Assembly: GCA_937872925.1 (NCBI GenBank)
Contig: CALMUT010000276.1
Coordinates: forward strand, 1-64,000
Source of the DNA: an uncultured Myxococcales bacterium
Lineage (GTDB): Bacteria > Myxococcota_A > Polyangia > Polyangiales > Polyangiaceae
Reading direction: 5' to 3'
Length of the DNA: 64,000 nucleotides
Part shown: piece by piece, positions 1 to 64,000 of the stretch
Position numbering within the stretch: position 1 is the first letter of the stretch
Layout of the letters: each line of letters starts with the position of its first letter
The notes under the pieces: model-generated
Databases searched by the model: none
What the model saw: the letters and a program-made list of their open reading frames with translations, nothing else
What the model was told of the DNA's origin: nothing
Made by a program: the position numbers and the translations under genes

Positions 1-2
1 GG

Positions 3-686
3 GGCGAGACCCCGCCCCCCCCCCCGGCGGCCGGCGGCCCGCTGGCCTTGGCCGGGGCAATTGCCCCCACCCCCCGGGCAGCGGGGGAGCCCAAGCCCAA
101 ACCCGACCCCGAGCCGGAAACAGCCACGCCTCCGTCGCCGCCCCCGCCCGCCTCCGTTGAACCGAAACTAGACCGCCTGCCGCCGTCGCCACCACCAACA
201 TTCATGGCGATCCGCGTCGCCGGGGGCGGTTTGATCGCCGCCGGAGTGGCTCCAGCGCTGGCGCCGGGGATCTGGGTGCATGGTGGCGTAGGCTTGGACA
301 GCTTTTCCATCGGGGTCGACGGGCGCGCGACCTTCTCCGCTTCTGACAACGACGCACGCGGCACGGTCAGCGCGTCGTTGATCGCCGCGACCTTGGTGCC
401 CTGCCTACACGTCGACTCGCTGTTTCTCTGTCCCACAGCCACGATCGGCGCGCTGCAGGGCACTGGCGAAAATGTCTCGCGCCCGAACAAGGCGACGACG
501 GTGCACGCCTCGGCGGGCGCGCGCATCGGGATCGAAGTGCCCCGGGACCGCTATTTGAGCTTCGTCGCCCACGGCGGCATTGACGCCAACCTGACCCGCA
601 CCACCCTGAAGATCGACGGCCAGGACGTCTGGACGACGCCGACGCTGAGCGGGGGTTTTGCCGGCGGTGCGCGCTTTCGGTTCTAA
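3..686 (+). CDS. Cell-surface/outer-membrane protein, 5'-truncated
   Basis: The frame is open from base 3, so the true start probably lies left of the window; a TTG at 48 is the first internal candidate. Visible are a Pro/Lys/Glu-rich linker of about 50 residues and a Gly-rich C-terminal part with alternating hydrophobic residues that ends in FRF, as outer-membrane beta-barrel strands do. The stretch ends 43 bases before the ECF sigma gene. I do not recognise a family. Linker plus barrel is common in myxobacterial surface proteins, so an outer-membrane place is inference. An 11-C homopolymer at 15-25 makes the 5' frame sensitive to sequencing error. Confidence 0.55.
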   Translation, partial: GETPPPPPAAGGPLALAGAIAPTPRAAGEPKPKPDPEPETATPPSPPPPASVEPKLDRLPPSPPPTFMAIRVAGGGLIAAGVAPALAPGIWVHGGVGLDSFSIGVDGRATFSASDNDARGTVSASLIAATLVPCLHVDSLFLCPTATIGALQGTGENVSRPNKATTVHASAGARIGIEVPRDRYLSFVAHGGIDANLTRTTLKIDGQDVWTTPTLSGGFAGGARFRF

Positions 687-729
687 AAGCGCAATAGTTA
701 CCAGCGGTTAAAAGCTTTTTCGATGCTCC

Positions 730-1299
730 GTGACGGATCCTTCCGCCTCTGCCCAAATGTCAGCTGTGGTCCAAAGCGCGCAGGCGACCCGGGTCGATCC
801 GGGATTCGAAGCCGTGTTTCGTGCGGAGCTTGGCTACGTCTGGAAAACGTTGGAGCGCCTGGGCGTGCCCGAGCGCGACGCGGAGGATGTGGCGCACGAC
901 GTGTTCGTTGCCGTGTACCGCCACTTCGGAGACTACGACGGTTCACGGCCCATCCGGCCGTGGCTCTGCGGCTTCGCATACCGCACCGCCTCCGACTACC
1001 GACGCCTGGCGCGTAACCGCTATGAGCGCACGGCCCACGATGGCGACGTCGACAGCCCAGATAGTGATCGCACCGCGCGGCGGATCGAGGCGCGGGATCT
1101 CACGTTGCGCGCACTGGAGCAGGTCGCACTGGAGCGGCGTGTTGTGTTGATGATGCACGACATCGACGGGCACGCGGTTCCGGACATCGCGCGGGAACTC
1201 GAGATCCCGGTCAATACCGCTTACTCGCGTTTGCGCCTCGCGCGCGACGAGTTTCGCAAAGCAGTAGCCCAACTGCAGACCCCCGGAGGCGCCGCATGA
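730..1299 (+). CDS. ECF-type RNA polymerase sigma factor
   Basis: This 189-residue protein has the two-domain plan of extracytoplasmic-function sigma factors. Region 2 is at about residues 26-95 (DAEDVAHDVFVAVYRHF, then RPWLCGFAYRTASDYRR). Region 4 is at about 127-180, with the helix-turn-helix PDIARELEIPVNTAYSRLRLAR. It would direct core RNA polymerase to a small regulon. The start is a GTG; an ATG 7 bases upstream is in another frame. The stop overlaps the next gene by ATGA, so the two are translationally coupled and the partner probably regulates it. Family assignment is firm; regulon unknown. Confidence 0.93.
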   Translation: MTDPSASAQMSAVVQSAQATRVDPGFEAVFRAELGYVWKTLERLGVPERDAEDVAHDVFVAVYRHFGDYDGSRPIRPWLCGFAYRTASDYRRLARNRYERTAHDGDVDSPDSDRTARRIEARDLTLRALEQVALERRVVLMMHDIDGHAVPDIARELEIPVNTAYSRLRLARDEFRKAVAQLQTPGGAA

Positions 1300-2249
1300 C
1301 CGAGCTCGAGCCATTGCCCCCAGAGCTGCAAGCGCTGTTCGCCGCGGAACGGGAACGCCCAGGTCCAAGTGAAGAACTCACGCAGCGCCTCTTCGCGCGC
1401 GTCAGCGCGTCGATCGGGATCCCTCCAGACGGCGGTGGCGGTGAAGAAGGTGGCGACAACGGCGGTGGTGGCGGCGGGAGTGGCGACGTCGGCGGCGGTG
1501 CATCCGGCCCAGCGCCGTCGGGAGCAGCTCCGCCCGCGCCGCAGGCCGCGTTGCCGCATGCCGGCACAAGCGCTGTTTCCCCGAGTACGATGCCGCCGCC
1601 CGCCCCGCTGCCGACTGCAACGACCGCAACGGCTGCGACGGCTGCGACGGCTGGATCGGGCGCGACGGCTGTGGCGGGAGCAACGGCTGCAGCGGCGAAG
1701 GGCCTGGGCGGTTTGCTTGCGAAGCCCCTCTTGATCGCCGCCGTTGCCTTTGCAGGAGGAGCCGCCGCCGGGGTGGCCGCCATGCGCGCCAGCACGCCCG
1801 CGTTGCCAAGCATCCAGCGCACGCCGCCGAAGATCGTGGTGGTGCATGCACCGGCGTCCGCGCCCCCGGTCGCGCCGCAGTCGTCGATTTCACCCGAAGA
1901 TCTCGAACGCGAAGCGCCGCTCGCGCAACACATCGCAGGCGTGCCCGCCAGTGCCAAGCCAGAAACGACCGGTCGCGACCTCGACCTAGGGAAAGAACGC
2001 GCGCTGCTATCGACGGCGCGGACTGCTCTCGCGAAGCGCGACGGGCCCGGTGCGCTCGCCGCGCTCGACCGGCATGCCGGACAGTTTCCCAACGGCAGGC
2101 TCGCGGAAGAACGCGCGAGCTTGCGCGTGCAGGCGCTTTTGCTAAGCGGTGATCGCACGCGCGCCACGCGCGAGGCCGAAGAGTTCAAGCAGGCGTACCC
2201 GAAGAGCCTGCTCAAAGGTGCCGTCGAAAAATCTGTCGCGCAGCCGTGA
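1296..2249 (+). CDS. Single-pass membrane protein coupled to the ECF sigma factor
   Basis: This 317-residue protein starts inside the sigma factor stop (ATGA). Residues 1-45 are a soluble, charged N-terminus. Residues 46-135 are low-complexity Gly, Pro, Ala and Thr. One membrane helix lies at about 143-163. The C-terminal 90 residues are helical and TPR-like (LLSTARTALAKRDGPGALAAL). In myxobacteria such a protein behind an ECF sigma gene commonly occupies the anti-sigma position. No zinc-binding anti-sigma HxxxCxxC motif is visible, so the anti-sigma role is inferred from position and topology only. The low-complexity tract gives long spurious frames on the other strand. Confidence 0.72.
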   Translation: MTELEPLPPELQALFAAERERPGPSEELTQRLFARVSASIGIPPDGGGGEEGGDNGGGGGGSGDVGGGASGPAPSGAAPPAPQAALPHAGTSAVSPSTMPPPAPLPTATTATAATAATAGSGATAVAGATAAAAKGLGGLLAKPLLIAAVAFAGGAAAGVAAMRASTPALPSIQRTPPKIVVVHAPASAPPVAPQSSISPEDLEREAPLAQHIAGVPASAKPETTGRDLDLGKERALLSTARTALAKRDGPGALAALDRHAGQFPNGRLAEERASLRVQALLLSGDRTRATREAEEFKQAYPKSLLKGAVEKSVAQP

Positions 2250-2317
2250 CGGATCCCGGGGGCTGCCCCCAAGTGGGAAGCGAGCGCAAAAAGAAATCGG
2301 CTCGCGGAGGAATGGGA

Positions 2318-3685
2318 ATGAAAAAGCTTTCAATGGTTCTAAGTTCGCTACTGCTCTTGAACGGCTGTCTCTTGGAACAGGACCTCGGTGAAAACGATCA
2401 GGGTGTCAACGGAACCGGCGCCGCATCCGGCGCCGCTGGCGCGGCAACGGGCGGGAGTTCTGCGAGCGGCGGCAGTGCTGGCGCCGTGACGGGAGGTTCC
2501 GCCGGCAGCGGCGCGGCGGGTTCCGGAGGCACCGCAACCGGCGGCGCGAGCAGCGGCGGAACCGGCGCGGGCGGCGCAGGCACCGGTGGAACCGGCACCG
2601 GTGGAACTGGAACCGGTGGAACTGGAACCGGTGGAACAGGCACGGGTGGGACTGGCACCGGTGGAACCGGCGGAAACGGCGGAAACGGCACTGGCTACGA
2701 CACCGTCGGCGCCGGTCTGTACTTCACTTCGGTGAAGGTCTCCGGCAACGACGTGTACTGGGCCACCACCGGCGATCTTTCGTCTGGATCCCTCGCCTAT
2801 GGTTCGCTGCTGCGCAATCCCAAAAGCACGACGTGGACCAGCGGATCGCCCATCCCCACGGGCACCAGTGCCGGCTACATTCACGGCGCTGCGCGCACCC
2901 TGCTCGTGGATGGATCCGACGCCTACGTTTGGTATTCGCAGATCATGCCGGGCTGGAAAGGCGGCGGTGCGACCAAGGTCTCGCTTCCCAGTGGTCCGGA
3001 GAAGGACTTCTTGGACGCGATTGGCCCCGGCACTGCCATCTACGCCACAGCGGGCGACAACCTGATCGCCGTGGACGCGACGCACCTCTACTTCTTGTGC
3101 GACGAGTTCTTCTTCGATCGAGGGATTTGTCGTTACGCCAAGAATCCCACATCGGGCGCCAACTTCGAGCTCGTCGTGGACGAGCCACCGGAATCCATCC
3201 GCAGCATCGGCGTGACCGCGACGCACGTGTATTGGGCCACCAACTTCGGAACGCTCAATCGCATCGCCATTGGCGCGCTGCCAAACAAAGAGGAATTAGT
3301 CGGCAGCGTGGCGCAGTCACCGACTTCCTTGGTTGTGGATGGTGGCGACGTGTTTGTGCTCGGCACCGATACCAACAAGGGCACGCTGCACTTGACCAAG
3401 TTCCCCGGGGGCGCCGCTCCGGCGCAGGAGCTATACACAACAAGCGCGCAGAAGTCTGGCTCACTGGTTGCGGACGGCACCAACCTCTACTTTGCCAACG
3501 TCGATGCGGACACCATCTCCCGCATTCCGAAAATCGGCGGGACACCCACGGTGGTGGTCGATCTCTCAAAGAGCACCAACTACAAGGTGGGCGACTTCGA
3601 CGTGGACAGTGCCAACGTCTTCTTCGCTGCGATGGCGGCCAACGGAGCTCCCCTGGCAGATCTGATCCAGCGCGCTCCCAAGTAA
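2318..3685 (+). CDS. Lipoprotein with Gly-Thr repeat linker and beta-propeller domain
   Basis: A 455-residue lipoprotein. The start is fixed by GGAGG at 2306-2310, seven bases before ATG 2318; upstream in-frame starts lack this. The signal is MKKLSMVLSSLLLLNGC with Cys17 as the lipidated residue. A low-complexity linker follows to about residue 125, including GTGGT pentapeptides. The remaining 330 residues hold repeated strands of the VDGGDVFVLG / VADGTNLYFA / VDATHLYFL type, typical of NHL- or DUF5050-like beta-propellers. It is predicted to be membrane-anchored with a ligand-binding propeller outside. Ligand unknown. It lies downstream of the sigma operon with a 68-base gap. Confidence 0.8.
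   Translation: MKKLSMVLSSLLLLNGCLLEQDLGENDQGVNGTGAASGAAGAATGGSSASGGSAGAVTGGSAGSGAAGSGGTATGGASSGGTGAGGAGTGGTGTGGTGTGGTGTGGTGTGGTGTGGTGGNGGNGTGYDTVGAGLYFTSVKVSGNDVYWATTGDLSSGSLAYGSLLRNPKSTTWTSGSPIPTGTSAGYIHGAARTLLVDGSDAYVWYSQIMPGWKGGGATKVSLPSGPEKDFLDAIGPGTAIYATAGDNLIAVDATHLYFLCDEFFFDRGICRYAKNPTSGANFELVVDEPPESIRSIGVTATHVYWATNFGTLNRIAIGALPNKEELVGSVAQSPTSLVVDGGDVFVLGTDTNKGTLHLTKFPGGAAPAQELYTTSAQKSGSLVADGTNLYFANVDADTISRIPKIGGTPTVVVDLSKSTNYKVGDFDVDSANVFFAAMAANGAPLADLIQRAPK
2579..2668 (+). repeat. 15-bp in-frame tandem repeat, six copies
   Basis: Six consecutive 15-base units of the form GGCACCGGTGGAACC, with minor variants, encode GTGGT pentapeptides in the linker of the propeller lipoprotein. It is a coding minisatellite that can change linker length by slippage. 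Confidence 0.9.
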
Positions 3686-3709
3686 ACGCGTTACGTCTGG
3701 AAGTTCCGA

Positions 3710-3733
3710 GGGCCCGTAGAATGCTACGGGCCC
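3710..3733. terminator. Perfect 10-bp hairpin between convergent genes
   Basis: GGGCCCGTAG and CTACGGGCCC form a perfect 10-base-pair stem around the loop AATG, 25 bases after the propeller lipoprotein stop. There is no T-run directly after it, so it may act as a transcript-end stabiliser or factor-dependent terminator. Confidence 0.6.
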
Positions 3734-3760
3734 CTATCCCGATTGACCCCGGCGCAGGCC

Positions 3761-3787
3761 CAACACGGCAGTTGTTGATTTTTTTTT
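3761..3787 (+). terminator. Intrinsic terminator
   Basis: CAACA (3761-3765) and TGTTG (3773-3777) form a 5-bp stem with a 7-base loop. One base later comes an uninterrupted run of nine T (3779-3787). The stem is weak, but the T-run is unusual in this GC-rich DNA. It lies between the convergent lipoprotein and flippase-like genes. Confidence 0.6.
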
Positions 3788-3836
3788 ATGTGCCGGCGTT
3801 CGGCGTCATCGACACCACGCCTTTCGGTGTTCCGGC

Positions 3837-4799
3837 CTAGTGTGCCCGGGCGAAGGGTGACCAGCGCAGGAACAGCGCGCCGAGAGCCGCGGGCAAGAGC
3901 TGCGTCAGGGCCAGGAAGAGCAACGTCCCGGCCACGATGTCGGTTTCGGGTAACGATCCCGCGAACAGCACGAGCGCAGCGGCTTCGCGCGTGCCGAGAC
4001 CGAGCAGGGTGACCGGCAGCTTCGCCGCAATGAGCACCAGCGGCAGCCGTGCGGCCACTTCGAGCCACGCGACGGGCGCGCCCAGCGCGTGCAGTGCCAG
4101 GAAGAACACGACCAGTTCGCCGAAGACAACCACCGACGTGTGCAGTGTGGCCCAGAACCACGCGCCGCGCTTCGCGACCTGCGCGCTACCCAGCAGTGAA
4201 AGCACGCGCTGGAGCTTGGGCCACGGCGCACGCTGCGCAAGCTGCCGCCCGACTCCGTGCGCCAGGTAGCCCCCAACGAGGGCAGCGGCTGCCAACAGGG
4301 TGAGCGACGCGCGGAGCCCATGCTCGACAGGTATCAAGAAGCTCGCTCCGCAACCAAGCAAGAGCAGCAGACACAGCTTGAGCCACAGCGTGGTGATCGC
4401 CGCGCGCAGCGCAGCATCCAAGGCAACGGCCTGCCTGCGCACGAGAATGGCTGCTAGCCCAAGATTGCCGCTGCCTGCGGGAAGGGCGTTGTGTAGGGAC
4501 AAGTTGCCCAGCGTTGCGCGCATCGCTTCGGCCCGGCTGAGTTCTGCGCCGCAGGCACGCACGCAGCCGCGCAAGGCGAGGGAAGAGCTGCCTGTGTTGA
4601 GCCAGAGTGACAGAAGCAATGCCGTGCACAGCACACCCGGATCTGCGCGCGCAGCCGTCGCCAGCACGCCGTGCACGGGCACCCGGAAAAAGACCAGCGC
4701 CAGCGCGCCGGCCGTACACAGCAGCGACGCCAGGGCCCAGAGCCGTCGACGCCTTGGAGCATCTCCCGCGCGTTCTTTGGCTGGCGGCGTCTTGGGCAT
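3837..4799 (-). CDS. UPF0104 / lysylphosphatidylglycerol synthase TM-like membrane protein
   Basis: A 320-residue protein with about eight hydrophobic segments. The motif near the C-terminus, KLPVTLLGLGTREAA, corresponds to the Pro-Gly-Leu-Gly-x-Arg-Glu signature of the LPG-synthase transmembrane (UPF0104/AglD) family, whose members flip or modify lipid-linked compounds. The soluble aminoacyl-transfer domain of MprF is absent. The start is two bases from the stop of the upstream radical SAM gene, so they form one transcript. This suggests the membrane protein moves or anchors whatever the radical SAM enzymes make; that link is inference. Confidence 0.75.
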   Translation of the reverse strand: MPKTPPAKERAGDAPRRRRLWALASLLCTAGALALVFFRVPVHGVLATAARADPGVLCTALLLSLWLNTGSSSLALRGCVRACGAELSRAEAMRATLGNLSLHNALPAGSGNLGLAAILVRRQAVALDAALRAAITTLWLKLCLLLLLGCGASFLIPVEHGLRASLTLLAAAALVGGYLAHGVGRQLAQRAPWPKLQRVLSLLGSAQVAKRGAWFWATLHTSVVVFGELVVFFLALHALGAPVAWLEVAARLPLVLIAAKLPVTLLGLGTREAAALVLFAGSLPETDIVAGTLLFLALTQLLPAALGALFLRWSPFARAH

Positions 4800-4801
4800 G
4801 C

Positions 4802-5821
4802 TCAGCGGTTGTTCGACCCGCTCATGTAGTCCCGCGTCGCCAAGTTCCAGACCGCGCCCGGGCTAGCGCCAAAGATCAGGTTCTTTTCGACGCTGTGTGC
4901 TGCCCAACACGTGCCGCGGCTGCAGTCTATTTCGGACAATCGGCGAAACGCCTCGGCCACCCCCAGGCTGAACACATTGGGAGCGGGCGCGCAGCGCGGA
5001 TCATCCAGACTGCCTGCACACGGATACATGCTGCCGTCCACTTCGATCCGGCAGGTGACGCGGCCCGCGTGGCAGCGCAACGGCTGGGGACGTGGAAACT
5101 CCATGAGCACGTCCAGCCCTGGGTCCGAGTTCCACACGTAGGGCCGGTAGTCGGGCTCTCGCAGGCGCGACAGCGCCGCGCGGTACGCCGGCAGTTCTGG
5201 CGTCTCCGGGTTGGGATCGGTGGAACCAAAGCGATGCACGAAGCCGGGCTGCACGACGAGATAGGTCCCGTGCTCTTTCGCGAGGTCGACGAAGAAGTCC
5301 AGGTGCGTCAGGTTCTGCTTGAAGAGCGCAACGTAAAAGGCAAAGCGCCTGTTGCTGGCCTGTAGGGTGTCGATGCCGCGCATCAGTCGCTCAAATGCCC
5401 GGGCGCCGCGATAGGCGTCGTGGGTGGGCTGGGGACCGTCGACACTGACCAAGAAGGTGTCCGCGCGCTCCACGACGTCGGCGCGTTCCGACAGCAACGT
5501 GCCATTGGTGTTCACGCTGGACTGCATGTCTCGGTGGCGGATGCGGTCGAGCAGCTGCGGTAAGTCGTCGCGCAGCAGGGGCTCACCCCCGGTCAAATGC
5601 ACCCGTTGGCACCCGGCCTTCGCGAGCTCGTCGATGACGCGTAACGCCAGCGCTGTGTCGGGTCCCTTCGGTCCGCTAAAGCGCGCGCAGAACGGACAGC
5701 GTGCGTTGCATGCCCGGGTGATTTCCCAGCCCACACCGAGCAACTGGCGGCTGCTGCCCGTGGCGGCGAGAGCAAAGCGCGCCGCAGTTTGGAGCTTGCG
5801 TCGGAGGCTGCGCGTCACCAC
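4802..5821 (-). CDS. Radical SAM protein with C-terminal SPASM-like cysteines
   Basis: A 339-residue radical SAM enzyme (locus A). The [4Fe-4S]-SAM motif is C38xxxC42xxC45 (ACNARCPFC) and the SAM-binding GGEPLLR is at 78-84. The C-terminal third has further cysteines around CRIEVDGSMYPCAG and CSRGTC, resembling a SPASM/twitch domain that holds an auxiliary cluster. It starts at GTG-GTG. It lies 43 bases after locus B and 2 bases before the flippase-like gene, in a minus-strand operon. SPASM enzymes often modify peptides, but the substrate here is unknown. Confidence 0.88.
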   Translation of the reverse strand: MVTRSLRRKLQTAARFALAATGSSRQLLGVGWEITRACNARCPFCARFSGPKGPDTALALRVIDELAKAGCQRVHLTGGEPLLRDDLPQLLDRIRHRDMQSSVNTNGTLLSERADVVERADTFLVSVDGPQPTHDAYRGARAFERLMRGIDTLQASNRRFAFYVALFKQNLTHLDFFVDLAKEHGTYLVVQPGFVHRFGSTDPNPETPELPAYRAALSRLREPDYRPYVWNSDPGLDVLMEFPRPQPLRCHAGRVTCRIEVDGSMYPCAGSLDDPRCAPAPNVFSLGVAEAFRRLSEIDCSRGTCWAAHSVEKNLIFGASPGAVWNLATRDYMSGSNNR

Positions 5822-5864
5822 GCGCCCAGCGTAGCGCAGCGCGCCGGCGCGTGTCTGAGGGAAA

Positions 5865-7628
5865 CTACGCTACTTTCGCTGCGGTCGGTTTGCTCTTCAA
5901 GGGCAGCAGACCGGACTGGGTCAACTTGTCGAAGAACGGAACGTATTTGTTCTCGATCTGCGCGTCGGCCGGCGGCGGTGCGATGCCGAGTTCTGCAACG
6001 CGCTCGGTGGACAGGGTGGGCTCGGGACCAGGGCGACGCAGCTCACCACGTGCGAGGGAAAGGGCGCCGGCCAGTCCGCCGCCGTTCTTGAAAACTGCGT
6101 GCCGTGCCCCCGGGTTCGCCACGGTCAGTGCCGCTTCGACGAACGCCAGCGCGGCCCGGCCGTAGCGCTTCAGAGTCGAGACGTGCGTCTTCGGCCGCAG
6201 CGGGCGCAGCGCCAGCTGAACGCCAACGCGCATGTAGCGTGCCAGTTCCTCGAAGGACTCGATGCGACGCAGCATGGACAGCGCGTAGCGGGGCCGCGCG
6301 TAGAACTTGAAGTAGGCGCGCCGAGCCTCGTCTTCCAACGCGGCTCGCGGCAGCTCGGTCCAGGGCGTGGGCAACAGATGCTCGCTGACCGCGCCCTTGA
6401 CGTACTCGCGCCAGTAGTCGATCCCGAGGGCGTCCACGACGTACTTTCGCTCCAGCTCCGTATGCGGCTTGATGATCGCGATCTGATATTGCGCGTAGGC
6501 GAGGGGTAGTGAGACTGAAAAGTCTACGGTTTTGCGCACCGTCTCTTTGGTGTCTCCGGGCGCGCCCAGGATGAAGAAACCTAGGGACATGATGCCGGCT
6601 GCCTGAACGCACTCTAGGGTCTTTCGCAGCTCCGCGGTCGTGGACTGCCCCTTCATCATGCCCTTCAGGACGTCGTCGTCCCCCGCCTCCACGCCGAAGT
6701 AGATGCGTCGGCAGCCACCTTCTGCCAGCGTCTGGATGAACTCCTCGTCGGGTCCGCGCTTCGTGCTGTGGTGTGAGAGCGAGTCGACCCGGGAGCGGCA
6801 CGACCAAATCACGTCTAGCTTGCGGCGTTTGATCTCCTTGGCGATGGCCATTGCGCGTTCGCGGTCGTGCAGCATCAGCGGATCGAACCAATCGATCTCG
6901 CGAATTCCTAGGGCGATGCACTCTTCGATTTCCGTCAGCACTTGCTCCGGCGTGCGCGCTTGGTAGCCACTCTGGCGCATGCAGCAGAAGGTGCACGGAT
7001 ACGGGCAGCCCACTTCACTCATGCCGATGGTGAAGTGCTTGCGCTGCGAAATGTGCGAGTAGTACAGGGAGTTGTCGAAGATGCTGCGGTCCGGCGTGGG
7101 GAATTCGGAGAACAGCGGCCGCTTACCTGGAAAGGTGATGTGCGTTTGCCCGCCAGAGCGGTAGGCCAGATCCGCAACGCGGTCGTAGCCACTGCCGCGT
7201 TCGAATGCAGGTAGGAACTCCGGCAAGAAGACGTGCCCCTCCCCGCCACACAAGAAGTCGAAGCAGCCGTGGCTCATCAGCTCTTCGACATAAACCTTGG
7301 CTTCGTAGCCACCGGTGACCGTTGGGATCCCGGTGCGTGAGCGGATGGCCTTGGCCCACGGCAACATGTCTTGGATGGTTTGCGCCGCATGCGACGAAAA
7401 CCCGATCAAGTCCGGCCCGTAGGCTTCGACCTCCTTGGTGATCGTATCCAGGGACTTCTTCGTAGCGGGTGCATCCCAGAGTCGGACGTCCCAACCCGCA
7501 GCTTGAGCGCCCCGTGCGACCCAGCCGAAACCAATGTGGGGGAAGAGTCCGAACTCGTCGTCGACGGTTGCCAGGTTCTCGTTGAACGCTTTGGCGAAGA
7601 ACGGAGGGTATACCAGGGCTAACTTCAC
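5865..7628 (-). CDS. B12-binding-domain radical SAM protein
   Basis: A 587-residue protein (locus B). I chose GTG 7628 because MKLALVYPPF begins the canonical first strand of a cobalamin-binding fold and AGGTG lies five bases upstream; the frame is open further but runs into the divergent promoter. Residues 1-145 look like the B12-binding Rossmann domain. The radical SAM motif is C208xxxC212xxC215 (GCPYPCTFC), followed by the usual barrel (GREIDWFDPLML, FGVEAGDD). A helical C-terminal region of about 200 residues follows. This class performs methylations or ring rearrangements on unactivated carbons. First gene of the minus-strand operon with locus A and the flippase-like gene. Confidence 0.9.
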   Translation of the reverse strand: MKLALVYPPFFAKAFNENLATVDDEFGLFPHIGFGWVARGAQAAGWDVRLWDAPATKKSLDTITKEVEAYGPDLIGFSSHAAQTIQDMLPWAKAIRSRTGIPTVTGGYEAKVYVEELMSHGCFDFLCGGEGHVFLPEFLPAFERGSGYDRVADLAYRSGGQTHITFPGKRPLFSEFPTPDRSIFDNSLYYSHISQRKHFTIGMSEVGCPYPCTFCCMRQSGYQARTPEQVLTEIEECIALGIREIDWFDPLMLHDRERAMAIAKEIKRRKLDVIWSCRSRVDSLSHHSTKRGPDEEFIQTLAEGGCRRIYFGVEAGDDDVLKGMMKGQSTTAELRKTLECVQAAGIMSLGFFILGAPGDTKETVRKTVDFSVSLPLAYAQYQIAIIKPHTELERKYVVDALGIDYWREYVKGAVSEHLLPTPWTELPRAALEDEARRAYFKFYARPRYALSMLRRIESFEELARYMRVGVQLALRPLRPKTHVSTLKRYGRAALAFVEAALTVANPGARHAVFKNGGGLAGALSLARGELRRPGPEPTLSTERVAELGIAPPPADAQIENKYVPFFDKLTQSGLLPLKSKPTAAKVA

Positions 7629-7680
7629 GAACGCACCTAGCGCAGTATAGTCTGTCTCGAGCGGACGGTGAGGGTTTGCG

Positions 7681-8928
7681 ATGAAGTTGCCAGCGAAGCT
7701 GCGTGAAATCCATCCGATGATCCTCCTCGATCTAGGAGTCACGGCGTTATTTCTGCTTGGGACGATCCTGGCGCACGATGCCTTCATAGCGGCACGACAA
7801 GTGCCCGAGGGCGCCATCGAACAGGGCTCGCATGTTGCATTGCTCGTCGCGCTCGGCGCGTGGGTGCAGGCGGTGCGCGTGCTGCGGGGCCGCGGTGGCG
7901 CGCGAGGGTTGGCCGCTGTGGTAACGGCCTACGTCCTGCTCTTGCTACTCGAAGAGATCGACTACGGGTTGATCTACGGTTTGGATATCGGGTTCAAAGA
8001 CGTCTTCGGCGTGACTTCGTTCCATCAGACGACCTGGAAGAACGAATACGTGTGGCAAGACAAGCTGTATTGGTTTGGCGCGCCCATGGCCGCCTTTTTT
8101 GCAGCGCCCTTTTTCGGTCGGTTAACCGAGCGATACCACCCAGCCGCGGCCACGCGTCGTGACAGCGTCGCCTTCGTCGTGGTGCTCGTGACCTTCCTGG
8201 TCGTCGACCAATTCCACCGGCACGCGATCAGCATTTACCAGGCTGTGATGTACGCGCTCATGGCCTGGGTCGGAGCACGCGCCGCTGGCTATCCGAAGGG
8301 GCGCATCGTCGAGGCAAAGGCGGGCCCCGTCGCTGCCGAAGTAGAGCCGCCTGCTGCAGCGCCTGGCGTTGCCGACAAGGGCGCTCCGCCGCCAGCGCGA
8401 ACGCGTCGGGACTCACCGCGCTGGACACCGGTACCGAGCGTGCGTTCGATGAGCCCGTTCGCCCCGCAGGCGCCGAAGCCCCTCGGCCGCGGGCCGGCAC
8501 GGGTGTCACGCAATACGTGGATCGGACTCACCAGCGCGTCGGCGTGCTTGCTGCTGTTTGCGGTCGCGTTTGTGGTCCTGGACCCCTTCGTTGCGCCAGC
8601 GGCGAGTTCGACGCCGAACCGGATCGCGACGACGGACGCCCCCGCTCCCGACCCATCCGCACCGTCGGTGAATCCTGTTGTCACGGCTGCGCCGGCGAGG
8701 GAGTCTGGTTTCCTAACCCTGGCATGCGAACCAGCATGTGGTCGCGTGGTGGTTGCCGGACGAAACCTCGGTCCGACGCCCATCGTGCGGCATCCTCTGG
8801 AGCCCGGTGACCATCAAGTGACCGCGACAAGCGGGACCCTTGAGCGAAGCTTCACAGTGGAGATCCGACCGAGGGCGACGACGTCGCGTCGCATCGACAT
8901 GCGCTCCTTGCCCGCATCCCCCTATTGA
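7681..8928 (+). CDS. Multi-pass membrane protein with C-terminal PEGA domain
   Basis: A 415-residue protein. The N-terminal 190 residues carry about five membrane helices. A Pro/Arg-rich linker (about 200-275) leads to a further helix at about 277-297. The C-terminal region, about 340-405 (GFLTLACEPACGRVVVAGRNLG then LEPGDHQVTATSG), has the beta-sandwich pattern of a PEGA domain, common in myxobacterial envelope proteins. It is divergent from the B12 radical SAM gene and 29 bases ahead of the small NLVAPD protein genes, so it may be co-transcribed with them. Function unknown. Confidence 0.75.
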   Translation: MKLPAKLREIHPMILLDLGVTALFLLGTILAHDAFIAARQVPEGAIEQGSHVALLVALGAWVQAVRVLRGRGGARGLAAVVTAYVLLLLLEEIDYGLIYGLDIGFKDVFGVTSFHQTTWKNEYVWQDKLYWFGAPMAAFFAAPFFGRLTERYHPAAATRRDSVAFVVVLVTFLVVDQFHRHAISIYQAVMYALMAWVGARAAGYPKGRIVEAKAGPVAAEVEPPAAAPGVADKGAPPPARTRRDSPRWTPVPSVRSMSPFAPQAPKPLGRGPARVSRNTWIGLTSASACLLLFAVAFVVLDPFVAPAASSTPNRIATTDAPAPDPSAPSVNPVVTAAPARESGFLTLACEPACGRVVVAGRNLGPTPIVRHPLEPGDHQVTATSGTLERSFTVEIRPRATTSRRIDMRSLPASPY

Positions 8929-8957
8929 GCCCGCGGGTTTCGTGCGACACTTGGCGG

Positions 8958-9245
8958 ATGAGACGTCGCAGCAAAGCGCGCAAGATCCTCGTGGCCTCCA
9001 TTGGTGTCGCGGCCGTCATGTACGGTTGCAAGAAGAACGACGGCGGTGGTGGCGACGGCATGGAAACCACAGGCAATCTGGTGGCTCCGGATCCGATGCC
9101 CGACGCGGCGGCGCAGCCCGAAGCCGTGCCCGATGCAGAGCCGCCTCCCCCGGAACCGGCCCCGGAACCCGTGGGAAATCTCATGCCCCCGGAACCGTCG
9201 CCGGTCCCGCCGCCCCAGACGCCGCCGAAAACGCCGAAGGAGTGA
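8958..9245 (+). CDS. Small exported protein with NLVAPD motif (paralogue 1)
   Basis: A 95-residue protein. The ATG at 8958 gives a clean signal sequence, RKILVASIGVAAVMYGC, with a lipobox-like Cys24. The mature part is short, acidic and Pro-rich. It contains TGNLVAPDPMPD (38-49) and the related VGNLMPPEPSP (72-82). The N-terminus is nearly the same as that of the next gene, so the two are tandem paralogues. I do not recognise a characterised family. A tiny conserved N-terminus with repeated short motifs beside an iron enzyme gene is compatible with a structural lipoprotein or with a modified-peptide precursor. Confidence 0.7.
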   Translation: MRRRSKARKILVASIGVAAVMYGCKKNDGGGGDGMETTGNLVAPDPMPDAAAQPEAVPDAEPPPPEPAPEPVGNLMPPEPSPVPPPQTPPKTPKE

Positions 9246-9256
9246 TCCCTCGCAAA

Positions 9257-9275
9257 AACCCCGGCGGAACCGGGA
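9257..9275 (+). terminator. Weak hairpin between the two NLVAPD genes
   Basis: CCCGG and CCGGG form a 5-bp stem around CGGAA, followed by ATTCTTT. It could partly end or process the transcript between the paralogues. Confidence 0.35.
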
Positions 9276-9325
9276 TTCTTTGGCGTCGCCTTGCATGACC
9301 GAAGTCAATCCGTGAAAATGGTTGC

Positions 9326-9655
9326 ATGAGGCGACGCAGGAGTGGGGCAGGGCGCAAGCTCTTGGTGGCATCGGTTGGCGTGGCGGCAGTCACCTACGTG
9401 GCATGCAGCAGTGACGACGGGTCGTCGAACCCGCCGACGGATGCGGGCAGCCAGTTGGATGTCGTCGCTAACCTCGTGGCGCCGGACACCGGCACCGGAG
9501 GCACCGGCCAGGACGCGTCCCAAGACGTAAACCAGCTCGACGTGGTGGCGAACCTGGTAGCCCCGGATACCGGCACGGACGCCCCCGATGACAGCACGTC
9601 CAATCCCCTCGATGTCGTCGCCAACCTGGTAGCGCCGGATACTGGCACAGACTAA
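9326..9655 (+). CDS. Small exported protein with three LDVVANLVAPDTGT repeats (paralogue 2)
   Basis: A 109-residue protein. The signal-like N-terminus RKLLVASVGVAAVTYVACSSDD matches the preceding paralogue, and Cys27 is a possible lipidation site. The mature part holds three exact copies of LDVVANLVAPDTGT at residues 44-57, 71-84 and 95-108, separated by Asp/Ser/Thr/Gln-rich spacers; the protein ends one residue after the last copy. The DNA of the copies differs at 11 of 14 codons, always synonymously, which indicates selection on the peptide. The stop is 10 bases before the ferritin-like gene, implying one operon. Function unknown; candidate multi-core precursor or binding scaffold. Confidence 0.75.
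   Translation: MRRRRSGAGRKLLVASVGVAAVTYVACSSDDGSSNPPTDAGSQLDVVANLVAPDTGTGGTGQDASQDVNQLDVVANLVAPDTGTDAPDDSTSNPLDVVANLVAPDTGTD
9455..9649 (+). repeat. Three 42-bp coding repeats (LDVVANLVAPDTGT)
   Basis: Copies at 9455-9496, 9536-9577 and 9608-9649 encode identical 14-residue peptides. They differ only at synonymous positions. Confidence 0.95.
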
Positions 9656-9665
9656 AAGCAGCTCC

Positions 9666-10472
9666 ATGAGCGGAGAACTGTTCGAGCTTGAGCTGTACGG
9701 CGAGGGCATGGAGCGGCGTTATCGGCGCCAGCGGCCTGAGGTCGAAGCCATGCCCTGGGGCAGCATGAACCCTAAGGATTACCCGGAGGCAGCGCTATTG
9801 CGCGCGCGCAAACAGTGGACCGGCGCGGCGTTCCAGGAGCACCGCACCGGGATCGCCTGCGCGTCGGCGCTGCGCTCTTTACTGGAGTGTCGCGCTCCTT
9901 TGGATTTGATCGCGATGGCTTCGCGGTTCCCCCTGGATGAGATCGTGCACGTGGAGCTATGCGCTCGCATGGCTATGGAGCTGGGTGGGGGCACAGAAAT
10001 CACCCACGACCCGGACGAGATGATTGTGGACGCTCCGGAAGAGCTGCGCCCGCTCATGCGCGCCGCGGACAAAGTCGTTCGCTACTTTTGTGTGGGCGAA
10101 GCCCTGAGCATCCCGCTGCTGCGCGGCACCTGGAAAGCGGCGAAGCACCCGCTGCCCCGCGCAGTGCTCGGCCGCATCGTCAAAGACGAAGCCGCGCACG
10201 GAGTGTTCGGTTTTGCGTTTTTGGACTGGGCTATCGACGACTTCTCGGCGGAGGAGCGTGCCCACCTCGGGCGCGCCGCGGACCGCACCATTCGAGCCAT
10301 CCAGCGGCAGTGGCGCGGCATCGAAAAAGGGCGCAGCGCAGACTACGACGAGAAAATGGGCGACGCCCTGGGTTGGATGCAATCTGACGCCTACTTGGAG
10401 CTCGCAAAGAAGTCCATGGAGCAGCGTGTCCGCGCTCCGCTGCGCGAGTTCGACATTCCGATTTCCGCGTAG
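9666..10472 (+). CDS. Ferritin-like di-iron protein
   Basis: A 268-residue, mostly helical protein with the full ligand set of a ferritin-like dimetal site: E58, E92xxH95 (DEIVHVE), E145 (CVGEALS) and E175xxH178 (KDEAAHG). This arrangement is seen in di-iron oxidases, oxygenases and N-oxygenases. It is too long and lacks the profile of a storage ferritin. It has no export signal and is thus cytoplasmic. It lies 10 bases after the NLVAPD repeat gene. A di-iron enzyme acting on that protein, or on a metabolite bound by it, is a reasonable guess, but nothing in the sequence proves it. Confidence 0.8.
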   Translation: MSGELFELELYGEGMERRYRRQRPEVEAMPWGSMNPKDYPEAALLRARKQWTGAAFQEHRTGIACASALRSLLECRAPLDLIAMASRFPLDEIVHVELCARMAMELGGGTEITHDPDEMIVDAPEELRPLMRAADKVVRYFCVGEALSIPLLRGTWKAAKHPLPRAVLGRIVKDEAAHGVFGFAFLDWAIDDFSAEERAHLGRAADRTIRAIQRQWRGIEKGRSADYDEKMGDALGWMQSDAYLELAKKSMEQRVRAPLREFDIPISA

Positions 10473-10514
10473 GACTCGGTCTCTGTCTCCGTCGCCCGTT
10501 TTTGAGTCGCGGGT

Positions 10515-11267
10515 TCAGTCCCGCGGCGATAGAGACCGCATGCGCTCTCGATATTTGCGCGGAGGGAAGAACGCCAGTCCGATACTGAGGGCAGTGACCA
10601 TGGCCAGCGCCGACACGATGCTGATCGCCCAGACGTGCTCGCGTATGCCCGTACCGTAGGCGAGTCGGTGCGCGATGGGCACCGCGTAGGCCCCTGCGGA
10701 CGCGGTCATGGCCAGGCCCCACAGGCCCACGCGCTGCATGACGATGGGATCTGCCAGCCCGATGCGCACTCGGCGGCGCAGCTGCGCGTGGAACCGCAGG
10801 CACTCGAAGGCGAGCCAGGTCGGCGCCAGACCTCGCACCAAGAGAGCGCCAGGCACCCACAGGCCGGTGATGGGCTCCGGGTCCGAATAGCGCAGGTACT
10901 CACCGGACCAGAGTTCTCCTGCGAAGGCACCAACGCCCAGAACGGCGAGTGCGGTGATGAACACCCGGGACCAGCGCTTGTCGGCGTGGAATACACGCCA
11001 CGCAAACAGGGCCAGCGCCGCGTCCCCGATGTATTCGACGCTCAAGCCGAGCACCGTCATTCCCGATCGCAACGCTGGGGTGCCATCGATCAGGATCTTG
11101 CTCGCACTGCCGACCGCGAATGCAAGAAAACCGGTGCAAAGCAATGCGATCGCCATCAAGAGCTCCGGCAGCTTGCGCGTGCGCAAGTACAGAAACACCA
11201 GGCGGGTGCCCACGACCAGCGAGGTGAGCAGGAACAGCCCGATCCCGATCAAGATGACGTACTTCAC
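10515..11267 (-). CDS. Seven-helix integral membrane protein
   Basis: The GTG at 11267 overlaps the stop of the upstream gene (GTGA), giving 250 residues. A longer in-frame reading exists but its first 36 residues lie inside the upstream gene. About seven hydrophobic helices are visible, starting with VILIGIGLFLLTSLVVG, with a short basic C-terminus. No catalytic or binding motif is recognised. Coupling to a small soluble helical protein suggests a two-component membrane complex. Confidence 0.65.
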   Translation of the reverse strand: MKYVILIGIGLFLLTSLVVGTRLVFLYLRTRKLPELLMAIALLCTGFLAFAVGSASKILIDGTPALRSGMTVLGLSVEYIGDAALALFAWRVFHADKRWSRVFITALAVLGVGAFAGELWSGEYLRYSDPEPITGLWVPGALLVRGLAPTWLAFECLRFHAQLRRRVRIGLADPIVMQRVGLWGLAMTASAGAYAVPIAHRLAYGTGIREHVWAISIVSALAMVTALSIGLAFFPPRKYRERMRSLSPRD

Positions 11268-11587
11268 GTCTTGCTCCCCCCACCTTCGAGTCGCTCGAAG
11301 ACATCGTAGGCCGTTTCGCGCGACGGAGAACTTCCGGCAGCGGATTCTTTCAATGCTTGGGCAAGCGCAGCGCACAGGGCCGCGGCGTCGTTGACCTTGC
11401 GCTTGCTCAGCGCTGCGGCCATCAGACGCTTCAACACCACGTCCATTTGATAGGCGGCCACACTGGTGGGGTCGAGGCCCGCGTCCTTGAGCACCAAACG
11501 CACGGTGCCCCGCGCCTCGAGGCGTGACAGGTGGGTGCGGCTCTCTAGCTCGCTGGCCACCCAGACAAAGACCTCCGACTCCGCCAT
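11264..11587 (-). CDS. Small helical protein of unknown function
   Basis: A 107-residue soluble protein from ATG 11587; a GTG 24 bases upstream is an alternative. It is Ala/Leu-rich and helical with no recognised domain. It overlaps the next gene by GTGA, so both are made together. The conserved-looking centre (TSVAAYQMDVVLKRLMAAAL) suggests a real protein, but no function can be given. Confidence 0.6.
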   Translation of the reverse strand: MAESEVFVWVASELESRTHLSRLEARGTVRLVLKDAGLDPTSVAAYQMDVVLKRLMAAALSKRKVNDAAALCAALAQALKESAAGSSPSRETAYDVFERLEGGGSKT

Positions 11588-11697
11588 CTCGCTTCTACCG
11601 TTGTACACCACTGCGACGCCCGTGCAGGCACGGAGATTTTTCTAACGTGACCCGCGGCCGGAGGGTCGATACGCGGCTGGCGCTGGCTTGGAAGCCC

Positions 11698-13083
11698 CTA
11701 GCGCTGCTTCAAGGGGATTTCCAAGAGTGGCACTCGTACCTTGGGCGGGCTGCCCCGATCCTCGGGGCGCACGCTCAGGCCGTCGCGGTAGAGCCGGAGC
11801 GCCTGGGCGTTGCTAACGGCGCGGCGCGCGGCGGGCTCGCGCAGCGCGCTCTTCACGTATGCGCGCAGTCGCGGGTCTTCGCTCGGGCCATACACGCCTG
11901 CCAAGCTCCAGAGCTCGGCCCACTTCCGCTGGCTGCGGTAGCCAGCGGCGTTGCGACCGTGCGGGACCTCGCGGCTGCTGCCGTCGGCGAAGTGGGCCAC
12001 GATGCCCAGGTCCGGCATGGTGGGGCCCGCCCGCCACTCGAAGGTGGGGTAGCAGGCAAAGGGGTAGGCGTGCATCTGGCCACGGACGCCTTGCAGCGTG
12101 GCTGCCAGCAGGATCGCCGCAGCGAGGCCGGCGCGCCGGGTAGTCCATGCGGCGGGGGCGTCTCCGCCGGTTGTCCGACGCGCGGCGACCGCTTCGGTGG
12201 GCACGTGGCCACGCATGCGTCGGCACCAGAGTTTGGCGGTGTGGAGACTTGACTGCAGCCGACGAACGACTGGCCGCAGATCCACGATGGCGACGTAGCA
12301 GAGCCACAGGCTCGCAAAGGGAATGCGAAATACCGCTTCCGTCGTGAGATGAAACAGGACGCCGCAGAGCGCCAGGGCCGTTCGCGTGGGGCGGAACAGC
12401 ACAAAAAAGACGAATCCGAGCTCGAAGAGCACGACGAAGGCTCCGCCGGCTTGCAGGGCGTACGGGATCTGGTCGATGCGGAAGCTCGGCACCGTTCCGT
12501 GCTGCAACCACTTCCAATACAGCTGGTTCTGTAAATTGTCGGAGAAGATCCACTCAAGGCCGGACACAGACAGTTTGCGGAACCCAGGAAAGAAATAGAT
12601 CACCCCAAACAGCAGTCGCACTACCAACAGCGGCATCGCGTAGCGTTGGTCCTCGTGGTCGAAAGCGTGGCGGGCGTCCAATGCCAGCACGTCGGCGCAG
12701 GGGCTCAGAGCGAGCACAGCGCAGAACCACAACAAATGCATGTCGTGCCAGACGAATCCCGTCAGTTGCGCGATGGAAAACAGATAAAACGCGCTCAGAC
12801 AGAGCCCCAGCAGCATCAGGCGCGCGCGTAGACCCAGCACGGCAAGGGCGGCAAAGAACAGCATGGCACCCTGGGCGGCGCGCGCCGCGGACGTGTTGAT
12901 GGGGACCGCGGCCACGAACCAGTGCAAGCCCTCTGGGATGACGAATCTTGCCCGGTCCCAGCCCGCCACCCGAACGCCCGCGGCGAAGCCGGGAGCCAGT
13001 AGCATCATGAGCGGCACCACCACGCGCAGGAGCGCTAGGCAGAGCGCCGGCTCCGCTCGGAGCGCTGGGATGCGGAAGGGCAC
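11698..13083 (-). CDS. HTTM / vitamin-K-dependent gamma-carboxylase-like membrane protein
   Basis: A 461-residue protein with about eight membrane helices in the first 285 residues. The segment LFGVIYFFPGFRKLSVSGLEW is characteristic of the HTTM (gamma-carboxylase-like) domain. A further helix at about 310-330 precedes a soluble C-terminal part with a Cys-Tyr-Pro-Phe-containing region (FACYPTFEWRAGP). Members are integral membrane proteins of mostly unknown reaction. It is divergent from the methyltransferase gene at 13157. Confidence 0.75.
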   Translation of the reverse strand: MPFRIPALRAEPALCLALLRVVVPLMMLLAPGFAAGVRVAGWDRARFVIPEGLHWFVAAVPINTSAARAAQGAMLFFAALAVLGLRARLMLLGLCLSAFYLFSIAQLTGFVWHDMHLLWFCAVLALSPCADVLALDARHAFDHEDQRYAMPLLVVRLLFGVIYFFPGFRKLSVSGLEWIFSDNLQNQLYWKWLQHGTVPSFRIDQIPYALQAGGAFVVLFELGFVFFVLFRPTRTALALCGVLFHLTTEAVFRIPFASLWLCYVAIVDLRPVVRRLQSSLHTAKLWCRRMRGHVPTEAVAARRTTGGDAPAAWTTRRAGLAAAILLAATLQGVRGQMHAYPFACYPTFEWRAGPTMPDLGIVAHFADGSSREVPHGRNAAGYRSQRKWAELWSLAGVYGPSEDPRLRAYVKSALREPAARRAVSNAQALRLYRDGLSVRPEDRGSPPKVRVPLLEIPLKQR

Positions 13084-13156
13084 GGCCGCAGGATGCCACG
13101 ACTACGCCACAAGCAAGGGCTCGCTATGCTTGTGTCCTTGCTGAAAGCGCCGCATC

Positions 13157-14026
13157 GTGGACGGGATGTCCGAGCGCGACACCAAGATTGGCCCCACAGC
13201 GCATTACACTGCCTACGTTTGGCACCGGCTGCGCATGCCGTATGCGGAGTACTTCGCGACCCCCACGGGGCGCCGGCTGTTTTGGGCGTTCCGACTGGCC
13301 GGAGAGTGGCTCGCAACGCTGTCGGCAACCCATCCGAGCATGGAGCAGTACTTGGAGATGCGGCACCGCGCTTTGGAAAAGGTCTTGCACGACGGCGACC
13401 CCGACTGCGTCGTCGAACTCGGTGCTGGGCTCTCGCGCCGGGGGCTGACCTGGGCCGCGGATCATGGTGTGCGCTACGTCGAAGTCGACTTGCCGGAAAT
13501 GGTCCAGGCCAAGCGCCGCATTGTCTCCAACAAAGTTCCGCCCGCCGTACGCGCGCGCGCCGAGGCGCTCTTGTCGCACGTTTCGATGGACGTGCTGTCG
13601 GATGGACTCGTGGATGAACTTGCGCGGGTGCTGGTCGGCGCGGAGCGCCCCGTCGTGCTTTCGGAAGGACTGCTGGGATACTTCCCAATGGAGGAACGCG
13701 AGCAGATCGTCCGCCGGGTCTGCGAGGCGTTGGCCCGGGCGGGAGGAGGCGTTTTTGCCTGTGACTTGCGCGCTGCCGAAGGGGGCGCGGCGGTGGCCGC
13801 GGGCGCGAGAGCGCTGCGCGGTGCCGTGTGGGTCGCGACACGCGGGCGCGGCCTGCGCAGCGACTTCGAAAGCCACGACCACGTGCGTGCGTTCTTCCGG
13901 GACGCCGGTTTCTCGAGCGCCGAGACCGTCGATATCTCCGAAGTCAGCCCGTTGCTTTCGCGGGTGCGTTCCCCGGCGCGCGTGTGGCTGTGTACCGTCG
14001 CAACAACGGCCCCAGGCCGCGCCTAG
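13157..14026 (+). CDS. Leucine carboxyl methyltransferase (LCM/Ppm1) family protein
   Basis: A 289-residue SAM-dependent methyltransferase. It shows VVELGAGLSRRGL (SAM-binding motif I), YVEVDLPEMVQAKRRI (motif II, acidic) and VLSEGLLGYFPMEER (motif IV), all diagnostic of the LCM/Ppm1 family, which methylates carboxyl or hydroxyl groups. GTG 13157 is used here; ATG 13166 is an equal alternative. In bacteria such enzymes often work on polyketides or small molecules. No neighbouring synthase is visible. Confidence 0.82.
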   Translation: MDGMSERDTKIGPTAHYTAYVWHRLRMPYAEYFATPTGRRLFWAFRLAGEWLATLSATHPSMEQYLEMRHRALEKVLHDGDPDCVVELGAGLSRRGLTWAADHGVRYVEVDLPEMVQAKRRIVSNKVPPAVRARAEALLSHVSMDVLSDGLVDELARVLVGAERPVVLSEGLLGYFPMEEREQIVRRVCEALARAGGGVFACDLRAAEGGAAVAAGARALRGAVWVATRGRGLRSDFESHDHVRAFFRDAGFSSAETVDISEVSPLLSRVRSPARVWLCTVATTAPGRA

Positions 14027-14066
14027 GTTTCGCTTGGGAAGCTCGTTGAGTCGCGGCGAGTGCCCA

Positions 14067-14621
14067 CTAGTTGCACAAGTCGTTGTCTTTGGCTGCTGGA
14101 TCCGGCACGGCGCAGTTCAAGAACACTTTGTGTGGCTGGAACTGGCTGGACACGGCAATCTCGACGGTCTTGCCTGCTTTGAGGTCCGCGAACATGGCGG
14201 CCGTGACCGTAACCATATGTGAATGCGTGGCCGAGCCTTTGATCTGATACTGCTGGGACGCGCCCAGGGCGATGTGTGCCGCCGGGACGGTCATCGAGTG
14301 GCCATGGCGGCAAGTGATCTGCGCGACGATGTCCTTGTCGCAGCTGACCCCGCTGGCTCCAGCTCCGCCCGCGCTGCCCCCGCCGCCCGCGCTACCTCCG
14401 GTGGACGTTGTGCCAGCCGTGCCGCCGCTTGCCGTTCCCGCGCCGCCGCCGCTAGCCGTTCCCGCGCTGCCGCCGCTGCCGGCGCTGCCAGCGCTGCCAG
14501 CCGCGCCTCCGCCACTGCCGCCACTGCCGCCACCGCTGTCATCGGAGCCACAGCCGATCACCGCGGACGAGCCGAGGGCGGCGACAGATACGAGGAACTG
14601 ATTGCGAGAGATTGTTTTCAT
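14067..14621 (-). CDS. Lipoprotein with Gly/Ser/Ala linker and His-rich domain
   Basis: A 184-residue lipoprotein: an atypical signal MKTISRNQFLVSVAALGSS followed by AVIGC, then a Gly/Ser/Ala-rich linker of about 65 residues. The last 90 residues form a small beta-rich domain with a pair of His clusters (CRHGHSM, ATHSHMVTV) and a third His near the C-terminus (QPHKVFLNC), resembling a metal-binding cupredoxin-like fold. Copper or other metal binding is inference from the residues. Convergent with the preceding methyltransferase gene. Confidence 0.72.
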   Translation of the reverse strand: MKTISRNQFLVSVAALGSSAVIGCGSDDSGGGSGGSGGGAAGSAGSAGSGGSAGTASGGGAGTASGGTAGTTSTGGSAGGGGSAGGAGASGVSCDKDIVAQITCRHGHSMTVPAAHIALGASQQYQIKGSATHSHMVTVTAAMFADLKAGKTVEIAVSSQFQPHKVFLNCAVPDPAAKDNDLCN

Positions 14622-14689
14622 GCCTTGCCTCCGGGGGCGCGCGTCTTTGCGGCGCGAATCGCGGAGTTTAGGCCGGCACGCTTAGCCGT

Positions 14690-15688
14690 TCAAGCCACGG
14701 ATCGGCGGCCGGCGCGCTGGGAATGGGTGGACGCGGCCAGGCGCAGAGCGGAATGCCAGCGCTCGATGAAGCGGGAGATGGCGAACTTCTCCACGGCTTC
14801 GCGCCGAGCGGCCGCCCCCATGGCCGCGGCGAGCTCCGGATCGTCGAGCAGCCGTTCGATACCGCGCCGTAGCGCCGGCACGTCACCCGATACGTAGCCC
14901 GATAGTCCGTGGGAAACCGGCAGGCTGCTATGGGGCGTCGCTACAATGGGCATCCCGCTGGCCATGGCCTCCAGCAGCGCTAAGTTGTAGCCATCTTCGT
15001 CGGACTGATGCGCCGTGTACACGAAGTAGCGATGCTCGCGATAGTAGGACCGCAGCGCATCGAAGCTCGGCGCTACGCTGGTGCCCAGGTCGGGGTTGTC
15101 GCCAACGAGTTTGAAGTCGAAACCGCGCACGATTGCCTCGTGGCTGTCCCAGGCAAAGCGTCGGCGTCGCAGACTGACGCTATTTGCGACGCGTAGCCCG
15201 CGGCATAGCGTCCCGGTGTAGCCGCCGTATTCGTCGGGATCGACGGGTGGAGGCACCACAAGACCGGGCAGCCCCCAGCTTTGAAGCTTTGCCTCCGAGA
15301 CACCGACTGCGATGCCTCCGGTGTGGCTCAGGTAGTTGCGCAACTCCGTGGCCATCTCGGCAGCCCGGAAGGAGACGCCTTCTTCCCGCATCCGGGCACG
15401 CAGGTTCACGTGGGCCACAAAGACTCGGGGAGCATCGACATCCTTCGCGCTGAGCAAGTCGCTGAGGTTGTGGGCAATCACCGCGTCATAGGGCCCAAGG
15501 GCCAGCGCTGCGCCGAGGCTGACCACGCGTGCGTTTGCGGGGATCGGCCGGCTGCGGCGGTCCCAGTGGCTGTTGCTCCGCCCCGGCAGCCCGTCGACGA
15601 CGACCATGTTCCAGCCGAGCTTGGCCAGGCAGTGGATGTAGGGTTCGTGGCAGTTGAAGGTCAGTAGTTTCGGCACGTCGTTGCCCAC
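14690..15688 (-). CDS. Glycosyltransferase, GT4-like
   Basis: A 332-residue protein. The C-terminal half carries the GT-B donor-binding signature YFVYTAHQSDEDGYNLALLEAMASGMPIVAT, with the E-x7-E type motif of retaining family 4 enzymes, then a typical helical end. The N-terminal acceptor domain is divergent and begins at once with a Rossmann strand (LLTFNCHEPYIHCLAKLGW). It would transfer a sugar to an unknown acceptor in the cytoplasm. The start codon lies close to an upstream palindrome. Confidence 0.8.
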   Translation of the reverse strand: MGNDVPKLLTFNCHEPYIHCLAKLGWNMVVVDGLPGRSNSHWDRRSRPIPANARVVSLGAALALGPYDAVIAHNLSDLLSAKDVDAPRVFVAHVNLRARMREEGVSFRAAEMATELRNYLSHTGGIAVGVSEAKLQSWGLPGLVVPPPVDPDEYGGYTGTLCRGLRVANSVSLRRRRFAWDSHEAIVRGFDFKLVGDNPDLGTSVAPSFDALRSYYREHRYFVYTAHQSDEDGYNLALLEAMASGMPIVATPHSSLPVSHGLSGYVSGDVPALRRGIERLLDDPELAAAMGAAARREAVEKFAISRFIERWHSALRLAASTHSQRAGRRSVA

Positions 15689-15763
15689 GAAGCAGGTTCC
15701 ATGCCGCGGGTTGTCAGCTGCCTCCTCGCCGGAAACTACGCGATGGATTCAGGGCGATGGGGC

Positions 15764-15777
15764 GTCAACGCGTTGAC
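15764..15777. promoter_or_regulatory. 14-bp perfect palindrome upstream of the glycosyltransferase gene
   Basis: GTCAACGCGTTGAC is a perfect dyad lying 76-89 bases upstream of the glycosyltransferase start and 27 bases after the end of the bacterioferritin-like gene. It could be a dimeric repressor site or the core of a short terminator. Confidence 0.45.
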
Positions 15778-15803
15778 AGCGCTCAAATCCTGACGCGCGG
15801 ACG

Positions 15804-16250
15804 TCAATCCTGACCGTAGTCGCGCAACATCTTCTTCAACTCGATTTGATGGCGCTCTTCTTGGCCGATCATGCCGCGGGTGTACTCTTCCAGGTACACA
15901 CTCGCGCCTTCAACCACGTCGAGGAGCTTCTTGTAGGCTTCGACACCTTCTAGTTCGTGCTTCCAGCTCTCTTGCAAGAGTGCCTTGATCGAGTGTTCGT
16001 TGGTCTCGACGATCGGCGCGATTCGCATGCTCGGGTGCCCTTCCAGCCCGGTGAGCAGTTCACCGGCTTGTTGCGCGTGCAGCAAGGACTCCTGGGCCTG
16101 TGCGTTCATGAACTGAACGATGGGGATCCGGTTGGGACCGATGACCATGAGGGCGTAGTGGGTGTAGCGGACGACGCCAGCCAGCTCGTGTTCGAGGATG
16201 GCGTTTAGGATCTCGTTCGTCTGCTTGATGTTCAACTCGCGAAGGGGCAT
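15804..16250 (-). CDS. Bacterioferritin-like protein
   Basis: A 148-residue four-helix protein of the bacterioferritin/Dps-like class. The ligand pattern is visible: E in LEHELAGVVRY, ExxxxH in AQAQESLLHAQQ, E in HELEGVEAY, and ExxH in GQEERHQIELKK. Length and pattern fit iron storage or ferroxidase activity. It starts 3 bases after the stop of the upstream flavoprotein gene, so the two form an operon. Confidence 0.85.
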   Translation of the reverse strand: MPLRELNIKQTNEILNAILEHELAGVVRYTHYALMVIGPNRIPIVQFMNAQAQESLLHAQQAGELLTGLEGHPSMRIAPIVETNEHSIKALLQESWKHELEGVEAYKKLLDVVEGASVYLEEYTRGMIGQEERHQIELKKMLRDYGQD

Positions 16251-16253
16251 GGG

Positions 16254-17396
16254 CTAAGTCAGTCGCTCTTCAGTGCCGAAGTCAAGGCCCGCGCTCGTGG
16301 CGGTAGCGCCGCCCTTTTGTGTCAAGCGTTCGGGCAAGAGCGCATCCGCCCAGATCGGCGCATCCCCGGCCAGGCGTGCTGCGGCGAGAGCGCCCAGGGC
16401 GACGCCTGTACTCATGCCAAAGCCGCCCAATCCGCCGACCCAGCACAAACCTTGCGCCCGGGGATCAGGTCCCACCACCAGGGTGCGGTCCGCCGCGAAA
16501 GTGCGCAAACAAGCCCAGCTCGTGCGTACCCGGGCCTCGGCAAGCGCCGGCGCCAATTGGCTGAGCCGTGCCCCCAGCAGCTCGAGCGCTGCCGGATCCC
16601 GCGGCGGGACGCCCGCCGTCCATGGCGTTTCGTCGCAGGGACTGGCCAGCACCGCGCCAGACTCCGGCCGGAAGTAGGTTTCAAGCTCGACGTCCCAAAC
16701 CGTGGGCTGCGCTGGATTCATCGCGGGGGTGTTCTCCAGCAAGGCTAAGTGTCGGCGGATAGGTGTGAGCGCGAGAGGCAGCCGTGCCCGCTCCGCAATT
16801 TCTTGGGACCATGCGCCGGCCGCCAGTACGACCGCATCGGCCGCAAGCGCGCCCCCGTCGAGGTCCACGCCAACGATGCGGTCGCCCTCGCGACGCAGGT
16901 CGAGCGCTCGAGTGCGCAGGCGAAGCTGTCCGCCGAGGGCCTTTGAAGCCCGCTCGAGCTCAGTGCCGATGGCGTGGGGATCGACCACGCCGGCCGATGA
17001 GACCCAAAGGCCATGCTGCGCACGTCCGTTTTCCAGTTCTGGAACCATGTGAACGAGTGCATCGGCGTCTAACGCTTCGCACGGGAGCTGTTCGACTGCG
17101 GCAATGCCTGCCAGTGCTTTGAGGCTAGCTTCCGCCGCGGCGACCAGCAGCAGACCGCGCGGCGCAAGCCAAGCGTCGCCTTGGAACAGCTCGTCAAGCA
17201 GGGCGCGGCTTTGGGCCGCCAGCTTGGGGATGCACGGAGATGTTTCGAGGGGTCTGAAGATCGCAGCGTTGCGTCCCGAGCTGTGGGAAAAGCTCTGCGG
17301 CTCCTGTTCCACCACGGTGACGTGGGCGCCGCGGCGCAGCAGCGCGTAGGCCGTACTCAGCCCGGCAATTCCGGCACCAATGACGATCACGTGCAT
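16254..17396 (-). CDS. FAD-dependent oxidoreductase (DAO family)
   Basis: A 380-residue flavoprotein. The N-terminal GAGIAGLSTAYALLRRGAHV is the FAD-binding Rossmann motif. The C-terminal VGGLGGFGMSTGVALGALAA is the second FAD-contact segment of the D-amino-acid/glycine oxidase (DAO) family. Such enzymes oxidise amines, producing an imine and usually peroxide, which could explain coupling with the bacterioferritin-like gene 3 bases downstream. Substrate unknown. Confidence 0.87.
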   Translation of the reverse strand: MHVIVIGAGIAGLSTAYALLRRGAHVTVVEQEPQSFSHSSGRNAAIFRPLETSPCIPKLAAQSRALLDELFQGDAWLAPRGLLLVAAAEASLKALAGIAAVEQLPCEALDADALVHMVPELENGRAQHGLWVSSAGVVDPHAIGTELERASKALGGQLRLRTRALDLRREGDRIVGVDLDGGALAADAVVLAAGAWSQEIAERARLPLALTPIRRHLALLENTPAMNPAQPTVWDVELETYFRPESGAVLASPCDETPWTAGVPPRDPAALELLGARLSQLAPALAEARVRTSWACLRTFAADRTLVVGPDPRAQGLCWVGGLGGFGMSTGVALGALAAARLAGDAPIWADALLPERLTQKGGATATSAGLDFGTEERLT

Positions 17397-17560
17397 GGCG
17401 GCCGGGAGCCTAGGTGCCGCGCTCCGCTCCGGCCAGCGCCCACACGAGCTTTGGGATAAAGGCGAGTTAATTCGGGCAATTACCCTTTGCGCTTGCCCCC
17501 GCGCAGGCTTGGCACAAGCTTTCTGCCGCCCCGGCTTTGGCTGCGTGCGAAGACCTCTTC

Positions 17561-18679
17561 ATGTCCTCGAAGCAAACTGCCTCCCGCGGCGTGATCACGT
17601 GGCTTTGGCTCACGTGTGCGCTGCTCCTCGCGATGATCATCGTGGGTGGTGTGACGCGTCTGACGGGCTCGGGACTCTCCATCGTGCGCTGGGAGCCGAT
17701 TATCGGCGCCCTCCCGCCCCAAGACTCCGCCCAATGGCAACGCGTCTTTGCGCTGTACCAAGAGAGTCCCCAATACCAGTTGGTGAACCACGGCATGGAT
17801 CTGGAGGCCTTCAAGAGCATCTTCTGGTGGGAGTATTTTCACCGGTTGTTGGGGCGCGGCATCGGGCTGGTGGTGGGGCTGCCGCTGATCGCGTTCTGGC
17901 TCACCGGACGCCTCTCGCGGAGGCGCACGCTGGCGCTCGCCGGGATCTTCGCCCTGGGTGGCCTACAAGGCGTGGTGGGTTGGCTCATGGTGCGGAGCGG
18001 CCTCGTCGACTTGCCGCAAGTGAGTCACTATCGGTTGACTCTGCATCTAGGGATCGGCTTCTTGATCTTCGGACTCGTCTTCTGGCAGGCGTTGTCCGTG
18101 AGTTTTGGCGAGGGGCGTGCGCGTCGCGTCGCACACATGGACCCGCAGCTGCGGCTGCACGTGGTCGGCTTCTTGCTGCTGGTCTGCGTGACGGTGCTAT
18201 GCGGCGGCTTGGTGGCCGGACTCAAAGCCGGGCAGGCGTTTCCCACATTCCCGCTGATGGCGGGCTATTGGGTCCCCCCTGGGCTCTTCGCGTGTGAGCC
18301 CTTGTGGCGAAACTTCGTGGACAGCGCCGTAACCGTGCATTTCCAGCATCGCGTATTGGCGCTGCTGGTGACCTTTGCCACCGGCTACTTGGCGCTGCGG
18401 GCTTTTCGCGCTCCGCCCCAGCTGGGGCTGCGGCGCGCTGCGTCGCTGCTGACGCTCGCCGTGGCCCTACAGGTCGTGCTTGGCGTGGTGACGGTGCTGC
18501 TTTCCGTGCCGGTGTGGGCCGGCGCGGCCCATCAAGTCAATGCGGCGCTTCTGCTCGCAGCCACCCTGAACCTGATGCATGTACTCAGCGCGTCCGTGCC
18601 TGAACCCGTGCCCGAACCCCGCCGTCGGCCCAGCGCCCTCGCTCCAGCCCTCGTTTCCCGCGCCGCACTGCGAGAGTAG
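17561..18679 (+). CDS. ctaA: Heme A synthase (COX15/CtaA)
   Basis: A 372-residue membrane protein with eight helices. It carries the family signatures VGGVTRLTGSGLSIVRW near the start, FWWEYFHRLLGRGIG (haem-ligand His), HYRLTLHLG and VHFQHRVLALLV. It converts haem O to haem A for cytochrome oxidase in the inner membrane. ATG 17561 was chosen; an in-frame TTG 24 bases upstream adds an unlikely soluble stretch. It is monocistronic and divergent from the flavoprotein. Confidence 0.95.
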   Translation: MSSKQTASRGVITWLWLTCALLLAMIIVGGVTRLTGSGLSIVRWEPIIGALPPQDSAQWQRVFALYQESPQYQLVNHGMDLEAFKSIFWWEYFHRLLGRGIGLVVGLPLIAFWLTGRLSRRRTLALAGIFALGGLQGVVGWLMVRSGLVDLPQVSHYRLTLHLGIGFLIFGLVFWQALSVSFGEGRARRVAHMDPQLRLHVVGFLLLVCVTVLCGGLVAGLKAGQAFPTFPLMAGYWVPPGLFACEPLWRNFVDSAVTVHFQHRVLALLVTFATGYLALRAFRAPPQLGLRRAASLLTLAVALQVVLGVVTVLLSVPVWAGAAHQVNAALLLAATLNLMHVLSASVPEPVPEPRRRPSALAPALVSRAALRE

Positions 18680-18687
18680 CGCTCTCG
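18671..18687 (+). terminator. Hairpin over the ctaA stop codon
   Basis: CGAGAG and CTCTCG form a 6-bp perfect stem around TAGCG, with the stop codon TAG in the loop. There is no T-run, so termination is uncertain. Confidence 0.3.
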
Positions 18688-18748
18688 TCTTGCGTGCGAC
18701 ACCGCGAGATTAGCCGCCCCACGCGCGGCAGTGTCCCGACCCCAAACA

Positions 18749-21106
18749 TCAAGACTCGGCTCGGTCGCGCCGTTTCGATGCTGGTGTGAGTCCTTTCTTT
18801 GCGATGGGGCGTACGAGGTCCGCCTTTTCGATCAGCCAGGTGGGCTCTGCCACGTCTTGGGTGCGATAGAAGCCACCACAGAAGATGCGGCGCGGGCAGG
18901 GCGTGCACTCCTCTCGGAACTCACGCTCGCTCTTCAGGTACTCGAAGAGATTCACTTCTTCGTTATCGACGAAGATCATATGCCGCTCGAGCTTCAGCAT
19001 GTCCCCGACCACAAAGCGCTCGTACCCGGGGAAGTAGCACCACGGCGCGTTGATCACCGCGAGCTTCATGCGCCCCTCGAAAGCGTCAAGCACCCGCATG
19101 GTTTCTGCGGCCGCAGCGCGTTCGTCTGGCGCGACTGTGTTGGTTGCGCGGCCAAAGGGGGTCAAGAACTGGATGTTCAGCCAGCGAAGGCCCAGGGAAT
19201 GCACCAACTCGGCGATGTCCATCAGGTGCTTGTGATTGGAGAGCGTCACCGTGATGTTGGCGCCCAACTCCAGGGAGCCTCCGGCGTGTTGTTGTACGTT
19301 TCGGATCCCCTCCAGAGTTTGGTCGAAAGCTTCGGGCACGCCGACGTTGGCGGCATGTAGCCAGGCCGTGTGCCCGTGGAGGCTAAACAGAATGCTCGTC
19401 ACACCACTGTCGCACAGCTGCTTTGCGTAGCCGTCGTATGCGGCCATGCGCCCATTCGTGGTGACGTTTACCTTTTCGTAGCCGGCTTGCCGCGCGAAAC
19501 GGATGAGAGAAAACAGTTTTGGATTGAGGGTGGGTTCACCCCCATCGAGGTCCAGGAGTGAAACGCCGGCCTTGCGGTACTTGATGAGCAACTGCCGCTG
19601 GCGTTCGAAGTTTCCGTCTAGCTGCGTGCGTGTGCCGACCGCGCAGAATGTGCAGCGGTTGTTGCAGCGGTAGGTGACATTCAAGATGGCCTTTTTGGGC
19701 CCCCCGGAAGCTCCCATCCACAGGTCGAAGGTCTCCTTGAAGGCGTGCAGCGCATCTGGCGCGGCTGCGTGCGTGCTGGCACTTGGAACTTGTTGGAAGC
19801 GTGGGCCCCAATCCGACGCGACCTCCAGCCGGCGCCGACCCGGCGCACTGAGCTCGGCGAGGCGCGTGCCCGGCAGCGGCGTGGCAAACTGCACGCTTGG
19901 GAACGCGTCGAAGCGTTCTTTCAACGACCGGGCCAGGGCCAGCGTCGCATTGATCTCGGTGGCGCTTTCTCCGGGTAGCCCGATCATGAAGTGCACCAGC
20001 GTTGCGAGGCCGCGTTTCTGGGCCTGCTCGCAAACTAGAGGAATGCTCGCCAGGTCGAGGCTTTTGTCGACCACCGCATCGACCACGCGCTGCACGCCGC
20101 TTTCGGCGCTGATACTCAGGGTGGTGGCACGCTTCTGCAGTACTTCGAGGTGCTTTTCCAGCACGTAGTCCGCCCGCAAGCCGTTGGGGATTTCGAGGGA
20201 CAAGCCCCGGGAGTCGATGGCGTCGAGCAAGTGGTCGAAGTGCGCCTCGTTCACGTTCGCCAGCTCGTCCAGAACAAAGACCTTGCTCGCTCCGGCTGCT
20301 TGCAGGGCGTCAAGATGCGCGTCCAGTCGCGATTGGGAGAGTCGGCGCTGGCGTTTGGGAGCCCCAGCGCTGCGGCCGGGATTCGATGAGCAGTGGATGC
20401 AGCGAAACGGGCAGCCGCGGCTAGTGAGCAGTGGCAGCGCGCCGCCATCAATCGGGAACGCCCAGTCTACCCGCCCCAAGCTTTGCACGACGCTTTGGTG
20501 GAACGCGAAGTAGGCGTCAACATCGATGAGGTCGAAAGCCGGAAGTGGCAGTGCATCCAGGTCGTCGACTTCGCCACCTTGTATCACGATGGGTGATTCG
20601 GGACGCGCCTCAGCCACGAGGCGCTGTGCCAGGGCGACGAGGGATCCCTCGGCTTCGTGGAGTAGCAATGCGTCCGCTTCGGGGTAGTGCCGAAGCAGTT
20701 CGTCGGCATCGTAGCGCACGTAGTGCTGACCGGACTGGTACAGATCGGCCAGGGCGATGGGCAGCTGTGGGTGGCGCTGCCGCGTGGCGGAGAGCAAGGC
20801 GCTCAGTGCAGGGGCTGCGTGCGGCGGACGATGAAAGGGCGAGAGCTGCGCGATCAGCAGATCGGCTTCGATAGCCGCATCGGCTACCGCCGCCGCAACC
20901 TTCGCCAGGGGCGCACCCAGAATCACCTCTTCGCCCTCAGGCGTCAGCGCCGAACCGGGCATCGCCAGGGCGTCGACTAGCTGAACACTGACGCCCTGAG
21001 CACGCAGACAAGCTGCGGCCTGCAGCGCACCGAGATCTGCAAAGTAGGGATAGTCGATGAAATCCCTGGAGAGCTGCAGCGGTGAGAAAAGGACTACGAC
21101 GCGCAT
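18749..21106 (-). CDS. Double radical SAM protein (B12-type domain, then SPASM-like domain)
   Basis: A 785-residue protein (locus C) from ATG 21106; MRVVVLFSPL begins a B12-binding-like fold. Residues 1-200 are that domain. The first radical SAM motif is C232xxxC236xxC239 (GCPFRCIHC) with ISAESGVQRVV and MIGLPGES downstream. A second complete domain follows: C481xxxC485xxC488 (CNNRCTFC), DGGEPTLNP at 521-529, and a C-terminal CTPCPRRIFCGGFY cluster. Two cluster-SAM sites in one chain suggest two successive radical reactions on one substrate. Monocistronic; convergent with ctaA. Confidence 0.9.
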   Translation of the reverse strand: MRVVVLFSPLQLSRDFIDYPYFADLGALQAAACLRAQGVSVQLVDALAMPGSALTPEGEEVILGAPLAKVAAAVADAAIEADLLIAQLSPFHRPPHAAPALSALLSATRQRHPQLPIALADLYQSGQHYVRYDADELLRHYPEADALLLHEAEGSLVALAQRLVAEARPESPIVIQGGEVDDLDALPLPAFDLIDVDAYFAFHQSVVQSLGRVDWAFPIDGGALPLLTSRGCPFRCIHCSSNPGRSAGAPKRQRRLSQSRLDAHLDALQAAGASKVFVLDELANVNEAHFDHLLDAIDSRGLSLEIPNGLRADYVLEKHLEVLQKRATTLSISAESGVQRVVDAVVDKSLDLASIPLVCEQAQKRGLATLVHFMIGLPGESATEINATLALARSLKERFDAFPSVQFATPLPGTRLAELSAPGRRRLEVASDWGPRFQQVPSASTHAAAPDALHAFKETFDLWMGASGGPKKAILNVTYRCNNRCTFCAVGTRTQLDGNFERQRQLLIKYRKAGVSLLDLDGGEPTLNPKLFSLIRFARQAGYEKVNVTTNGRMAAYDGYAKQLCDSGVTSILFSLHGHTAWLHAANVGVPEAFDQTLEGIRNVQQHAGGSLELGANITVTLSNHKHLMDIAELVHSLGLRWLNIQFLTPFGRATNTVAPDERAAAAETMRVLDAFEGRMKLAVINAPWCYFPGYERFVVGDMLKLERHMIFVDNEEVNLFEYLKSEREFREECTPCPRRIFCGGFYRTQDVAEPTWLIEKADLVRPIAKKGLTPASKRRDRAES

Positions 21107-21232
21107 CGTGGCATGCGGAAGTGTTGCGCGAAGCCACAAGGAATACCAGGCAGCCGCCTCAGCGCGCTGTCGGCGCCCAACTTTCACGTCGAACCGCTTC
21201 CCCCTTGACCTGAAGGGTCAGAGCCGCATGAA

Positions 21233-21922
21233 ATGCGCCCTGCCATGCCGCGCCCGGTGATCGCCACTCGCCTCAGGAAGTCGACCCTGCCTCTCGGGTT
21301 GGCAGCAGCGCTCTTTCTCGTGCTCTTTACAAGCGGCGTTCATGCGCAGCCTACCGAGCGCGACGACGAAGGCGACTATCAGCCCGAATACGAACGGCGC
21401 AGCGATTTCTTTGCCGGCGCAACCTTGGGCATCGGCGTGATGTCCGCGCGCGGCTACCCGAACGAAGCCGGCCAACTGAACAACCCAGACTTCGTGGCCG
21501 ATCCGGGCATTGGCCCCGGTAGCCACTACGCCGTGTGGCTCGGAGTTGCGTTTCGCGACTGGCTCAGCTTTGGCATGGGGCTGAACGGGCTGGGCTATAG
21601 CGCCAAGGATTTGGATGCGAGTGGCGGCGGCTTCATTGTGCGCGTGGAAGCGTTCCCGATGTTCTACGCCTTCGAGGAAGGACGCGACATTGGTCTGTAT
21701 GGAGTGTTTGGGCTCGGGACCATGAAGATCAAAGACGGCGATACGGATCGGGCTGACGGTGGTGCGCTGAGTATCGTCGGCTTTGGCGCGTTCTATGAGC
21801 CCCTGCGCTTTGGCAACTTCTCCGCCGGGCCGACCGTTGAGTACACACGTTTCTTCAGTCAGAGTCTGGAGCTGCAATCCGCCAGCGCTGGGTTTCGCTT
21901 AGCGTTCTACGGCGGTCCCTGA
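21233..21922 (+). CDS. Outer-membrane beta-barrel-like protein
   Basis: A 229-residue protein with a cleavable signal (LGLAAALFLVLFTSGVHAQP) and alternating polar/hydrophobic strands with many Gly and aromatic residues. Examples are FAGATLGIGVMSARGY, VWLGVAFRDWLSFGMGL and a C-terminal GFRLAFYGG. This is the pattern of small outer-membrane barrels. Start ATG 21233; a second in-frame ATG lies 12 bases later. Function unknown. Divergent from locus C. Confidence 0.7.
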   Translation: MRPAMPRPVIATRLRKSTLPLGLAAALFLVLFTSGVHAQPTERDDEGDYQPEYERRSDFFAGATLGIGVMSARGYPNEAGQLNNPDFVADPGIGPGSHYAVWLGVAFRDWLSFGMGLNGLGYSAKDLDASGGGFIVRVEAFPMFYAFEEGRDIGLYGVFGLGTMKIKDGDTDRADGGALSIVGFGAFYEPLRFGNFSAGPTVEYTRFFSQSLELQSASAGFRLAFYGGP

Positions 21923-21981
21923 GCGGCGTTTGGGAAAAGCCGCCCAGGAAGGGCTCGTCCCGGCCGTGGGGCTGGGTAGGG

Positions 21982-22881
21982 TCACCAGGGCCGGAGCGCC
22001 CCCCGCCCGGCCCCGCCCACCACGCGGTCGCGACGCCCGTAGTCGCGGCGAATGCGCACATCTTCGTAGCCGTGGTCCAAAAAGAGCTGCCGCACCCGCG
22101 GCCCTTGGTCGTATTGGATCTCCACGGCCAGAGCGCCGTCAGCGCGAAGAAAGGCGGGCGCTTCGGCGACGACTCGGCGAAGGATTTCCAGGCCGTCGCG
22201 ACCACCGTCGAGGGCTGCGCGTGGCTCGAACCCAGCGACGGATTTGTCTAGCCGCTCGACGTCAGCGCTGGGAATGTAGGGCGGGTTTGAGACAATTATG
22301 TCGAAGGGTCGCGCGGATCGAGCCGCTTGGAACAGGTCCCCGCTGCGGAGCTCCACCTGGGGCAACACTCCGAGGTTCAGGGCGTTCTGCCGTGCGACCG
22401 CGAGCGCGGCTTCTGAACTGTCCGTGGCCTGGATCTTCCACGTGCGCCGCGCGCGCGCGAAGGCAATGGCGATACATCCTGACCCGGTGCACAGGTCGAG
22501 CAGGTTGCCGAACATCGAGCGAGACTCTGTGCGCTCCAGCGCTTCTTCTACCAGTGCTTCGGTATCCGGTCGGGGGATCAGGACTGCCGGTGTGACCCGA
22601 AACGGTAGTCCGAAGAACTCTCGGCTGCCCAAGATGTAGGACACGGGTTCTCCGCCTCGGCGTCGCTTGATTTGGTCGCGGTAGGTCGCAAGTTCAGCCG
22701 AAGACAGTGGCCTGCCGCGTTCCAGAATGAGTTGGATGCGGCTGAGCCCGAGTGCGTGGCCCAGCAAGAGCTCGGCCTCTAGCCGGGGGCTCTCCAGGCC
22801 GCGCGCGCGGAAGTCTTCCGTCGCCCAAGACACGACGCGCTCAATGGTCCAGCTTTCGCTCTTTTGCGCGCCCGTGCTCAT
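21982..22881 (-). CDS. prmC: Release factor glutamine N5-methyltransferase PrmC
   Basis: A 299-residue enzyme with the PrmC/HemK layout. A helical N-terminal domain (ELLLGHALGLSRIQLILERGRPL) is followed by VSYILGSREFFGLPF, the SAM site LLDLCTGSGCIAIAFA and the catalytic NPPYIP. It methylates the GGQ glutamine of release factors RF1 and RF2 in the cytoplasm. The start overlaps the phosphohexomutase stop by ATGA. The C-terminal 10-15 residues are unusually Gly/Arg-rich. Confidence 0.94.
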   Translation of the reverse strand: MSTGAQKSESWTIERVVSWATEDFRARGLESPRLEAELLLGHALGLSRIQLILERGRPLSSAELATYRDQIKRRRGGEPVSYILGSREFFGLPFRVTPAVLIPRPDTEALVEEALERTESRSMFGNLLDLCTGSGCIAIAFARARRTWKIQATDSSEAALAVARQNALNLGVLPQVELRSGDLFQAARSARPFDIIVSNPPYIPSADVERLDKSVAGFEPRAALDGGRDGLEILRRVVAEAPAFLRADGALAVEIQYDQGPRVRQLFLDHGYEDVRIRRDYGRRDRVVGGAGRGALRPW

Positions 22882-24254
22882 GAATGTGCGCGGAGCCCGC
22901 TTTGCACCGCGGCTTCCACAGCACTCTTGATGCTCTCAAGGCGCTGGGCGTTCGGCGCTTCGAAGCGCAACACGATGACCGGGCCGGTATTCGATGCGCG
23001 CGCCAGCGCCCACGCACCGTCCGGGTAGGTGATGCGCACGCCGTCAATCTCGGTGAGCTCGCCTTGGCCTCGCAGCGACTCCTTGACGTGTTCAACGACC
23101 TTGAACTTGAGGGCGTCCGGGCACACCGCGCGGATCTCAGGAGTGCTGACCCCGGAGGGCAGGTCTGCCAAGAGCTCCTTCACGGTCTTCCCGGATTCGC
23201 TCAAGATCTCGAGCAGACGCAACGTGGCGTAGATTGCGTCGTCGAATCCAAAGTAGCGATCCGCGAAGAAGAAGTGCCCGCTCATCTCCCCCGCAAGCAG
23301 TGCCTTCTCTTCCTTCATCTTGGTTTTGATCAGCGAGTGCCCCGTCTTCCACATGATCGGTCGCCCGCCATGGCGGGCGATATCGTCGAAGACGTTCTGA
23401 GAGCACTTCACTTCGCCGATCACCGCTGCGCCCGGATTGTCTTTCAATATCGATCGAGCAAATAGCGCCAAAAGCTGGTCGCCCCAGATAATCTCTCCGC
23501 TTTGATCGACCACGCCGAGGCGATCGCCATCACCGTCGAATGCAACGCCGACGCGCGCTCCGCGCTTCTTTACGGTATCGATCAGTACTTCGAGGTTCTC
23601 TGGAACCGTCGGGTCCGGATGGTGGTTCGGAAAGGACCCATCCATTTCACAGAATAGGGCGATGGGCTCGATGCCGACGTAGCGCAATGCGCGCAAACCG
23701 AGTGGGCCAGCAGAACCATTCCCCGCGTCCAGCACGACCTGCATGCCGTCATCTTTGATGTTCACGCTGTCGCGCAGCTTGTCGAGGTAGGCATCTTCAA
23801 CAGGCACGGTCTGCAAGGAGCCCCGTGGGCCAACCGGTGGCGTCTTCTCTTCCACACGCTGCCGCAGCTTCTGGATGTCCTCACCGAAGAACGAAGCCTT
23901 GCCGCGCATGATCTTGAATCCGTTGTCTTCTCCCGGATTGTGGCTCCCGGTGATCATGATGCCGCCGTCGGCGTCTAAGCAATGCACGCCGAAGTAGAGT
24001 AGCGGCGTGGGCCCGACGCCGACGTCGATCACATTCGCTCCACCGTCCACCAAGCCGTGGAGCAACGCTTGGAACAGGCGCGGTCCAGATTTCCGGCAGT
24101 CCCGCGCGACGACGATGCGCGGGTGCTCGTGCTCCTTGTTGTCGGGCCGCAACATGCGCGCGAGGCCCACGCCCAGGGAGCGCACGAAGGGGTCAGTCAG
24201 GTCACGATCTGCGACTCCGCGGATGTCATACTCGCGAAACACGTGAGCGGTCAT
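22878..24254 (-). CDS. Phosphomannomutase/phosphoglucomutase
   Basis: A 458-residue alpha-D-phosphohexomutase. The phosphoserine loop is TGSHNPGEDNGFK with Ser104. The metal loop is AFDGDGDRLGVVD, the sugar-binding loop LLAGEMSGHFFF, and the C-terminal phosphate-binding domain begins near IDGVRITYPDG. It interconverts hexose 1- and 6-phosphates for polysaccharide precursors. ATG 24254 starts at the conserved HVFREYDIRG; an in-frame extension upstream has no matching conservation. Coupled to prmC by ATGA. Confidence 0.93.
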   Translation of the reverse strand: MTAHVFREYDIRGVADRDLTDPFVRSLGVGLARMLRPDNKEHEHPRIVVARDCRKSGPRLFQALLHGLVDGGANVIDVGVGPTPLLYFGVHCLDADGGIMITGSHNPGEDNGFKIMRGKASFFGEDIQKLRQRVEEKTPPVGPRGSLQTVPVEDAYLDKLRDSVNIKDDGMQVVLDAGNGSAGPLGLRALRYVGIEPIALFCEMDGSFPNHHPDPTVPENLEVLIDTVKKRGARVGVAFDGDGDRLGVVDQSGEIIWGDQLLALFARSILKDNPGAAVIGEVKCSQNVFDDIARHGGRPIMWKTGHSLIKTKMKEEKALLAGEMSGHFFFADRYFGFDDAIYATLRLLEILSESGKTVKELLADLPSGVSTPEIRAVCPDALKFKVVEHVKESLRGQGELTEIDGVRITYPDGAWALARASNTGPVIVLRFEAPNAQRLESIKSAVEAAVQSGLRAHS

Positions 24255-24325
24255 GGAGCGGGACCTTAGCCGATTGCGGGGACATCCGCAGGCATTCACG
24301 AAGCGTGATCCTATCGAAAGAATGC

Positions 24326-24769
24326 CTAGCGAGGCTTGTAGGGCCGGGCCGGCGGCGAACAGACCACCGGTTTTGCGCAACGCGACAGGATCTCCTGGTC
24401 ACTGAGTCCAGTGGTGTCTTTGGGGTACCAGCGCGGCGGCGTGTAGAGCAGTGCGCCCTGCCCGCGGCCCGTCGACCACGTGAGGCTCGGCGCCGCGTAG
24501 TGGCAGCCCTCGGGGGGCACTAGCCAGCCCCCAGGCTTCCACTCCCAGCGTCGTGCTTCCCAATGGTAGTGACCGTCGAGCCACACACACTTGCCGCCAG
24601 GATTGGTGCTGACGACTTCAGCCCGCGCCGGGGGCGGTGGGAACTCCGCCGTGTCGCTCGGCCAGATGTCCAGGTGGGACCCGCGCGGCGGACCAATGCG
24701 GTCGCGACTGCACGCGCCACACGCAAGCGCACACAAGATCGCAGCTACACCACGAACAACCACTGCCAC
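24326..24769 (-). CDS. Lipoprotein with YxWxxGxW-type aromatic motifs
   Basis: A 147-residue protein with a lipoprotein signal (VAAILCALACGAC). The mature part has Cys-Val-Trp-Leu-Asp-Gly-His-Tyr-His-Trp and WEWKPGGWLVPP, resembling the tryptophan-rich motifs of small surface proteins. Four further Cys may form disulfides. The start overlaps the prepilin peptidase gene by up to 25 bases (GTG 24769, or GTG 24763), so it is read from the same transcript. Function unknown. Confidence 0.65.
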   Translation of the reverse strand: MAVVVRGVAAILCALACGACSRDRIGPPRGSHLDIWPSDTAEFPPPPARAEVVSTNPGGKCVWLDGHYHWEARRWEWKPGGWLVPPEGCHYAAPSLTWSTGRGQGALLYTPPRWYPKDTTGLSDQEILSRCAKPVVCSPPARPYKPR

Positions 24770-25713
24770 ACGGCCTCCTGGATCAGCGCTCCGAACAACA
24801 GATACTGTAGCAATGCAAGCACGAGAAACGGTCCGAAGGGGATTCGAGCACGCCCGAGACCTCGCTCAGGTTCGTAGAATATTGGGTCGGCTTCGTACTC
24901 TGCAAGCAAGCGCGCTTGCTCTTCGCCTTCCGCTGCCTCCACTTCCGCGTGCATGGCTTCGCGTTCTTTTCGAACAGCTTCGGGTTCGTCGATCTTGCCC
25001 CGGGTGATCATGACCAGCATCGCGATTAGCGTGCCTTGTACTGCTCCTGCAAGCAGCGCAAACACAGCACCCGGCCATCCGAACCACGCTCCCGCCAACA
25101 TGGTGAGTTTCGCATCACCGAGCCCCATTCCGGGTTGGCCACGGATCGCGCGGTACAGCACGTCGAAGGGCAGCCAGATCATCACGAAGCCGACGCCAGC
25201 ACCCACGAGGGCGTGCACGAAGGGCACGTCGGGGCGTACGAACGCCGATACGATGCCCAGCGCGGTCCCCCCGAGGGTGATCGCGTCGGGCACCAGCATG
25301 TGCTCGAGGTCGATGAATGCCGCTGCGATCAAGCCAAGAGCCAGGCAGAGGTAGAGCGCAAATAGCAGCGCGGCGAGCCAGGCTGGCACGTTGCCGGGCA
25401 GAGTCATGATGCGCATTTGCAGGACCGCAAATCCCGTCAACCCACCCAGGGCTTCTACTAATGGATAGCGCGGGGAGATCTTTGTCTTGCAGCAGCGCGA
25501 CTTGCCCAGGAGCAGAAGATAGGAAAGGACCGGAATGTTGTCGTAGCCACGGATCGGCTTCTCACAGCTCGGACAGCGACTCGCCGGGCGCACCACGCTT
25601 AGACCCAGCGGCAGGCGATGGATCACGACGTTGAGAAAACTGCCGAATGCCAGCCCCAGGGAAATAGCGACGAACAGCAACAGTTCGTAAGGCAGTTCGT
25701 TCAGCAGCGGCAC
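24745..25713 (-). CDS. pilD: Prepilin peptidase (type IV leader peptidase)
   Basis: A 322-residue polytopic protein with the A24 aspartyl protease family features. There is an N-terminal SFLNVVIHRLP, a zinc-binding pair CPSC and CC in the first cytoplasmic loop, and the catalytic aspartates in FIDLEHMLVPD and GMGLGDAKL. It cleaves and N-methylates type IV pilins and type II secretion pseudopilins. An insert rich in Glu at about 240-275 is longer than usual. Confidence 0.93.
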   Translation of the reverse strand: MPLLNELPYELLLFVAISLGLAFGSFLNVVIHRLPLGLSVVRPASRCPSCEKPIRGYDNIPVLSYLLLLGKSRCCKTKISPRYPLVEALGGLTGFAVLQMRIMTLPGNVPAWLAALLFALYLCLALGLIAAAFIDLEHMLVPDAITLGGTALGIVSAFVRPDVPFVHALVGAGVGFVMIWLPFDVLYRAIRGQPGMGLGDAKLTMLAGAWFGWPGAVFALLAGAVQGTLIAMLVMITRGKIDEPEAVRKEREAMHAEVEAAEGEEQARLLAEYEADPIFYEPERGLGRARIPFGPFLVLALLQYLLFGALIQEAVWQWLFVV

Positions 25714-25779
25714 GCCGGCAGACTAATGGGCTGTCTCATAAGTAACAATCCTTCAGGTCCAGAGCAGCGCGCTCCGGAG

Positions 25780-27108
25780 CTAAGGAATTACGCTGACAGA
25801 CCCGAGGCCGGCGCTGAGGGCAAAAGCGTCCGTCTGAATGCTCTGGCCGGGCGCGAGGGCGTCCGTCGCCTGACCGCGATCTCCCCCGGCCAGCGCTGGT
25901 TTGGACAGCGCCTGATCGCCATCCGCTTCGAACACCGCGACGGGTCGGCCGCCGGGCGCCGTGGGCACTCGATAAGCCAGCACTCCGCCGCCGGGGGCCC
26001 AGCCAGGTGCCGCGTCCCAATGCCGCTGTTCGAGCCACACTTCATGACCGTCTTGGGAATCGACGGCAAAAGCGGATCCCGCTTTGAAATCCAGTTTCTG
26101 AGATCGCAATGGCAAGCGCTGCACTCGCGACCACCCCAGCTGAGTTGAGGACCACGCACTGAGCGGTGGCGGCAGGCCGTCGACGGTCGGACAGTCCCAA
26201 GCGCCACCCGCCATCAGATCCCAACAACCGAGGATCCATTTCCGTTGATCCGGCTGGTAGCCCAAACTGGTGTCGTATAAGTCGGGCAAGCCGAGCGCGT
26301 GGCCAAGCTCGTGAGCGAGCACTGCGATGGCGTCTCGGGGACTTGCGCCGCAGCTCGTTGCGCCAGCGAGCACGTAGTCTTCTGCAACCATTGGCGCGCC
26401 GTTCTTACCAATCGTGCTCGTGACCAACGGTCCGCCATTCCAGTAGGACAGCGTCGCGCGGTGCCCCCAAGGTCCCGTGCCACCGCAGGGCGCCCCGAGT
26501 TCTGAGAATAGCACGACGACGAGATCGATCCGGCCATCGTCGTCTGCCGAACCGGCCTTGCCGTCGGGTCCGTCGTTGTCGAAGTCCGGCAGGGTGACCA
26601 GGGCAGACGCTTGGGTAATCACGTCCTCAAGATGCTGCCCCAGCTTCGCGTCCGCACCGAGGCCGTGTTCATTGCCGACGGCATCGGCCAGGGTCGTGCT
26701 GGATCGGAGCCAGCCCGTCACGACACCGTCTAGCTCAAGGCGACCCCGAGACTGCTGCGCAAAATAGGTTGCGAGGGAGTTCGTCCCGAAGAGCGCATCG
26801 CGGATCTGGTCTTGGGTGACCTGAGGCAGTGGCGAATCGGAAAACAGTGCGGGCACCACCAGCACACGCAGTGTGCGATCCGCCGTTGCTTCGGCGCCAG
26901 GCTGAAGGGGTCGGCGGCGTACGAACCCCACCGGCTCACCGGCGCGATGCGGTCGACTCGCAAGCGTGCTGGCAGCAATGACGTGCGCGCCAGTGTCAAA
27001 TGCCGAAGGGGCTTGTGGTGAGACGGACTGCGACAGCGGCTCCGCTTCGGGCGCGGCGCCCGAGCATGCCAAGCACCCAACGATCAGCATGAGTGAAGCG
27101 CGCCGCAT
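25780..27108 (-). CDS. M6 family metalloprotease domain lipoprotein
   Basis: A 442-residue exported protease. The lipoprotein signal is MRRASLMLIVGCLAC. The zinc site H266ELGHALGLPDLYD is the extended HExxHxxGxxD motif of M6 (immune inhibitor A-like) peptidases. An aspartate-rich loop (DNDGPDGKAGSADDDGRID) upstream may bind calcium. The C-terminal 100 residues form a beta-rich domain. It is expected at the cell surface or secreted, degrading extracellular protein. ATG 27108 is 47 bases from the glutaredoxin stop. Confidence 0.88.
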   Translation of the reverse strand: MRRASLMLIVGCLACSGAAPEAEPLSQSVSPQAPSAFDTGAHVIAASTLASRPHRAGEPVGFVRRRPLQPGAEATADRTLRVLVVPALFSDSPLPQVTQDQIRDALFGTNSLATYFAQQSRGRLELDGVVTGWLRSSTTLADAVGNEHGLGADAKLGQHLEDVITQASALVTLPDFDNDGPDGKAGSADDDGRIDLVVVLFSELGAPCGGTGPWGHRATLSYWNGGPLVTSTIGKNGAPMVAEDYVLAGATSCGASPRDAIAVLAHELGHALGLPDLYDTSLGYQPDQRKWILGCWDLMAGGAWDCPTVDGLPPPLSAWSSTQLGWSRVQRLPLRSQKLDFKAGSAFAVDSQDGHEVWLEQRHWDAAPGWAPGGGVLAYRVPTAPGGRPVAVFEADGDQALSKPALAGGDRGQATDALAPGQSIQTDAFALSAGLGSVSVIP

Positions 27109-27154
27109 TCCCTCGATTTGTATCGCGCCACCAGTCATGGCGCCAGCCATCGCC

Positions 27155-27415
27155 TTAGCGCCCGCCCAAAAGCGCGTCGAGTTGGCCACTGCGCTCCAGT
27201 GCCATCAGCTCGTCGCAGCCACCAATCGGCGCGTCATCAATGAAGATTTGCGGAACGGTGCTTTGGCCGGACGCTTGGCGCAGCCAGCTTCTGCGCTCGT
27301 GGTCGCCAGACACGTCGATCTGCTCGAAAGCCACGCCCTTTTGCCGCAGCAGTTGTTCCGCCCGCACGCAATAGGGACACCAGGGGGTGCGGTACATCAC
27401 AATTTTTGCGGCCAA
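27155..27415 (-). CDS. Glutaredoxin
   Basis: A short thioredoxin-fold protein of 86 residues from TTG 27415 (GTG 27400 or ATG 27397 are possible). The redox motif is CPYC in YRTPWCPYCVRAEQLL, followed by the cis-proline region STVPQIFIDD and the GGCDEL glutathione-site loop. It reduces disulfides and glutathione-mixed disulfides. An in-frame extension upstream has no glutaredoxin-like sequence. Divergent from the ClpB-like gene. Confidence 0.9.
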   Translation of the reverse strand: MAAKIVMYRTPWCPYCVRAEQLLRQKGVAFEQIDVSGDHERRSWLRQASGQSTVPQIFIDDAPIGGCDELMALERSGQLDALLGGR

Positions 27416-27521
27416 AGTACCGGATACTCTAGGTTTTTTTTGGAAAAGCGCCAGCCCCCTCGCGCCGGGTCCTCCGGGCTGGGTGAAAACCTGGCGGTGG
27501 TCGATGTAGCGTGCTCGCCCC

Positions 27522-30122
27522 ATGGCGAGCGCTGACACAACCACTCTTTCCCTTGACCGCTACGCGCCGGATTCCCGGGCCCTTGTTGCCAGCGCCCAAG
27601 CGCTGGCCGACGAAAAGAAACACGCAGAGGTGCAGCCACTTCATTTACTGCTGCGTGCGTTGGAACGCGACCCCGGGGTTGTCGCGGTCTTTCGGGCGGC
27701 TGGAGCTGAAGTGGTGGAGCTACAGGCCAGCGCCGAGCGCGCGGTGGCGGAACTGCCCAAGGGCAACGAGCCTGCCTACCTCTCCGCGGCGATGCTGGAT
27801 CTGCTCGAGCGCGCCCAGCGCGAATCCGAGCGGGACCATGCCTCCGCGGTGCAGATCGAGCATGTGCTCAACGCGCTCTCTCAAGAGATCCGCGGGGGCG
27901 CTGGGGAGCTCCTTGCTGCGCACCGCATTGGCCCAGGCGCTCTGCGCCCGCACCTTGGAGCGCTGCATTCCGTGCCACGCCACCAGCGCCGCGGTCCAGC
28001 CACTGGCGGTAATATCGAGCGCTACACCTACGACCTGATCGACGACGCTCGCGAAGGTCGCATCGACCCGGTGATTGGGCGAGACGGGGAAGTGCGCAGG
28101 TTGCTGACGATCTTGGAGCGGCGACAGAAGAGCCATCCCTTGCTCGTCGGCGAGCCAGGCGTTGGCAAAGGCGCGGTGGTGGGCGCGCTCGCCCAGCGCG
28201 TGGCAGCCGGTGACGTGCCCACCAGTTTGGCAGGCGTGCGTCTGCTCGAGCTCGACGCGGCCGCACTGGTCGCGGGAACACGTCTGCGCAGCGACGTCGA
28301 CGAGCGCGTGCGTGCTTTGATTGCGTCTTTGCGCAATCCCGAGGGTGTGATGCCGATCCTCGTTGTGCGCAGCGTGGAACAGCTCTTTGCGCAGGGACCC
28401 ACGGGCGGCGGCGTCGGAGATCTGCTGAAATCCCCCCTTGCCCGCGGTGAGCTGCGCATGCTGGCCACGACGACCCCCGAAGGGTTGCGCAAGATCGCGG
28501 ACAAAGATCCCAGTGTGCTGCGGTACTTCACCAATCTACCGATCGAAGAACCCAGTGTGGACGGCGCCATCGAGATCCTGCGCGGCATCGCGAGTCGCTA
28601 CGAAGAACGGCACCAAGTGCAAATCACCGAAAGCGCGATCGTCGCATCTGTGCGTCTCGCAAAGCGCTACGTGCAGGATAAGTTTCTTCCAGACTGCGCC
28701 ATTGACCTTCTGGACGAGACGGCCGCCGCCAAGCGCGTCGAGACCGACGGCGTGCCTGCGGCGGTTGACGAGGCCATTCGGCGTCTGGAGTCCATCAAGG
28801 CGCAGCTTCACTCTTTGGATCAGAGTTCCGACGCAACGACCAAGGCTGCGCGGGCGAAGCTGGAAGAGGAGGCCAAGCAACTTGAGCCCAAGGTCGGTGA
28901 CATGCGCGCCAAGATGGAGTCGCGTCGCGGCGCGGTTGCCGCTGTGCGCGCGCTGGGTAGCGAACTCAATGCCGTGCGCGCCGCGCGGGATGCAGCGCGT
29001 GAGGCCAAAGACTTCGCCAAGCTTGGCGAGTACGAGCACGTGACGCTGCCGGACCTGGAGAAACGTCACAGCGCCGCGGAAGCCGCAGCCCGCACCACCG
29101 GAGCGTTGGACGTGTCTCGGGAGGTGACCGAGGAGGACGTGGCGGCCACGTTGGCGGTCTGGACCGGGATCCCGGTTGCGAAGATGCTGGAAGGTGAAGC
29201 GGACAAGCTCCTCAAAATGGAAGAGCGTCTGGAACAGAGGGTAGTGGGACAAGACGATGCGGTCGGCGCGATTGCGCGGGCAGTGCGTCGTGGCCGGGTT
29301 GGGCTGCGGGACCCGGGCAAACCCATCGGTTCGTTTCTCTTCCTAGGACCGAGCGGTGTGGGCAAAACCGAGCTGGGCAAGGCCTTGGCGCAGTTCCTCT
29401 TCGACGACGAACTCGCACTGACCCGCCTGGATATGAGCGAATTCATGGAGCGGCATATGGCGCAGCGATTGATCGGGGCGCCGCCCGGATACGCCGACAG
29501 CGAGCAGGGCGGCTTCTTGACCGAAGCCGTGCGCCGGCGCCCGTACTCCGTGCTGCTCTTCGACGAGGTGGAGAAGGCGCATCAAGATGTTTTCAACTTG
29601 CTGCTGCAAGTACTGGACGACGGAAGGCTCACGGATGGGCGCGGACGGCTCGCGGACTTCTCCAACACCGTTGTGATCATGACGAGCAACATCGGATCCC
29701 AGCGCATTTTGGAGGCGGACCCAAAGCTGTTCGACAACGAAGAGGGACGCGAGGCGTTGCGCGACGTATTGCTCGACGAGCTGCGGGAGTTCTTCCGGCC
29801 GGAGTTCCTGAACCGCGTGGACGACGTGGTTGTATTCCGCTCACTCATGAAGCCGCACCTGCGGTTGATTGTGGATATCCAGTTGCGAAAGCTCGAGCGC
29901 ATGCTCTCAGACCGCAAGCTCAAACTCTCTCTTGACGACGCTGCCAAGGACAAGCTCGTCGACCTGGGCTACGAGCCCGCTCTGGGCGCGCGCCCGCTGC
30001 GCCGCGCGATTCTGAGGCAGGTGCAGGATCCGTTGGCGGAATCCATTCTGTCCGCAAAGTATCCTGAGGGCACCACGATCAAAGTGACCATCAAGAACGA
30101 CGAGTTCGTATTCGAAGTTTGA
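27522..30122 (+). CDS. ClpB-like AAA+ unfoldase with degenerate first ATPase domain
   Basis: An 866-residue Hsp100 protein. It has an N-terminal Clp repeat domain (1-150), first AAA domain (about 165-405), shortened middle coiled coil (about 415-525) and second AAA domain (about 545-865). The second domain is intact: GPSGVGKT at 609-616, LLFDE at 678-682, MTSNIGS. The first is not: Walker A is GEPGVGKG with Thr replaced by Gly217, Walker B Asp-Glu is replaced by Arg283-Ser284, and the pore-loop Tyr is Leu255. One arginine-finger position is Tyr335. It should bind protein substrates but hydrolyse ATP mainly in domain 2. Probably a paralogue rather than the main ClpB. Confidence 0.9.
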   Translation: MASADTTTLSLDRYAPDSRALVASAQALADEKKHAEVQPLHLLLRALERDPGVVAVFRAAGAEVVELQASAERAVAELPKGNEPAYLSAAMLDLLERAQRESERDHASAVQIEHVLNALSQEIRGGAGELLAAHRIGPGALRPHLGALHSVPRHQRRGPATGGNIERYTYDLIDDAREGRIDPVIGRDGEVRRLLTILERRQKSHPLLVGEPGVGKGAVVGALAQRVAAGDVPTSLAGVRLLELDAAALVAGTRLRSDVDERVRALIASLRNPEGVMPILVVRSVEQLFAQGPTGGGVGDLLKSPLARGELRMLATTTPEGLRKIADKDPSVLRYFTNLPIEEPSVDGAIEILRGIASRYEERHQVQITESAIVASVRLAKRYVQDKFLPDCAIDLLDETAAAKRVETDGVPAAVDEAIRRLESIKAQLHSLDQSSDATTKAARAKLEEEAKQLEPKVGDMRAKMESRRGAVAAVRALGSELNAVRAARDAAREAKDFAKLGEYEHVTLPDLEKRHSAAEAAARTTGALDVSREVTEEDVAATLAVWTGIPVAKMLEGEADKLLKMEERLEQRVVGQDDAVGAIARAVRRGRVGLRDPGKPIGSFLFLGPSGVGKTELGKALAQFLFDDELALTRLDMSEFMERHMAQRLIGAPPGYADSEQGGFLTEAVRRRPYSVLLFDEVEKAHQDVFNLLLQVLDDGRLTDGRGRLADFSNTVVIMTSNIGSQRILEADPKLFDNEEGREALRDVLLDELREFFRPEFLNRVDDVVVFRSLMKPHLRLIVDIQLRKLERMLSDRKLKLSLDDAAKDKLVDLGYEPALGARPLRRAILRQVQDPLAESILSAKYPEGTTIKVTIKNDEFVFEV

Positions 30123-30127
30123 GCCTG

Positions 30128-31426
30128 TCAGTAGCGTGTGCGGCGGGCGACGTTGTCGTCGTCCCCACTGAGCAGGCCCCGACCAGGGCAGGCCTCGCTG
30201 TACTCGTCGGTGTCGCAGTCCGCGGTCAAGTTCAGGCTCAGCCACAGGCCGACATTCACATGCCCCAGGCCAAAGGTCTCCTGCTGGGTGGTGCGGTAGT
30301 TGGCGAAATGGTGTCCGATACGCAGTCCGACGTTGACGGGTTCGAGTAGGCGCACCGCCAAGAAGTCGATATGGGGCTCGAGGAACAAGCCTGCGGCGGG
30401 TGAAAGCACGTTCCTTTCCCGTGGTTCGGCGTTGGTGAGGCGGTAGCCGGCGGCAATGCCCCCGCCGGTCCTTAGGTTTCCCGCGTGGAAACGCAGTGCC
30501 ACATCTGCGCCCAGCGGCAGAAAATCCCCGGAGGGCGTCCAAGTGGGCGCCGCCATTCCAGCGAAGCGAAGCGAGAGCGGAAGTTCTTTATCCTCAGACA
30601 TCGGCAACACGACGAAGGGCTCCACGCGTAGCCCATGACCGATCCGAGCTGTGCTTTGGTCCCGGGCTAGCGAAGTCCAAGTGCTGTAGCCCGCTTCGAT
30701 GCCGAGGTGCGTGGTCCGGACCGCGGGAGGCGGCGGAGGAGGTGACAGGCACGGCATGCACAACCCCGGGTCACTGTCGCAATCCGGGCCTGCCATACTC
30801 GCTAAACTCAGGGTGAACGTTTCTCCTTTGGCCACGACGAATGCGATTGCGCGGGAACGCTTTGTCGGCAGCGTCATCACAACACTGTGTTCCCCGGGCG
30901 CGATCAGGATGGCCGCACCAAAGACCTTTTGGACGCGTCCATCGAGTTCGATGACCGCGCCTTCGGGCGCATCTTTGAGCACCACATGGCCCGCTTCACG
31001 CCGCAGTTCTGCCAGATCCGCTTCAGCTAGGGAGACCAGGCCTGGGTCGCCGCACTGGATGACGCGCTCGAGTTGAAGCGCGGCTTCGGAGAATTCGTCC
31101 AGGGCGCGGTGTGCGAGGGCAAGTTTGTAGAGCGCTCCCAGCTTGCCGCTGAGGGTGAACGCCCGAGCGAACTGTGACTTTGCGCTTTGGAAGTCGCCTG
31201 CATCCGACGCGCCGAGCGCGCTTTCAAATAGAGACTGTGCCTCCTGGAGCGCCTGCGGGTCCGGGGCTGTTGCCGGTGCGCAGAGGGGGCTTTCGGGCGC
31301 GCCTTGGCCTGCGCTGCTGATCCCGGCGAGCGCGGCGCCCACTAGAAGAGCACGACGAGCCAAGATGGCGTCGCGGTCGGATGCGGCCACGCGCTGACCA
31401 TAGCTGCGATGTTCGCGCCGCGCCAC
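30128..31426 (-). CDS. Exported TPR/PEGA protein with barrel-like C-terminus
   Basis: A 432-residue protein. An N-terminal hydrophobic signal (RALLVGAALAGISSAGQ) precedes TPR-like helices at about 60-140 (AQSLFESALGASDAGDFQSAKSQF). A PEGA-like beta domain lies at about 145-205 (APEGAVIELDG, LIAPGEHSVVMTLP). After a short Pro-rich linker comes a beta-strand-rich C-terminal half (HLGIEAGYSTW, GLRIGHHFANY), like an outer-membrane barrel. Three Cys-rich short segments include LCMPC. Function unknown; convergent with the ClpB-like gene. Confidence 0.68.
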   Translation of the reverse strand: MARREHRSYGQRVAASDRDAILARRALLVGAALAGISSAGQGAPESPLCAPATAPDPQALQEAQSLFESALGASDAGDFQSAKSQFARAFTLSGKLGALYKLALAHRALDEFSEAALQLERVIQCGDPGLVSLAEADLAELRREAGHVVLKDAPEGAVIELDGRVQKVFGAAILIAPGEHSVVMTLPTKRSRAIAFVVAKGETFTLSLASMAGPDCDSDPGLCMPCLSPPPPPPAVRTTHLGIEAGYSTWTSLARDQSTARIGHGLRVEPFVVLPMSEDKELPLSLRFAGMAAPTWTPSGDFLPLGADVALRFHAGNLRTGGGIAAGYRLTNAEPRERNVLSPAAGLFLEPHIDFLAVRLLEPVNVGLRIGHHFANYRTTQQETFGLGHVNVGLWLSLNLTADCDTDEYSEACPGRGLLSGDDDNVARRTRY

Positions 31427-31520
31427 ACGCGAGTCCCCGTCTTTGCAGCCGTCTCACCCGCCGCTTTTGTCGACCAAAGTTGACGCCACACCCTTCCATG
31501 TCAGACCATACGGGCGCGCC

Positions 31521-32015
31521 ATGGTCAGATCGAACATCAGCCGAAGAAGTTTTGGGGCCGCGGCCGCAGTGAGCGCTGTGGCGGTGCCCGCGCTTTCCAG
31601 CAAAGGGGCCACCCCCGCCAGCCCGGCGCCGACGGCGAAGCCTGTGTCCGGACTGCTGTCCCCGCTGGCAGCCGGGGACGCCCTCGGCCATTGGCGCTTG
31701 GTAGAGGTGGCGCCGCTCACCGACGGCGCCGTGAGCATCGTGCTGCGTGACGCGGCTGGCACGCATTTTCAACTCGACGTCTGCCGTCGCGATCCCGAGC
31801 CCGGCGCGCCGCGGGGCCCGGGCCAAACCGAACGCTATGAGGTGTTCTTGGCGAACTCCGGTGACGGCACGCTGCGGACCCGCGAGAGCCACGGCCTTGC
31901 CGCAATGGCGATTGCAGATGTGATCCGCGGCAACGAAGCCAATCTGGACGCGTCGGGTTTCGCGACCTTGCGTGCCCGGGAGCGCCGAGGTCTCGCGCGT
32001 AGTCGTTTGCCGTAG
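31521..32015 (+). CDS. Tat-exported protein heading the HxsD-type radical SAM locus
   Basis: A 164-residue protein from ATG 31521. Its start, MVRSNISRRSFGAAAAVSAVAVPALS, has a twin-arginine signal (SRRSFG), so it is exported folded. The mature part is a small alpha/beta domain including HWRLVEVAPLTDGAVSIVLRD, FQLDVCRRD and SHGLAAMAIADVIRGNE, with a basic C-terminus. I do not recognise the family. It is 51 bases upstream of a minimal radical SAM gene and is the first gene of a six-gene plus-strand run, so it may be the substrate or an exported partner of that system; this is inference. Confidence 0.68.
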   Translation: MVRSNISRRSFGAAAAVSAVAVPALSSKGATPASPAPTAKPVSGLLSPLAAGDALGHWRLVEVAPLTDGAVSIVLRDAAGTHFQLDVCRRDPEPGAPRGPGQTERYEVFLANSGDGTLRTRESHGLAAMAIADVIRGNEANLDASGFATLRARERRGLARSRLP

Positions 32016-32066
32016 CCGCGGCTCGCTCCCGCTTAGTGGGGAGTTCTGGGAGGGGAAGGATATCGT

Positions 32067-32819
32067 TTGCGCAGGATCGAGGTCGGATTTCGATGTAACA
32101 ACGCGTGCCTATTCTGTGCCCCCGGGACGCTGCGCACGTCTTTGCCAGAATCCCCAATCGAGGAGATCAATCGGCAGATCCAAGAGGTCGTCACCGGTGA
32201 CCGCGTGGCATTTGTGGGGGGCGAACCGACGCTCTTCGACGAACTGCCGGGCTGGGCCAGAACGGTACGCGAGCGTGGCGCGTGGTCGATCTTGGTGCAG
32301 ACGAATGCGCGGCGGCTAGCCGTCAAGGGTTATGCCCACTCGCTCATCGCGTCCGGAGTGGATGTGTTGGACGTCTCTTTGCATGGTGCCAACGAAGCGA
32401 TGCACGACTACCACACGAACGTCGAGGGTAGTTTTCGCCAAACGGTCGCAGGGTTGCGCCGCGCGCGCGCTGCCGGTCTCACTTTCGGCGTCACTGCCGT
32501 CGTGACGCGATCCAACTACCGGCATCTCGCGGAGCTCGTACACGTGGTGCACACCCTCGGGGCGCGCGCATTGCACTTGCCCGTCGTCAATCCCCTGGGC
32601 GCTGCGGCGGAAAACAAGGACCGCCTCGTGGTTTCACCAGAGCTGCTCGAACCCCACATGGCTCGCGCAATCGCGCGGGCGCAGGCCCTGGGGTTGGTGG
32701 TGGTGCGCGGAGAAAACCTCGGAAAGGCCGGCTCGCCCCAACTATTCGCGGGTACCGGTCGCGCCCAAGACCCGGCGGAAGCGCCTCGGCTGGGCCCGCG
32801 GTTACGCGTCACCCCGTGA
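32067..32819 (+). CDS. Minimal radical SAM protein lacking an auxiliary-cluster domain
   Basis: A 250-residue protein (locus D) starting at TTG 32067 (MRRIEVGFRC). The motif is C10xxxC14xxC17 (CNNACLFC), with FVGGEPTLF as the SAM-binding segment and VDVLDVSLHG in the barrel. Unlike its relatives in this window it stops after the core barrel: the C-terminal CxxC..CxG cluster is absent. That cluster is present in the methyltransferase two genes downstream. It is followed by HxsD-like genes, fitting a peptide-modifying radical SAM unit. Confidence 0.87.
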   Translation: MRRIEVGFRCNNACLFCAPGTLRTSLPESPIEEINRQIQEVVTGDRVAFVGGEPTLFDELPGWARTVRERGAWSILVQTNARRLAVKGYAHSLIASGVDVLDVSLHGANEAMHDYHTNVEGSFRQTVAGLRRARAAGLTFGVTAVVTRSNYRHLAELVHVVHTLGARALHLPVVNPLGAAAENKDRLVVSPELLEPHMARAIARAQALGLVVVRGENLGKAGSPQLFAGTGRAQDPAEAPRLGPRLRVTP

Positions 32820-32860
32820 CAGGCTCGCAAGGGGCGCGGGGCTCTGTTAATCAACATGGC

Positions 32861-33352
32861 ATGGCTGTCGAGCACACATCTAACGCGGAAGGCATGTTGA
32901 TCGAGCTGGACGAGAGCCTGTATCCAAAGGACGCGATTTATGGCGCTGCCTACGTGTTCATCGACCGTTGCTACGTGAAGCTCGACCGTCCCAGCCCGGG
33001 GCGTCTGAGCGTGCGTCTGAAGCCCAAGCAGGGAGTCGAGGCTGACGCTGACGCCTACGCGGGCGAATTCGAGAATGAGCTGCTCTCTCAGACCTGGCGT
33101 CGAATGATTGTGGACGAAAACCGCCAGTTGATCGAACAGGTCACGACGGCCGCTCTCAGCGGTGCCGCAGGGCCACCGGGGCTAGACGACTTGCTCGCCA
33201 TGGACCTCGACGAAGACACCGCCTTCGAGGACCCGCTGGGCATCGCCATGAGTTGGGAAGAAAAGTACAAGAAGAAGGACGTCCCCGAGGCGTCGGCGGA
33301 CGCAGCTGGCAAGAGCGACTCCGAGCCCGATCCGGACGCAGACAAGAAATGA
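32861..33352 (+). CDS. HxsD-like protein with acidic C-terminal extension
   Basis: A 163-residue protein; ATG 32861 is used, with ATG 32894 as an alternative. Residues 12-100 match the plan of HxsD of the His-Xaa-Ser radical SAM system: LDESLYPKDAIYGAAYVFIDRCYVKLD, then EFENELLSQTWRRMIVDEN and a helical end. Residues 105-163 are an Asp/Glu/Lys-rich tail not expected in HxsD. In that system HxsD is a small partner of two radical SAM maturases; its exact role is not settled. It overlaps the next gene by ATGA. Assignment is by pattern memory and is only moderately sure. Confidence 0.68.
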   Translation: MAVEHTSNAEGMLIELDESLYPKDAIYGAAYVFIDRCYVKLDRPSPGRLSVRLKPKQGVEADADAYAGEFENELLSQTWRRMIVDENRQLIEQVTTAALSGAAGPPGLDDLLAMDLDEDTAFEDPLGIAMSWEEKYKKKDVPEASADAAGKSDSEPDPDADKK

Positions 33353-33564
33353 CTCGGCTGACTTTCAAGAAGGAACTGTATGTCGCCGCGGCTCTAGAAC
33401 AGGCGGTCACGGCCTTCGAAGCCCACGCCAAGCTGTCGCGGAGCGAGACGCCGGTCGAGTGGCACGTCGACGTGCAGGCCGACAGTGACGAAGCCCTGAT
33501 CGCCGACGAACTTGCCAACTACGTCCTCGGCGTGACGATTGAAGAGCGAGGAGCGGCGAGCTGA
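33349..33564 (+). CDS. Short second HxsD-like protein
   Basis: A 71-residue protein starting in the ATGA overlap with the HxsD-like gene. It has the same sketch in shorter form: LTFKKELYVAAALEQAVTAF, a strand (EWHVDVQA), then IADELANYVLGVTIEE, which parallels the EF.NELL motif of the first protein. It is probably a divergent duplicate forming a heteromer with its neighbour. No catalytic residues are visible. Confidence 0.62.
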   Translation: MTRLTFKKELYVAAALEQAVTAFEAHAKLSRSETPVEWHVDVQADSDEALIADELANYVLGVTIEERGAAS

Positions 33565-33604
33565 GCTTGACTCAAAGGCCTGGGTCTTTGTCGTTGGGGC
33601 AGGT

Positions 33605-34513
33605 GTGAGCACCGGCCCCCGGTCTAACTCCTTCCATTTCGTGCCGGTACGGGATGTCGACCGCGCGCGGGGAGCGCCTTGTCCACTCGTCGACAATGCA
33701 ACCTTGCGCCAGGTGCCGAGCCGGGCCCGGACGCTCTGGTTGCGACTTCCGGGGCGCATGCGCCTATTCGAGACTTCCTCGTCCGACTTCTCGGATGCAG
33801 AGCTGGGCGAAATCAAGCATGGCGTCGGCCAAATCTACTTGGACGTCTCTAGCAAGAGTCGATTCGACGACTTCGCAAGTGACTTGAAGCGACTGAAGCT
33901 GGCCACCGAGTGCGAGATCTGTGCCCTCGCTTCCGAATGCGCAGGAGCGTACGCCAAGGGACCGAGCGCTGATTTCGCCCAAGAGGAAGCCGCGCTCGGC
34001 GAGATCCTGAGGGGATTACGCGGAGCGGTCCTGGACTACGGCTGCGGCCACGCGCCCTACGCGGAGCTACTCGCCGCTGCGGCCGTAGACGGCGCTGTCC
34101 AGTACTACGGCGTCGAACCTGACGCGAGCGCCCGGGAGCGCCTCTTGCAACGCCGCCCCTGGGCGTTCCTGTCACCGGGCGTGCCCGAAGTGCCGCAGAC
34201 CTTCGACCATGTGCTTTTGCTGCGCAGCATCAACCATTTGCCGGACCCCGCTGGAACCATCGCGGAACTGCTTCCGCGTCTGAAGCCGAGCGGGACGCTG
34301 CTGATCGTTGACAACGTTGCTTTCGGGGTCGTGCGTTCTGTGGAGCAAGCGCGCCGGGCAGAGCAGTCTTCGGCTGCCTTCGAGCATTTTGAGAACGCCA
34401 GCGCAAAGGACATTCACGCACGGCTTTCGGAAATGCCACTACGCCTGCTAGCGCGCCAAGACGTGACTCGATCCACGGCGAACCAATGGCTGCTGCAATA
34501 CGCCAAGTCGTAG
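33605..34513 (+). CDS. Methyltransferase with N-terminal Cys-cluster domain
   Basis: Translated from GTG 33605 this is 302 residues; an in-frame TTG at 33539 would overlap the preceding gene. Residues 1-125 hold C26, C103xxC106 and C112 (CEICALASECAGAYA), the same spacing as the C-terminal auxiliary-cluster signature of nearby radical SAM proteins. Residues 135-302 are a class I methyltransferase: VLDYGCGHAPY (motif I), YYGVEPD (motif II), FDHVLLLRSINHLPD. It may supply the missing cluster domain to locus D and add a methyl group. Both are inferences; the fold assignment of the second half is firm. Confidence 0.78.
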   Translation: MSTGPRSNSFHFVPVRDVDRARGAPCPLVDNATLRQVPSRARTLWLRLPGRMRLFETSSSDFSDAELGEIKHGVGQIYLDVSSKSRFDDFASDLKRLKLATECEICALASECAGAYAKGPSADFAQEEAALGEILRGLRGAVLDYGCGHAPYAELLAAAAVDGAVQYYGVEPDASARERLLQRRPWAFLSPGVPEVPQTFDHVLLLRSINHLPDPAGTIAELLPRLKPSGTLLIVDNVAFGVVRSVEQARRAEQSSAAFEHFENASAKDIHARLSEMPLRLLARQDVTRSTANQWLLQYAKS

Positions 34514-34588
34514 CGCCAGCCCGGAGCTTGCCGTGGCCCTGGGCTGGCCGTACCGGGCCGTAGCCTGGGCTGCTATGGTCGGGACCAC

Positions 34589-36253
34589 ATGGCTCACGAC
34601 GTGTTGGTCATCGGCGGCGGGCCGGCTGGGTGCACTGCGGCCGCGCTGCTGGCCAAGGCGGGGCACGATGTGCTGCTTGTCGAAGCCGCTGCGCAGCCAC
34701 GCATCCACCTCGGAGAGAGCCTCTTGCCCGGCATCGTGCCGATCCTCGAGGAGATGGGGGCACTGTCCGAGGTCGAATCAGCCGGCTTCTCGAAGAAGAC
34801 AGGCACCACCCACTGGCAGTGGGGGCGCACGCCGGCTTGGGATCTATGGTTTTCCGACACCGATCAATTCGACCACGCCTGGTTGGTGGAGCGAGCGCGG
34901 TTCGACGAGATATTGTTTCGTTGCGCGGAGCGCGCGGGCGCAGCGGTGCGGGAGCATACGCGAGCCTGTGCGCCGATACTCGATGGGCAGCGGGTCGTGG
35001 GCGCGCGCATCCAAGTGCGCGGCGCCGACGCAGAGCAGGACGTGCACGCGCGCTTCGTGATCGACGCAAGCGGCCAGAACGCGCTGCTATCGAAGGGCCG
35101 CAAGCTGCGCGAGCACATCGACGGACTCAGGCATCAAGCTTCCTGGGCGCACTACGCCGGAGCGGGACGCCTTTCGCCGCCTCGAGAAAACCAAGCGCTC
35201 TTCGTTGCTGAGAACGGATATTGGCTTTGGCTGTTCCCCCTAGCGAATGACAGGGTCTCCGTCGGCATGGTGCGGCTCGACGGGACGGATCACCCGTCGG
35301 CGCGGGACGCCGCCTTTGAAGCAGGTGTCGCCCAAAGCGAAGCGTTCATGCAAGTGCTCGGTCGCGCCGCGCGCCGCGTCACTCCCATACGCCACGAGCG
35401 CGACTTCACCTATCGCATGCGCGAAGTTGCCGGTGCGGGCTTCCTTGCGGTGGGTGACGCTTCCGGATTCATTGACCCGGTGCTTTCTACCGGTGTCTTT
35501 CTTGCGATGCATGCGGCGCGGCATGCCGCAAGTCTGGTCAGCGAGGTGTTGCGGGCAAGGGTAGCGGAGCAGCTGGCTCTTGAGCGCTACACAAAGCACC
35601 ACCGTCAGCTATTCGGTGACTTGCTGCGTATGGTGCGCTTCTACTATCAGCAGAACCTGGGGCGCGACGACTACTTCTGGGAATCTAAGCGCATTCTGCT
35701 ACGCGAAGACACCCGCCTGAAGCCGCAGAAGGCCTTTTTGATCCTCACCAGTGGCCTGGTGCAGAATCTCGCACTGACGGACGCAAGCGAGCGCGCCTTG
35801 GCTCGGCGCAGTCGTTCCATCTCCGGGGGCAGGAACCTGGTCGCCAGCACTCATGGCCCCGGGCATGGCGACGTCGTGGTGGGTGGATCGAAAGGGTACG
35901 CTGACAGCGATGGCGGCTTAGGTTTTGTGTGCGTGCATCTGCGCTACGAAGACGGCAGTGAACGCCCTGCGCAACTCTACTTGCTCGTGGAACCCACCGA
36001 CCCGAGCGCCCCGAGCCTGTTTCGTACCGCGCACTTTGACGTCAACTGCCTCGCGCCCCGCTACAACAACGATCCCATCGCACATCCGCCTCTTGAGCCC
36101 CATTTGCGTGGCGTACACGAGCGGCTGTGCGCGCTGGATACGCACGAGACGCCCAGCGTGGGCGCTCTGTGGAGCGCCCGCCAAACACAGTTCGTTCAGA
36201 TCTTCGCTGACCTGCCTGAGCAGTTTGAACTCGTGCGTGTCTTTGGGGAATGA
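34589..36253 (+). CDS. FAD-dependent halogenase-like protein with C-terminal extension
   Basis: A 554-residue flavoprotein of the tryptophan-halogenase-like family. It has GGGPAG (9-14), HLGESLLP (40-47), a Lys in GFSKKTGTTHWQWG (66-79) matching the conserved halogenase/reductase segment, the WxWxxP motif WLWLFP (212-217) and GDASGFIDPVLSTGVF (289-304). Residues beyond about 420 are an extra domain of unknown type. Family members are halogenases, but some are plain monooxygenases or reductases. It closes the Tat/radical SAM/HxsD-like run, suggesting chlorination, bromination or hydroxylation of the same product. Confidence 0.8.
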   Translation: MAHDVLVIGGGPAGCTAAALLAKAGHDVLLVEAAAQPRIHLGESLLPGIVPILEEMGALSEVESAGFSKKTGTTHWQWGRTPAWDLWFSDTDQFDHAWLVERARFDEILFRCAERAGAAVREHTRACAPILDGQRVVGARIQVRGADAEQDVHARFVIDASGQNALLSKGRKLREHIDGLRHQASWAHYAGAGRLSPPRENQALFVAENGYWLWLFPLANDRVSVGMVRLDGTDHPSARDAAFEAGVAQSEAFMQVLGRAARRVTPIRHERDFTYRMREVAGAGFLAVGDASGFIDPVLSTGVFLAMHAARHAASLVSEVLRARVAEQLALERYTKHHRQLFGDLLRMVRFYYQQNLGRDDYFWESKRILLREDTRLKPQKAFLILTSGLVQNLALTDASERALARRSRSISGGRNLVASTHGPGHGDVVVGGSKGYADSDGGLGFVCVHLRYEDGSERPAQLYLLVEPTDPSAPSLFRTAHFDVNCLAPRYNNDPIAHPPLEPHLRGVHERLCALDTHETPSVGALWSARQTQFVQIFADLPEQFELVRVFGE

Positions 36254-36305
36254 CGGGCGTCCTGGGGCGGTGGGTCAGGTTCGCTTTGGGGTACGGGCAG
36301 AGCAT

Positions 36306-38585
36306 TCACTGCATCCGACCCGCGTATTCCGGCGGCGCGGCAAAGCTCTGCTGCACGTCGAAGCCTACCCAGCGCACCCGTGCCTCGCCCGCGTCGTCCA
36401 GACTGGGCAGGGCCAGCGTACGTTCGATGACGTAGTCTTGGGCGCGGCGTAGATCAGCGGCGGACATGCTGCTCGTGTGTGTGACGCGGTAGTATCGCTG
36501 CGCATCGACGCCTAATCCGTGCACCGCACGATGCAAGTGCAACTGCGTGCCGGGAAGGACCAACAGCCGATTCACGACAACGCGCGCGGCATCGAAGGAA
36601 AGCACCCGGTCAAAGCTGTTCTGAAATGACTCAAGGGTTTCCCCTGGAAGCCCCAGGATCATCGACAGCTCTAGCGGGCCCGCGCCGGAGAAGGTCTTCA
36701 GGGCACGCTCAATATGCTGCAGGCGCGTGCCTCGCTTCATGGGTGCAAAGGTGTCTGGGGAGAGCGATTGCACGCCGAAATGCAGCGCACCCACAGGCAC
36801 GCCACGCAGCGCTTCGCGTTGGCTGTCGCGTGCCAGGGACGGATAGAGTTGAAAGCCGTAGCGCAGCTTCCCATTCGGATCGCCGCGGCGGATGGCCTCG
36901 CAGGTGCGGGCAAATGCGGCGTCCGTAACGTTGGCGGTGCTGGCGCCTGCGTCAATCCATTGGGACTCGGGCCACGCCACCACGGCGGCAATCTCCGATG
37001 CGAGGCGATCGCTGCCTCGCAACTGCATCCTGCCCTCGCGACTCTGTTTGGCGTCGCTACAGAACGCGCAGCTGAAGATACACCCTCGCGCCATTTCGAT
37101 CGTGGGGCGTGCGACGCGATACACGGTTCCTTCCAAGTACGGCGAGGGAAAGTCGTCCAAGCTGGGAACGAGGGCAGGGGGGCCGTGCTCTACCTGGCCG
37201 TCGTGCACCGTGAAAAGTCCCGGCATCCCCCGGGGGATCCGCCGGGGCACGTTCTGCCTGAGTAGCGTGCGAGTCAGATCGACCAGGGTGTGCTCTCCGG
37301 AGCCGTGCGCTATGGCGTCCACGGCGTCCCACCAAGAAAACCAGCTCGCGTCCTGATTCAAAAACGCAAAGGACACCCCTCCCCACACGATGGGGGCGGC
37401 TAGCTTTCGCGCTTTCAGCAGTCGGCTGACGGCGCCGCATTGCGCGAGGTTCCAGCTGTATGCAGAGAGGCCGACCAGGTCCGGTTGCGCCGCTTGGATG
37501 GCGTCGGCCGCGGCTTTGTCTGACAGGCCCACCAGGAACAGAATGTCGACGTCGACCCGTTCGGCGAGCTCGGGTTGAGAGAGCACTGCTGCGCGGAGGT
37601 ACTCGCACGCGCCGGGACCATAACCCCAGGTTGCTTCGGAGAGGTTGATCAGCACCAGGCGAAAGCGCCCAGGGCGCTTCGCGACAGCATTCTTGTGAAA
37701 TGCTGGGTGCGCGTCCGTGCGGGGCGGTGTCGCCTGGGCAACGGAAGCCGCCAGGGGCACCAGCGCGTCGTCTCCGTGGCGATCCAGGTACCATGCCGGC
37801 AGACCGCCGCATTGCGCCGCCGCGCCGCAGGTCTGACAAGGCGCGGAGAGTTTCATGCCCGGAGCGCGCCGTTGCACGACCGCTTTTTCGCGTGCTGCTT
37901 CCGGCAGCGCACACAGCGGGATCCCACTTTCCGGTGCGAACCGGAGCTCTGCGCCGATTGCTTGGGTCTGCTGCACAGCCGCCAGCAGGCGGCCGCGCAG
38001 TTGCGCCAGGTCTTCGCACAGAAAGTCTTGCGCTTCCGATCCGGGGGGTACAGCGCGCGGCAAGGATAGCTCCACGGTGTTCACCCCGCCTGCGTGTGTG
38101 TTTGCAGATCTGAGCAGCGCGGCGGCGTCCTGCTTCTCAGCGGAGAGAAAGACGATGCGCAGAGAAATGTCCAAGCCCGCGGCCCGCGCTTCGGCCAGAC
38201 CTTGCATCAATCGCCCATGGGCTCCGCTGCGTCCGCACACACGGTCATGAACGGTTGCGTCGTCGCTGTAGATAGTCACGACGACCTCGTCGAGGCCGGC
38301 CCGCGTCAGCGCAGCTGCCGCACCCGTTGCGGCTAGGCGCACGCCGTTAGTTTCGACGCAGACGCGGCTGTAGCCGGCCGCCTTGGCGCGGGCCACCCAC
38401 GTGGTTAGATCTGCGCGGCGCATGGGGTCGCAGCCAATCACCCGAAGCGTCGTGGCGCTGTCCCCGGGTTTCGGCAGCTGCGGCAGCGGTTGCGTGGCCG
38501 TGGCGCTGAGGGGGCCCGAGCAGAACCAGCACGAAAGATCGCACTGTGCCGGCAACCGAATGCTGTCGATTCTCTCGTCGCTCAC
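36306..38585 (-). CDS. Double radical SAM protein (SPASM-like domain, then B12-type domain)
   Basis: A 759-residue protein (locus E) with the domain order reversed relative to locus C. Domain 1 has C15xxxC19xxC22 (CDLSCWFC), then GCDPMRR (51-57) where GGEPT is expected. It ends with C225, C250xxC253 and C259 in the CQTCGAAAQCGG auxiliary-cluster motif. Residues 305-490 resemble a B12-binding domain (RLVLINLSEATW, VGLSAYSWNL, HGSGE). Domain 2 has C502xxxC506xxC509 (GCIFSCAFC), then LHFGVQSLS and LGLPGETLES. It is convergent with the halogenase-like gene and divergent from locus F. Confidence 0.9.
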   Translation of the reverse strand: MSDERIDSIRLPAQCDLSCWFCSGPLSATATQPLPQLPKPGDSATTLRVIGCDPMRRADLTTWVARAKAAGYSRVCVETNGVRLAATGAAAALTRAGLDEVVVTIYSDDATVHDRVCGRSGAHGRLMQGLAEARAAGLDISLRIVFLSAEKQDAAALLRSANTHAGGVNTVELSLPRAVPPGSEAQDFLCEDLAQLRGRLLAAVQQTQAIGAELRFAPESGIPLCALPEAAREKAVVQRRAPGMKLSAPCQTCGAAAQCGGLPAWYLDRHGDDALVPLAASVAQATPPRTDAHPAFHKNAVAKRPGRFRLVLINLSEATWGYGPGACEYLRAAVLSQPELAERVDVDILFLVGLSDKAAADAIQAAQPDLVGLSAYSWNLAQCGAVSRLLKARKLAAPIVWGGVSFAFLNQDASWFSWWDAVDAIAHGSGEHTLVDLTRTLLRQNVPRRIPRGMPGLFTVHDGQVEHGPPALVPSLDDFPSPYLEGTVYRVARPTIEMARGCIFSCAFCSDAKQSREGRMQLRGSDRLASEIAAVVAWPESQWIDAGASTANVTDAAFARTCEAIRRGDPNGKLRYGFQLYPSLARDSQREALRGVPVGALHFGVQSLSPDTFAPMKRGTRLQHIERALKTFSGAGPLELSMILGLPGETLESFQNSFDRVLSFDAARVVVNRLLVLPGTQLHLHRAVHGLGVDAQRYYRVTHTSSMSAADLRRAQDYVIERTLALPSLDDAGEARVRWVGFDVQQSFAAPPEYAGRMQ

Positions 38586-38629
38586 GGTGAAATCAGCATA
38601 GCGCAGACCCTCAGGCTACACTGCAACTG

Positions 38630-39535
38630 ATGGTTGAACGTCGCCTCCGCTGGCTGGAGATCAGTGCGGACTTCCAATGCAACAATCGTTGTGTTGGGTG
38701 CTATTCCGTGAGCGACGAGGGGGCTCAACGCATGTCCTCTCGGGACGTCGTCACCGAGCTATTCGCCGGTCGCGAGCGAGGCGCAACCTCACTTTGGCTC
38801 GGTGGTGGCGAGCCGACATTGCGCAAGGACCTGATCGGCATAGTGCGCAAGGCCCGCGAACTTGGCTACGAGCGCATCAAGCTCCAGACCAATGGCATGC
38901 TGCTTTCTTATCCAGAGTTCACCGACAAGATCGTGGACGCGGGCGTCACCGAAGTGAATTTCGCAATCAAGGGCGCGTCAGCCGCGTCTCATGATCGCCT
39001 CACGCGCACACCAGGCTGTCATGAGCTCATGTGCAAAGGCATTGCCGAAGCGCGGCGGCGTGGCCTGCGGATGGAAGGCGACTTGCTCGTTTATCGCAGT
39101 AACCAGAACGAGCTTGCCGAAATGGTGCAGAGCTACTTCGAGCTGGGACTCGCGCGCTTCAACGTTTGGCTGTTCTCGGCTACGGACCAGGGCGACAAGG
39201 ACCTCTCCGCTCAGGTGCCGCGACTGTCGGAAGTCGTGCCGGAGATCGTCCGAGCGATGGATCTGCGGCTCTCCAGCGAGCCGGAGTTCATCACCTCGCT
39301 GCATACGCCGCCTTGTGTCGTCCCGAGTCGCCACCACGCTTGCCTTTTCGATGCCAAGGCGCTGTCGCTCTGGGTTGCCAACCCCGGCGGCTACGGCTTC
39401 TTCCTGGAAGAGTCGCCGATCGAAGGCGGTCACTACCTGGAGCGATGTCAGAGCTGCCGCAGCCGCGTGGGTTGCGGTGGGATCCGCGCCGACTACTTAG
39501 CCATTTTCGGTGACAGTGAATTCCAGCCGCTGTAG
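38630..39535 (+). CDS. Radical SAM protein with C-terminal CxxC/C auxiliary motif
   Basis: A 301-residue protein (locus F): C17xxxC21xxC24 (CNNRCVGC), LGGGEPTLRKDL, and a C-terminal PPCVV...CQSCRSRVGCGGIRADYLAIFG, which matches loci E, H and J. It starts at ATG 38630, 44 bases from the divergent locus E. It is the first gene of a five-gene plus-strand run with two methyltransferases and locus G (gaps of 8, 62, overlap and 4 bases). Confidence 0.89.
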   Translation: MVERRLRWLEISADFQCNNRCVGCYSVSDEGAQRMSSRDVVTELFAGRERGATSLWLGGGEPTLRKDLIGIVRKARELGYERIKLQTNGMLLSYPEFTDKIVDAGVTEVNFAIKGASAASHDRLTRTPGCHELMCKGIAEARRRGLRMEGDLLVYRSNQNELAEMVQSYFELGLARFNVWLFSATDQGDKDLSAQVPRLSEVVPEIVRAMDLRLSSEPEFITSLHTPPCVVPSRHHACLFDAKALSLWVANPGGYGFFLEESPIEGGHYLERCQSCRSRVGCGGIRADYLAIFGDSEFQPL

Positions 39536-39543
39536 GCAACCGC

Positions 39544-40269
39544 ATGCTCTACGAAGCCGCCCTTGCCCGCGTTCACCATGAAGGCTTCGGCTTTCATGTG
39601 GACCGCACGGCGGGTGGGATCTTGGAGCTGCTGAGCAGTGCCGGAGTCGCGCCCGGTGCTCAGGTGTTAGACGTGGGCTGCGGCAGTGGGCTCCTTGCGG
39701 CGCGGCTGTGCAATGCTGGCTACAAAACCCTGGGAATCGACCCATCCCCATCGATGATCGCCATCGCGCGGGAGACAGCGCCCCGCGCGCAGCTGTCCGT
39801 GGCAGGACTGCCGGGTGCGGGACTGCCCCAAGTCGACGCCGTGGTCTCCACCGGTCATGTGCTTGCCTATCTGGAGTCGGCGGATGCCATTCTTACCGCC
39901 CTCGGCGAGCTCGCCGCCGCGCTCCGCCCTGGCGGGCTCTTGGCCGTAGACTTCATGACGCCGGCGTACTGCGAGCGGCGCGACATCAACGAAGTTGCCG
40001 CGAAGGTCCATGACGACTGGGGCATCATCGTGCGTTTCTCCCGGCCAAGTCCGGAGCGGTTTGTGCGCACCATCACCACGTACCTGCGTGAAGCTGAGGT
40101 GTATCGGCGCTTCGACGAGGTGCACACGAATGTCGCCGTTCCGGCGGAGCGCGCCGAGGCGGTGCTGCGCGCGGCGGGGCTAGAGGTGGAAGTGCGGCCC
40201 AATTTTGGCGGTGAGAGCTTGCCCCAGGGTTTGGTGGTGCTGGTGGCGCGCCGGCCCCCATCCGCCTGA
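39544..40269 (+). CDS. Class I SAM-dependent methyltransferase
   Basis: A 241-residue Methyltransf_25/UbiE-like enzyme: VLDVGCGSGLLAARL (motif I), TLGIDPSPSMIAIA (motif II), VDAVVSTGHVLAYL (motif IV) and RPGGLLAVDF. The C-terminal beta part (FVRTITTYLREAEVYRRF, QGLVVLVARR) is typical of small-molecule methyltransferases. It follows locus F by 8 bases. Substrate unknown. Confidence 0.88.
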   Translation: MLYEAALARVHHEGFGFHVDRTAGGILELLSSAGVAPGAQVLDVGCGSGLLAARLCNAGYKTLGIDPSPSMIAIARETAPRAQLSVAGLPGAGLPQVDAVVSTGHVLAYLESADAILTALGELAAALRPGGLLAVDFMTPAYCERRDINEVAAKVHDDWGIIVRFSRPSPERFVRTITTYLREAEVYRRFDEVHTNVAVPAERAEAVLRAAGLEVEVRPNFGGESLPQGLVVLVARRPPSA

Positions 40270-40331
40270 GCAGGGCGCGGCGGGAGACTATCCCTGACGC
40301 CGAAGGGGTGGCGCGCTAGGGTGTGCGAGTC

Positions 40332-40694
40332 ATGGCTTGGATCCGGATTGCTGCCGTCGTTGGCTTCTTGGGGGTTGCTTTGGGTGCCTTCGGCGCCCAC
40401 GGGCTGCGCGGCAAGGTGCCCGACAAGATGCTTTCTGCGTACGAGACCGGCGTGCTCTATCATCTGATCCACGCGGTTGCCATTCTTGCGCTTGCCCTGC
40501 ATGCCCACAGAGAGCAACGAAGCGTGTCTGCGCCCGCCGGCGCAATGCTCACGGGCGTCGTGCTCTTCTCGGGGTCGCTGTATCTCATGGCCATCACAGG
40601 CATCACGCGTTTCGGCATGATCACGCCTTTCGGGGGCGTCGCATTTCTGGTGGGTTGGTCTTTAGTATTTGTGAAGCTCGGTCGTGCATCATGA
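40332..40694 (+). CDS. DUF423 small membrane protein
   Basis: A 120-residue protein with four membrane helices and the family signatures GVALGAFGAHGLRGK, YETGVLYHLIHA, LFSGSLYLMA and ITPFGGVAFLVGW. The family (YgdD type) is widespread and functionally unknown. GTG 40323 is a longer start alternative. The stop overlaps the next methyltransferase start by ATGA. Confidence 0.9.
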   Translation: MAWIRIAAVVGFLGVALGAFGAHGLRGKVPDKMLSAYETGVLYHLIHAVAILALALHAHREQRSVSAPAGAMLTGVVLFSGSLYLMAITGITRFGMITPFGGVAFLVGWSLVFVKLGRAS

Positions 40695-41329
40695 GTCAGC
40701 GCGGTACCTTCAAGACGGCACTTGGCCACTTCAATAGCTGGTGTCTGTCGCGCCTGGACGGCCCGATGCATCGCGCGCTGGGCGAGCGCAAGCGCGCGAT
40801 GTTTGCAGACTTGCCAGAGCGGATCCTGGAGATTGGCCCGGGTCTGGGTGCGAACTTCCGCTACTACGCGCCGGGCACTCACGTCGTCGCCTTAGAGCCG
40901 AGCCCGTTCATGCACGACGCTCTACGCAGCGCAGCACTGCGTTACGATCTCTCCCTGGAAATCGTGGAGAGCTGGGCTGAGAAGCTGTCCCTCGAAGAGG
41001 CAAGTGTGGATGCCGTTGTGGGCACGCTGCTGCTGTGTTCTGTACGTGCGCCCAAGCAAGTCATGGCTCAGGTGCGTCGAGTGCTCAAACCTGGAGGCAA
41101 GTTCGTGTTCCTGGAGCATGTCGCTGCACCAGCCGGTAGTGCGCGGCGCTTGGTGCAAGGCGCCCTGGCGCCGCCCTGGCGGGTGCTTTTCGAGGGCTGC
41201 GAGCCGAACCGAAATACCCGTGCCTTGATCGAGAGCTCGGGGTTTTCTCAAGTGCACGTTGACGAGTACGTGGCGCGCTCGCCCTACTATCCGATCAACT
41301 CCCAGATCGCCGGCTGGGCCGCCAAGTAA
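40691..41329 (+). CDS. Class I methyltransferase (METTL7/UbiE-like)
   Basis: A 212-residue enzyme from ATG 40691, overlapping the DUF423 stop. It shows ILEIGPGLGANFRYY (motif I), VVALEPSPFMHDALR (motif II), VDAVVGTLLLCSV and LKPGGKFVFLEHVAAP, then a Cys-containing CEPNRNTRALIESSGF, as in membrane-associated METTL7-like proteins. It ends 4 bases before locus G. Confidence 0.87.
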   Translation: MSQRGTFKTALGHFNSWCLSRLDGPMHRALGERKRAMFADLPERILEIGPGLGANFRYYAPGTHVVALEPSPFMHDALRSAALRYDLSLEIVESWAEKLSLEEASVDAVVGTLLLCSVRAPKQVMAQVRRVLKPGGKFVFLEHVAAPAGSARRLVQGALAPPWRVLFEGCEPNRNTRALIESSGFSQVHVDEYVARSPYYPINSQIAGWAAK

Positions 41330-41333
41330 CGCC

Positions 41334-43616
41334 ATGCGCATCGCCTTTGTCATCTTTCATGGCGAGGAGCGTTACGGGTTCTTTGACGATACGTTTGTCT
41401 CGTTACTCTGTGCGGACGCGCGCCGCAGCGGACACCCTGCCGAAGTTGTGCATGTCTTCTTCGACGGGGGTGACGCGGGCAGGGACGCCAGCGTGCGTGA
41501 ATTGTTTCGAAACTGGCTCGCGGAGCAGGGCACGGAGCTGCTGGTTTGCGAACGCGCCGTCGACGCCGCTTCCCTCGCAGAGTTCGCGGCCGCGCCTGGC
41601 AAAACCCTGCTTCAAGTGACTCGTGGCGACTCTCTGGACCCGGCGCCCGGGGCGCAGTTCATTCTCGGTGCGTTGCCTGGACTAACCAGCCGCGGTCGTG
41701 TCGCGCGCACCCCGTTGACTGCAGACCTACGCCACGGTTTCCGAGCATTCCTGCGCTCGAGCGCCGGCGCCGGCTCTTTCGCAGACGTGCCCGGATTGTG
41801 CCGGATCCGCGGCGATTCGCTGATCCCCTGCGCGGAGGTGGTGACCACGGACGAAAGCTGGCCGTTCGATCCAGTCGTCGACCACCAGGTGCTCGCGCTG
41901 CGCGCGCTCGAGCCTGCGACGCACAAGACCGTCTTCGGCAACGTGGGGTGTCCGTATTCCCGAGACCCGTACCTGCTGCCGCACTACAGGGGTGCCGAGG
42001 CGCCCGATCACGTCGGTCTCAGCCGACTGGGCTGCGCTTTCTGCCCCATGGGCGGCGACTACCAAGTGCGGGGCGACGCCGACGTGGTCCGCGGCATTGT
42101 CCAGCAGGCTCGGTACTTCGTGGACGCATTGCCACAGCTTCAGTCCTTGCTCATCTCGGACCAGGCCCCGCTACGCTATCTGTCAGAGCTGATGCGCTCC
42201 GCGGCAGTCGCGGGCATGCGTCCGCTGCGATGGATGTTTCCGTGCCGGGCAGAAGCCTTGCTCCGGGAGACTGAGGCCCTGACCGAAGCGCTGACCGCGG
42301 CGCGGGCTTCGGGACAAATGCTCGAGTGCTATCTCGTCGGATTTGAGTCGTTTTGTCAACGCGAGCTCGACCGCTACAACAAGGGAGTGCAAGTGGCTGA
42401 GCTGGTGCAGAGCGTGGAGCGCATGCGCAGCCTCAAAGCCGAGTTTCCCGAGACCTTTGAATACGCTCGGGCTCGAGGACACAGCCTGGTGCTATTCAAC
42501 CCCTGGACGTCGCCCGAGGACGTACTCGAGAGCGCGCACGTGATGCGCGCCCACGGCCTGTGTGAGCTTTTCGACGAACCCTTTCGCAATCGGCTGCGCC
42601 TTTATGCGGATTTGCCCATCACCTACGCTGCAAAACGCGACGGTGCCCTCAGCGTCGGAGAGCAGCTGGGTTCCGGGGCCGGGCGCCGCAAGGGATACAG
42701 CCTCGAGACTCCCTGGCGGTTCTTGGATGCGCGGACCCCGCGCCTGACCGAAAGTGCAGAGCTGCTTCAGGAACAACTCGGTAGTGGATCTGCCTTATCC
42801 CAGCTGTTCGCAGCCGCGCAGTACGCGAAGTGCCCCAGCGCCTCTGGGCGCACCGAGTTGTCCAAGGAACTCGCCGCATTGAAGGCTGCGGTTGACGCGC
42901 TGCTGCACGATGACCGGCGTCCGCCCCAGCTGGGCCGTGCCAGCACGATGCCCGCTGCACCAGTTCTGTTTGCGGGCGACTGCAACAACGGCTGCGCAGC
43001 TTGTCCGAATCGCGACCACTACCTTTCCGACGCCGCAGAGGCCGTCTTCGATCGCGTGCGCTCCGCACGCCGTTCTGGTGAAGCGGTGCTCTTCGCCGGG
43101 CGGGAGCCGACGCTGCATCTGTCGTTGCTGGACCTGCTCGAGGCCGCGCGGGGGCCAGATGGGCGGGCGGTGGGCATGGTCAGCAATGCCCGGCGCTTCT
43201 GTTACGAAGCGTTCACCTCGGCGTGTGTCCGCGCGGGGCTTTCCGGCGTCAGTGTTAAACTCTTCGCCTCTAGCGAGTCTGATTCCGACGCGATCAGTCG
43301 CTGCCCTGGCGCACAGCAACAAGCCTTGGCTGGACTCAGTGCGCTCGCTCGGCATGGGGTCGCCCTTGAGATCCGCGCGCCCATGAACCAACGGAACATC
43401 GGCAGGTTTGAGCGCTACGCTGACCTGGGCGCTCGGGTTGGCGCTTCGCTCAGAGTTGAATTTGCACTGGACGCGCTCGGACTGGAAAACCTCGGGCGCG
43501 CAAGGGACGCGTTGGGCGCGCTTGTCCAAGCGTGTGTGGCACGAGGGATCGCGTTGGAAGCCTCGCCGCTTTCCCTTGGAACGCGCGACTTCCGCTTCCT
43601 GCCTCGGTCGATCTAG
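41334..43616 (+). CDS. Double radical SAM protein with an atypical first cluster motif
   Basis: A 760-residue protein (locus G) from ATG 41334. The N-terminal 200 residues resemble a B12-binding region (MRIAFVIFHG). The first radical SAM domain has an unusual motif: C206 (VGCPYS), 27 intervening residues, then C234xxC237 (GCAFC). The barrel continues with ECYLVGFESF and LVLFNPWTSPED. Domain 2 has C550xxxC554xxC557 (CNNGCAACPNRD), FAGREPTLHLSL and GVSVKLFAS. No C-terminal auxiliary cluster is seen. Last gene of the F-G operon. The spacing oddity should be confirmed, but the sequence is in frame throughout. Confidence 0.85.
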   Translation: MRIAFVIFHGEERYGFFDDTFVSLLCADARRSGHPAEVVHVFFDGGDAGRDASVRELFRNWLAEQGTELLVCERAVDAASLAEFAAAPGKTLLQVTRGDSLDPAPGAQFILGALPGLTSRGRVARTPLTADLRHGFRAFLRSSAGAGSFADVPGLCRIRGDSLIPCAEVVTTDESWPFDPVVDHQVLALRALEPATHKTVFGNVGCPYSRDPYLLPHYRGAEAPDHVGLSRLGCAFCPMGGDYQVRGDADVVRGIVQQARYFVDALPQLQSLLISDQAPLRYLSELMRSAAVAGMRPLRWMFPCRAEALLRETEALTEALTAARASGQMLECYLVGFESFCQRELDRYNKGVQVAELVQSVERMRSLKAEFPETFEYARARGHSLVLFNPWTSPEDVLESAHVMRAHGLCELFDEPFRNRLRLYADLPITYAAKRDGALSVGEQLGSGAGRRKGYSLETPWRFLDARTPRLTESAELLQEQLGSGSALSQLFAAAQYAKCPSASGRTELSKELAALKAAVDALLHDDRRPPQLGRASTMPAAPVLFAGDCNNGCAACPNRDHYLSDAAEAVFDRVRSARRSGEAVLFAGREPTLHLSLLDLLEAARGPDGRAVGMVSNARRFCYEAFTSACVRAGLSGVSVKLFASSESDSDAISRCPGAQQQALAGLSALARHGVALEIRAPMNQRNIGRFERYADLGARVGASLRVEFALDALGLENLGRARDALGALVQACVARGIALEASPLSLGTRDFRFLPRSI

Positions 43617-43702
43617 ACTTGAGAAATCGCGAATTTACCCGACCTACCCCTCACGACTCGACCACCAGAAAGGCGCGGGGTGCGCTAGAGTTGCCGCGTC
43701 GC

Positions 43703-44752
43703 ATGCGTCGGTTCCTCACCTCTGCCACCATCGTGCTTGCACTCGCTGGCTGCACCACGATCCTGGGCATCGACGGGGAGTTCGACGACCAAGCGTCGGG
43801 CGGCGCCTCCGGGTCGGGCGGCGCGGATGCTGGCACCGGCGCTGCCGGCACCGGTGGCGTCGCAGGAGCGGAAAATTGCCTGAACGGCGTTGATGACGAC
43901 AACAACGCCCAAGTCGACTGCATGGATTCTGCGTGCCAAGACAGGTTCGTCTGCGAGCCCGCTGCGCCTGCCGGCTTCATGGGGCCTGCCGTGCTCTGGA
44001 CCGGAACCGGGAACCAGACAGCCCCGCCATGCAGCGACCCAATGCTGGACCAGCTCCCGCTTTTCGAAGGGCTGACGGCCGCAGGAGCGGACTGTGGATC
44101 CGTCGGGTGCCAGTGCACTGAAGCGAGCTCACCCACGTGTTTGGGCCTGGTCAAATACCAAAGTGGCACCTGCACGACCGCGGGGAGCTACACGCCGCTC
44201 AGCGCCGGTTGCACAAATGTCACCGTCACCGTGCCCTCCTTCGCAAATCACGTGACGGGTATTTCCGGCAGTTTGACCTGCACCCCTGCCGCAACAGGCA
44301 GTCCGACGCTGCCGCCGCAGAGCGTCGCGGCGCGCTACGCTCTGTGCACCGCGGGAAGTCCAGGAGCCGGATGCAGTGGGGACCTGTGTGTCCCCAACAC
44401 CGACGCCAACTACGCCAAGCGGTGTGTGTTTCAAAAGGGGAACGTGGCGTGTCCGGGCGCGTACCCGAACGTGCTCAACCTATTTTCGAGCGTCAACGAC
44501 ACCCGGGGCTGTAGCGCGTGCACTTGCGACGACAGCGCTCCCTGCACGGTCAGCGTGGAAGAGTATCCGACCAGCGGCTGTGCCGGCAGTGGCAATGCGG
44601 TGCCCAAAGGTGGCAGCTGCCTACAGATCTCGGGTCCCCCCGCGCAGCGCTCCGTGCAGGTGACCGCGACTGCGCCCACTTGCATTCCTGGGGGAGGCGC
44701 CCCGATGGGTGCGATCAGCGCCGCGGGGCCAGTCACCGTTTGCTGCCAGTAG
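43703..44752 (+). CDS. Cys-rich lipoprotein with Gly-rich linker
   Basis: A 349-residue lipoprotein from ATG 43703; the signal MRRFLTSATIVLALAGC has Cys17 as the lipid site. A Gly/Ala/Ser linker follows, then NCLNGVDDDNNAQVDCMDSAC, a pattern common in myxobacterial surface proteins. The remaining 270 residues are rich in Cys, likely paired in disulfides. Function unknown. An in-frame upstream extension overlaps locus G and lacks a signal. Confidence 0.8.
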   Translation: MRRFLTSATIVLALAGCTTILGIDGEFDDQASGGASGSGGADAGTGAAGTGGVAGAENCLNGVDDDNNAQVDCMDSACQDRFVCEPAAPAGFMGPAVLWTGTGNQTAPPCSDPMLDQLPLFEGLTAAGADCGSVGCQCTEASSPTCLGLVKYQSGTCTTAGSYTPLSAGCTNVTVTVPSFANHVTGISGSLTCTPAATGSPTLPPQSVAARYALCTAGSPGAGCSGDLCVPNTDANYAKRCVFQKGNVACPGAYPNVLNLFSSVNDTRGCSACTCDDSAPCTVSVEEYPTSGCAGSGNAVPKGGSCLQISGPPAQRSVQVTATAPTCIPGGGAPMGAISAAGPVTVCCQ

Positions 44753-44866
44753 GGCTGGTGTTCAAGAACAAGCCGTCGCTGCGGCCACCGACCATGGCCG
44801 GAAGCGAGACCCATGCCCAGGCTTCTCTCGGGAATACTCGGCGGCGCTGCGTGTTGTGACATCACG

Positions 44867-45361
44867 ATGCGCCTGCGCCTACTTCTCTTGATGTTCGCCG
44901 TGGTGCCGATGGTCGGTTGCGACCACGCCACCAAATACTGGGCCGAGTCACAGCTGCAGGGAGCGGATCCGATCCAGGTTCTGCCCAATGTGCTGTCGCT
45001 CACCTATGTGCGCAACTTTGACGTGGCATTCCACGCCCTGCGTCATGTGCCCGAAGCCTGGAAGTTCTGGCTCATTGTCGGTGCCGGATTGCTTGCGATC
45101 ACCTTCGTGACGTTCCTGCTCCTATCGCGCAGGCTGCCGCTGCTCGAAGCCTCGGCATACGCGCTCGTGCTTTCCGGTGCCATCGGTAACGTTTCGGACC
45201 GACTGCTGCGTGGCTACGTCGTCGACTTCATACACCTAGAGTACTGGCCGGTGTTTAACGTCGCGGACGCTTGGGTGGTCATGGGCGTTGTGCTGCTGCT
45301 TGTCTCTGCGTTGATCCATCGCGGGCCACCGCAGCCGGCGGTATCGCGCGCTTCGGGCTAG
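44867..45361 (+). CDS. lspA: Signal peptidase II (LspA) family protein
   Basis: A 164-residue four-helix membrane protein from ATG 44867. It retains the key motifs DHATKYWAE, VRNFDVAF, GAIGNVSDRLLRGYVVDFI and FNVADAWV, with the two catalytic aspartates at 111 and 134. It cleaves prolipoproteins before the lipidated Cys. It lies 114 bases after a lipoprotein gene, in a genome rich in lipoproteins; whether it is the main enzyme or a paralogue cannot be told here. Confidence 0.88.
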   Translation: MRLRLLLLMFAVVPMVGCDHATKYWAESQLQGADPIQVLPNVLSLTYVRNFDVAFHALRHVPEAWKFWLIVGAGLLAITFVTFLLLSRRLPLLEASAYALVLSGAIGNVSDRLLRGYVVDFIHLEYWPVFNVADAWVVMGVVLLLVSALIHRGPPQPAVSRASG

Positions 45362-45401
45362 TGCGGCCGCGAAGACGGGCCGGGCCCGGCGAAGCTACCC
45401 C

Positions 45402-46178
45402 TCAGCCTCGATGATCCGCCACGAAGCTGTAGGCCGAAGCGTCGAACGCTGCGCCGGCAAGTTCTGGGGCATCTGCGTGGGCCGCGGCATCCGCGTCGGG
45501 GACCTGCCAGCGCACGGCGTGTTCGATGTGCTGATTGAAAACGCGCAGCGAGAGCAGCGCGCCGCCGGTTGAGCTCATGACGTGCACCCGTCTGGCGAGC
45601 TCCTGCCAGCGGGTCGCGTAGCCCGGATAGGCCGTATCCAGCGCGGCCAGCAAATCCGCGCCCAAGCTTGCAGAGGCGGCGCAGCGCAGTGAACACGGCG
45701 CGTGCGAAATCAGCGATAGCGGGCCGACGAGCCACAAAGTCTCTGGCGGCGCAGCGGCGGTGTCGCCGTCAAGCAGCGCCCCCAAGAGCGCAACATCGTC
45801 TTGCACGCTCAAGGAACAGAATCGCTCGATGCAGCAGGCGGGGTAGCCTAGCAGGCGGCCCAGCGCGACGACTGCGCTGGGGTCGCGGCGTCTGGCTTCA
45901 AGTTCCAGCACTTCGCCTCGGTGCAGCGCGTCGCTGTCGCGTGCCGCCAGAATCACGGTCTGGCCATCCGGAGCTGGAGCCGGAATGCGCCGAAGCGACA
46001 GCGCCCTAGCTGCGAGCCAGCGTTCCGCCACATCGGCGTCGCGCCCGTTTAGACACTCGCGCTTGATCAAGCTGCGCTGGCCGGAAAGTAGTCCGAACAG
46101 CTCGGGATCCGCAGGGGAAACGCCGTCTGTCGGGGGCGCGCCTGAGCGCAATCGAGCCGGCCATTTGGGAAATGCCAC
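45402..46178 (-). CDS. DUF483 family protein
   Basis: A 258-residue protein with LGRLLGYPACCIERF and HAPCSLRCAAS, the paired Cys motifs of DUF483 proteins, found in archaea and some bacteria, often beside radical SAM genes. It may bind a metal or cluster. It is divergent from locus H with 44 bases between, so both probably share a regulatory region. Function unknown. Confidence 0.78.
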   Translation of the reverse strand: MAFPKWPARLRSGAPPTDGVSPADPELFGLLSGQRSLIKRECLNGRDADVAERWLAARALSLRRIPAPAPDGQTVILAARDSDALHRGEVLELEARRRDPSAVVALGRLLGYPACCIERFCSLSVQDDVALLGALLDGDTAAAPPETLWLVGPLSLISHAPCSLRCAASASLGADLLAALDTAYPGYATRWQELARRVHVMSSTGGALLSLRVFNQHIEHAVRWQVPDADAAAHADAPELAGAAFDASAYSFVADHRG

Positions 46179-46222
46179 GCGACTTCTTTTAGCAGCGATA
46201 GGGGCGCGCTACGACTCAAGGC

Positions 46223-47473
46223 GTGGCGTACGACGGCGAGGCGTTCATCCAAGACTTCCTGAACGGCCAGATCGGCGGGCATGTTTTTCTCGGTTTCCAG
46301 ATCCTGCGGGTCGAACCTGACCGCGTGCGTCAAGCGCTGGATGTAGAACTGGGCGCGCCAGACGGTCGCAGCTTGCTGCTCTTTCTAGAGCGCCGCGTGC
46401 CCGGACGAGCGGCGTTGTGCACCACGCCGTCCTTTTCGGTATCGTACTATCCCTCACGCTCACTGCCCGACACCGAGGCCGCTCGGTTGGGACGCAGCTT
46501 CGCTGAGTTCCTAACGGAGCGGGAGCAGGAACTCGGGCCGGCTGCGGCGGCAAGAACTTTACGCCTTGCGGTGCGTCAGGGAATTCCGGATCGATGGTTG
46601 GAGCTGCGAATCAATCGCGAGTGCAACGAGCGCTGCGTGTTCTGCAACACGCCGGAGGATTCGGAGACCATACTGCCAGGGCCCGCGGCGGTGGAGGAAA
46701 CTCTGCGCGTCGAGTACGCCGCTGGACACCGGGCCGTGCTGTTCACCGGACGTGAACCGACCCTCGACCCCCGGCTCCTCGACTACATCCGCCTTGCGCG
46801 GAGTCTGGGCTACGAACGCCGGCGTCTGCAGACCAACGGCACGCGACTCGCACGGGCAGGATTCGTCAAAGACTTGATCGCCGCGGGCGTCGACGAGTTC
46901 GAGATCTCCTTCCACACTAGAGATGCCGCAACCTTTGAACGGCTAGTCGGAAAGCGCGCGCTGCTGCCCAAAACCGAAGATGGGATCGAAAATGTCCTGT
47001 CCGCCGGTGCCAGGTTGCATCTGGTTACGGTGGCCACTCGAGACAACCTGCATGAGATTCCCAGTCTGCTGGCGGCGCTTGGCGCGCGCTACGGCGGCCG
47101 CGTGCGTCACGTGACGCTGAGCCCGATGGCGCCGGTTGGGGACGGCCGCACGCGTTTGGAGCTCTTGCCGCGTCTAGGGGCGCTTCAGGCCGTGCTTCCG
47201 GGCATTGCGGACGCCGCTCAGGGGGCGGGGATCGAACTGAACATCCCATCTCGCTGCGGATTGCCCCTGTGCGTGACCCCGGCCGCACTTTGGCCGCTCA
47301 ATCTCGAGGCCAAGAACACGCCTGGATTGACCCTCGAGAGCGACAAACACAAAGCCGAGCAGTGCCGACAATGCCGCTACGACCCCGTGTGCACCGGTGT
47401 TTGGTCGGCGTACCTGGAGCACTATGGCTCCGAAGAACTCGTGCCGGTGTCCTTCGAGCAAGACACCGCTTGA
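46223..47473 (+). CDS. Radical SAM protein with N-terminal accessory domain and auxiliary motif
   Basis: A 416-residue protein (locus H), GTG start. Residues 1-125 are an accessory domain with FSVSY at 71-75. The cluster motif is C134xxxC138xxC141 (CNERCVFC), then FTGREPTLDP. The C-terminus carries CGLPLC and CRQCRYDPVCTGVWSAYLEHYG, the auxiliary-cluster signature shared with loci E, F and J. It is divergent from the DUF483 gene. Confidence 0.9.
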   Translation: MAYDGEAFIQDFLNGQIGGHVFLGFQILRVEPDRVRQALDVELGAPDGRSLLLFLERRVPGRAALCTTPSFSVSYYPSRSLPDTEAARLGRSFAEFLTEREQELGPAAAARTLRLAVRQGIPDRWLELRINRECNERCVFCNTPEDSETILPGPAAVEETLRVEYAAGHRAVLFTGREPTLDPRLLDYIRLARSLGYERRRLQTNGTRLARAGFVKDLIAAGVDEFEISFHTRDAATFERLVGKRALLPKTEDGIENVLSAGARLHLVTVATRDNLHEIPSLLAALGARYGGRVRHVTLSPMAPVGDGRTRLELLPRLGALQAVLPGIADAAQGAGIELNIPSRCGLPLCVTPAALWPLNLEAKNTPGLTLESDKHKAEQCRQCRYDPVCTGVWSAYLEHYGSEELVPVSFEQDTA

Positions 47474-47563
47474 GTGCGAGGATGTATGCCAAGCACTCAC
47501 GCTGTGCGACCTGAATGACGCTGCGCATACCGCCGGGCTGCGCGTTCGAGTAATATTTGAGGT

Positions 47564-47824
47564 GTGAGAGATTCTGGCCCGCCCTCCATTCGAAGCCGAA
47601 GCTTCACCGAGATCAACGTGCTTGCCGAGCGCATGCACATGGAGCTCAGCCCGACGGAAGGCATCACCATTCAAGAGTTGGCGAGCCGCCTCGACTTGCG
47701 GGTCTACGATTTGAGTCGGCCGCTGCAGCGTCTGGTCGATGCCAAGCGGGTAACGAAGCGTGTGGAAAACCACATGACCGTGTACTTTCGCGTGGAAGAA
47801 GCGCAGGTCAACTTCAAGCGCTGA
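47564..47824 (+). CDS. Small winged-helix DNA-binding-like protein
   Basis: An 86-residue protein with ITIQELASRLDLRVYDLSRPLQRLVDAKRV, a helix-turn-helix of winged-helix type, followed by a wing (KRVENHMTVYFRVEE). It probably binds DNA and could control nearby genes. It follows locus H by 90 bases. ATG or GTG starts are not clear-cut. Confidence 0.6.
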   Translation: MRDSGPPSIRSRSFTEINVLAERMHMELSPTEGITIQELASRLDLRVYDLSRPLQRLVDAKRVTKRVENHMTVYFRVEEAQVNFKR

Positions 47825-47843
47825 GCCGAGTCGCTGCGCAGAC

Positions 47844-48841
<998 letters not shown>

Positions 48842-48902
48842 CTAGCAGCGCCGTTTGTTTCACCCGAGCCCTGCGGATACCATAGCGGGCGGGAGGTATT
48901 CC

Positions 48903-50498
48903 ATGCGTCGTTTCCTAGTGTGCAATTTGCTGGCGAGTGCCGCTGCGCTGGCGTCGGCCACGGCGGGCGCCGCGACCTACAAGGTGGGACCCACCCAAAC
49001 GTATCAACAGCTTTCTGCCGTGGCATCTCTGCTCAAGCCCGGTGACATCGTGGAAGTCGATGGGGACGCGACCTACTCCGGCGGAGTCGTTTTCGACAAG
49101 GCGGGGACGGCGGCGTCGAAGATTACGATTCGGGGCGTGCCGAAGAACGGCAAGCGCCCGGTGATCAGCGGCGGCACAAATACCATCGAGGCCCGGGCCA
49201 ACTATTACGTTTTTGAGGGCCTTGAACTTACCGGTGGGTCGTCGCGCTGCTTCTTTCACCATGCTCACGACATCACCCTGCGTGGCTCTGTGGTGCACGA
49301 CTGCCCGAAGCAAGGTGTGCTCGGCGCCGACCAGGATTCCGGCTCACTGCTCATGGAATACGTCGAAGTCTACAAGTGCGGCGGCGGCACTCAAGACCAT
49401 CAGATCTACATGGCCACGGATGAGGCCACCTACCCGAAGAGCGTCTTTCGCATGCAGTACTGCTACGTGCATGACGCCAACGGCGGCAACAACGTGAAGT
49501 CACGGGCTGAACGCAACGAGATCTTCTACAACTGGATCGAAGGCGCACTTTACCACGAACTGGAACTCATCGGTCCGGACGGTGGCAACCCGGCGTTGGC
49601 ACGCGAGGACTCGGACGTCGTCGGCAACGTCCTGGTCAAAGACAAGGCGAGCTACGTGGTGCGGTTCGGTGGTGACGGCACCGGCGAGACCGATGGTCGC
49701 TACCGCTTTGTAAACAACACCGTCATCACCCTGCCGGGAGGCAGCGCCGTTTTCCGCCTGTTCCACGGCCTAGAGAGCGTGGAGATGCACAACAATGTGT
49801 TCTGGGCTACCGGCAGCGGCACGGTGAACGTCGTTCGCACCGTCGAAGCCCAGTGGACCCAGGGCAGCGCGTTGATCGCGGGGAGCAATAACTGGGTCAA
49901 GACCGGCGGCACGAACATCCCTAGCCAATGGACGGGGACCCTGAGCGGAGCCGCCCCGGGTTTCAGCAATGCGTCGGCGTTCGACTTCCACCCGACCGTG
50001 AGCGCAGCCATCGTGGACAAGGGGGCGGCGACCCTGAGCGGACCTAGCGGCTACCCGTTTCCGTCACCCCTGGCGGCGCCGGCGTCCCACCCTCCGGACA
50101 GCCAACTGCTGGCACCGGGCGGCGCGGTGGCACGCCCGAAATCCGGAGCCATTGATCTCGGCGCGTTCGAATACGGCGTGAGTGGCGGTGGCGCGGGTGG
50201 GAGCGGCGGAACTGCCGGCATTGGCGGAACTGCCGGCATTGGCGGCGCTGCAGGAAGTGCTGGCAGCGCCAGTGGAGGCGTCTCAAGCGGCGGTGCGTCG
50301 AGCGCCGGCGCCGGTGGCGTCGCCGCGGCTGGCGGTGGGACGGCTTCTGGCGGGGCCGCAGGTTCGCCGAGCAAGAGTGCAAGCGACGACGATGGTGGTT
50401 GTGGCTGTCGCGCGGCGGGCGCCCCCGCCGACTCACGCTCCGCGCTGATCGTGCTCGCACTCGCGTACCTGCTGCGCCGCCGCCGACGCGTCGCGTAA
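48903..50498 (+). CDS. Right-handed beta-helix (pectate-lyase-like) protein with MYXO-CTERM
   Basis: A 531-residue exported protein from ATG 48903 (signal MRRFLVCNLLASAAALASATAGA). Residues 20-380 form beta-helix repeats of the polysaccharide-lyase/right-handed parallel type (VFEGLELTGGS, VVHDCPKQGV). A Gly/Ala/Ser linker leads to DDGGCGC, a hydrophobic stretch and the terminal RRRRRV: a MYXO-CTERM sorting tail cleaved at the cell surface. It may attack acidic polysaccharide; catalytic residues are not resolved. Confidence 0.83.
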   Translation: MRRFLVCNLLASAAALASATAGAATYKVGPTQTYQQLSAVASLLKPGDIVEVDGDATYSGGVVFDKAGTAASKITIRGVPKNGKRPVISGGTNTIEARANYYVFEGLELTGGSSRCFFHHAHDITLRGSVVHDCPKQGVLGADQDSGSLLMEYVEVYKCGGGTQDHQIYMATDEATYPKSVFRMQYCYVHDANGGNNVKSRAERNEIFYNWIEGALYHELELIGPDGGNPALAREDSDVVGNVLVKDKASYVVRFGGDGTGETDGRYRFVNNTVITLPGGSAVFRLFHGLESVEMHNNVFWATGSGTVNVVRTVEAQWTQGSALIAGSNNWVKTGGTNIPSQWTGTLSGAAPGFSNASAFDFHPTVSAAIVDKGAATLSGPSGYPFPSPLAAPASHPPDSQLLAPGGAVARPKSGAIDLGAFEYGVSGGGAGGSGGTAGIGGTAGIGGAAGSAGSASGGVSSGGASSAGAGGVAAAGGGTASGGAAGSPSKSASDDDGGCGCRAAGAPADSRSALIVLALAYLLRRRRRVA

Positions 50499-50561
50499 GC
50501 GGTTTCTTTGGGAGACTTCCGTGGGTCGAAGTCGCCAAAGCCATGGCAGCAATCCGCGTGA

Positions 50562-52607
50562 TTAGTCTGTCGCCGACGACAGCTTGGCTAGCGCGTCCAG
50601 CAATCTGGTGGGCGTATATGGCTTCTGCAAGAAGCCGGCTCCTAGGGATTCGAGATGTTGTGCATCGATCAGGTCTTCCGCGTGGCCGGAGCATACCAGC
50701 ACGCGCAAATGGGGCAGGCGGGCTCGAAGCTTCTCGGCCAGGGCGTGTCCGCGGAGACCCGGCATGACTTCATCGGTCAGAAGCACATCCGGCACTGTTC
50801 CGGCTTCCACCAGCGCCAGGGCCTCATCGGCATTCGCTGCGGTTGAGACGACGAAATTTGCTTTGGCAAGCACACGCTCGGTCAAGTTGCGCACCGAGGC
50901 ATCGTCCTCGACCAATAGCACGCGTTGCTGTCGCGCGGAGACAGGTATCGGTTCGCCTTCGGACGCAGCTTCCGCAGCGGGGTCCACCCGCGGTAGGTGT
51001 AATGCGATAGTCGTGCCGACACCGAGCGCAGTCGTCAGTGTGACGTCACCACCCACCTGCCGGGTCATGCCATAGACCGAGGCCAGCCCCAGCCCCGTGC
51101 CCTTGCCCGCTTCTTTGGTGGTGAAGAACGGCTCGAAGGCCTGCGCGGCGACTTCTTCCGTCATGCCTTCACCTTGGTCTTCGATGGCGATGCGGATCGT
51201 GTCTCCGCTCCCCCGGTCGACGCTGAGTTGGATTCGCCCGCCGTTGGGCTGCGCGTCGACGGCGTTCACGATCAAGTTCATCAAGGCGCGTTCCAACTGC
51301 GATGGATCCATCAAGACGCAGCCTGCGTCGGGGTCAACTTTGGCGCTCAGTTGCACGTCTTCACGCAGGAGGTGCTCGAGCATGGGTAGCAGTCGAAGCA
51401 CCTCTTGAGCCGCGTCGATGGCGCGCGGCCGCACCACCTCTTTGCGGGAGAACGTCAGCAGGTCCCGGGTGATTTCGGCGCCCCGCTGCGCCGCGTCGAT
51501 GATGACACCGAGGTCCTCTTTCACCGATTCGGCGACGCCCTCGCTGCGCCGAGCCAACTCGGCGTGCCCGATCATCGCCGTGAGCAAGTTGTTGAAGTCA
51601 TGGGCCACGCCACCTGCCAAACGCCCGATCGCTTCAAGCTTCTGTGACTCCACCATCTGAACCTCCAGCCTGCGTCGTTCTTCGGCCAGTTGGGCAACGG
51701 CGCGGCGACGCTCGAGCCAAACCCGGCTGAGTGCCCACACCGCGGGGCAGAGCACGGCGGCAAGCAAGAGCAGCAGGTTCACCGCTTGGGAGTGGCTCGC
51801 GGACGCAAGCGCAGCGTTCGGTTCGACTTGAACGCGCCAACGCTGAGCGGCGACCTGCGCGTCTGCTTGGCTCCTCGGTCCCGACGCGGCGCCGAACCCA
51901 GCGGATTCAAACAAGACCCCGGATTCGTCACTCACCCGTACAAGATACCGATCTAGGACGCCTTCTCGGAGGCTGCTGCGAATGAACTGCTCGCAGTCGA
52001 AGACGCCGTTCACGTAACCCAGCACTCGCCCGTTCCGGTGGACCGGAAAGTAGCTTGCGACACCGCGCTGCCCTTGGAACAAAACGAGTGAGCTGGTCAT
52101 GACAGGCTTTCCGCTGCGCTCTGCTGCGAGAAAAAACGGAGCTGCCACTGGATGTTGCCGGACGTTGCGACCAACCGCCTGTTTGTTCGGCCCTTCGGGC
52201 ACCACGAGTCGGATCAGACCGGAGGTATCAATCCAATTGATCGCGAGCAGGCCACCGAATGAAGCCTGCAGGATTTCTGCGCGACGCGAAAACTCCGCAT
52301 CTTGCATGTCTTCGTGCTGTGCGCGTTCACGTGCCAGGCTCTCCACCACCGTCAGCCGTGCAGCGACGAAGTCTGCTAGGCGCGGCGCCGCTTGGCGCGC
52401 AGCGCCGCTCGTGGTGAGCGCCAGCGCGCGCGCCTCTGCTTCACGCAGACCCATCCAAGTGCCGACAAGCAGCGTGGCGACCGACAAAGCAGCCAACCAG
52501 GGTAAGAGGACACGCGGAAATCGCGGCACTAGCTCATGGGAACGTGGGACGACACTCAGGTCAATGCGGACCGGATTACGTCCAGATCTAGCCGCCGCTG
52601 GCCACAA
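50562..52607 (-). CDS. Hybrid sensor histidine kinase with receiver domain
   Basis: A 681-residue protein from TTG 52607 (GTG 52529 is possible). Two membrane helices flank a periplasmic CHASE-like sensor (about residues 60-285). A HisKA domain with the phosphorylated His in GGVAHDFNNLL follows, then a HATPase domain (DQGEGM, GKGTGLGLASVYG) and a C-terminal receiver (LLVEDD, LLTDEVMPG with the Asp). It senses an external signal and relays phosphate to its own receiver. Divergent from the mini MYXO-CTERM gene. Confidence 0.9.
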   Translation of the reverse strand: MWPAAARSGRNPVRIDLSVVPRSHELVPRFPRVLLPWLAALSVATLLVGTWMGLREAEARALALTTSGAARQAAPRLADFVAARLTVVESLARERAQHEDMQDAEFSRRAEILQASFGGLLAINWIDTSGLIRLVVPEGPNKQAVGRNVRQHPVAAPFFLAAERSGKPVMTSSLVLFQGQRGVASYFPVHRNGRVLGYVNGVFDCEQFIRSSLREGVLDRYLVRVSDESGVLFESAGFGAASGPRSQADAQVAAQRWRVQVEPNAALASASHSQAVNLLLLLAAVLCPAVWALSRVWLERRRAVAQLAEERRRLEVQMVESQKLEAIGRLAGGVAHDFNNLLTAMIGHAELARRSEGVAESVKEDLGVIIDAAQRGAEITRDLLTFSRKEVVRPRAIDAAQEVLRLLPMLEHLLREDVQLSAKVDPDAGCVLMDPSQLERALMNLIVNAVDAQPNGGRIQLSVDRGSGDTIRIAIEDQGEGMTEEVAAQAFEPFFTTKEAGKGTGLGLASVYGMTRQVGGDVTLTTALGVGTTIALHLPRVDPAAEAASEGEPIPVSARQQRVLLVEDDASVRNLTERVLAKANFVVSTAANADEALALVEAGTVPDVLLTDEVMPGLRGHALAEKLRARLPHLRVLVCSGHAEDLIDAQHLESLGAGFLQKPYTPTRLLDALAKLSSATD

Positions 52608-52639
52608 TTCGGTTGCCGCTTGGCGTACACTCAGCTCCT

Positions 52640-52867
52640 ATGAAACGTCTCTCGCTCACGTTCGTGCTTTTGGCATGCATCGCCGCGGCCACCCTCAGCT
52701 CGACTGCGACCGCTGCGCCGATGACCACGGTCCTTGCGGACGTTGCGCCGTCGGACGATGGCGGCTGCGGCTGCGCGGTCCCGGGAAACTCCGGCGGCAA
52801 TCGCAAAGGTGGCTGGCTGCTCGCTGGCGCTGCCGGCGTGCTGCTCCTGCTCAGACGTCGCTCCTGA
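52640..52867 (+). CDS. Mini MYXO-CTERM protein
   Basis: A 75-residue protein from ATG 52640: a signal peptide (LTFVLLACIAAATLSSTATAA), about 25 residues of mature sequence ending in DDGGCGC, then a membrane helix and LRRRS. It is essentially two sorting signals with almost no domain in between. The tail matches the MYXO-CTERM of the beta-helix protein, and a sortase-like protease would release a very short Cys-anchored peptide. Confidence 0.75.
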   Translation: MKRLSLTFVLLACIAAATLSSTATAAPMTTVLADVAPSDDGGCGCAVPGNSGGNRKGGWLLAGAAGVLLLLRRRS

Positions 52868-52927
52868 CGCAGTCCTTGCCAGCGAAGCGCCGCACCATGC
52901 AGCGTTTGCGGCTGCGCGGGTCGAGCT

Positions 52928-53737
52928 TCAATTCTTGGCGGGTTTCATGTTCACACCGACTTGGGTGTGGCAAGCGGCACAGGTCGCCAGGATCTTTCCA
53001 TAGGTGGTCGCGCGCGCAACGAGCCCGGACGCTTTGCCAGCCTCCGCGCCGAGTGCGCGCAGCTCCGCTTCCTTACGCCGCAGCTCGTCGCTGACGGCGC
53101 CAGCCTCAGGACGAAATACGTCTGCTTTCGCGATGGCTTGGGCGCCGCGCAGCCAGGCGTCGTCCCACGGGCCGGTCACACCTTCCCAAAGTCGTTCCGT
53201 CGCCCACTGGTGGTGCAGCATATCCGTTTGGAGAGGGGTGCCGCCCTCCGGGGCGGTTGGTCGTTGGTAGACGGGCCCTCGAACTTGTTGTTCGTGGCAG
53301 CCGCCACAGCTTTCAACGACTCGTGCCATTGCCTTGCGAGCGTCTTCGGTCGTCTTGGCGCTCTTGCCGGAAGTCGCGGCGGCGCGCATCTTGTCGTGCA
53401 TCGTTTTCCAGCCCGCCGGTGCTTTGTCCGGAAGGTTCTGGGTGCTGAGGGCCGAAAGCTCCGTGCGTAGCTTCTCGAGGTCGCCTCGAATCAGCGCATC
53501 GTGCCCGGTAATGGCAGCAGTGTAGTGGCGCTCCATGAGGGCCACCTTGTCGATCTCCGTGAAGCCACTGGCGGCTGCGCCGGCGGGCGGCGCCGGCGGT
53601 TCCTTCTTGTCGCAGGCCACGGCGGCTGTCGCCGCGACAACGAGCGCGAGGCCGACGGCGGGACCAACGGAGGCGCGGTTGCATGAGGCGAGGAGGGAGC
53701 TCGTGGGGCGCTTTCGCTTCGGGCACTGTCTAGTCAT
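52928..53737 (-). CDS. Di-haem c-type cytochrome-like lipoprotein
   Basis: A 269-residue exported protein from ATG 53737, with a signal around VGPAVGLALVVAATAAVAC. It has two CxxCH haem-binding motifs: CGGCHEQQ and CAACHTQV. The region between is helical. It is predicted to be a periplasmic electron carrier anchored by lipid. It could also be a haem sensor; no partner is visible. In-frame extensions upstream lack a signal. Confidence 0.8.
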   Translation of the reverse strand: MTRQCPKRKRPTSSLLASCNRASVGPAVGLALVVAATAAVACDKKEPPAPPAGAAASGFTEIDKVALMERHYTAAITGHDALIRGDLEKLRTELSALSTQNLPDKAPAGWKTMHDKMRAAATSGKSAKTTEDARKAMARVVESCGGCHEQQVRGPVYQRPTAPEGGTPLQTDMLHHQWATERLWEGVTGPWDDAWLRGAQAIAKADVFRPEAGAVSDELRRKEAELRALGAEAGKASGLVARATTYGKILATCAACHTQVGVNMKPAKN

Positions 53738-54004
53738 CACATCGGGGCACTTGCAATCACCGCGCCCAGACAACAGTCGCAAAATGGAAGGTGCCGTGGC
53801 GCAGGGCGAGACGCTGACGAAGCGCGCCGCGCACGCGATGCGGCGCCGCGGGTTGCCGGCGCAAACACTGCAGGGTCCCCTCAGGTGTTGTGGGTGCGCA
53901 CTGAATCCGAGTTCCATGTCTCAGCGTCCAGCGGTTGGCCGCATGCACGCGCCACGTCGAAGCCGCAGAGCGCTGCCGCGGCCGTTGGCGCCCAGCGAGG
54001 GTGG
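53738..54004. other. Largest intergenic stretch
   Basis: This 267-base spacer separates two minus-strand genes and should hold the promoter of the di-haem lipoprotein gene. I see no strong hairpin, repeat or coding frame of clear merit in it. Confidence 0.5.
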
Positions 54005-55696
54005 CTAGCGATCATTGGCGTGGGGGATCCTGATCAGTTCCTGCACGTCCACGGGAGCCAACGCACCCAATCCGAACTTGTCTGCGTAGGCCCGCAACAC
54101 TTCGCGGGGGCAATGCGCCGACAGCGCGCACTCTGCAATGTGCGGGCACGCGATCGCGGATGCCACGAATGCGTCGTGTTGCACGCTGGCTTCGGAATGC
54201 ATGAACGCCTCGCTGGCGTATTCCCGCCCCGGCAGCCCGAGCATGCTGGCGCTGTGCTGCAAGTAGGTATCGATGCCGTGGCCGCAGGCGTGCAGCTGGC
54301 GCAGGGTGATGCACGCGGGCACGCCGTCCACGAACACCACATGTTCAGCGCTAATGCAGTGCCGAACGATGTCTTCGAACACGACTGCACTTGCTGCGAA
54401 GCGATCCTGTGGAGATTCACTCGATGGGTAGGGGGTCGCGATGCGTAGCCGCAGAGCGCGCGCCTCTGCGAAAGCATGAATGGCTTGTAGCTCGTGAAGA
54501 TTGCCTTGCACGGCCACACTGCTCAGAGTCACCCGCACCCCCGATAAGGTGGCCAGGACGTCGAGGGCCTGCAGTACCTTCGCGTGGCTACCGACGGCAC
54601 CGGTGACTGCATCGTGCACGGCGCTACTCGCGCCATAAACGGGCACGTACACTTCCACGTTTTGCGGCAACGCCGAAAAGAGCGTCGCCGCAAACGTAGG
54701 GTTCGAAAGCCGCGTGCACGGTGAGAATACGGCGACCTCACGGAACCCCAGATGCGTGATGTGCTCTGCCAGTTCGACGATGCCAGGCAGCGCCAAGGGG
54801 TCGTAGCCGTTGAGGCGCAGCTTGCGGACACCGCGAGCGGCGGCGGCCTCCAGGTCGCGTCGCAGCCCCGGCATGTAGTCGCCGTCACGGCGCCACGCCG
54901 GGGACAACTGTTTCACTGAGCAGAAACTGCACGCTTGCCCGCATTCTGCATCGAGCGCCAAGTTCAGCCACTCGCGACTCTGCGCAACGACTGGGAGCTG
55001 CCTGTTCGTCGCGGCCTGGGCGTCTGCGCGGGGAAAATGCACTTGCAAGTTGGCGCCGTCTCGCAGGGAAAGCAGCGTGGACAGCCACGTCACGAGCAGC
55101 TCCGCCTTCTGCGCGGTCTCGCCACGGTTCGTCAGATACGACACGGAAAAGTTGTGGGTGGACGCAAACACGCGGCCAGCACCAACGGCTCCAATCTCTA
55201 CGCGTAATGGGGCGTGCTCGGGGTGTTCGAAGGTGAGTTCAAGAGCCAGCGTATCCGCCTCCGAACGGCGCGACGCCGGCACCATCTGGCGTAACTTCCA
55301 GCCAAAGGGGGCTGAGACTGTCAGTGAGAGATCCGGAGCCAAGAGCGCCAGCAGACTCTCCGGTCCGAACTCTATTCGGCGTGGCACGCTTGGACCGGCA
55401 GGTACCAATGCGTTCAGATCGGGTTTGCCTTGCTCGAGCGCGTCTTCGCATTTCTGCGCAAGCCCTCCTGCCAGGGCGAGCAAGGCGGCGTGCTCGTCAC
55501 CGGAGAGCAGCTCCGGTGACGAAAGTCGCGCGCTGACGCTGGCGCCCTGGATGGGGTCGTCGGCGGCGCTAGGCGAGCGAACGGTAATGCTTTGGGGGGT
55601 GCCTTGGTCCGAGCACAAATCAAAGGTCAGGGCGTCGGGCCGTCGAGAAATGCCCAGCAGCGTCCACCCAGCCGGAGTGGGCACCCGCATCAACAT
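54005..55696 (-). CDS. Radical SAM protein with long N-terminal accessory region
   Basis: A 563-residue protein (locus I) from ATG 55696, whose first base is the last base of the upstream stop (TGATG). Residues 1-240 are an accessory region with FSVSY at 183-187, like that of locus H. The cluster motif is C252xxxC256xxC259 (CGQACSFC). The GGEPT position is LNGYDPLALPG. Late Cys-rich segments occur (VPACITL, ACPHIAECALSAHC). It is translationally coupled to the unknown protein upstream. Confidence 0.87.
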   Translation of the reverse strand: MLMRVPTPAGWTLLGISRRPDALTFDLCSDQGTPQSITVRSPSAADDPIQGASVSARLSSPELLSGDEHAALLALAGGLAQKCEDALEQGKPDLNALVPAGPSVPRRIEFGPESLLALLAPDLSLTVSAPFGWKLRQMVPASRRSEADTLALELTFEHPEHAPLRVEIGAVGAGRVFASTHNFSVSYLTNRGETAQKAELLVTWLSTLLSLRDGANLQVHFPRADAQAATNRQLPVVAQSREWLNLALDAECGQACSFCSVKQLSPAWRRDGDYMPGLRRDLEAAAARGVRKLRLNGYDPLALPGIVELAEHITHLGFREVAVFSPCTRLSNPTFAATLFSALPQNVEVYVPVYGASSAVHDAVTGAVGSHAKVLQALDVLATLSGVRVTLSSVAVQGNLHELQAIHAFAEARALRLRIATPYPSSESPQDRFAASAVVFEDIVRHCISAEHVVFVDGVPACITLRQLHACGHGIDTYLQHSASMLGLPGREYASEAFMHSEASVQHDAFVASAIACPHIAECALSAHCPREVLRAYADKFGLGALAPVDVQELIRIPHANDR

Positions 55697-57342
55697 CACG
55701 GCTCTCCGCTGCGGGAGCGTCGCAGACCGCTGCGTGCCGCGCGCCAGATGTCCTCGGCAACGGAGCGTGACAACTCTGCACGTCGTTTCCAGGTCGACAG
55801 CGTCGCCGTGTCTGGGGCAGCCAATGCCAGCTGACAACGTTCGTTGCTCGCGCGCAGTCGAGCCAAGAGTTCACTGCGGCGCGCCGAGAACGCCCGGTCG
55901 AAGTCTTCCGGCGTGCTCAGGCGCTCCCAAACTTCCCGGCAAATCTGCGGCAGATCCCCCTCGTAGAAGTCGACCAAAGGCGTCAGCGCTTCGGGTCTTG
56001 CTTCGGCCCTGCAGCGGCGCCACACCGGCTCTGCGAGAGCCGCCATCTCCGCGATATGGGAAAACGGAATACGGTGCGTCAGCAGCACGTGCACGGACAT
56101 GTCATGTGCCACTGCGGTCATGTGTTCGCACCAAAAGCGATTGGGCATGTGCAGCGCTAGCTTGCGTGCGTTGTTCTGGTAGAATCTCTCCGTGGCGACG
56201 TTGATACCAATGGTCCCCTCTAGGTAGAACGAAAGCCAACTGACGGGGTCCACGCGGTAGTCGTCGACCTCGATCAGGCGAGCGCGAAAGCCACCTCCCG
56301 CGACGCCCATCTTGCTCAGCAAGCGGTGTAGGGTTTCCGGGCTTGGCACCGTGCGCATCAGGCCGTCTTCGTCCAGGAAGTATCCCAGTGCGCGCAGGTA
56401 GTCAGCCAGTTCCCGCCGGCGCCGAAACGCTTCCGGCGCATCGAGGAAGTAGCTAGGCCCCGTCGCGAGTTCGGCAGGGATCGGTGCCATCCGTATCCGC
56501 AGAGCCGTTGTCGGTGCAGCAAACCATTCCGCTTGGCAGCTTGCACCAAAGTACCGCGACGCCGCCGTCAGCGTTGGCTGTAGCAGCTGGACCTCACGCG
56601 CGAGGGCTGGGTCTTCCGCTGCAGCCGTGGCGGGAGGTCTTTCGGTAGCGCTCCAGGGGCGTTGCCATGAGCCCGTGCTGGGCGTGGCCAGGGTGAAACT
56701 TTCTTCGCGGATGACCAATGCGAGGGCGCACAACTCTGAGAGCGCGGTGAGCTCGGCGCGGCTGACGTCGGCTTCGGGACCCAGCTGCTGTACAGACATG
56801 CTCAGGCGCTTGCCCCGCATCATAGCTCGATGCGTTTGCGCGGTGTCGATCGTCAGCACTACGCGGCAGGTGGACTCGTCGGTGCCAAACTCGATATTGA
56901 GGCCGCTGGCAGTAGGAAAGACGTCGACGATGCTGGAACCGAGGGGCAGTTCCGCCGCGGAGATGTCCGCCAAGACCTGATGCAAACCACCGACGTCAAA
57001 GGGCACTTTCTCCTGTGCCGGAAGAGGGACCAAGCCGTGCGGGAACTTGAGGTCCGGCGCGCGGTCCAGCCACGCATCCATACACGCACCCACGTGCTCA
57101 AGCAGCTCCGCTGCTTTCGCGCGCAGTTCCAGGTCCCGTGTCGGCAGCGCCGCTTCATAGTACAGCGCGACGTGGCGCAGACGCGCGACGGTGCGCTCAA
57201 GGGAACCCGGCGGCAGGGCGATCACACGGACGTGCCCTACGGCATCTGTGGCGTCGTAGCGCAGCACCAGGCGGTCCGGGCAATCCAGCCGCACACCGGC
57301 GAGTTGGAATCCGTCCGACGCAAATGGAATTCCGAGTAACAT
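55696..57342 (-). CDS. Unknown partner of radical SAM locus I
   Basis: A 548-residue protein without recognised domains and without a CxxxCxxC motif. The N-terminus (MLLGIPFASDGFQLAGV) is reminiscent of the locus I N-terminus (MLMRVPTPAGWTLLGI), and RLSMSVQQLG may correspond to its FSVSY segment. The C-terminal half is helical (RFYQNNARKLALHMPNRFW, IPFSHIAEMAAL). The stop overlaps the locus I start by one base (TGATG). It is probably a complex partner or substrate-binding subunit. Confidence 0.7.
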   Translation of the reverse strand: MLLGIPFASDGFQLAGVRLDCPDRLVLRYDATDAVGHVRVIALPPGSLERTVARLRHVALYYEAALPTRDLELRAKAAELLEHVGACMDAWLDRAPDLKFPHGLVPLPAQEKVPFDVGGLHQVLADISAAELPLGSSIVDVFPTASGLNIEFGTDESTCRVVLTIDTAQTHRAMMRGKRLSMSVQQLGPEADVSRAELTALSELCALALVIREESFTLATPSTGSWQRPWSATERPPATAAAEDPALAREVQLLQPTLTAASRYFGASCQAEWFAAPTTALRIRMAPIPAELATGPSYFLDAPEAFRRRRELADYLRALGYFLDEDGLMRTVPSPETLHRLLSKMGVAGGGFRARLIEVDDYRVDPVSWLSFYLEGTIGINVATERFYQNNARKLALHMPNRFWCEHMTAVAHDMSVHVLLTHRIPFSHIAEMAALAEPVWRRCRAEARPEALTPLVDFYEGDLPQICREVWERLSTPEDFDRAFSARRSELLARLRASNERCQLALAAPDTATLSTWKRRAELSRSVAEDIWRAARSGLRRSRSGEP

Positions 57343-57505
57343 CTGCAGCTATCCAGCAGGACCGGCGCGAGTGTAGCAGGTTGGAACGTCGATGTAGGTG
57401 CAGGTCATACCTTGGCGGCGGCAATGCGTCTCGGGCGCAAATACCGTAGACTTGCCCTTCCTGCTGCCGCATTTGGCGCACCCCCTTCGTTCCAAGGAGA
57501 CCGAG

Positions 57506-58816
57506 ATGCCTCAATTCAACCTGCGCCTGGTGACCTTCGCTGCAGCGGGCACCTTGATCGGTACCGCAATGACCAGTGCGTGCGGTGGCGCAGGGGACGG
57601 CAACCAGTTCGCGGGCAACGGCGCGGCCGCGGCAAACGGCGGAAACGGGGGCAACGCCGCGAGCGCAGCCAACGGCGGCTCCGGCGCTGGCATCAACTTT
57701 GACTCCGGACCCGGGGACGGCGGCATCGATCCCGATGCAGCATGCGACCTGCAGAAATTCACCGCCAAACTCGAGAAGAAGCCCGTGGACGTTGTGTTCA
57801 TCCTGGACAACTCCTGCAGCATGACCGACGAGATCCTGGCGATCCAGAACAACATCAATCAGAACTTCGCGCAGATCATCGCGGCCTCTGGCGTGGACTA
57901 CCGAGTCGTGTTCATTGCCGAGCAGGGGCCGGCCAATCCCGACGAGTCCATCTGCATTGGTCCGCCCCTTGGCGGTACCAGCTGCCCCGTAAGCGCCAAC
58001 CAAACGCCGGTGAACAACCCGCCCATCTTCTACCACTACGACAACAACGACGTAGAGAGCCACGACTCTTGGTGCAAGATGATGGATTGGTATGACAAGC
58101 CAGACCGCTACAACCTTGCAGCGACCGGTTGGCGCGAGTGGTTGCGCACGGAAGCATTCAAGGCATTCGTCGAGATCACTGACGACGGGATCTCTTGTTC
58201 TCGGGGTCAGTGGAGCTACAACGATAGCGACCAAGTTGGCCCCGGCACCAGCGCGGCCCAGCAGTTTGATCAGGACCTATTGGCTCGGGATCCGGCGCAG
58301 TTTGGCACCGCTGCGGATCGTAACTACGTTTGGTACAGCATCATCGGCATCGGCCCGAATCCCGGCAGTTCCGACAAGAGCTGGGCGCCGACGGACCCGG
58401 TCAATACCTCCAAGTGTTCCACCGCGCCCGGCCCAGGCACGGGCTATCAGGCCCTCAGCAACCTGACGGGTGGTATCAAATTCCCGGTCTGCGAAGGCCA
58501 GGGCTTTGACGTGGTATTCCAGGAAATCGCCAAAGGCGTGATCAAGAGTGCAACGATCGCATGTGAGTTCAATGTGCCCGCTCCACCCCAAGGCCAGGAG
58601 CTGGATCTGAAGTCCCTCACGGTGGAATTCACTCCTCAAGCGGGCAGCCCGGTCAAATTCGGTCAAGTGGACAATCTCGCGGCGTGCACTCCGAACTCCT
58701 TCTACATCGAGACCGATAAGATCAAGTTGTGCCCGGACTCATGTACCACCGTGCAGGGGGCAGAGAACGCCGAGTTGCAGATCTTGGCGCTCTGCAAAGG
58801 CCCAGGGCCCTTCTGA
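57506..58816 (+). CDS. VWA-domain lipoprotein
   Basis: A 436-residue lipoprotein from ATG 57506, with an AAGGAGA ribosome site 5 bases upstream. The signal ends in MTSACGG. A Gly/Asn/Ala linker follows. The VWA fold begins at VDVVFILDNSCSMTDEI, a MIDAS-type DxSxS metal site. The rest has aromatic and Cys-rich loops (GTSCPVSANQ) and a beta-rich C-terminus. It is probably a surface adhesin or binding protein. It is divergent from the locus I pair. Confidence 0.85.
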   Translation: MPQFNLRLVTFAAAGTLIGTAMTSACGGAGDGNQFAGNGAAAANGGNGGNAASAANGGSGAGINFDSGPGDGGIDPDAACDLQKFTAKLEKKPVDVVFILDNSCSMTDEILAIQNNINQNFAQIIAASGVDYRVVFIAEQGPANPDESICIGPPLGGTSCPVSANQTPVNNPPIFYHYDNNDVESHDSWCKMMDWYDKPDRYNLAATGWREWLRTEAFKAFVEITDDGISCSRGQWSYNDSDQVGPGTSAAQQFDQDLLARDPAQFGTAADRNYVWYSIIGIGPNPGSSDKSWAPTDPVNTSKCSTAPGPGTGYQALSNLTGGIKFPVCEGQGFDVVFQEIAKGVIKSATIACEFNVPAPPQGQELDLKSLTVEFTPQAGSPVKFGQVDNLAACTPNSFYIETDKIKLCPDSCTTVQGAENAELQILALCKGPGPF

Positions 58817-58833
58817 TCCGGACTGTGCGCGGC

Positions 58834-58859
58834 GGGTCGGCCCAGCAGTGCGCCGACCC
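58834..58859. terminator. 8-bp hairpin between convergent genes
   Basis: GGGTCGGC and GCCGACCC form a perfect stem around a 10-base loop, between the VWA lipoprotein stop and the beta-barrel stop. It lacks a T-run on either side, so it may mark the ends of both transcripts only weakly. Confidence 0.5.
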
Positions 58860-58873
58860 CGCCCGGGCCGCGG

Positions 58874-59578
58874 TCAAAAGGTAGAGAACCCCACGCTCAG
58901 TTCTCCGCCCCAGAGCACGTCACTGTTCAACCCGACCTCCCCCGCGATGGATGCGAAGAACCAGCGCCGGACTTGCAGGCGAATGCCGCCACGGACGGAA
59001 AAACCGAATGTCGTGGACTCGTAGTCGTGAGTTTGTCCGTCGACCTGCAAGGTGGTGTCGAGCAGGTTCATGCTGCCGAGCAAGTCGACGAAGGGCGCCA
59101 CCGCCTTAAACGGGTATTCGCCGCCGATCCCGAAACGAAGCCCCTTGATGGACAGCGAACGCACGCTGACGTCTCTCGCTTGGCCATCAACGTCGTACTG
59201 GCCGCGGGTGGTAGCAGCGTCATAGGCAGCAAACGGCAGGTCGAAGCCCGCGGTCATGCGCACATAGCTGACGACTAGGCGCGCGTCGTAGCGCAGCCCA
59301 AGTGCGAGGACTCGGTCATAGGGCGCAGCGCCGAACGCTTCGTCCAAGCTCAGGGCTGCCGTTCCGTCTGATGGATTGAACGTGGTGTTTGCGTAGCTGC
59401 GCTGGCCCAATAAGAAGCCCATGGACAGCTCGAAGTGGTCTTGTTGGGTGACGTCCCGGTTGTCGAGCGCCTCGATTTGGTCGTGATCTGGAGTGGGTCG
59501 TTGCGTGTCGAAATGGTTCTGCGCGTTGACGCGATGCGAAAACAGCAAGACTGCGATCAAACAAAGAAAGATTTTCAT
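58874..59578 (-). CDS. Outer-membrane beta-barrel-like protein
   Basis: A 234-residue protein with a signal (MKIFLCLIAVLLFSHRVNAQ) and repeated beta-strands rich in aromatic and Gly residues (FELSMGFLLGQRSY, RFGIGGEYPFK, GIRLQVRRWFF), ending GELSVGFSTF with a terminal Phe. This is the pattern of a small outer-membrane barrel. Its 5' region carries phased TGTCAGC repeats and a palindrome, so it is probably tightly regulated. Confidence 0.75.
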   Translation of the reverse strand: MKIFLCLIAVLLFSHRVNAQNHFDTQRPTPDHDQIEALDNRDVTQQDHFELSMGFLLGQRSYANTTFNPSDGTAALSLDEAFGAAPYDRVLALGLRYDARLVVSYVRMTAGFDLPFAAYDAATTRGQYDVDGQARDVSVRSLSIKGLRFGIGGEYPFKAVAPFVDLLGSMNLLDTTLQVDGQTHDYESTTFGFSVRGGIRLQVRRWFFASIAGEVGLNSDVLWGGELSVGFSTF

Positions 59579-59650
59579 GTCGCGTGCATGTGCAAGGGAT
59601 ATTCCGCTGAGCTTCGCGCCCGAAGGGTGCGTGTCTTTTTCGCGTGCGTG

Positions 59651-59664
59651 GGACAGCGCTGTCC
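59651..59664. promoter_or_regulatory. 14-bp perfect palindrome upstream of the barrel gene
   Basis: GGACAGCGCTGTCC is a perfect dyad 73-86 bases upstream of the barrel protein start. It may be a repressor or activator dimer site. Confidence 0.5.
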
Positions 59665-59688
59665 TGCGTGTGGCTCACGCGCACGCAA

Positions 59689-59763
59689 TGTCAGCTTCAG
59701 GTCAGCAGTGCCGCTGCTGCACTTCGCAGTCAGATGTCAGCGCCGTGTCAGCGCCAAGTCACG
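59689..59763 (+). promoter_or_regulatory. Two arrays of 11-base-phased TGTCAGC-like direct repeats (Pho-box-like)
   Basis: Array 1 is TGTCAGC (59689-59695) and GGTCAGC (59700-59706). Array 2 is TGTCAGC (59735-59741), TGTCAGC (59746-59752) and AGTCACG (59757-59763). Each step is 11 bases, as in PhoB/OmpR-family tandem heptamer sites. They lie 111-185 bases upstream of the beta-barrel gene start on the same minus-strand transcript side. Confidence 0.55.
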
Positions 59764-59775
59764 ACAGCGCAGGTC

Positions 59776-60795
59776 TCATTCTGCAGCGGCTTGGGTGACG
59801 GGTTGGAACTCGTCCCAGCCAAAGCGGGACAGATAGTTCTTCCACACGCCCTCACACTGCGCATCATAGCGGCACGCACCGCACTCCGGTCGTTTCGCCC
59901 GCTCGGCATCGTCCAGGTCCGAGCGCATCACCATCAGCAGCTTCTTGCCGGCGTCCGAGCCGCGTCGCTCTTGCTTGCCTTCGACCGGCAGCTCCACGCG
60001 GCTATCCAGATCGTAGTGGCGGTACTTTTCGACGTAGCCGCGGTTGAAGTCCGGAAGGTTCTCGGTCGTGCACAAGGGAATGTCGACCAAGAACGCCATC
60101 GGCGATGCTTCGTCAACGGTATCGAGGCAGCGACGGAACTCCGCTGCGGTCTCGGTATACGAAGCAAATAGTTGCTCGAAGTAGGTGTGCGCGCGACCGT
60201 TGGCTTGCATCACGTTGAACACCACTTGATCGACGCCGAGCCCCCGCAAGAATCCATAGATTTCGGCCATATGCGGCAGGTTGCGTTTGGTCAGCACCGT
60301 GGAGGTATGCAACTCGACGCCGTAGGCTTTGAGCCGAGCGGCGCTCTTCAGCCCCCCAACGGTTTGCTCGAAGCTGCCTGGAGTGCGGGTCAGTCCCTCG
60401 TGCAGTGCTTTCTCGTGTCCGTGGATCGAGATGTAGACGCGATTGAGCCCGCGCTTGGCCAAAGCCGCTGTGTAGGGCAGGTGGCTCATGCGCCGGCCGT
60501 TGCTCATCACGCTAATCAGGCGGTATCCAAGCTCCTTGGCCCAACCGACAAAAGTCGGGAAATCGTCCCGCGTGGTCGGTTCGCCACTGGTGAAGCAGAC
60601 TTCTTCGTAGCCCTGGTGCTGCTCGAGCACCCAGCGCACGCGCTCCGGAGTCATTGCGGAGTTGTTGACGTAGCGCCCCTCGCGGTCCTCTTCCATGCAG
60701 AAAATGCAGTTGTTGTTACAGATGGCCCCAATCGGGATGTGCAACCGCTCCGCGCGCCCCTCGATCCGCCCCGCAATGTCGCGTTCTTCGCCCAT
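59776..60795 (-). CDS. Radical SAM protein with C-terminal auxiliary motif
   Basis: A 339-residue protein (locus J). The motif is C26xxxC30xxC33 (CNNNCIFC), then FTSGEPTTRDD. Its C-terminus reads IPLCTT, then CGACRYDAQCEGVWKNYLSRFGWDEFQPV, the auxiliary-cluster signature that defines the clade in this window. The length fits a core plus small cluster domain. It is upstream of the regulated barrel gene but separated from it by 197 bases. Confidence 0.9.
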   Translation of the reverse strand: MGEERDIAGRIEGRAERLHIPIGAICNNNCIFCMEEDREGRYVNNSAMTPERVRWVLEQHQGYEEVCFTSGEPTTRDDFPTFVGWAKELGYRLISVMSNGRRMSHLPYTAALAKRGLNRVYISIHGHEKALHEGLTRTPGSFEQTVGGLKSAARLKAYGVELHTSTVLTKRNLPHMAEIYGFLRGLGVDQVVFNVMQANGRAHTYFEQLFASYTETAAEFRRCLDTVDEASPMAFLVDIPLCTTENLPDFNRGYVEKYRHYDLDSRVELPVEGKQERRGSDAGKKLLMVMRSDLDDAERAKRPECGACRYDAQCEGVWKNYLSRFGWDEFQPVTQAAAE

Positions 60796-60885
60796 TCGCT
60801 GGATGGAGCGTTGCGGTCCGGAGCGGCCCGGTCAAGTTGGCCCCGGGTTTCCGCGAAAAGCTGGGCATTTTGTCCTCGGCGGGGC

Positions 60886-60901
60886 TGGCATGATCTTGGC
60901 T
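60886..60901 (+). promoter_or_regulatory. Candidate sigma-54 promoter for the sensor kinase gene
   Basis: TGGCATGATCTTGGCT has GG and GC separated by exactly 10 bases (-24/-12 spacing), with most other consensus positions matching. It lies 52 bases upstream of the kinase start, giving a leader of about 40 bases. Confidence 0.5.
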
Positions 60902-60952
60902 AGCTAGGCGGGGCCCCGGCTCCAAAGGGCGGGTCTAGCTGGTCTCGCGCGC

Positions 60953-63301
60953 TTGATCGCGCAAGGGGTTCGTTTGCCTCAGGTGCGTCCGGAAAATACT
61001 GCGCGGTCTTTGCTGCAACGCTCAAGAGGGTCCTTGCAGGGGCGTTTCGTCGTGTTGCTGCTGCTGATGAGCGTGGTCTCCATCGGCTCTTGGATCGTGA
61101 CGGCTCAGGTTGACGGCGAATTGAACGGCTTCGCGAAGCAGATCGACGTAGCCGGCTCCCTCCGCTATCGGCTTCTACGACTCTCGGCGCCACGGCGTGC
61201 CGGATCGGCCCAGGCCGCGTCCGAGACCGAGCGGTTGATGCAGGCGCAAGGGCGCGTGCTCGATCAATTGATCCTGGGTGACCCCGCCATTGCGCTCCCA
61301 CCCTGTGGCTCTCCGCTGATCTGTACCCGGCTGCGAGAGCACAAGCGGCGGCTCCCCGCCGTGGTACAGACCGAGGCAGCGACGGATGCGGCCTCGGGGC
61401 TTCCGACTCCGATCGTCGAAGAGCTCACAAGTCTCGACGCCACCGTGCACGCGATGGCCACCGAAGTGCAGTCCCGGGTAGATCGGGTGTCATTCACCGC
61501 ACGTGTGTCCGCCATATCGACACTGCTCTTGCTTGGACTGGTGGGCATTGGTGTGTGGACGGTGTTTCGGCGTATTCGCCTTGTTGGTGCCGCCGCGGGT
61601 CAGGACTCTCCCGAAGAGCTGTCCCGTCTGGCGCACGGGGACGACGAGGTCGCTCGCCTCTCCAAGGTGCTTTCGTCTTCCATGAGGCAGTTGCAGCAGA
61701 GCAGCCAGAGCGAGCGGGAGCGGGCTGGCCGCATGGATCAACTGCAGGCTTCTGCCAAAACCTTGGCCGAGAGCCTCGATGGGTGGCTTTCGACTGACGC
61801 AGGGCAACCCATCGCGTTGTCCGGGTTGGTCGAGAGTGTGTCCGTATCCGGCGCATGGGTCGATCAGTGCGGCGCACACGGCGAGCTCGATTTGGTCGCC
61901 AGCGAGAACATCGACCGCGCCCGTTGGTCGGAAGTCGTTGCCGAGCGCTACCAACGGGCAATCACTGCCGGCGCGCCCGTCGAGTTCTTGCCCGACGCGA
62001 CGGGAGGATACACGGCGATCGTGCGCCTTGGTTTTCAAGACCAAGTCATTGGACACCTTGGCCTGATCGCGAATTGCCCGATCCAGCTGACGCCGGAGCA
62101 GCACGCTGCCCTAGAAACCATGGCGCAGTTTCTGAGTGCATCGCTTCTGGCGCAGCGACTTTTGGCTGAGCGTCGGCATCGCGAGGCCATCGCGGCGTCC
62201 CTAGCGGTGATCACGGACCTGGAACACTCCGGCGCCGAAATCCGTCGACACTTGAGCGCGCTCGTTTCCCACGATGTGATGGAAATCGCCGTCTTGGGCG
62301 AAACGGGGAAAGTGGACGCGGTGTGGCGCGTGGACGCGCAAGGTTCGGTCGCCCGCGCCGCGCCCGTGTTCCTCGAAGTCCCGCGGGAGCCGTTGGAGTC
62401 GACCCTCGATCCAGCATTCCCGCTACTCAAGGACACCCACGCGCGCTGGGTGCTAGTCGTTCCGCTCTCGGCAGGCGATCGCGTGGAGGGTGTCGTTGCT
62501 TTCGGGCGCGAACACGAGCGCTATCACTCCGGAGAAGTCGACGCCGCGGTGGCACTGGCACCACTTTTAGCAACGGCCGTGGCACGCATGCGCCTGGAAG
62601 AACAGCTGAAGCTCTCCGAGCAGTTCACCGCGCTGGGAGGCTTTTCGCGCATGCTCGCTCATGAAGTGCGTAATCCGCTGAATTCAATGTCGCTGCACGC
62701 GGAACTCGTCGGCAGGAAGCTGCGCAAACTTGAGATCAGCGACGAGCAAAGAAAGCCGCTAAGTGAGCATCTGCAACTTCTCCGCGCCGAGGTGGACCGA
62801 ATCGAAGCGATGGTCAGCGACTTCGTTTCCCTTGCAGCGGGTGATGTTGCCGCCAGCGCTGACGCCGTAGACCTCCGCAAGCTCGTCGACGCCGTTCTCG
62901 AAGTGCATGCTCCCCACTTTGAGCAACACGACATTACGTTGCATGTCGAGACTGGTGACGACCCTGTCATCGTTCGGGTGCATGCGCAGCGCATCCAGCA
63001 GATCCTGCACAACCTCTTGAAGAACGCGCTGGATGCCCTCGCGGGCGAAAGCGAGCGTTCGGTCCGGGTCAGCATCCATCGTAAGACCGAGTGCGTGGAG
63101 GTGCGAGTGCGAGATTCGGGTCCGGGGCTCTCCGACACCAACGTCGTCTTTTCGCCAACTTACTCCACCAAGGCGGGCGGCGGCGGGATGGGGCTGGCAA
63201 TCAGTCGGCAGATTGCGCGACTGCACTCCGGATTCCTGGGCGCAGAAAAGCCTGAGCACGGTGGCGCAGAATTCGTCTTGTCGCTGCCGCTGGCGAGCTA
63301 A
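60953..63301 (+). CDS. Sensor histidine kinase with PilJ-like and GAF domains
   Basis: A 782-residue kinase starting near TTG 60953; GTG 60983 is also possible. Two membrane helices (about 32-50 and 185-207) flank a periplasmic PilJ-type sensor (QIDVAGSLRYRLLRL). A cytoplasmic coiled region and GAF-like domains (about 260-560) follow. The HisKA has HEVRNPLNSMSLHAE and the HATPase DSGPGLSD and GGGGMGLAISRQIARLHSG. No receiver is attached, so a separate response regulator must exist elsewhere. Overall it is NtrB-like. Confidence 0.88.
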   Translation: MIAQGVRLPQVRPENTARSLLQRSRGSLQGRFVVLLLLMSVVSIGSWIVTAQVDGELNGFAKQIDVAGSLRYRLLRLSAPRRAGSAQAASETERLMQAQGRVLDQLILGDPAIALPPCGSPLICTRLREHKRRLPAVVQTEAATDAASGLPTPIVEELTSLDATVHAMATEVQSRVDRVSFTARVSAISTLLLLGLVGIGVWTVFRRIRLVGAAAGQDSPEELSRLAHGDDEVARLSKVLSSSMRQLQQSSQSERERAGRMDQLQASAKTLAESLDGWLSTDAGQPIALSGLVESVSVSGAWVDQCGAHGELDLVASENIDRARWSEVVAERYQRAITAGAPVEFLPDATGGYTAIVRLGFQDQVIGHLGLIANCPIQLTPEQHAALETMAQFLSASLLAQRLLAERRHREAIAASLAVITDLEHSGAEIRRHLSALVSHDVMEIAVLGETGKVDAVWRVDAQGSVARAAPVFLEVPREPLESTLDPAFPLLKDTHARWVLVVPLSAGDRVEGVVAFGREHERYHSGEVDAAVALAPLLATAVARMRLEEQLKLSEQFTALGGFSRMLAHEVRNPLNSMSLHAELVGRKLRKLEISDEQRKPLSEHLQLLRAEVDRIEAMVSDFVSLAAGDVAASADAVDLRKLVDAVLEVHAPHFEQHDITLHVETGDDPVIVRVHAQRIQQILHNLLKNALDALAGESERSVRVSIHRKTECVEVRVRDSGPGLSDTNVVFSPTYSTKAGGGGMGLAISRQIARLHSGFLGAEKPEHGGAEFVLSLPLAS

Positions 63302-63322
63302 GCTCTGTGCCGAGGGCCCGAC

Positions 63323-64000
63323 GTGAGCGCCAAGAATAAGGACACGCTTTCCGCGGACGTCTGGGGCGGACTGGCCGCCATGCTTGTCGCGCTGCCTTCG
63401 GCGATCGCCTTTGGAGTTGCCATCTACGCTCCCCTCGGTGCGGAGAGCGCCGCGATTGGCGCCATGGCCGGAATGGTCGGCGCAGTGCTGCTCGGCGTGA
63501 TCAATCCGCTCTTGGGAGGCACGCAGCGGTTGATTTCGGCTCCGTGTGCGCCGGCAGCGGCAGTCATGGGCGCACTCGTCGCAGAGCTAGCCAAAGAGCG
63601 CGAGCCCACGGCTGTGCTCCTGATGATGACCGCGGTCGCCCTGCTCTCGGGTCTCATGCAGATCGCCTACGGCGTGCTCGGAGGCGGCAAGGTGATCAAG
63701 TACATCCCGTACCCAGCGGTGTCGGGGTTCTTGAGCGGTGTCGCCGTGCTGATCTTCGTGAAGCAACTACCCGGCCTGTTGGGGGTCAGCGGCGGCACGG
63801 GCCTCCTCAGCGCGCTCAGTACACCCGAAGCATTCCGCATGCCTGCTATCGTCGTGGGGCTTGTGACCATCGGCGGCGTATTCGTCGCCCCCAAACTGGT
63901 GAAGGCCGTGCCCGCGGCCATCGTGGGCCTCGGGGCGGGTGTGCTCACGTACTTTGCGCTTTCGTTGCACGATCCGAGCTTGCGCAACCTTGCCGACAAT
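63323..64000 (+). CDS. SulP family anion permease, 3'-truncated
   Basis: The frame opens at GTG 63323, 21 bases after the kinase stop, and is open to the end of the window (226 codons). The sequence shows WGGLAAMLVALPSAIAFGVAIY at the start and AVSGFLSGVAVLIFVKQLPGLLGV, hallmarks of the SulP core, with several further membrane helices. It would carry sulfate, bicarbonate or a similar anion. The C-terminal STAS domain is not in the window. It is probably co-transcribed with the kinase. Confidence 0.85.
   Translation, partial: MSAKNKDTLSADVWGGLAAMLVALPSAIAFGVAIYAPLGAESAAIGAMAGMVGAVLLGVINPLLGGTQRLISAPCAPAAAVMGALVAELAKEREPTAVLLMMTAVALLSGLMQIAYGVLGGGKVIKYIPYPAVSGFLSGVAVLIFVKQLPGLLGVSGGTGLLSALSTPEAFRMPAIVVGLVTIGGVFVAPKLVKAVPAAIVGLGAGVLTYFALSLHDPSLRNLADN

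Follow-up and report, generated by a model that had tools for sequence, protein, structure and literature searches.

The gene cluster at positions 31521 to 36253 of the window (the whole 64-kb stretch of contig C276 that was analysed) can be described, judging by its sequence, as a dispersed variant of a known His-Xaa-Ser (Hxs) type, in which a methyltransferase arm recurs and the HxsD protein bears a tail peculiar to its branch. We consider it probable that the cluster constitutes an HxsD/HxsD-like/HxsC-like/methyltransferase module of an HxsA4-type system, the genes for its HxsB protein and (His-Gly-Ser)n precursor lying at other sites in the genome; because the window contig has neither, we infer this partnership from co-occurrence. 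What purpose His-Xaa-Ser systems serve, and by what chemistry, appears to be uncharacterised, open-access full texts mentioning them only in passing, and the coupling of a methyltransferase to Hxs genes looks undocumented in that literature.

Gene content and kinship of the locus

Six open reading frames, all on the plus strand, occupy the region. P1 (31521 to 32015) encodes a 164-aa protein with a Tat signal (SRRSF) and a conserved alpha/beta domain, and P2 (32067 to 32819), which begins with a TTG start codon, a minimal HxsC-like radical SAM enzyme of 250 aa. These are followed by P3 (32861 to 33352), which specifies a 163-aa HxsD with a conserved C-terminal tail (GLDDLLAMD...AFEDPLGIAMSWEEKYKKK), and by P4 (33349 to 33564), which specifies a 71-aa HxsD-like protein and overlaps P3 by 4 nt (ATGA). 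P5 (33605 to 34513) encodes a four-cysteine domain (CPL...CxxCxxxxxC) joined to a class I methyltransferase, and P6 (34589 to 36253) a flavin halogenase/monooxygenase-like protein of 554 aa. The open frame of P5 runs from 33539 (324 aa), and the GTG codon at 33605 (302 aa) is the more likely start, since homologues begin near this position.

The preliminary description of this DNA had recognised six plus-strand genes in a row, among them a Tat protein, a minimal radical SAM core and two HxsD-like proteins, and each of these elements was recovered. The profile comparison that it had proposed for the 163- and 71-residue proteins placed both above the curated cut-offs, P3 scoring 58.6 bits against HxsD (TIGR03976; cut-off, 50) and P4 59.9 bits against the HxsD-like family (NF038315; cut-off, 41). 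Its statement that HxsD is known only as a small partner in peptide modification was too narrow, as NCBIfam already holds HxsD-like (NF038315), HxsA4 (NF038313) and HxsC4 (NF038332) families. In the predicted structure of P3, the domain was modelled with confidence and the tail with low confidence. The best fold relatives in the PDB reached a VIA Z of 7.4 and were unrelated chains, the modelled resemblance being apparently that of a common ferredoxin-like arrangement only; RpoL/Rpb11 ranked high as candidate fold relatives, yet fell within the noise of unrelated chains and were rejected.

A search of species genomes with a profile built from the HxsD alignment returned 159 relatives, of which 80 loci were kept and, with the window, gave a set of 81. 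Nearly all of the 80 are titled as Myxococcota, and the others have vague or mislabelled MAG titles. An HxsD-like gene directly follows hxsD in 79 of the 81 loci, and because this pair recurs so regularly, the locus is not a chance assembly. HxsB comes next in 62 loci, the usual order in relatives being hxsD, hxsD-like, hxsB and hxsA4, and the downstream radical SAM protein of the relatives is a true HxsB (545.8 bits against TIGR03978; cut-off, 370). Near HxsB, approximately 33 loci contain (HGS)n precursor ORFs, which share the leader LPSFxRxxxGMLS and a His-Gly-Ser run of up to ~50 units ending in Trp; two such repeat ORFs, when tested against HxsA4 (NF038313; cut-off, 55), scored 111.8 and 103 bits. 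Since its relatives carry genuine HxsB and HxsA4 precursors, the window locus is kin to complete HxsA4-type systems, and its HxsD and HxsD-like proteins belong to a branch of the His-Xaa-Ser system found in Myxococcota, as does the methyltransferase in many relatives.

Several further features of the related loci were observed. Locus L100 harbors two adjoining HGS-repeat ORFs (6649 to 8040), one with ~50 His-Gly-Ser units. L131, titled as a Klebsiella pneumoniae MAG, carries a Myxococcota-type locus, and this label is probably wrong because its HxsB falls among the myxobacterial ones. In the Polyangiaceae (L072 to L082), the gene upstream of HxsD is often a lipoprotein-like one whose product has MopE-like D/N-rich repeats (21 loci, family F4), and an ORF similar to this family is located at positions 43532 to 44752 of the window. 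Canonical HxsA/HxsA2 systems (plasmid loci L164 and L165; myxobacterial loci L192 to L198) likewise possess an HxsD domain, HxsB and a His-Xaa-Ser repeat precursor, but differ in that their HxsDs are tailless and their precursors apparently secreted, and none was seen to include an HxsD-like protein. Some genomes of the order (e.g., G149 and G109) contain both the HxsA4-type system and a second, canonical one of this sort (L192 to L198), the precursors of which are secreted and of HRSHSS type.

Unlinked HxsB and HxsA4

Contig C276 yielded matches of at most 43.9 bits to HxsB (TIGR03978) and no match in a profile search for HxsA4. A precursor within the window was also considered and rejected, there being no HGS repeat and no HxsA4-leader ORF above noise. 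The remainder of the assembly (377 contigs, 95% complete, for a 9.39-Mb genome) encodes HxsB on C79 (551.8 bits), C222 (541.2 bits) and C154 (508.7 bits), and HxsA4 on C47 (87.7 bits, cut by the contig end), with a weaker HxsA4 on C154. The locus thus resembles the HxsA4 system defined by NF038313, NF038315, NF038332, TIGR03978 and TIGR03976 in having HxsD and HxsD-like proteins above their cut-offs, with HxsB and an above-cut-off HxsA4 in the same genome. It differs from compact HxsA4 loci in that hxsB and hxsA4 are unlinked, in that P5 occupies the hxsB position, as it does in 9 of the 81 loci (the window and eight related ones), and in that no radical SAM enzyme attains the HxsC or HxsC4 cut-off.

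Across the 184 genomes of the order, an HxsD-like protein was present in 61, all of which encode HxsB and 57 of which encode HxsA4, a co-occurrence which overstates the independent evidence because these genomes are related. For each of the 15 HxsD-like loci without a nearby HxsB, 4 of which lie at or near contig ends in draft assemblies, the genome encodes HxsB elsewhere. In G093 and G084, the three parts are distributed over C12, C18 and C19 and over C4, C2 and C3, respectively, each genome having a single HxsB and a single HxsA4 above the cut-off. Genomes of this kind, where an HxsD pair, an HxsB and an above-cut-off HxsA4 each occur once and at three separate sites, offer a clean minimal set from which to reconstitute the system.

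The relocated HxsBs fall into a single group that lies within those of the compact type (SH-aLRT of 94 in a quick tree, the careful search being unfinished). The neighborhood of the HxsB gene on C222 matches those of the HxsB genes in G078, G102 and G093, and the HxsA4 gene on C47 adjoins genes for PPDK and GlyS, as it does in G078. From this common group and the matching neighborhoods across genomes, it follows that the dispersed arrangement is old and common to several genera. Unlinked HxsA4 genes lie beside genes for pyruvate phosphate dikinase and/or the glycyl-tRNA synthetase beta subunit in L176 (C47 of the present genome, G000), L184, L182 and L191.

Radical SAM enzyme, methyltransferase and HxsD tail

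P2 matches the radical SAM family PF04055 with 73.4 bits, and its only cysteines are those of the CxxxCxxC motif. It scored 87.1 bits against HxsC (cut-off, 267.9) and 97.1 bits against HxsC4 (NF038332; cut-off, 500), thus reaching neither threshold, and no radical SAM protein of its own genome attained the HxsC (TIGR03977) cut-off, the best scoring 98.4 bits. The possibility that P2 is simply the lost front half of P5 was discarded, as L100 and L130 encode P2-like proteins in addition to the full fusion. The twin-arginine pair of P1 is kept in nearly all of its homologues, which are present in 31 of the 81 loci, mostly with a P2-like radical SAM gene immediately downstream. P1 has no family at threshold in Pfam or NCBIfam, and its modelled fold (pLDDT, 84.6) found no match in the PDB below an E value of 0.2; our guess is that it acts as an exported partner.

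Of the 24 HxsC-like radical SAM matches in the genome (E ≤ 1e-6), 9 fall within the window, making a hotspot of these 64 kb out of 9.39 Mb. One product (36306 to 38585, minus strand) has an HxsC-like radical SAM domain, with CxxxCxxC kept, fused to a KedN5-like B12-binding radical SAM domain, and another (41334 to 43616, plus strand; 760 aa) combines a C-terminal HxsC-like radical SAM domain with an N-terminal region that contains GCAFCP and has no Pfam match. A YPACC motif is present in the DUF483-like product of the gene at 45402 to 46178 (minus strand), and relatives of this protein are encoded next to HxsC-like radical SAM genes in other loci.

In P5, the CxxCxxxxxC motif, which every homologue long enough to include it retains, together with a further upstream Cys in the full-length ones, precedes a class I methyltransferase domain (PF13489); a radical SAM core is absent. 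The methyltransferase domain occurs in 26 of the 81 loci, in 12 of which it follows an HxsC-like radical SAM domain within one fused protein, and the association of a Cys-cluster methyltransferase with Hxs genes, as proposed in the preliminary description, is thereby substantiated. Five relatives (L072, L073, L075, L079 and L082) encode a radical SAM protein of ~550 aa directly after P5; the best match to it in the present genome, at 37%, is located on C154, and no close copy was found. One rather doubtful reading is that of a split Hxs enzyme, in which, at window-type loci, the radical SAM, auxiliary-cluster and methyltransferase jobs of one fused protein would be divided over a radical SAM core lacking auxiliary cysteines and P5, joined by the HxsD/HxsD-like pair and the tail; if this were true, the repeat peptide would be both radical-modified and methylated.

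HxsDs of the Myxococcota branch extend ~40 conserved residues beyond the family model, ending in DPLGIAMSWEEKY and followed by a variable charged end. This tail is nearly invariant and predicted to be disordered, and it was present in all 48 main-clade HxsDs, which had been gathered via the HxsD-like protein and not via the tail itself. Mean column entropy across these 48 proteins rose from 0.2 bits in the motif to 1.44 in the domain and 2.63 in the end. None of nine HxsDs from other Hxs systems (seven of the nine myxobacterial) possesses the tail, these proteins stopping directly after the domain, and HxsDs of the C154 clade have a shorter, different version. The simplest reading is that the tail serves as a docking segment.

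Within the proposed module, HxsD and the HxsD-like protein would together form an adapter, bringing the (HGS)n precursor with its leader to HxsB and to HxsC-like radical SAM enzymes, with the disordered HxsD tail docking a partner. P5 might methylate the modified peptide or supply an auxiliary Fe-S domain, while P1, made together with P2, may be an exported partner or receiver of the product. Experimental handles on such a system are offered by the precursors, with up to ~50 repeats and a common leader, by the paired HxsD adapter, with its nearly invariant and mutable tail, and by the fusion of methyltransferase to radical SAM enzyme in some genomes.

Alternative readings and the flavoprotein P6

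An alternative, which we consider unlikely, is that the locus no longer serves the His-Xaa-Ser pathway, HxsD having been reused together with its paralogue as an adapter for P2 and P5 on another substrate, such as P1, and the unlinked HxsB and HxsA4 serving other loci. The contig devoid of HxsB and HxsA4, the occupation of the HxsB position by P5 and the travel of P1 with a P2-like radical SAM lacking extra cysteines as a pair, usually 30 to 80 nt apart, are all in keeping with such a departure. The genome also contains on C154 a second, compact HxsD-HxsB-HGS set, which could use the same HxsB genes, a point which weighs against the module reading. However, genomes such as G084, G085, G086, G093 and G102 each encode one HxsD set, one HxsB and one HxsA4 above the cut-off, all unlinked, and because these sets are single, that HxsB has no other HxsD paired with an HxsD-like protein open to it than the lone one. 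Moreover, P1 and P2 are found as well at loci where the HxsB/HxsA4 set is complete, and P1 contains no invariant Cys, His or Trp, on which ground it was also rejected as a classical precursor. A role within the HxsA4-type system is preferred.

It is very unlikely that the HxsD tail, instead of being a docking segment, serves as the core peptide that is modified, with its invariant Trp, Pro or acidic residues as targets: its conservation far above that of the domain, its predicted lack of structure and the different version in the C154 clade would suit this role, but the tail is also present in loci with explicit (HGS)n precursors, and it is succeeded by the variable charged end without a leader boundary of the cleavage type. 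That all six genes form one pathway, in which P6 halogenates or hydroxylates the radical-SAM-modified product, is highly improbable. P6 lies on the same strand, 75 nt after P5, and matches flavin halogenases with a W-x-W-x-x-P motif and, more weakly, QhpG; on the other hand, at E ≤ 1e-60 no P6 was found in a same-genus genome or in the window-type genomes searched, 7 of 108 genomes of the family having one, and a P6-like gene is near HxsD in 2 of the 81 loci. The conserved cluster ends ahead of P6, which is probably a neighbor and not part of the Hxs system. Conservation in other myxobacteria, for which the preliminary description had suggested a search covering all six genes together, was borne out, though not for P6; the halogenation that it had envisaged within the system was not upheld, whereas the last gene does appear halogenase-like in sequence (122.7 bits against PF04820, Trp_halogenase).

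The halogenase-like family includes hydroxylases such as QhpG, a flavoenzyme which modifies peptidyl tryptophan. The PDB chains nearest to P6 are the CndH/CmlS-type halogenases 8zop, 3e1t and 3i3l (CmlS), and the WLWLFP segment of P6 aligns with WLWYIP of 8zop. P6 aligns with these enzymes over ~390 residues and departs from them by ~155 further C-terminal residues; the protein is not conserved with the Hxs genes.
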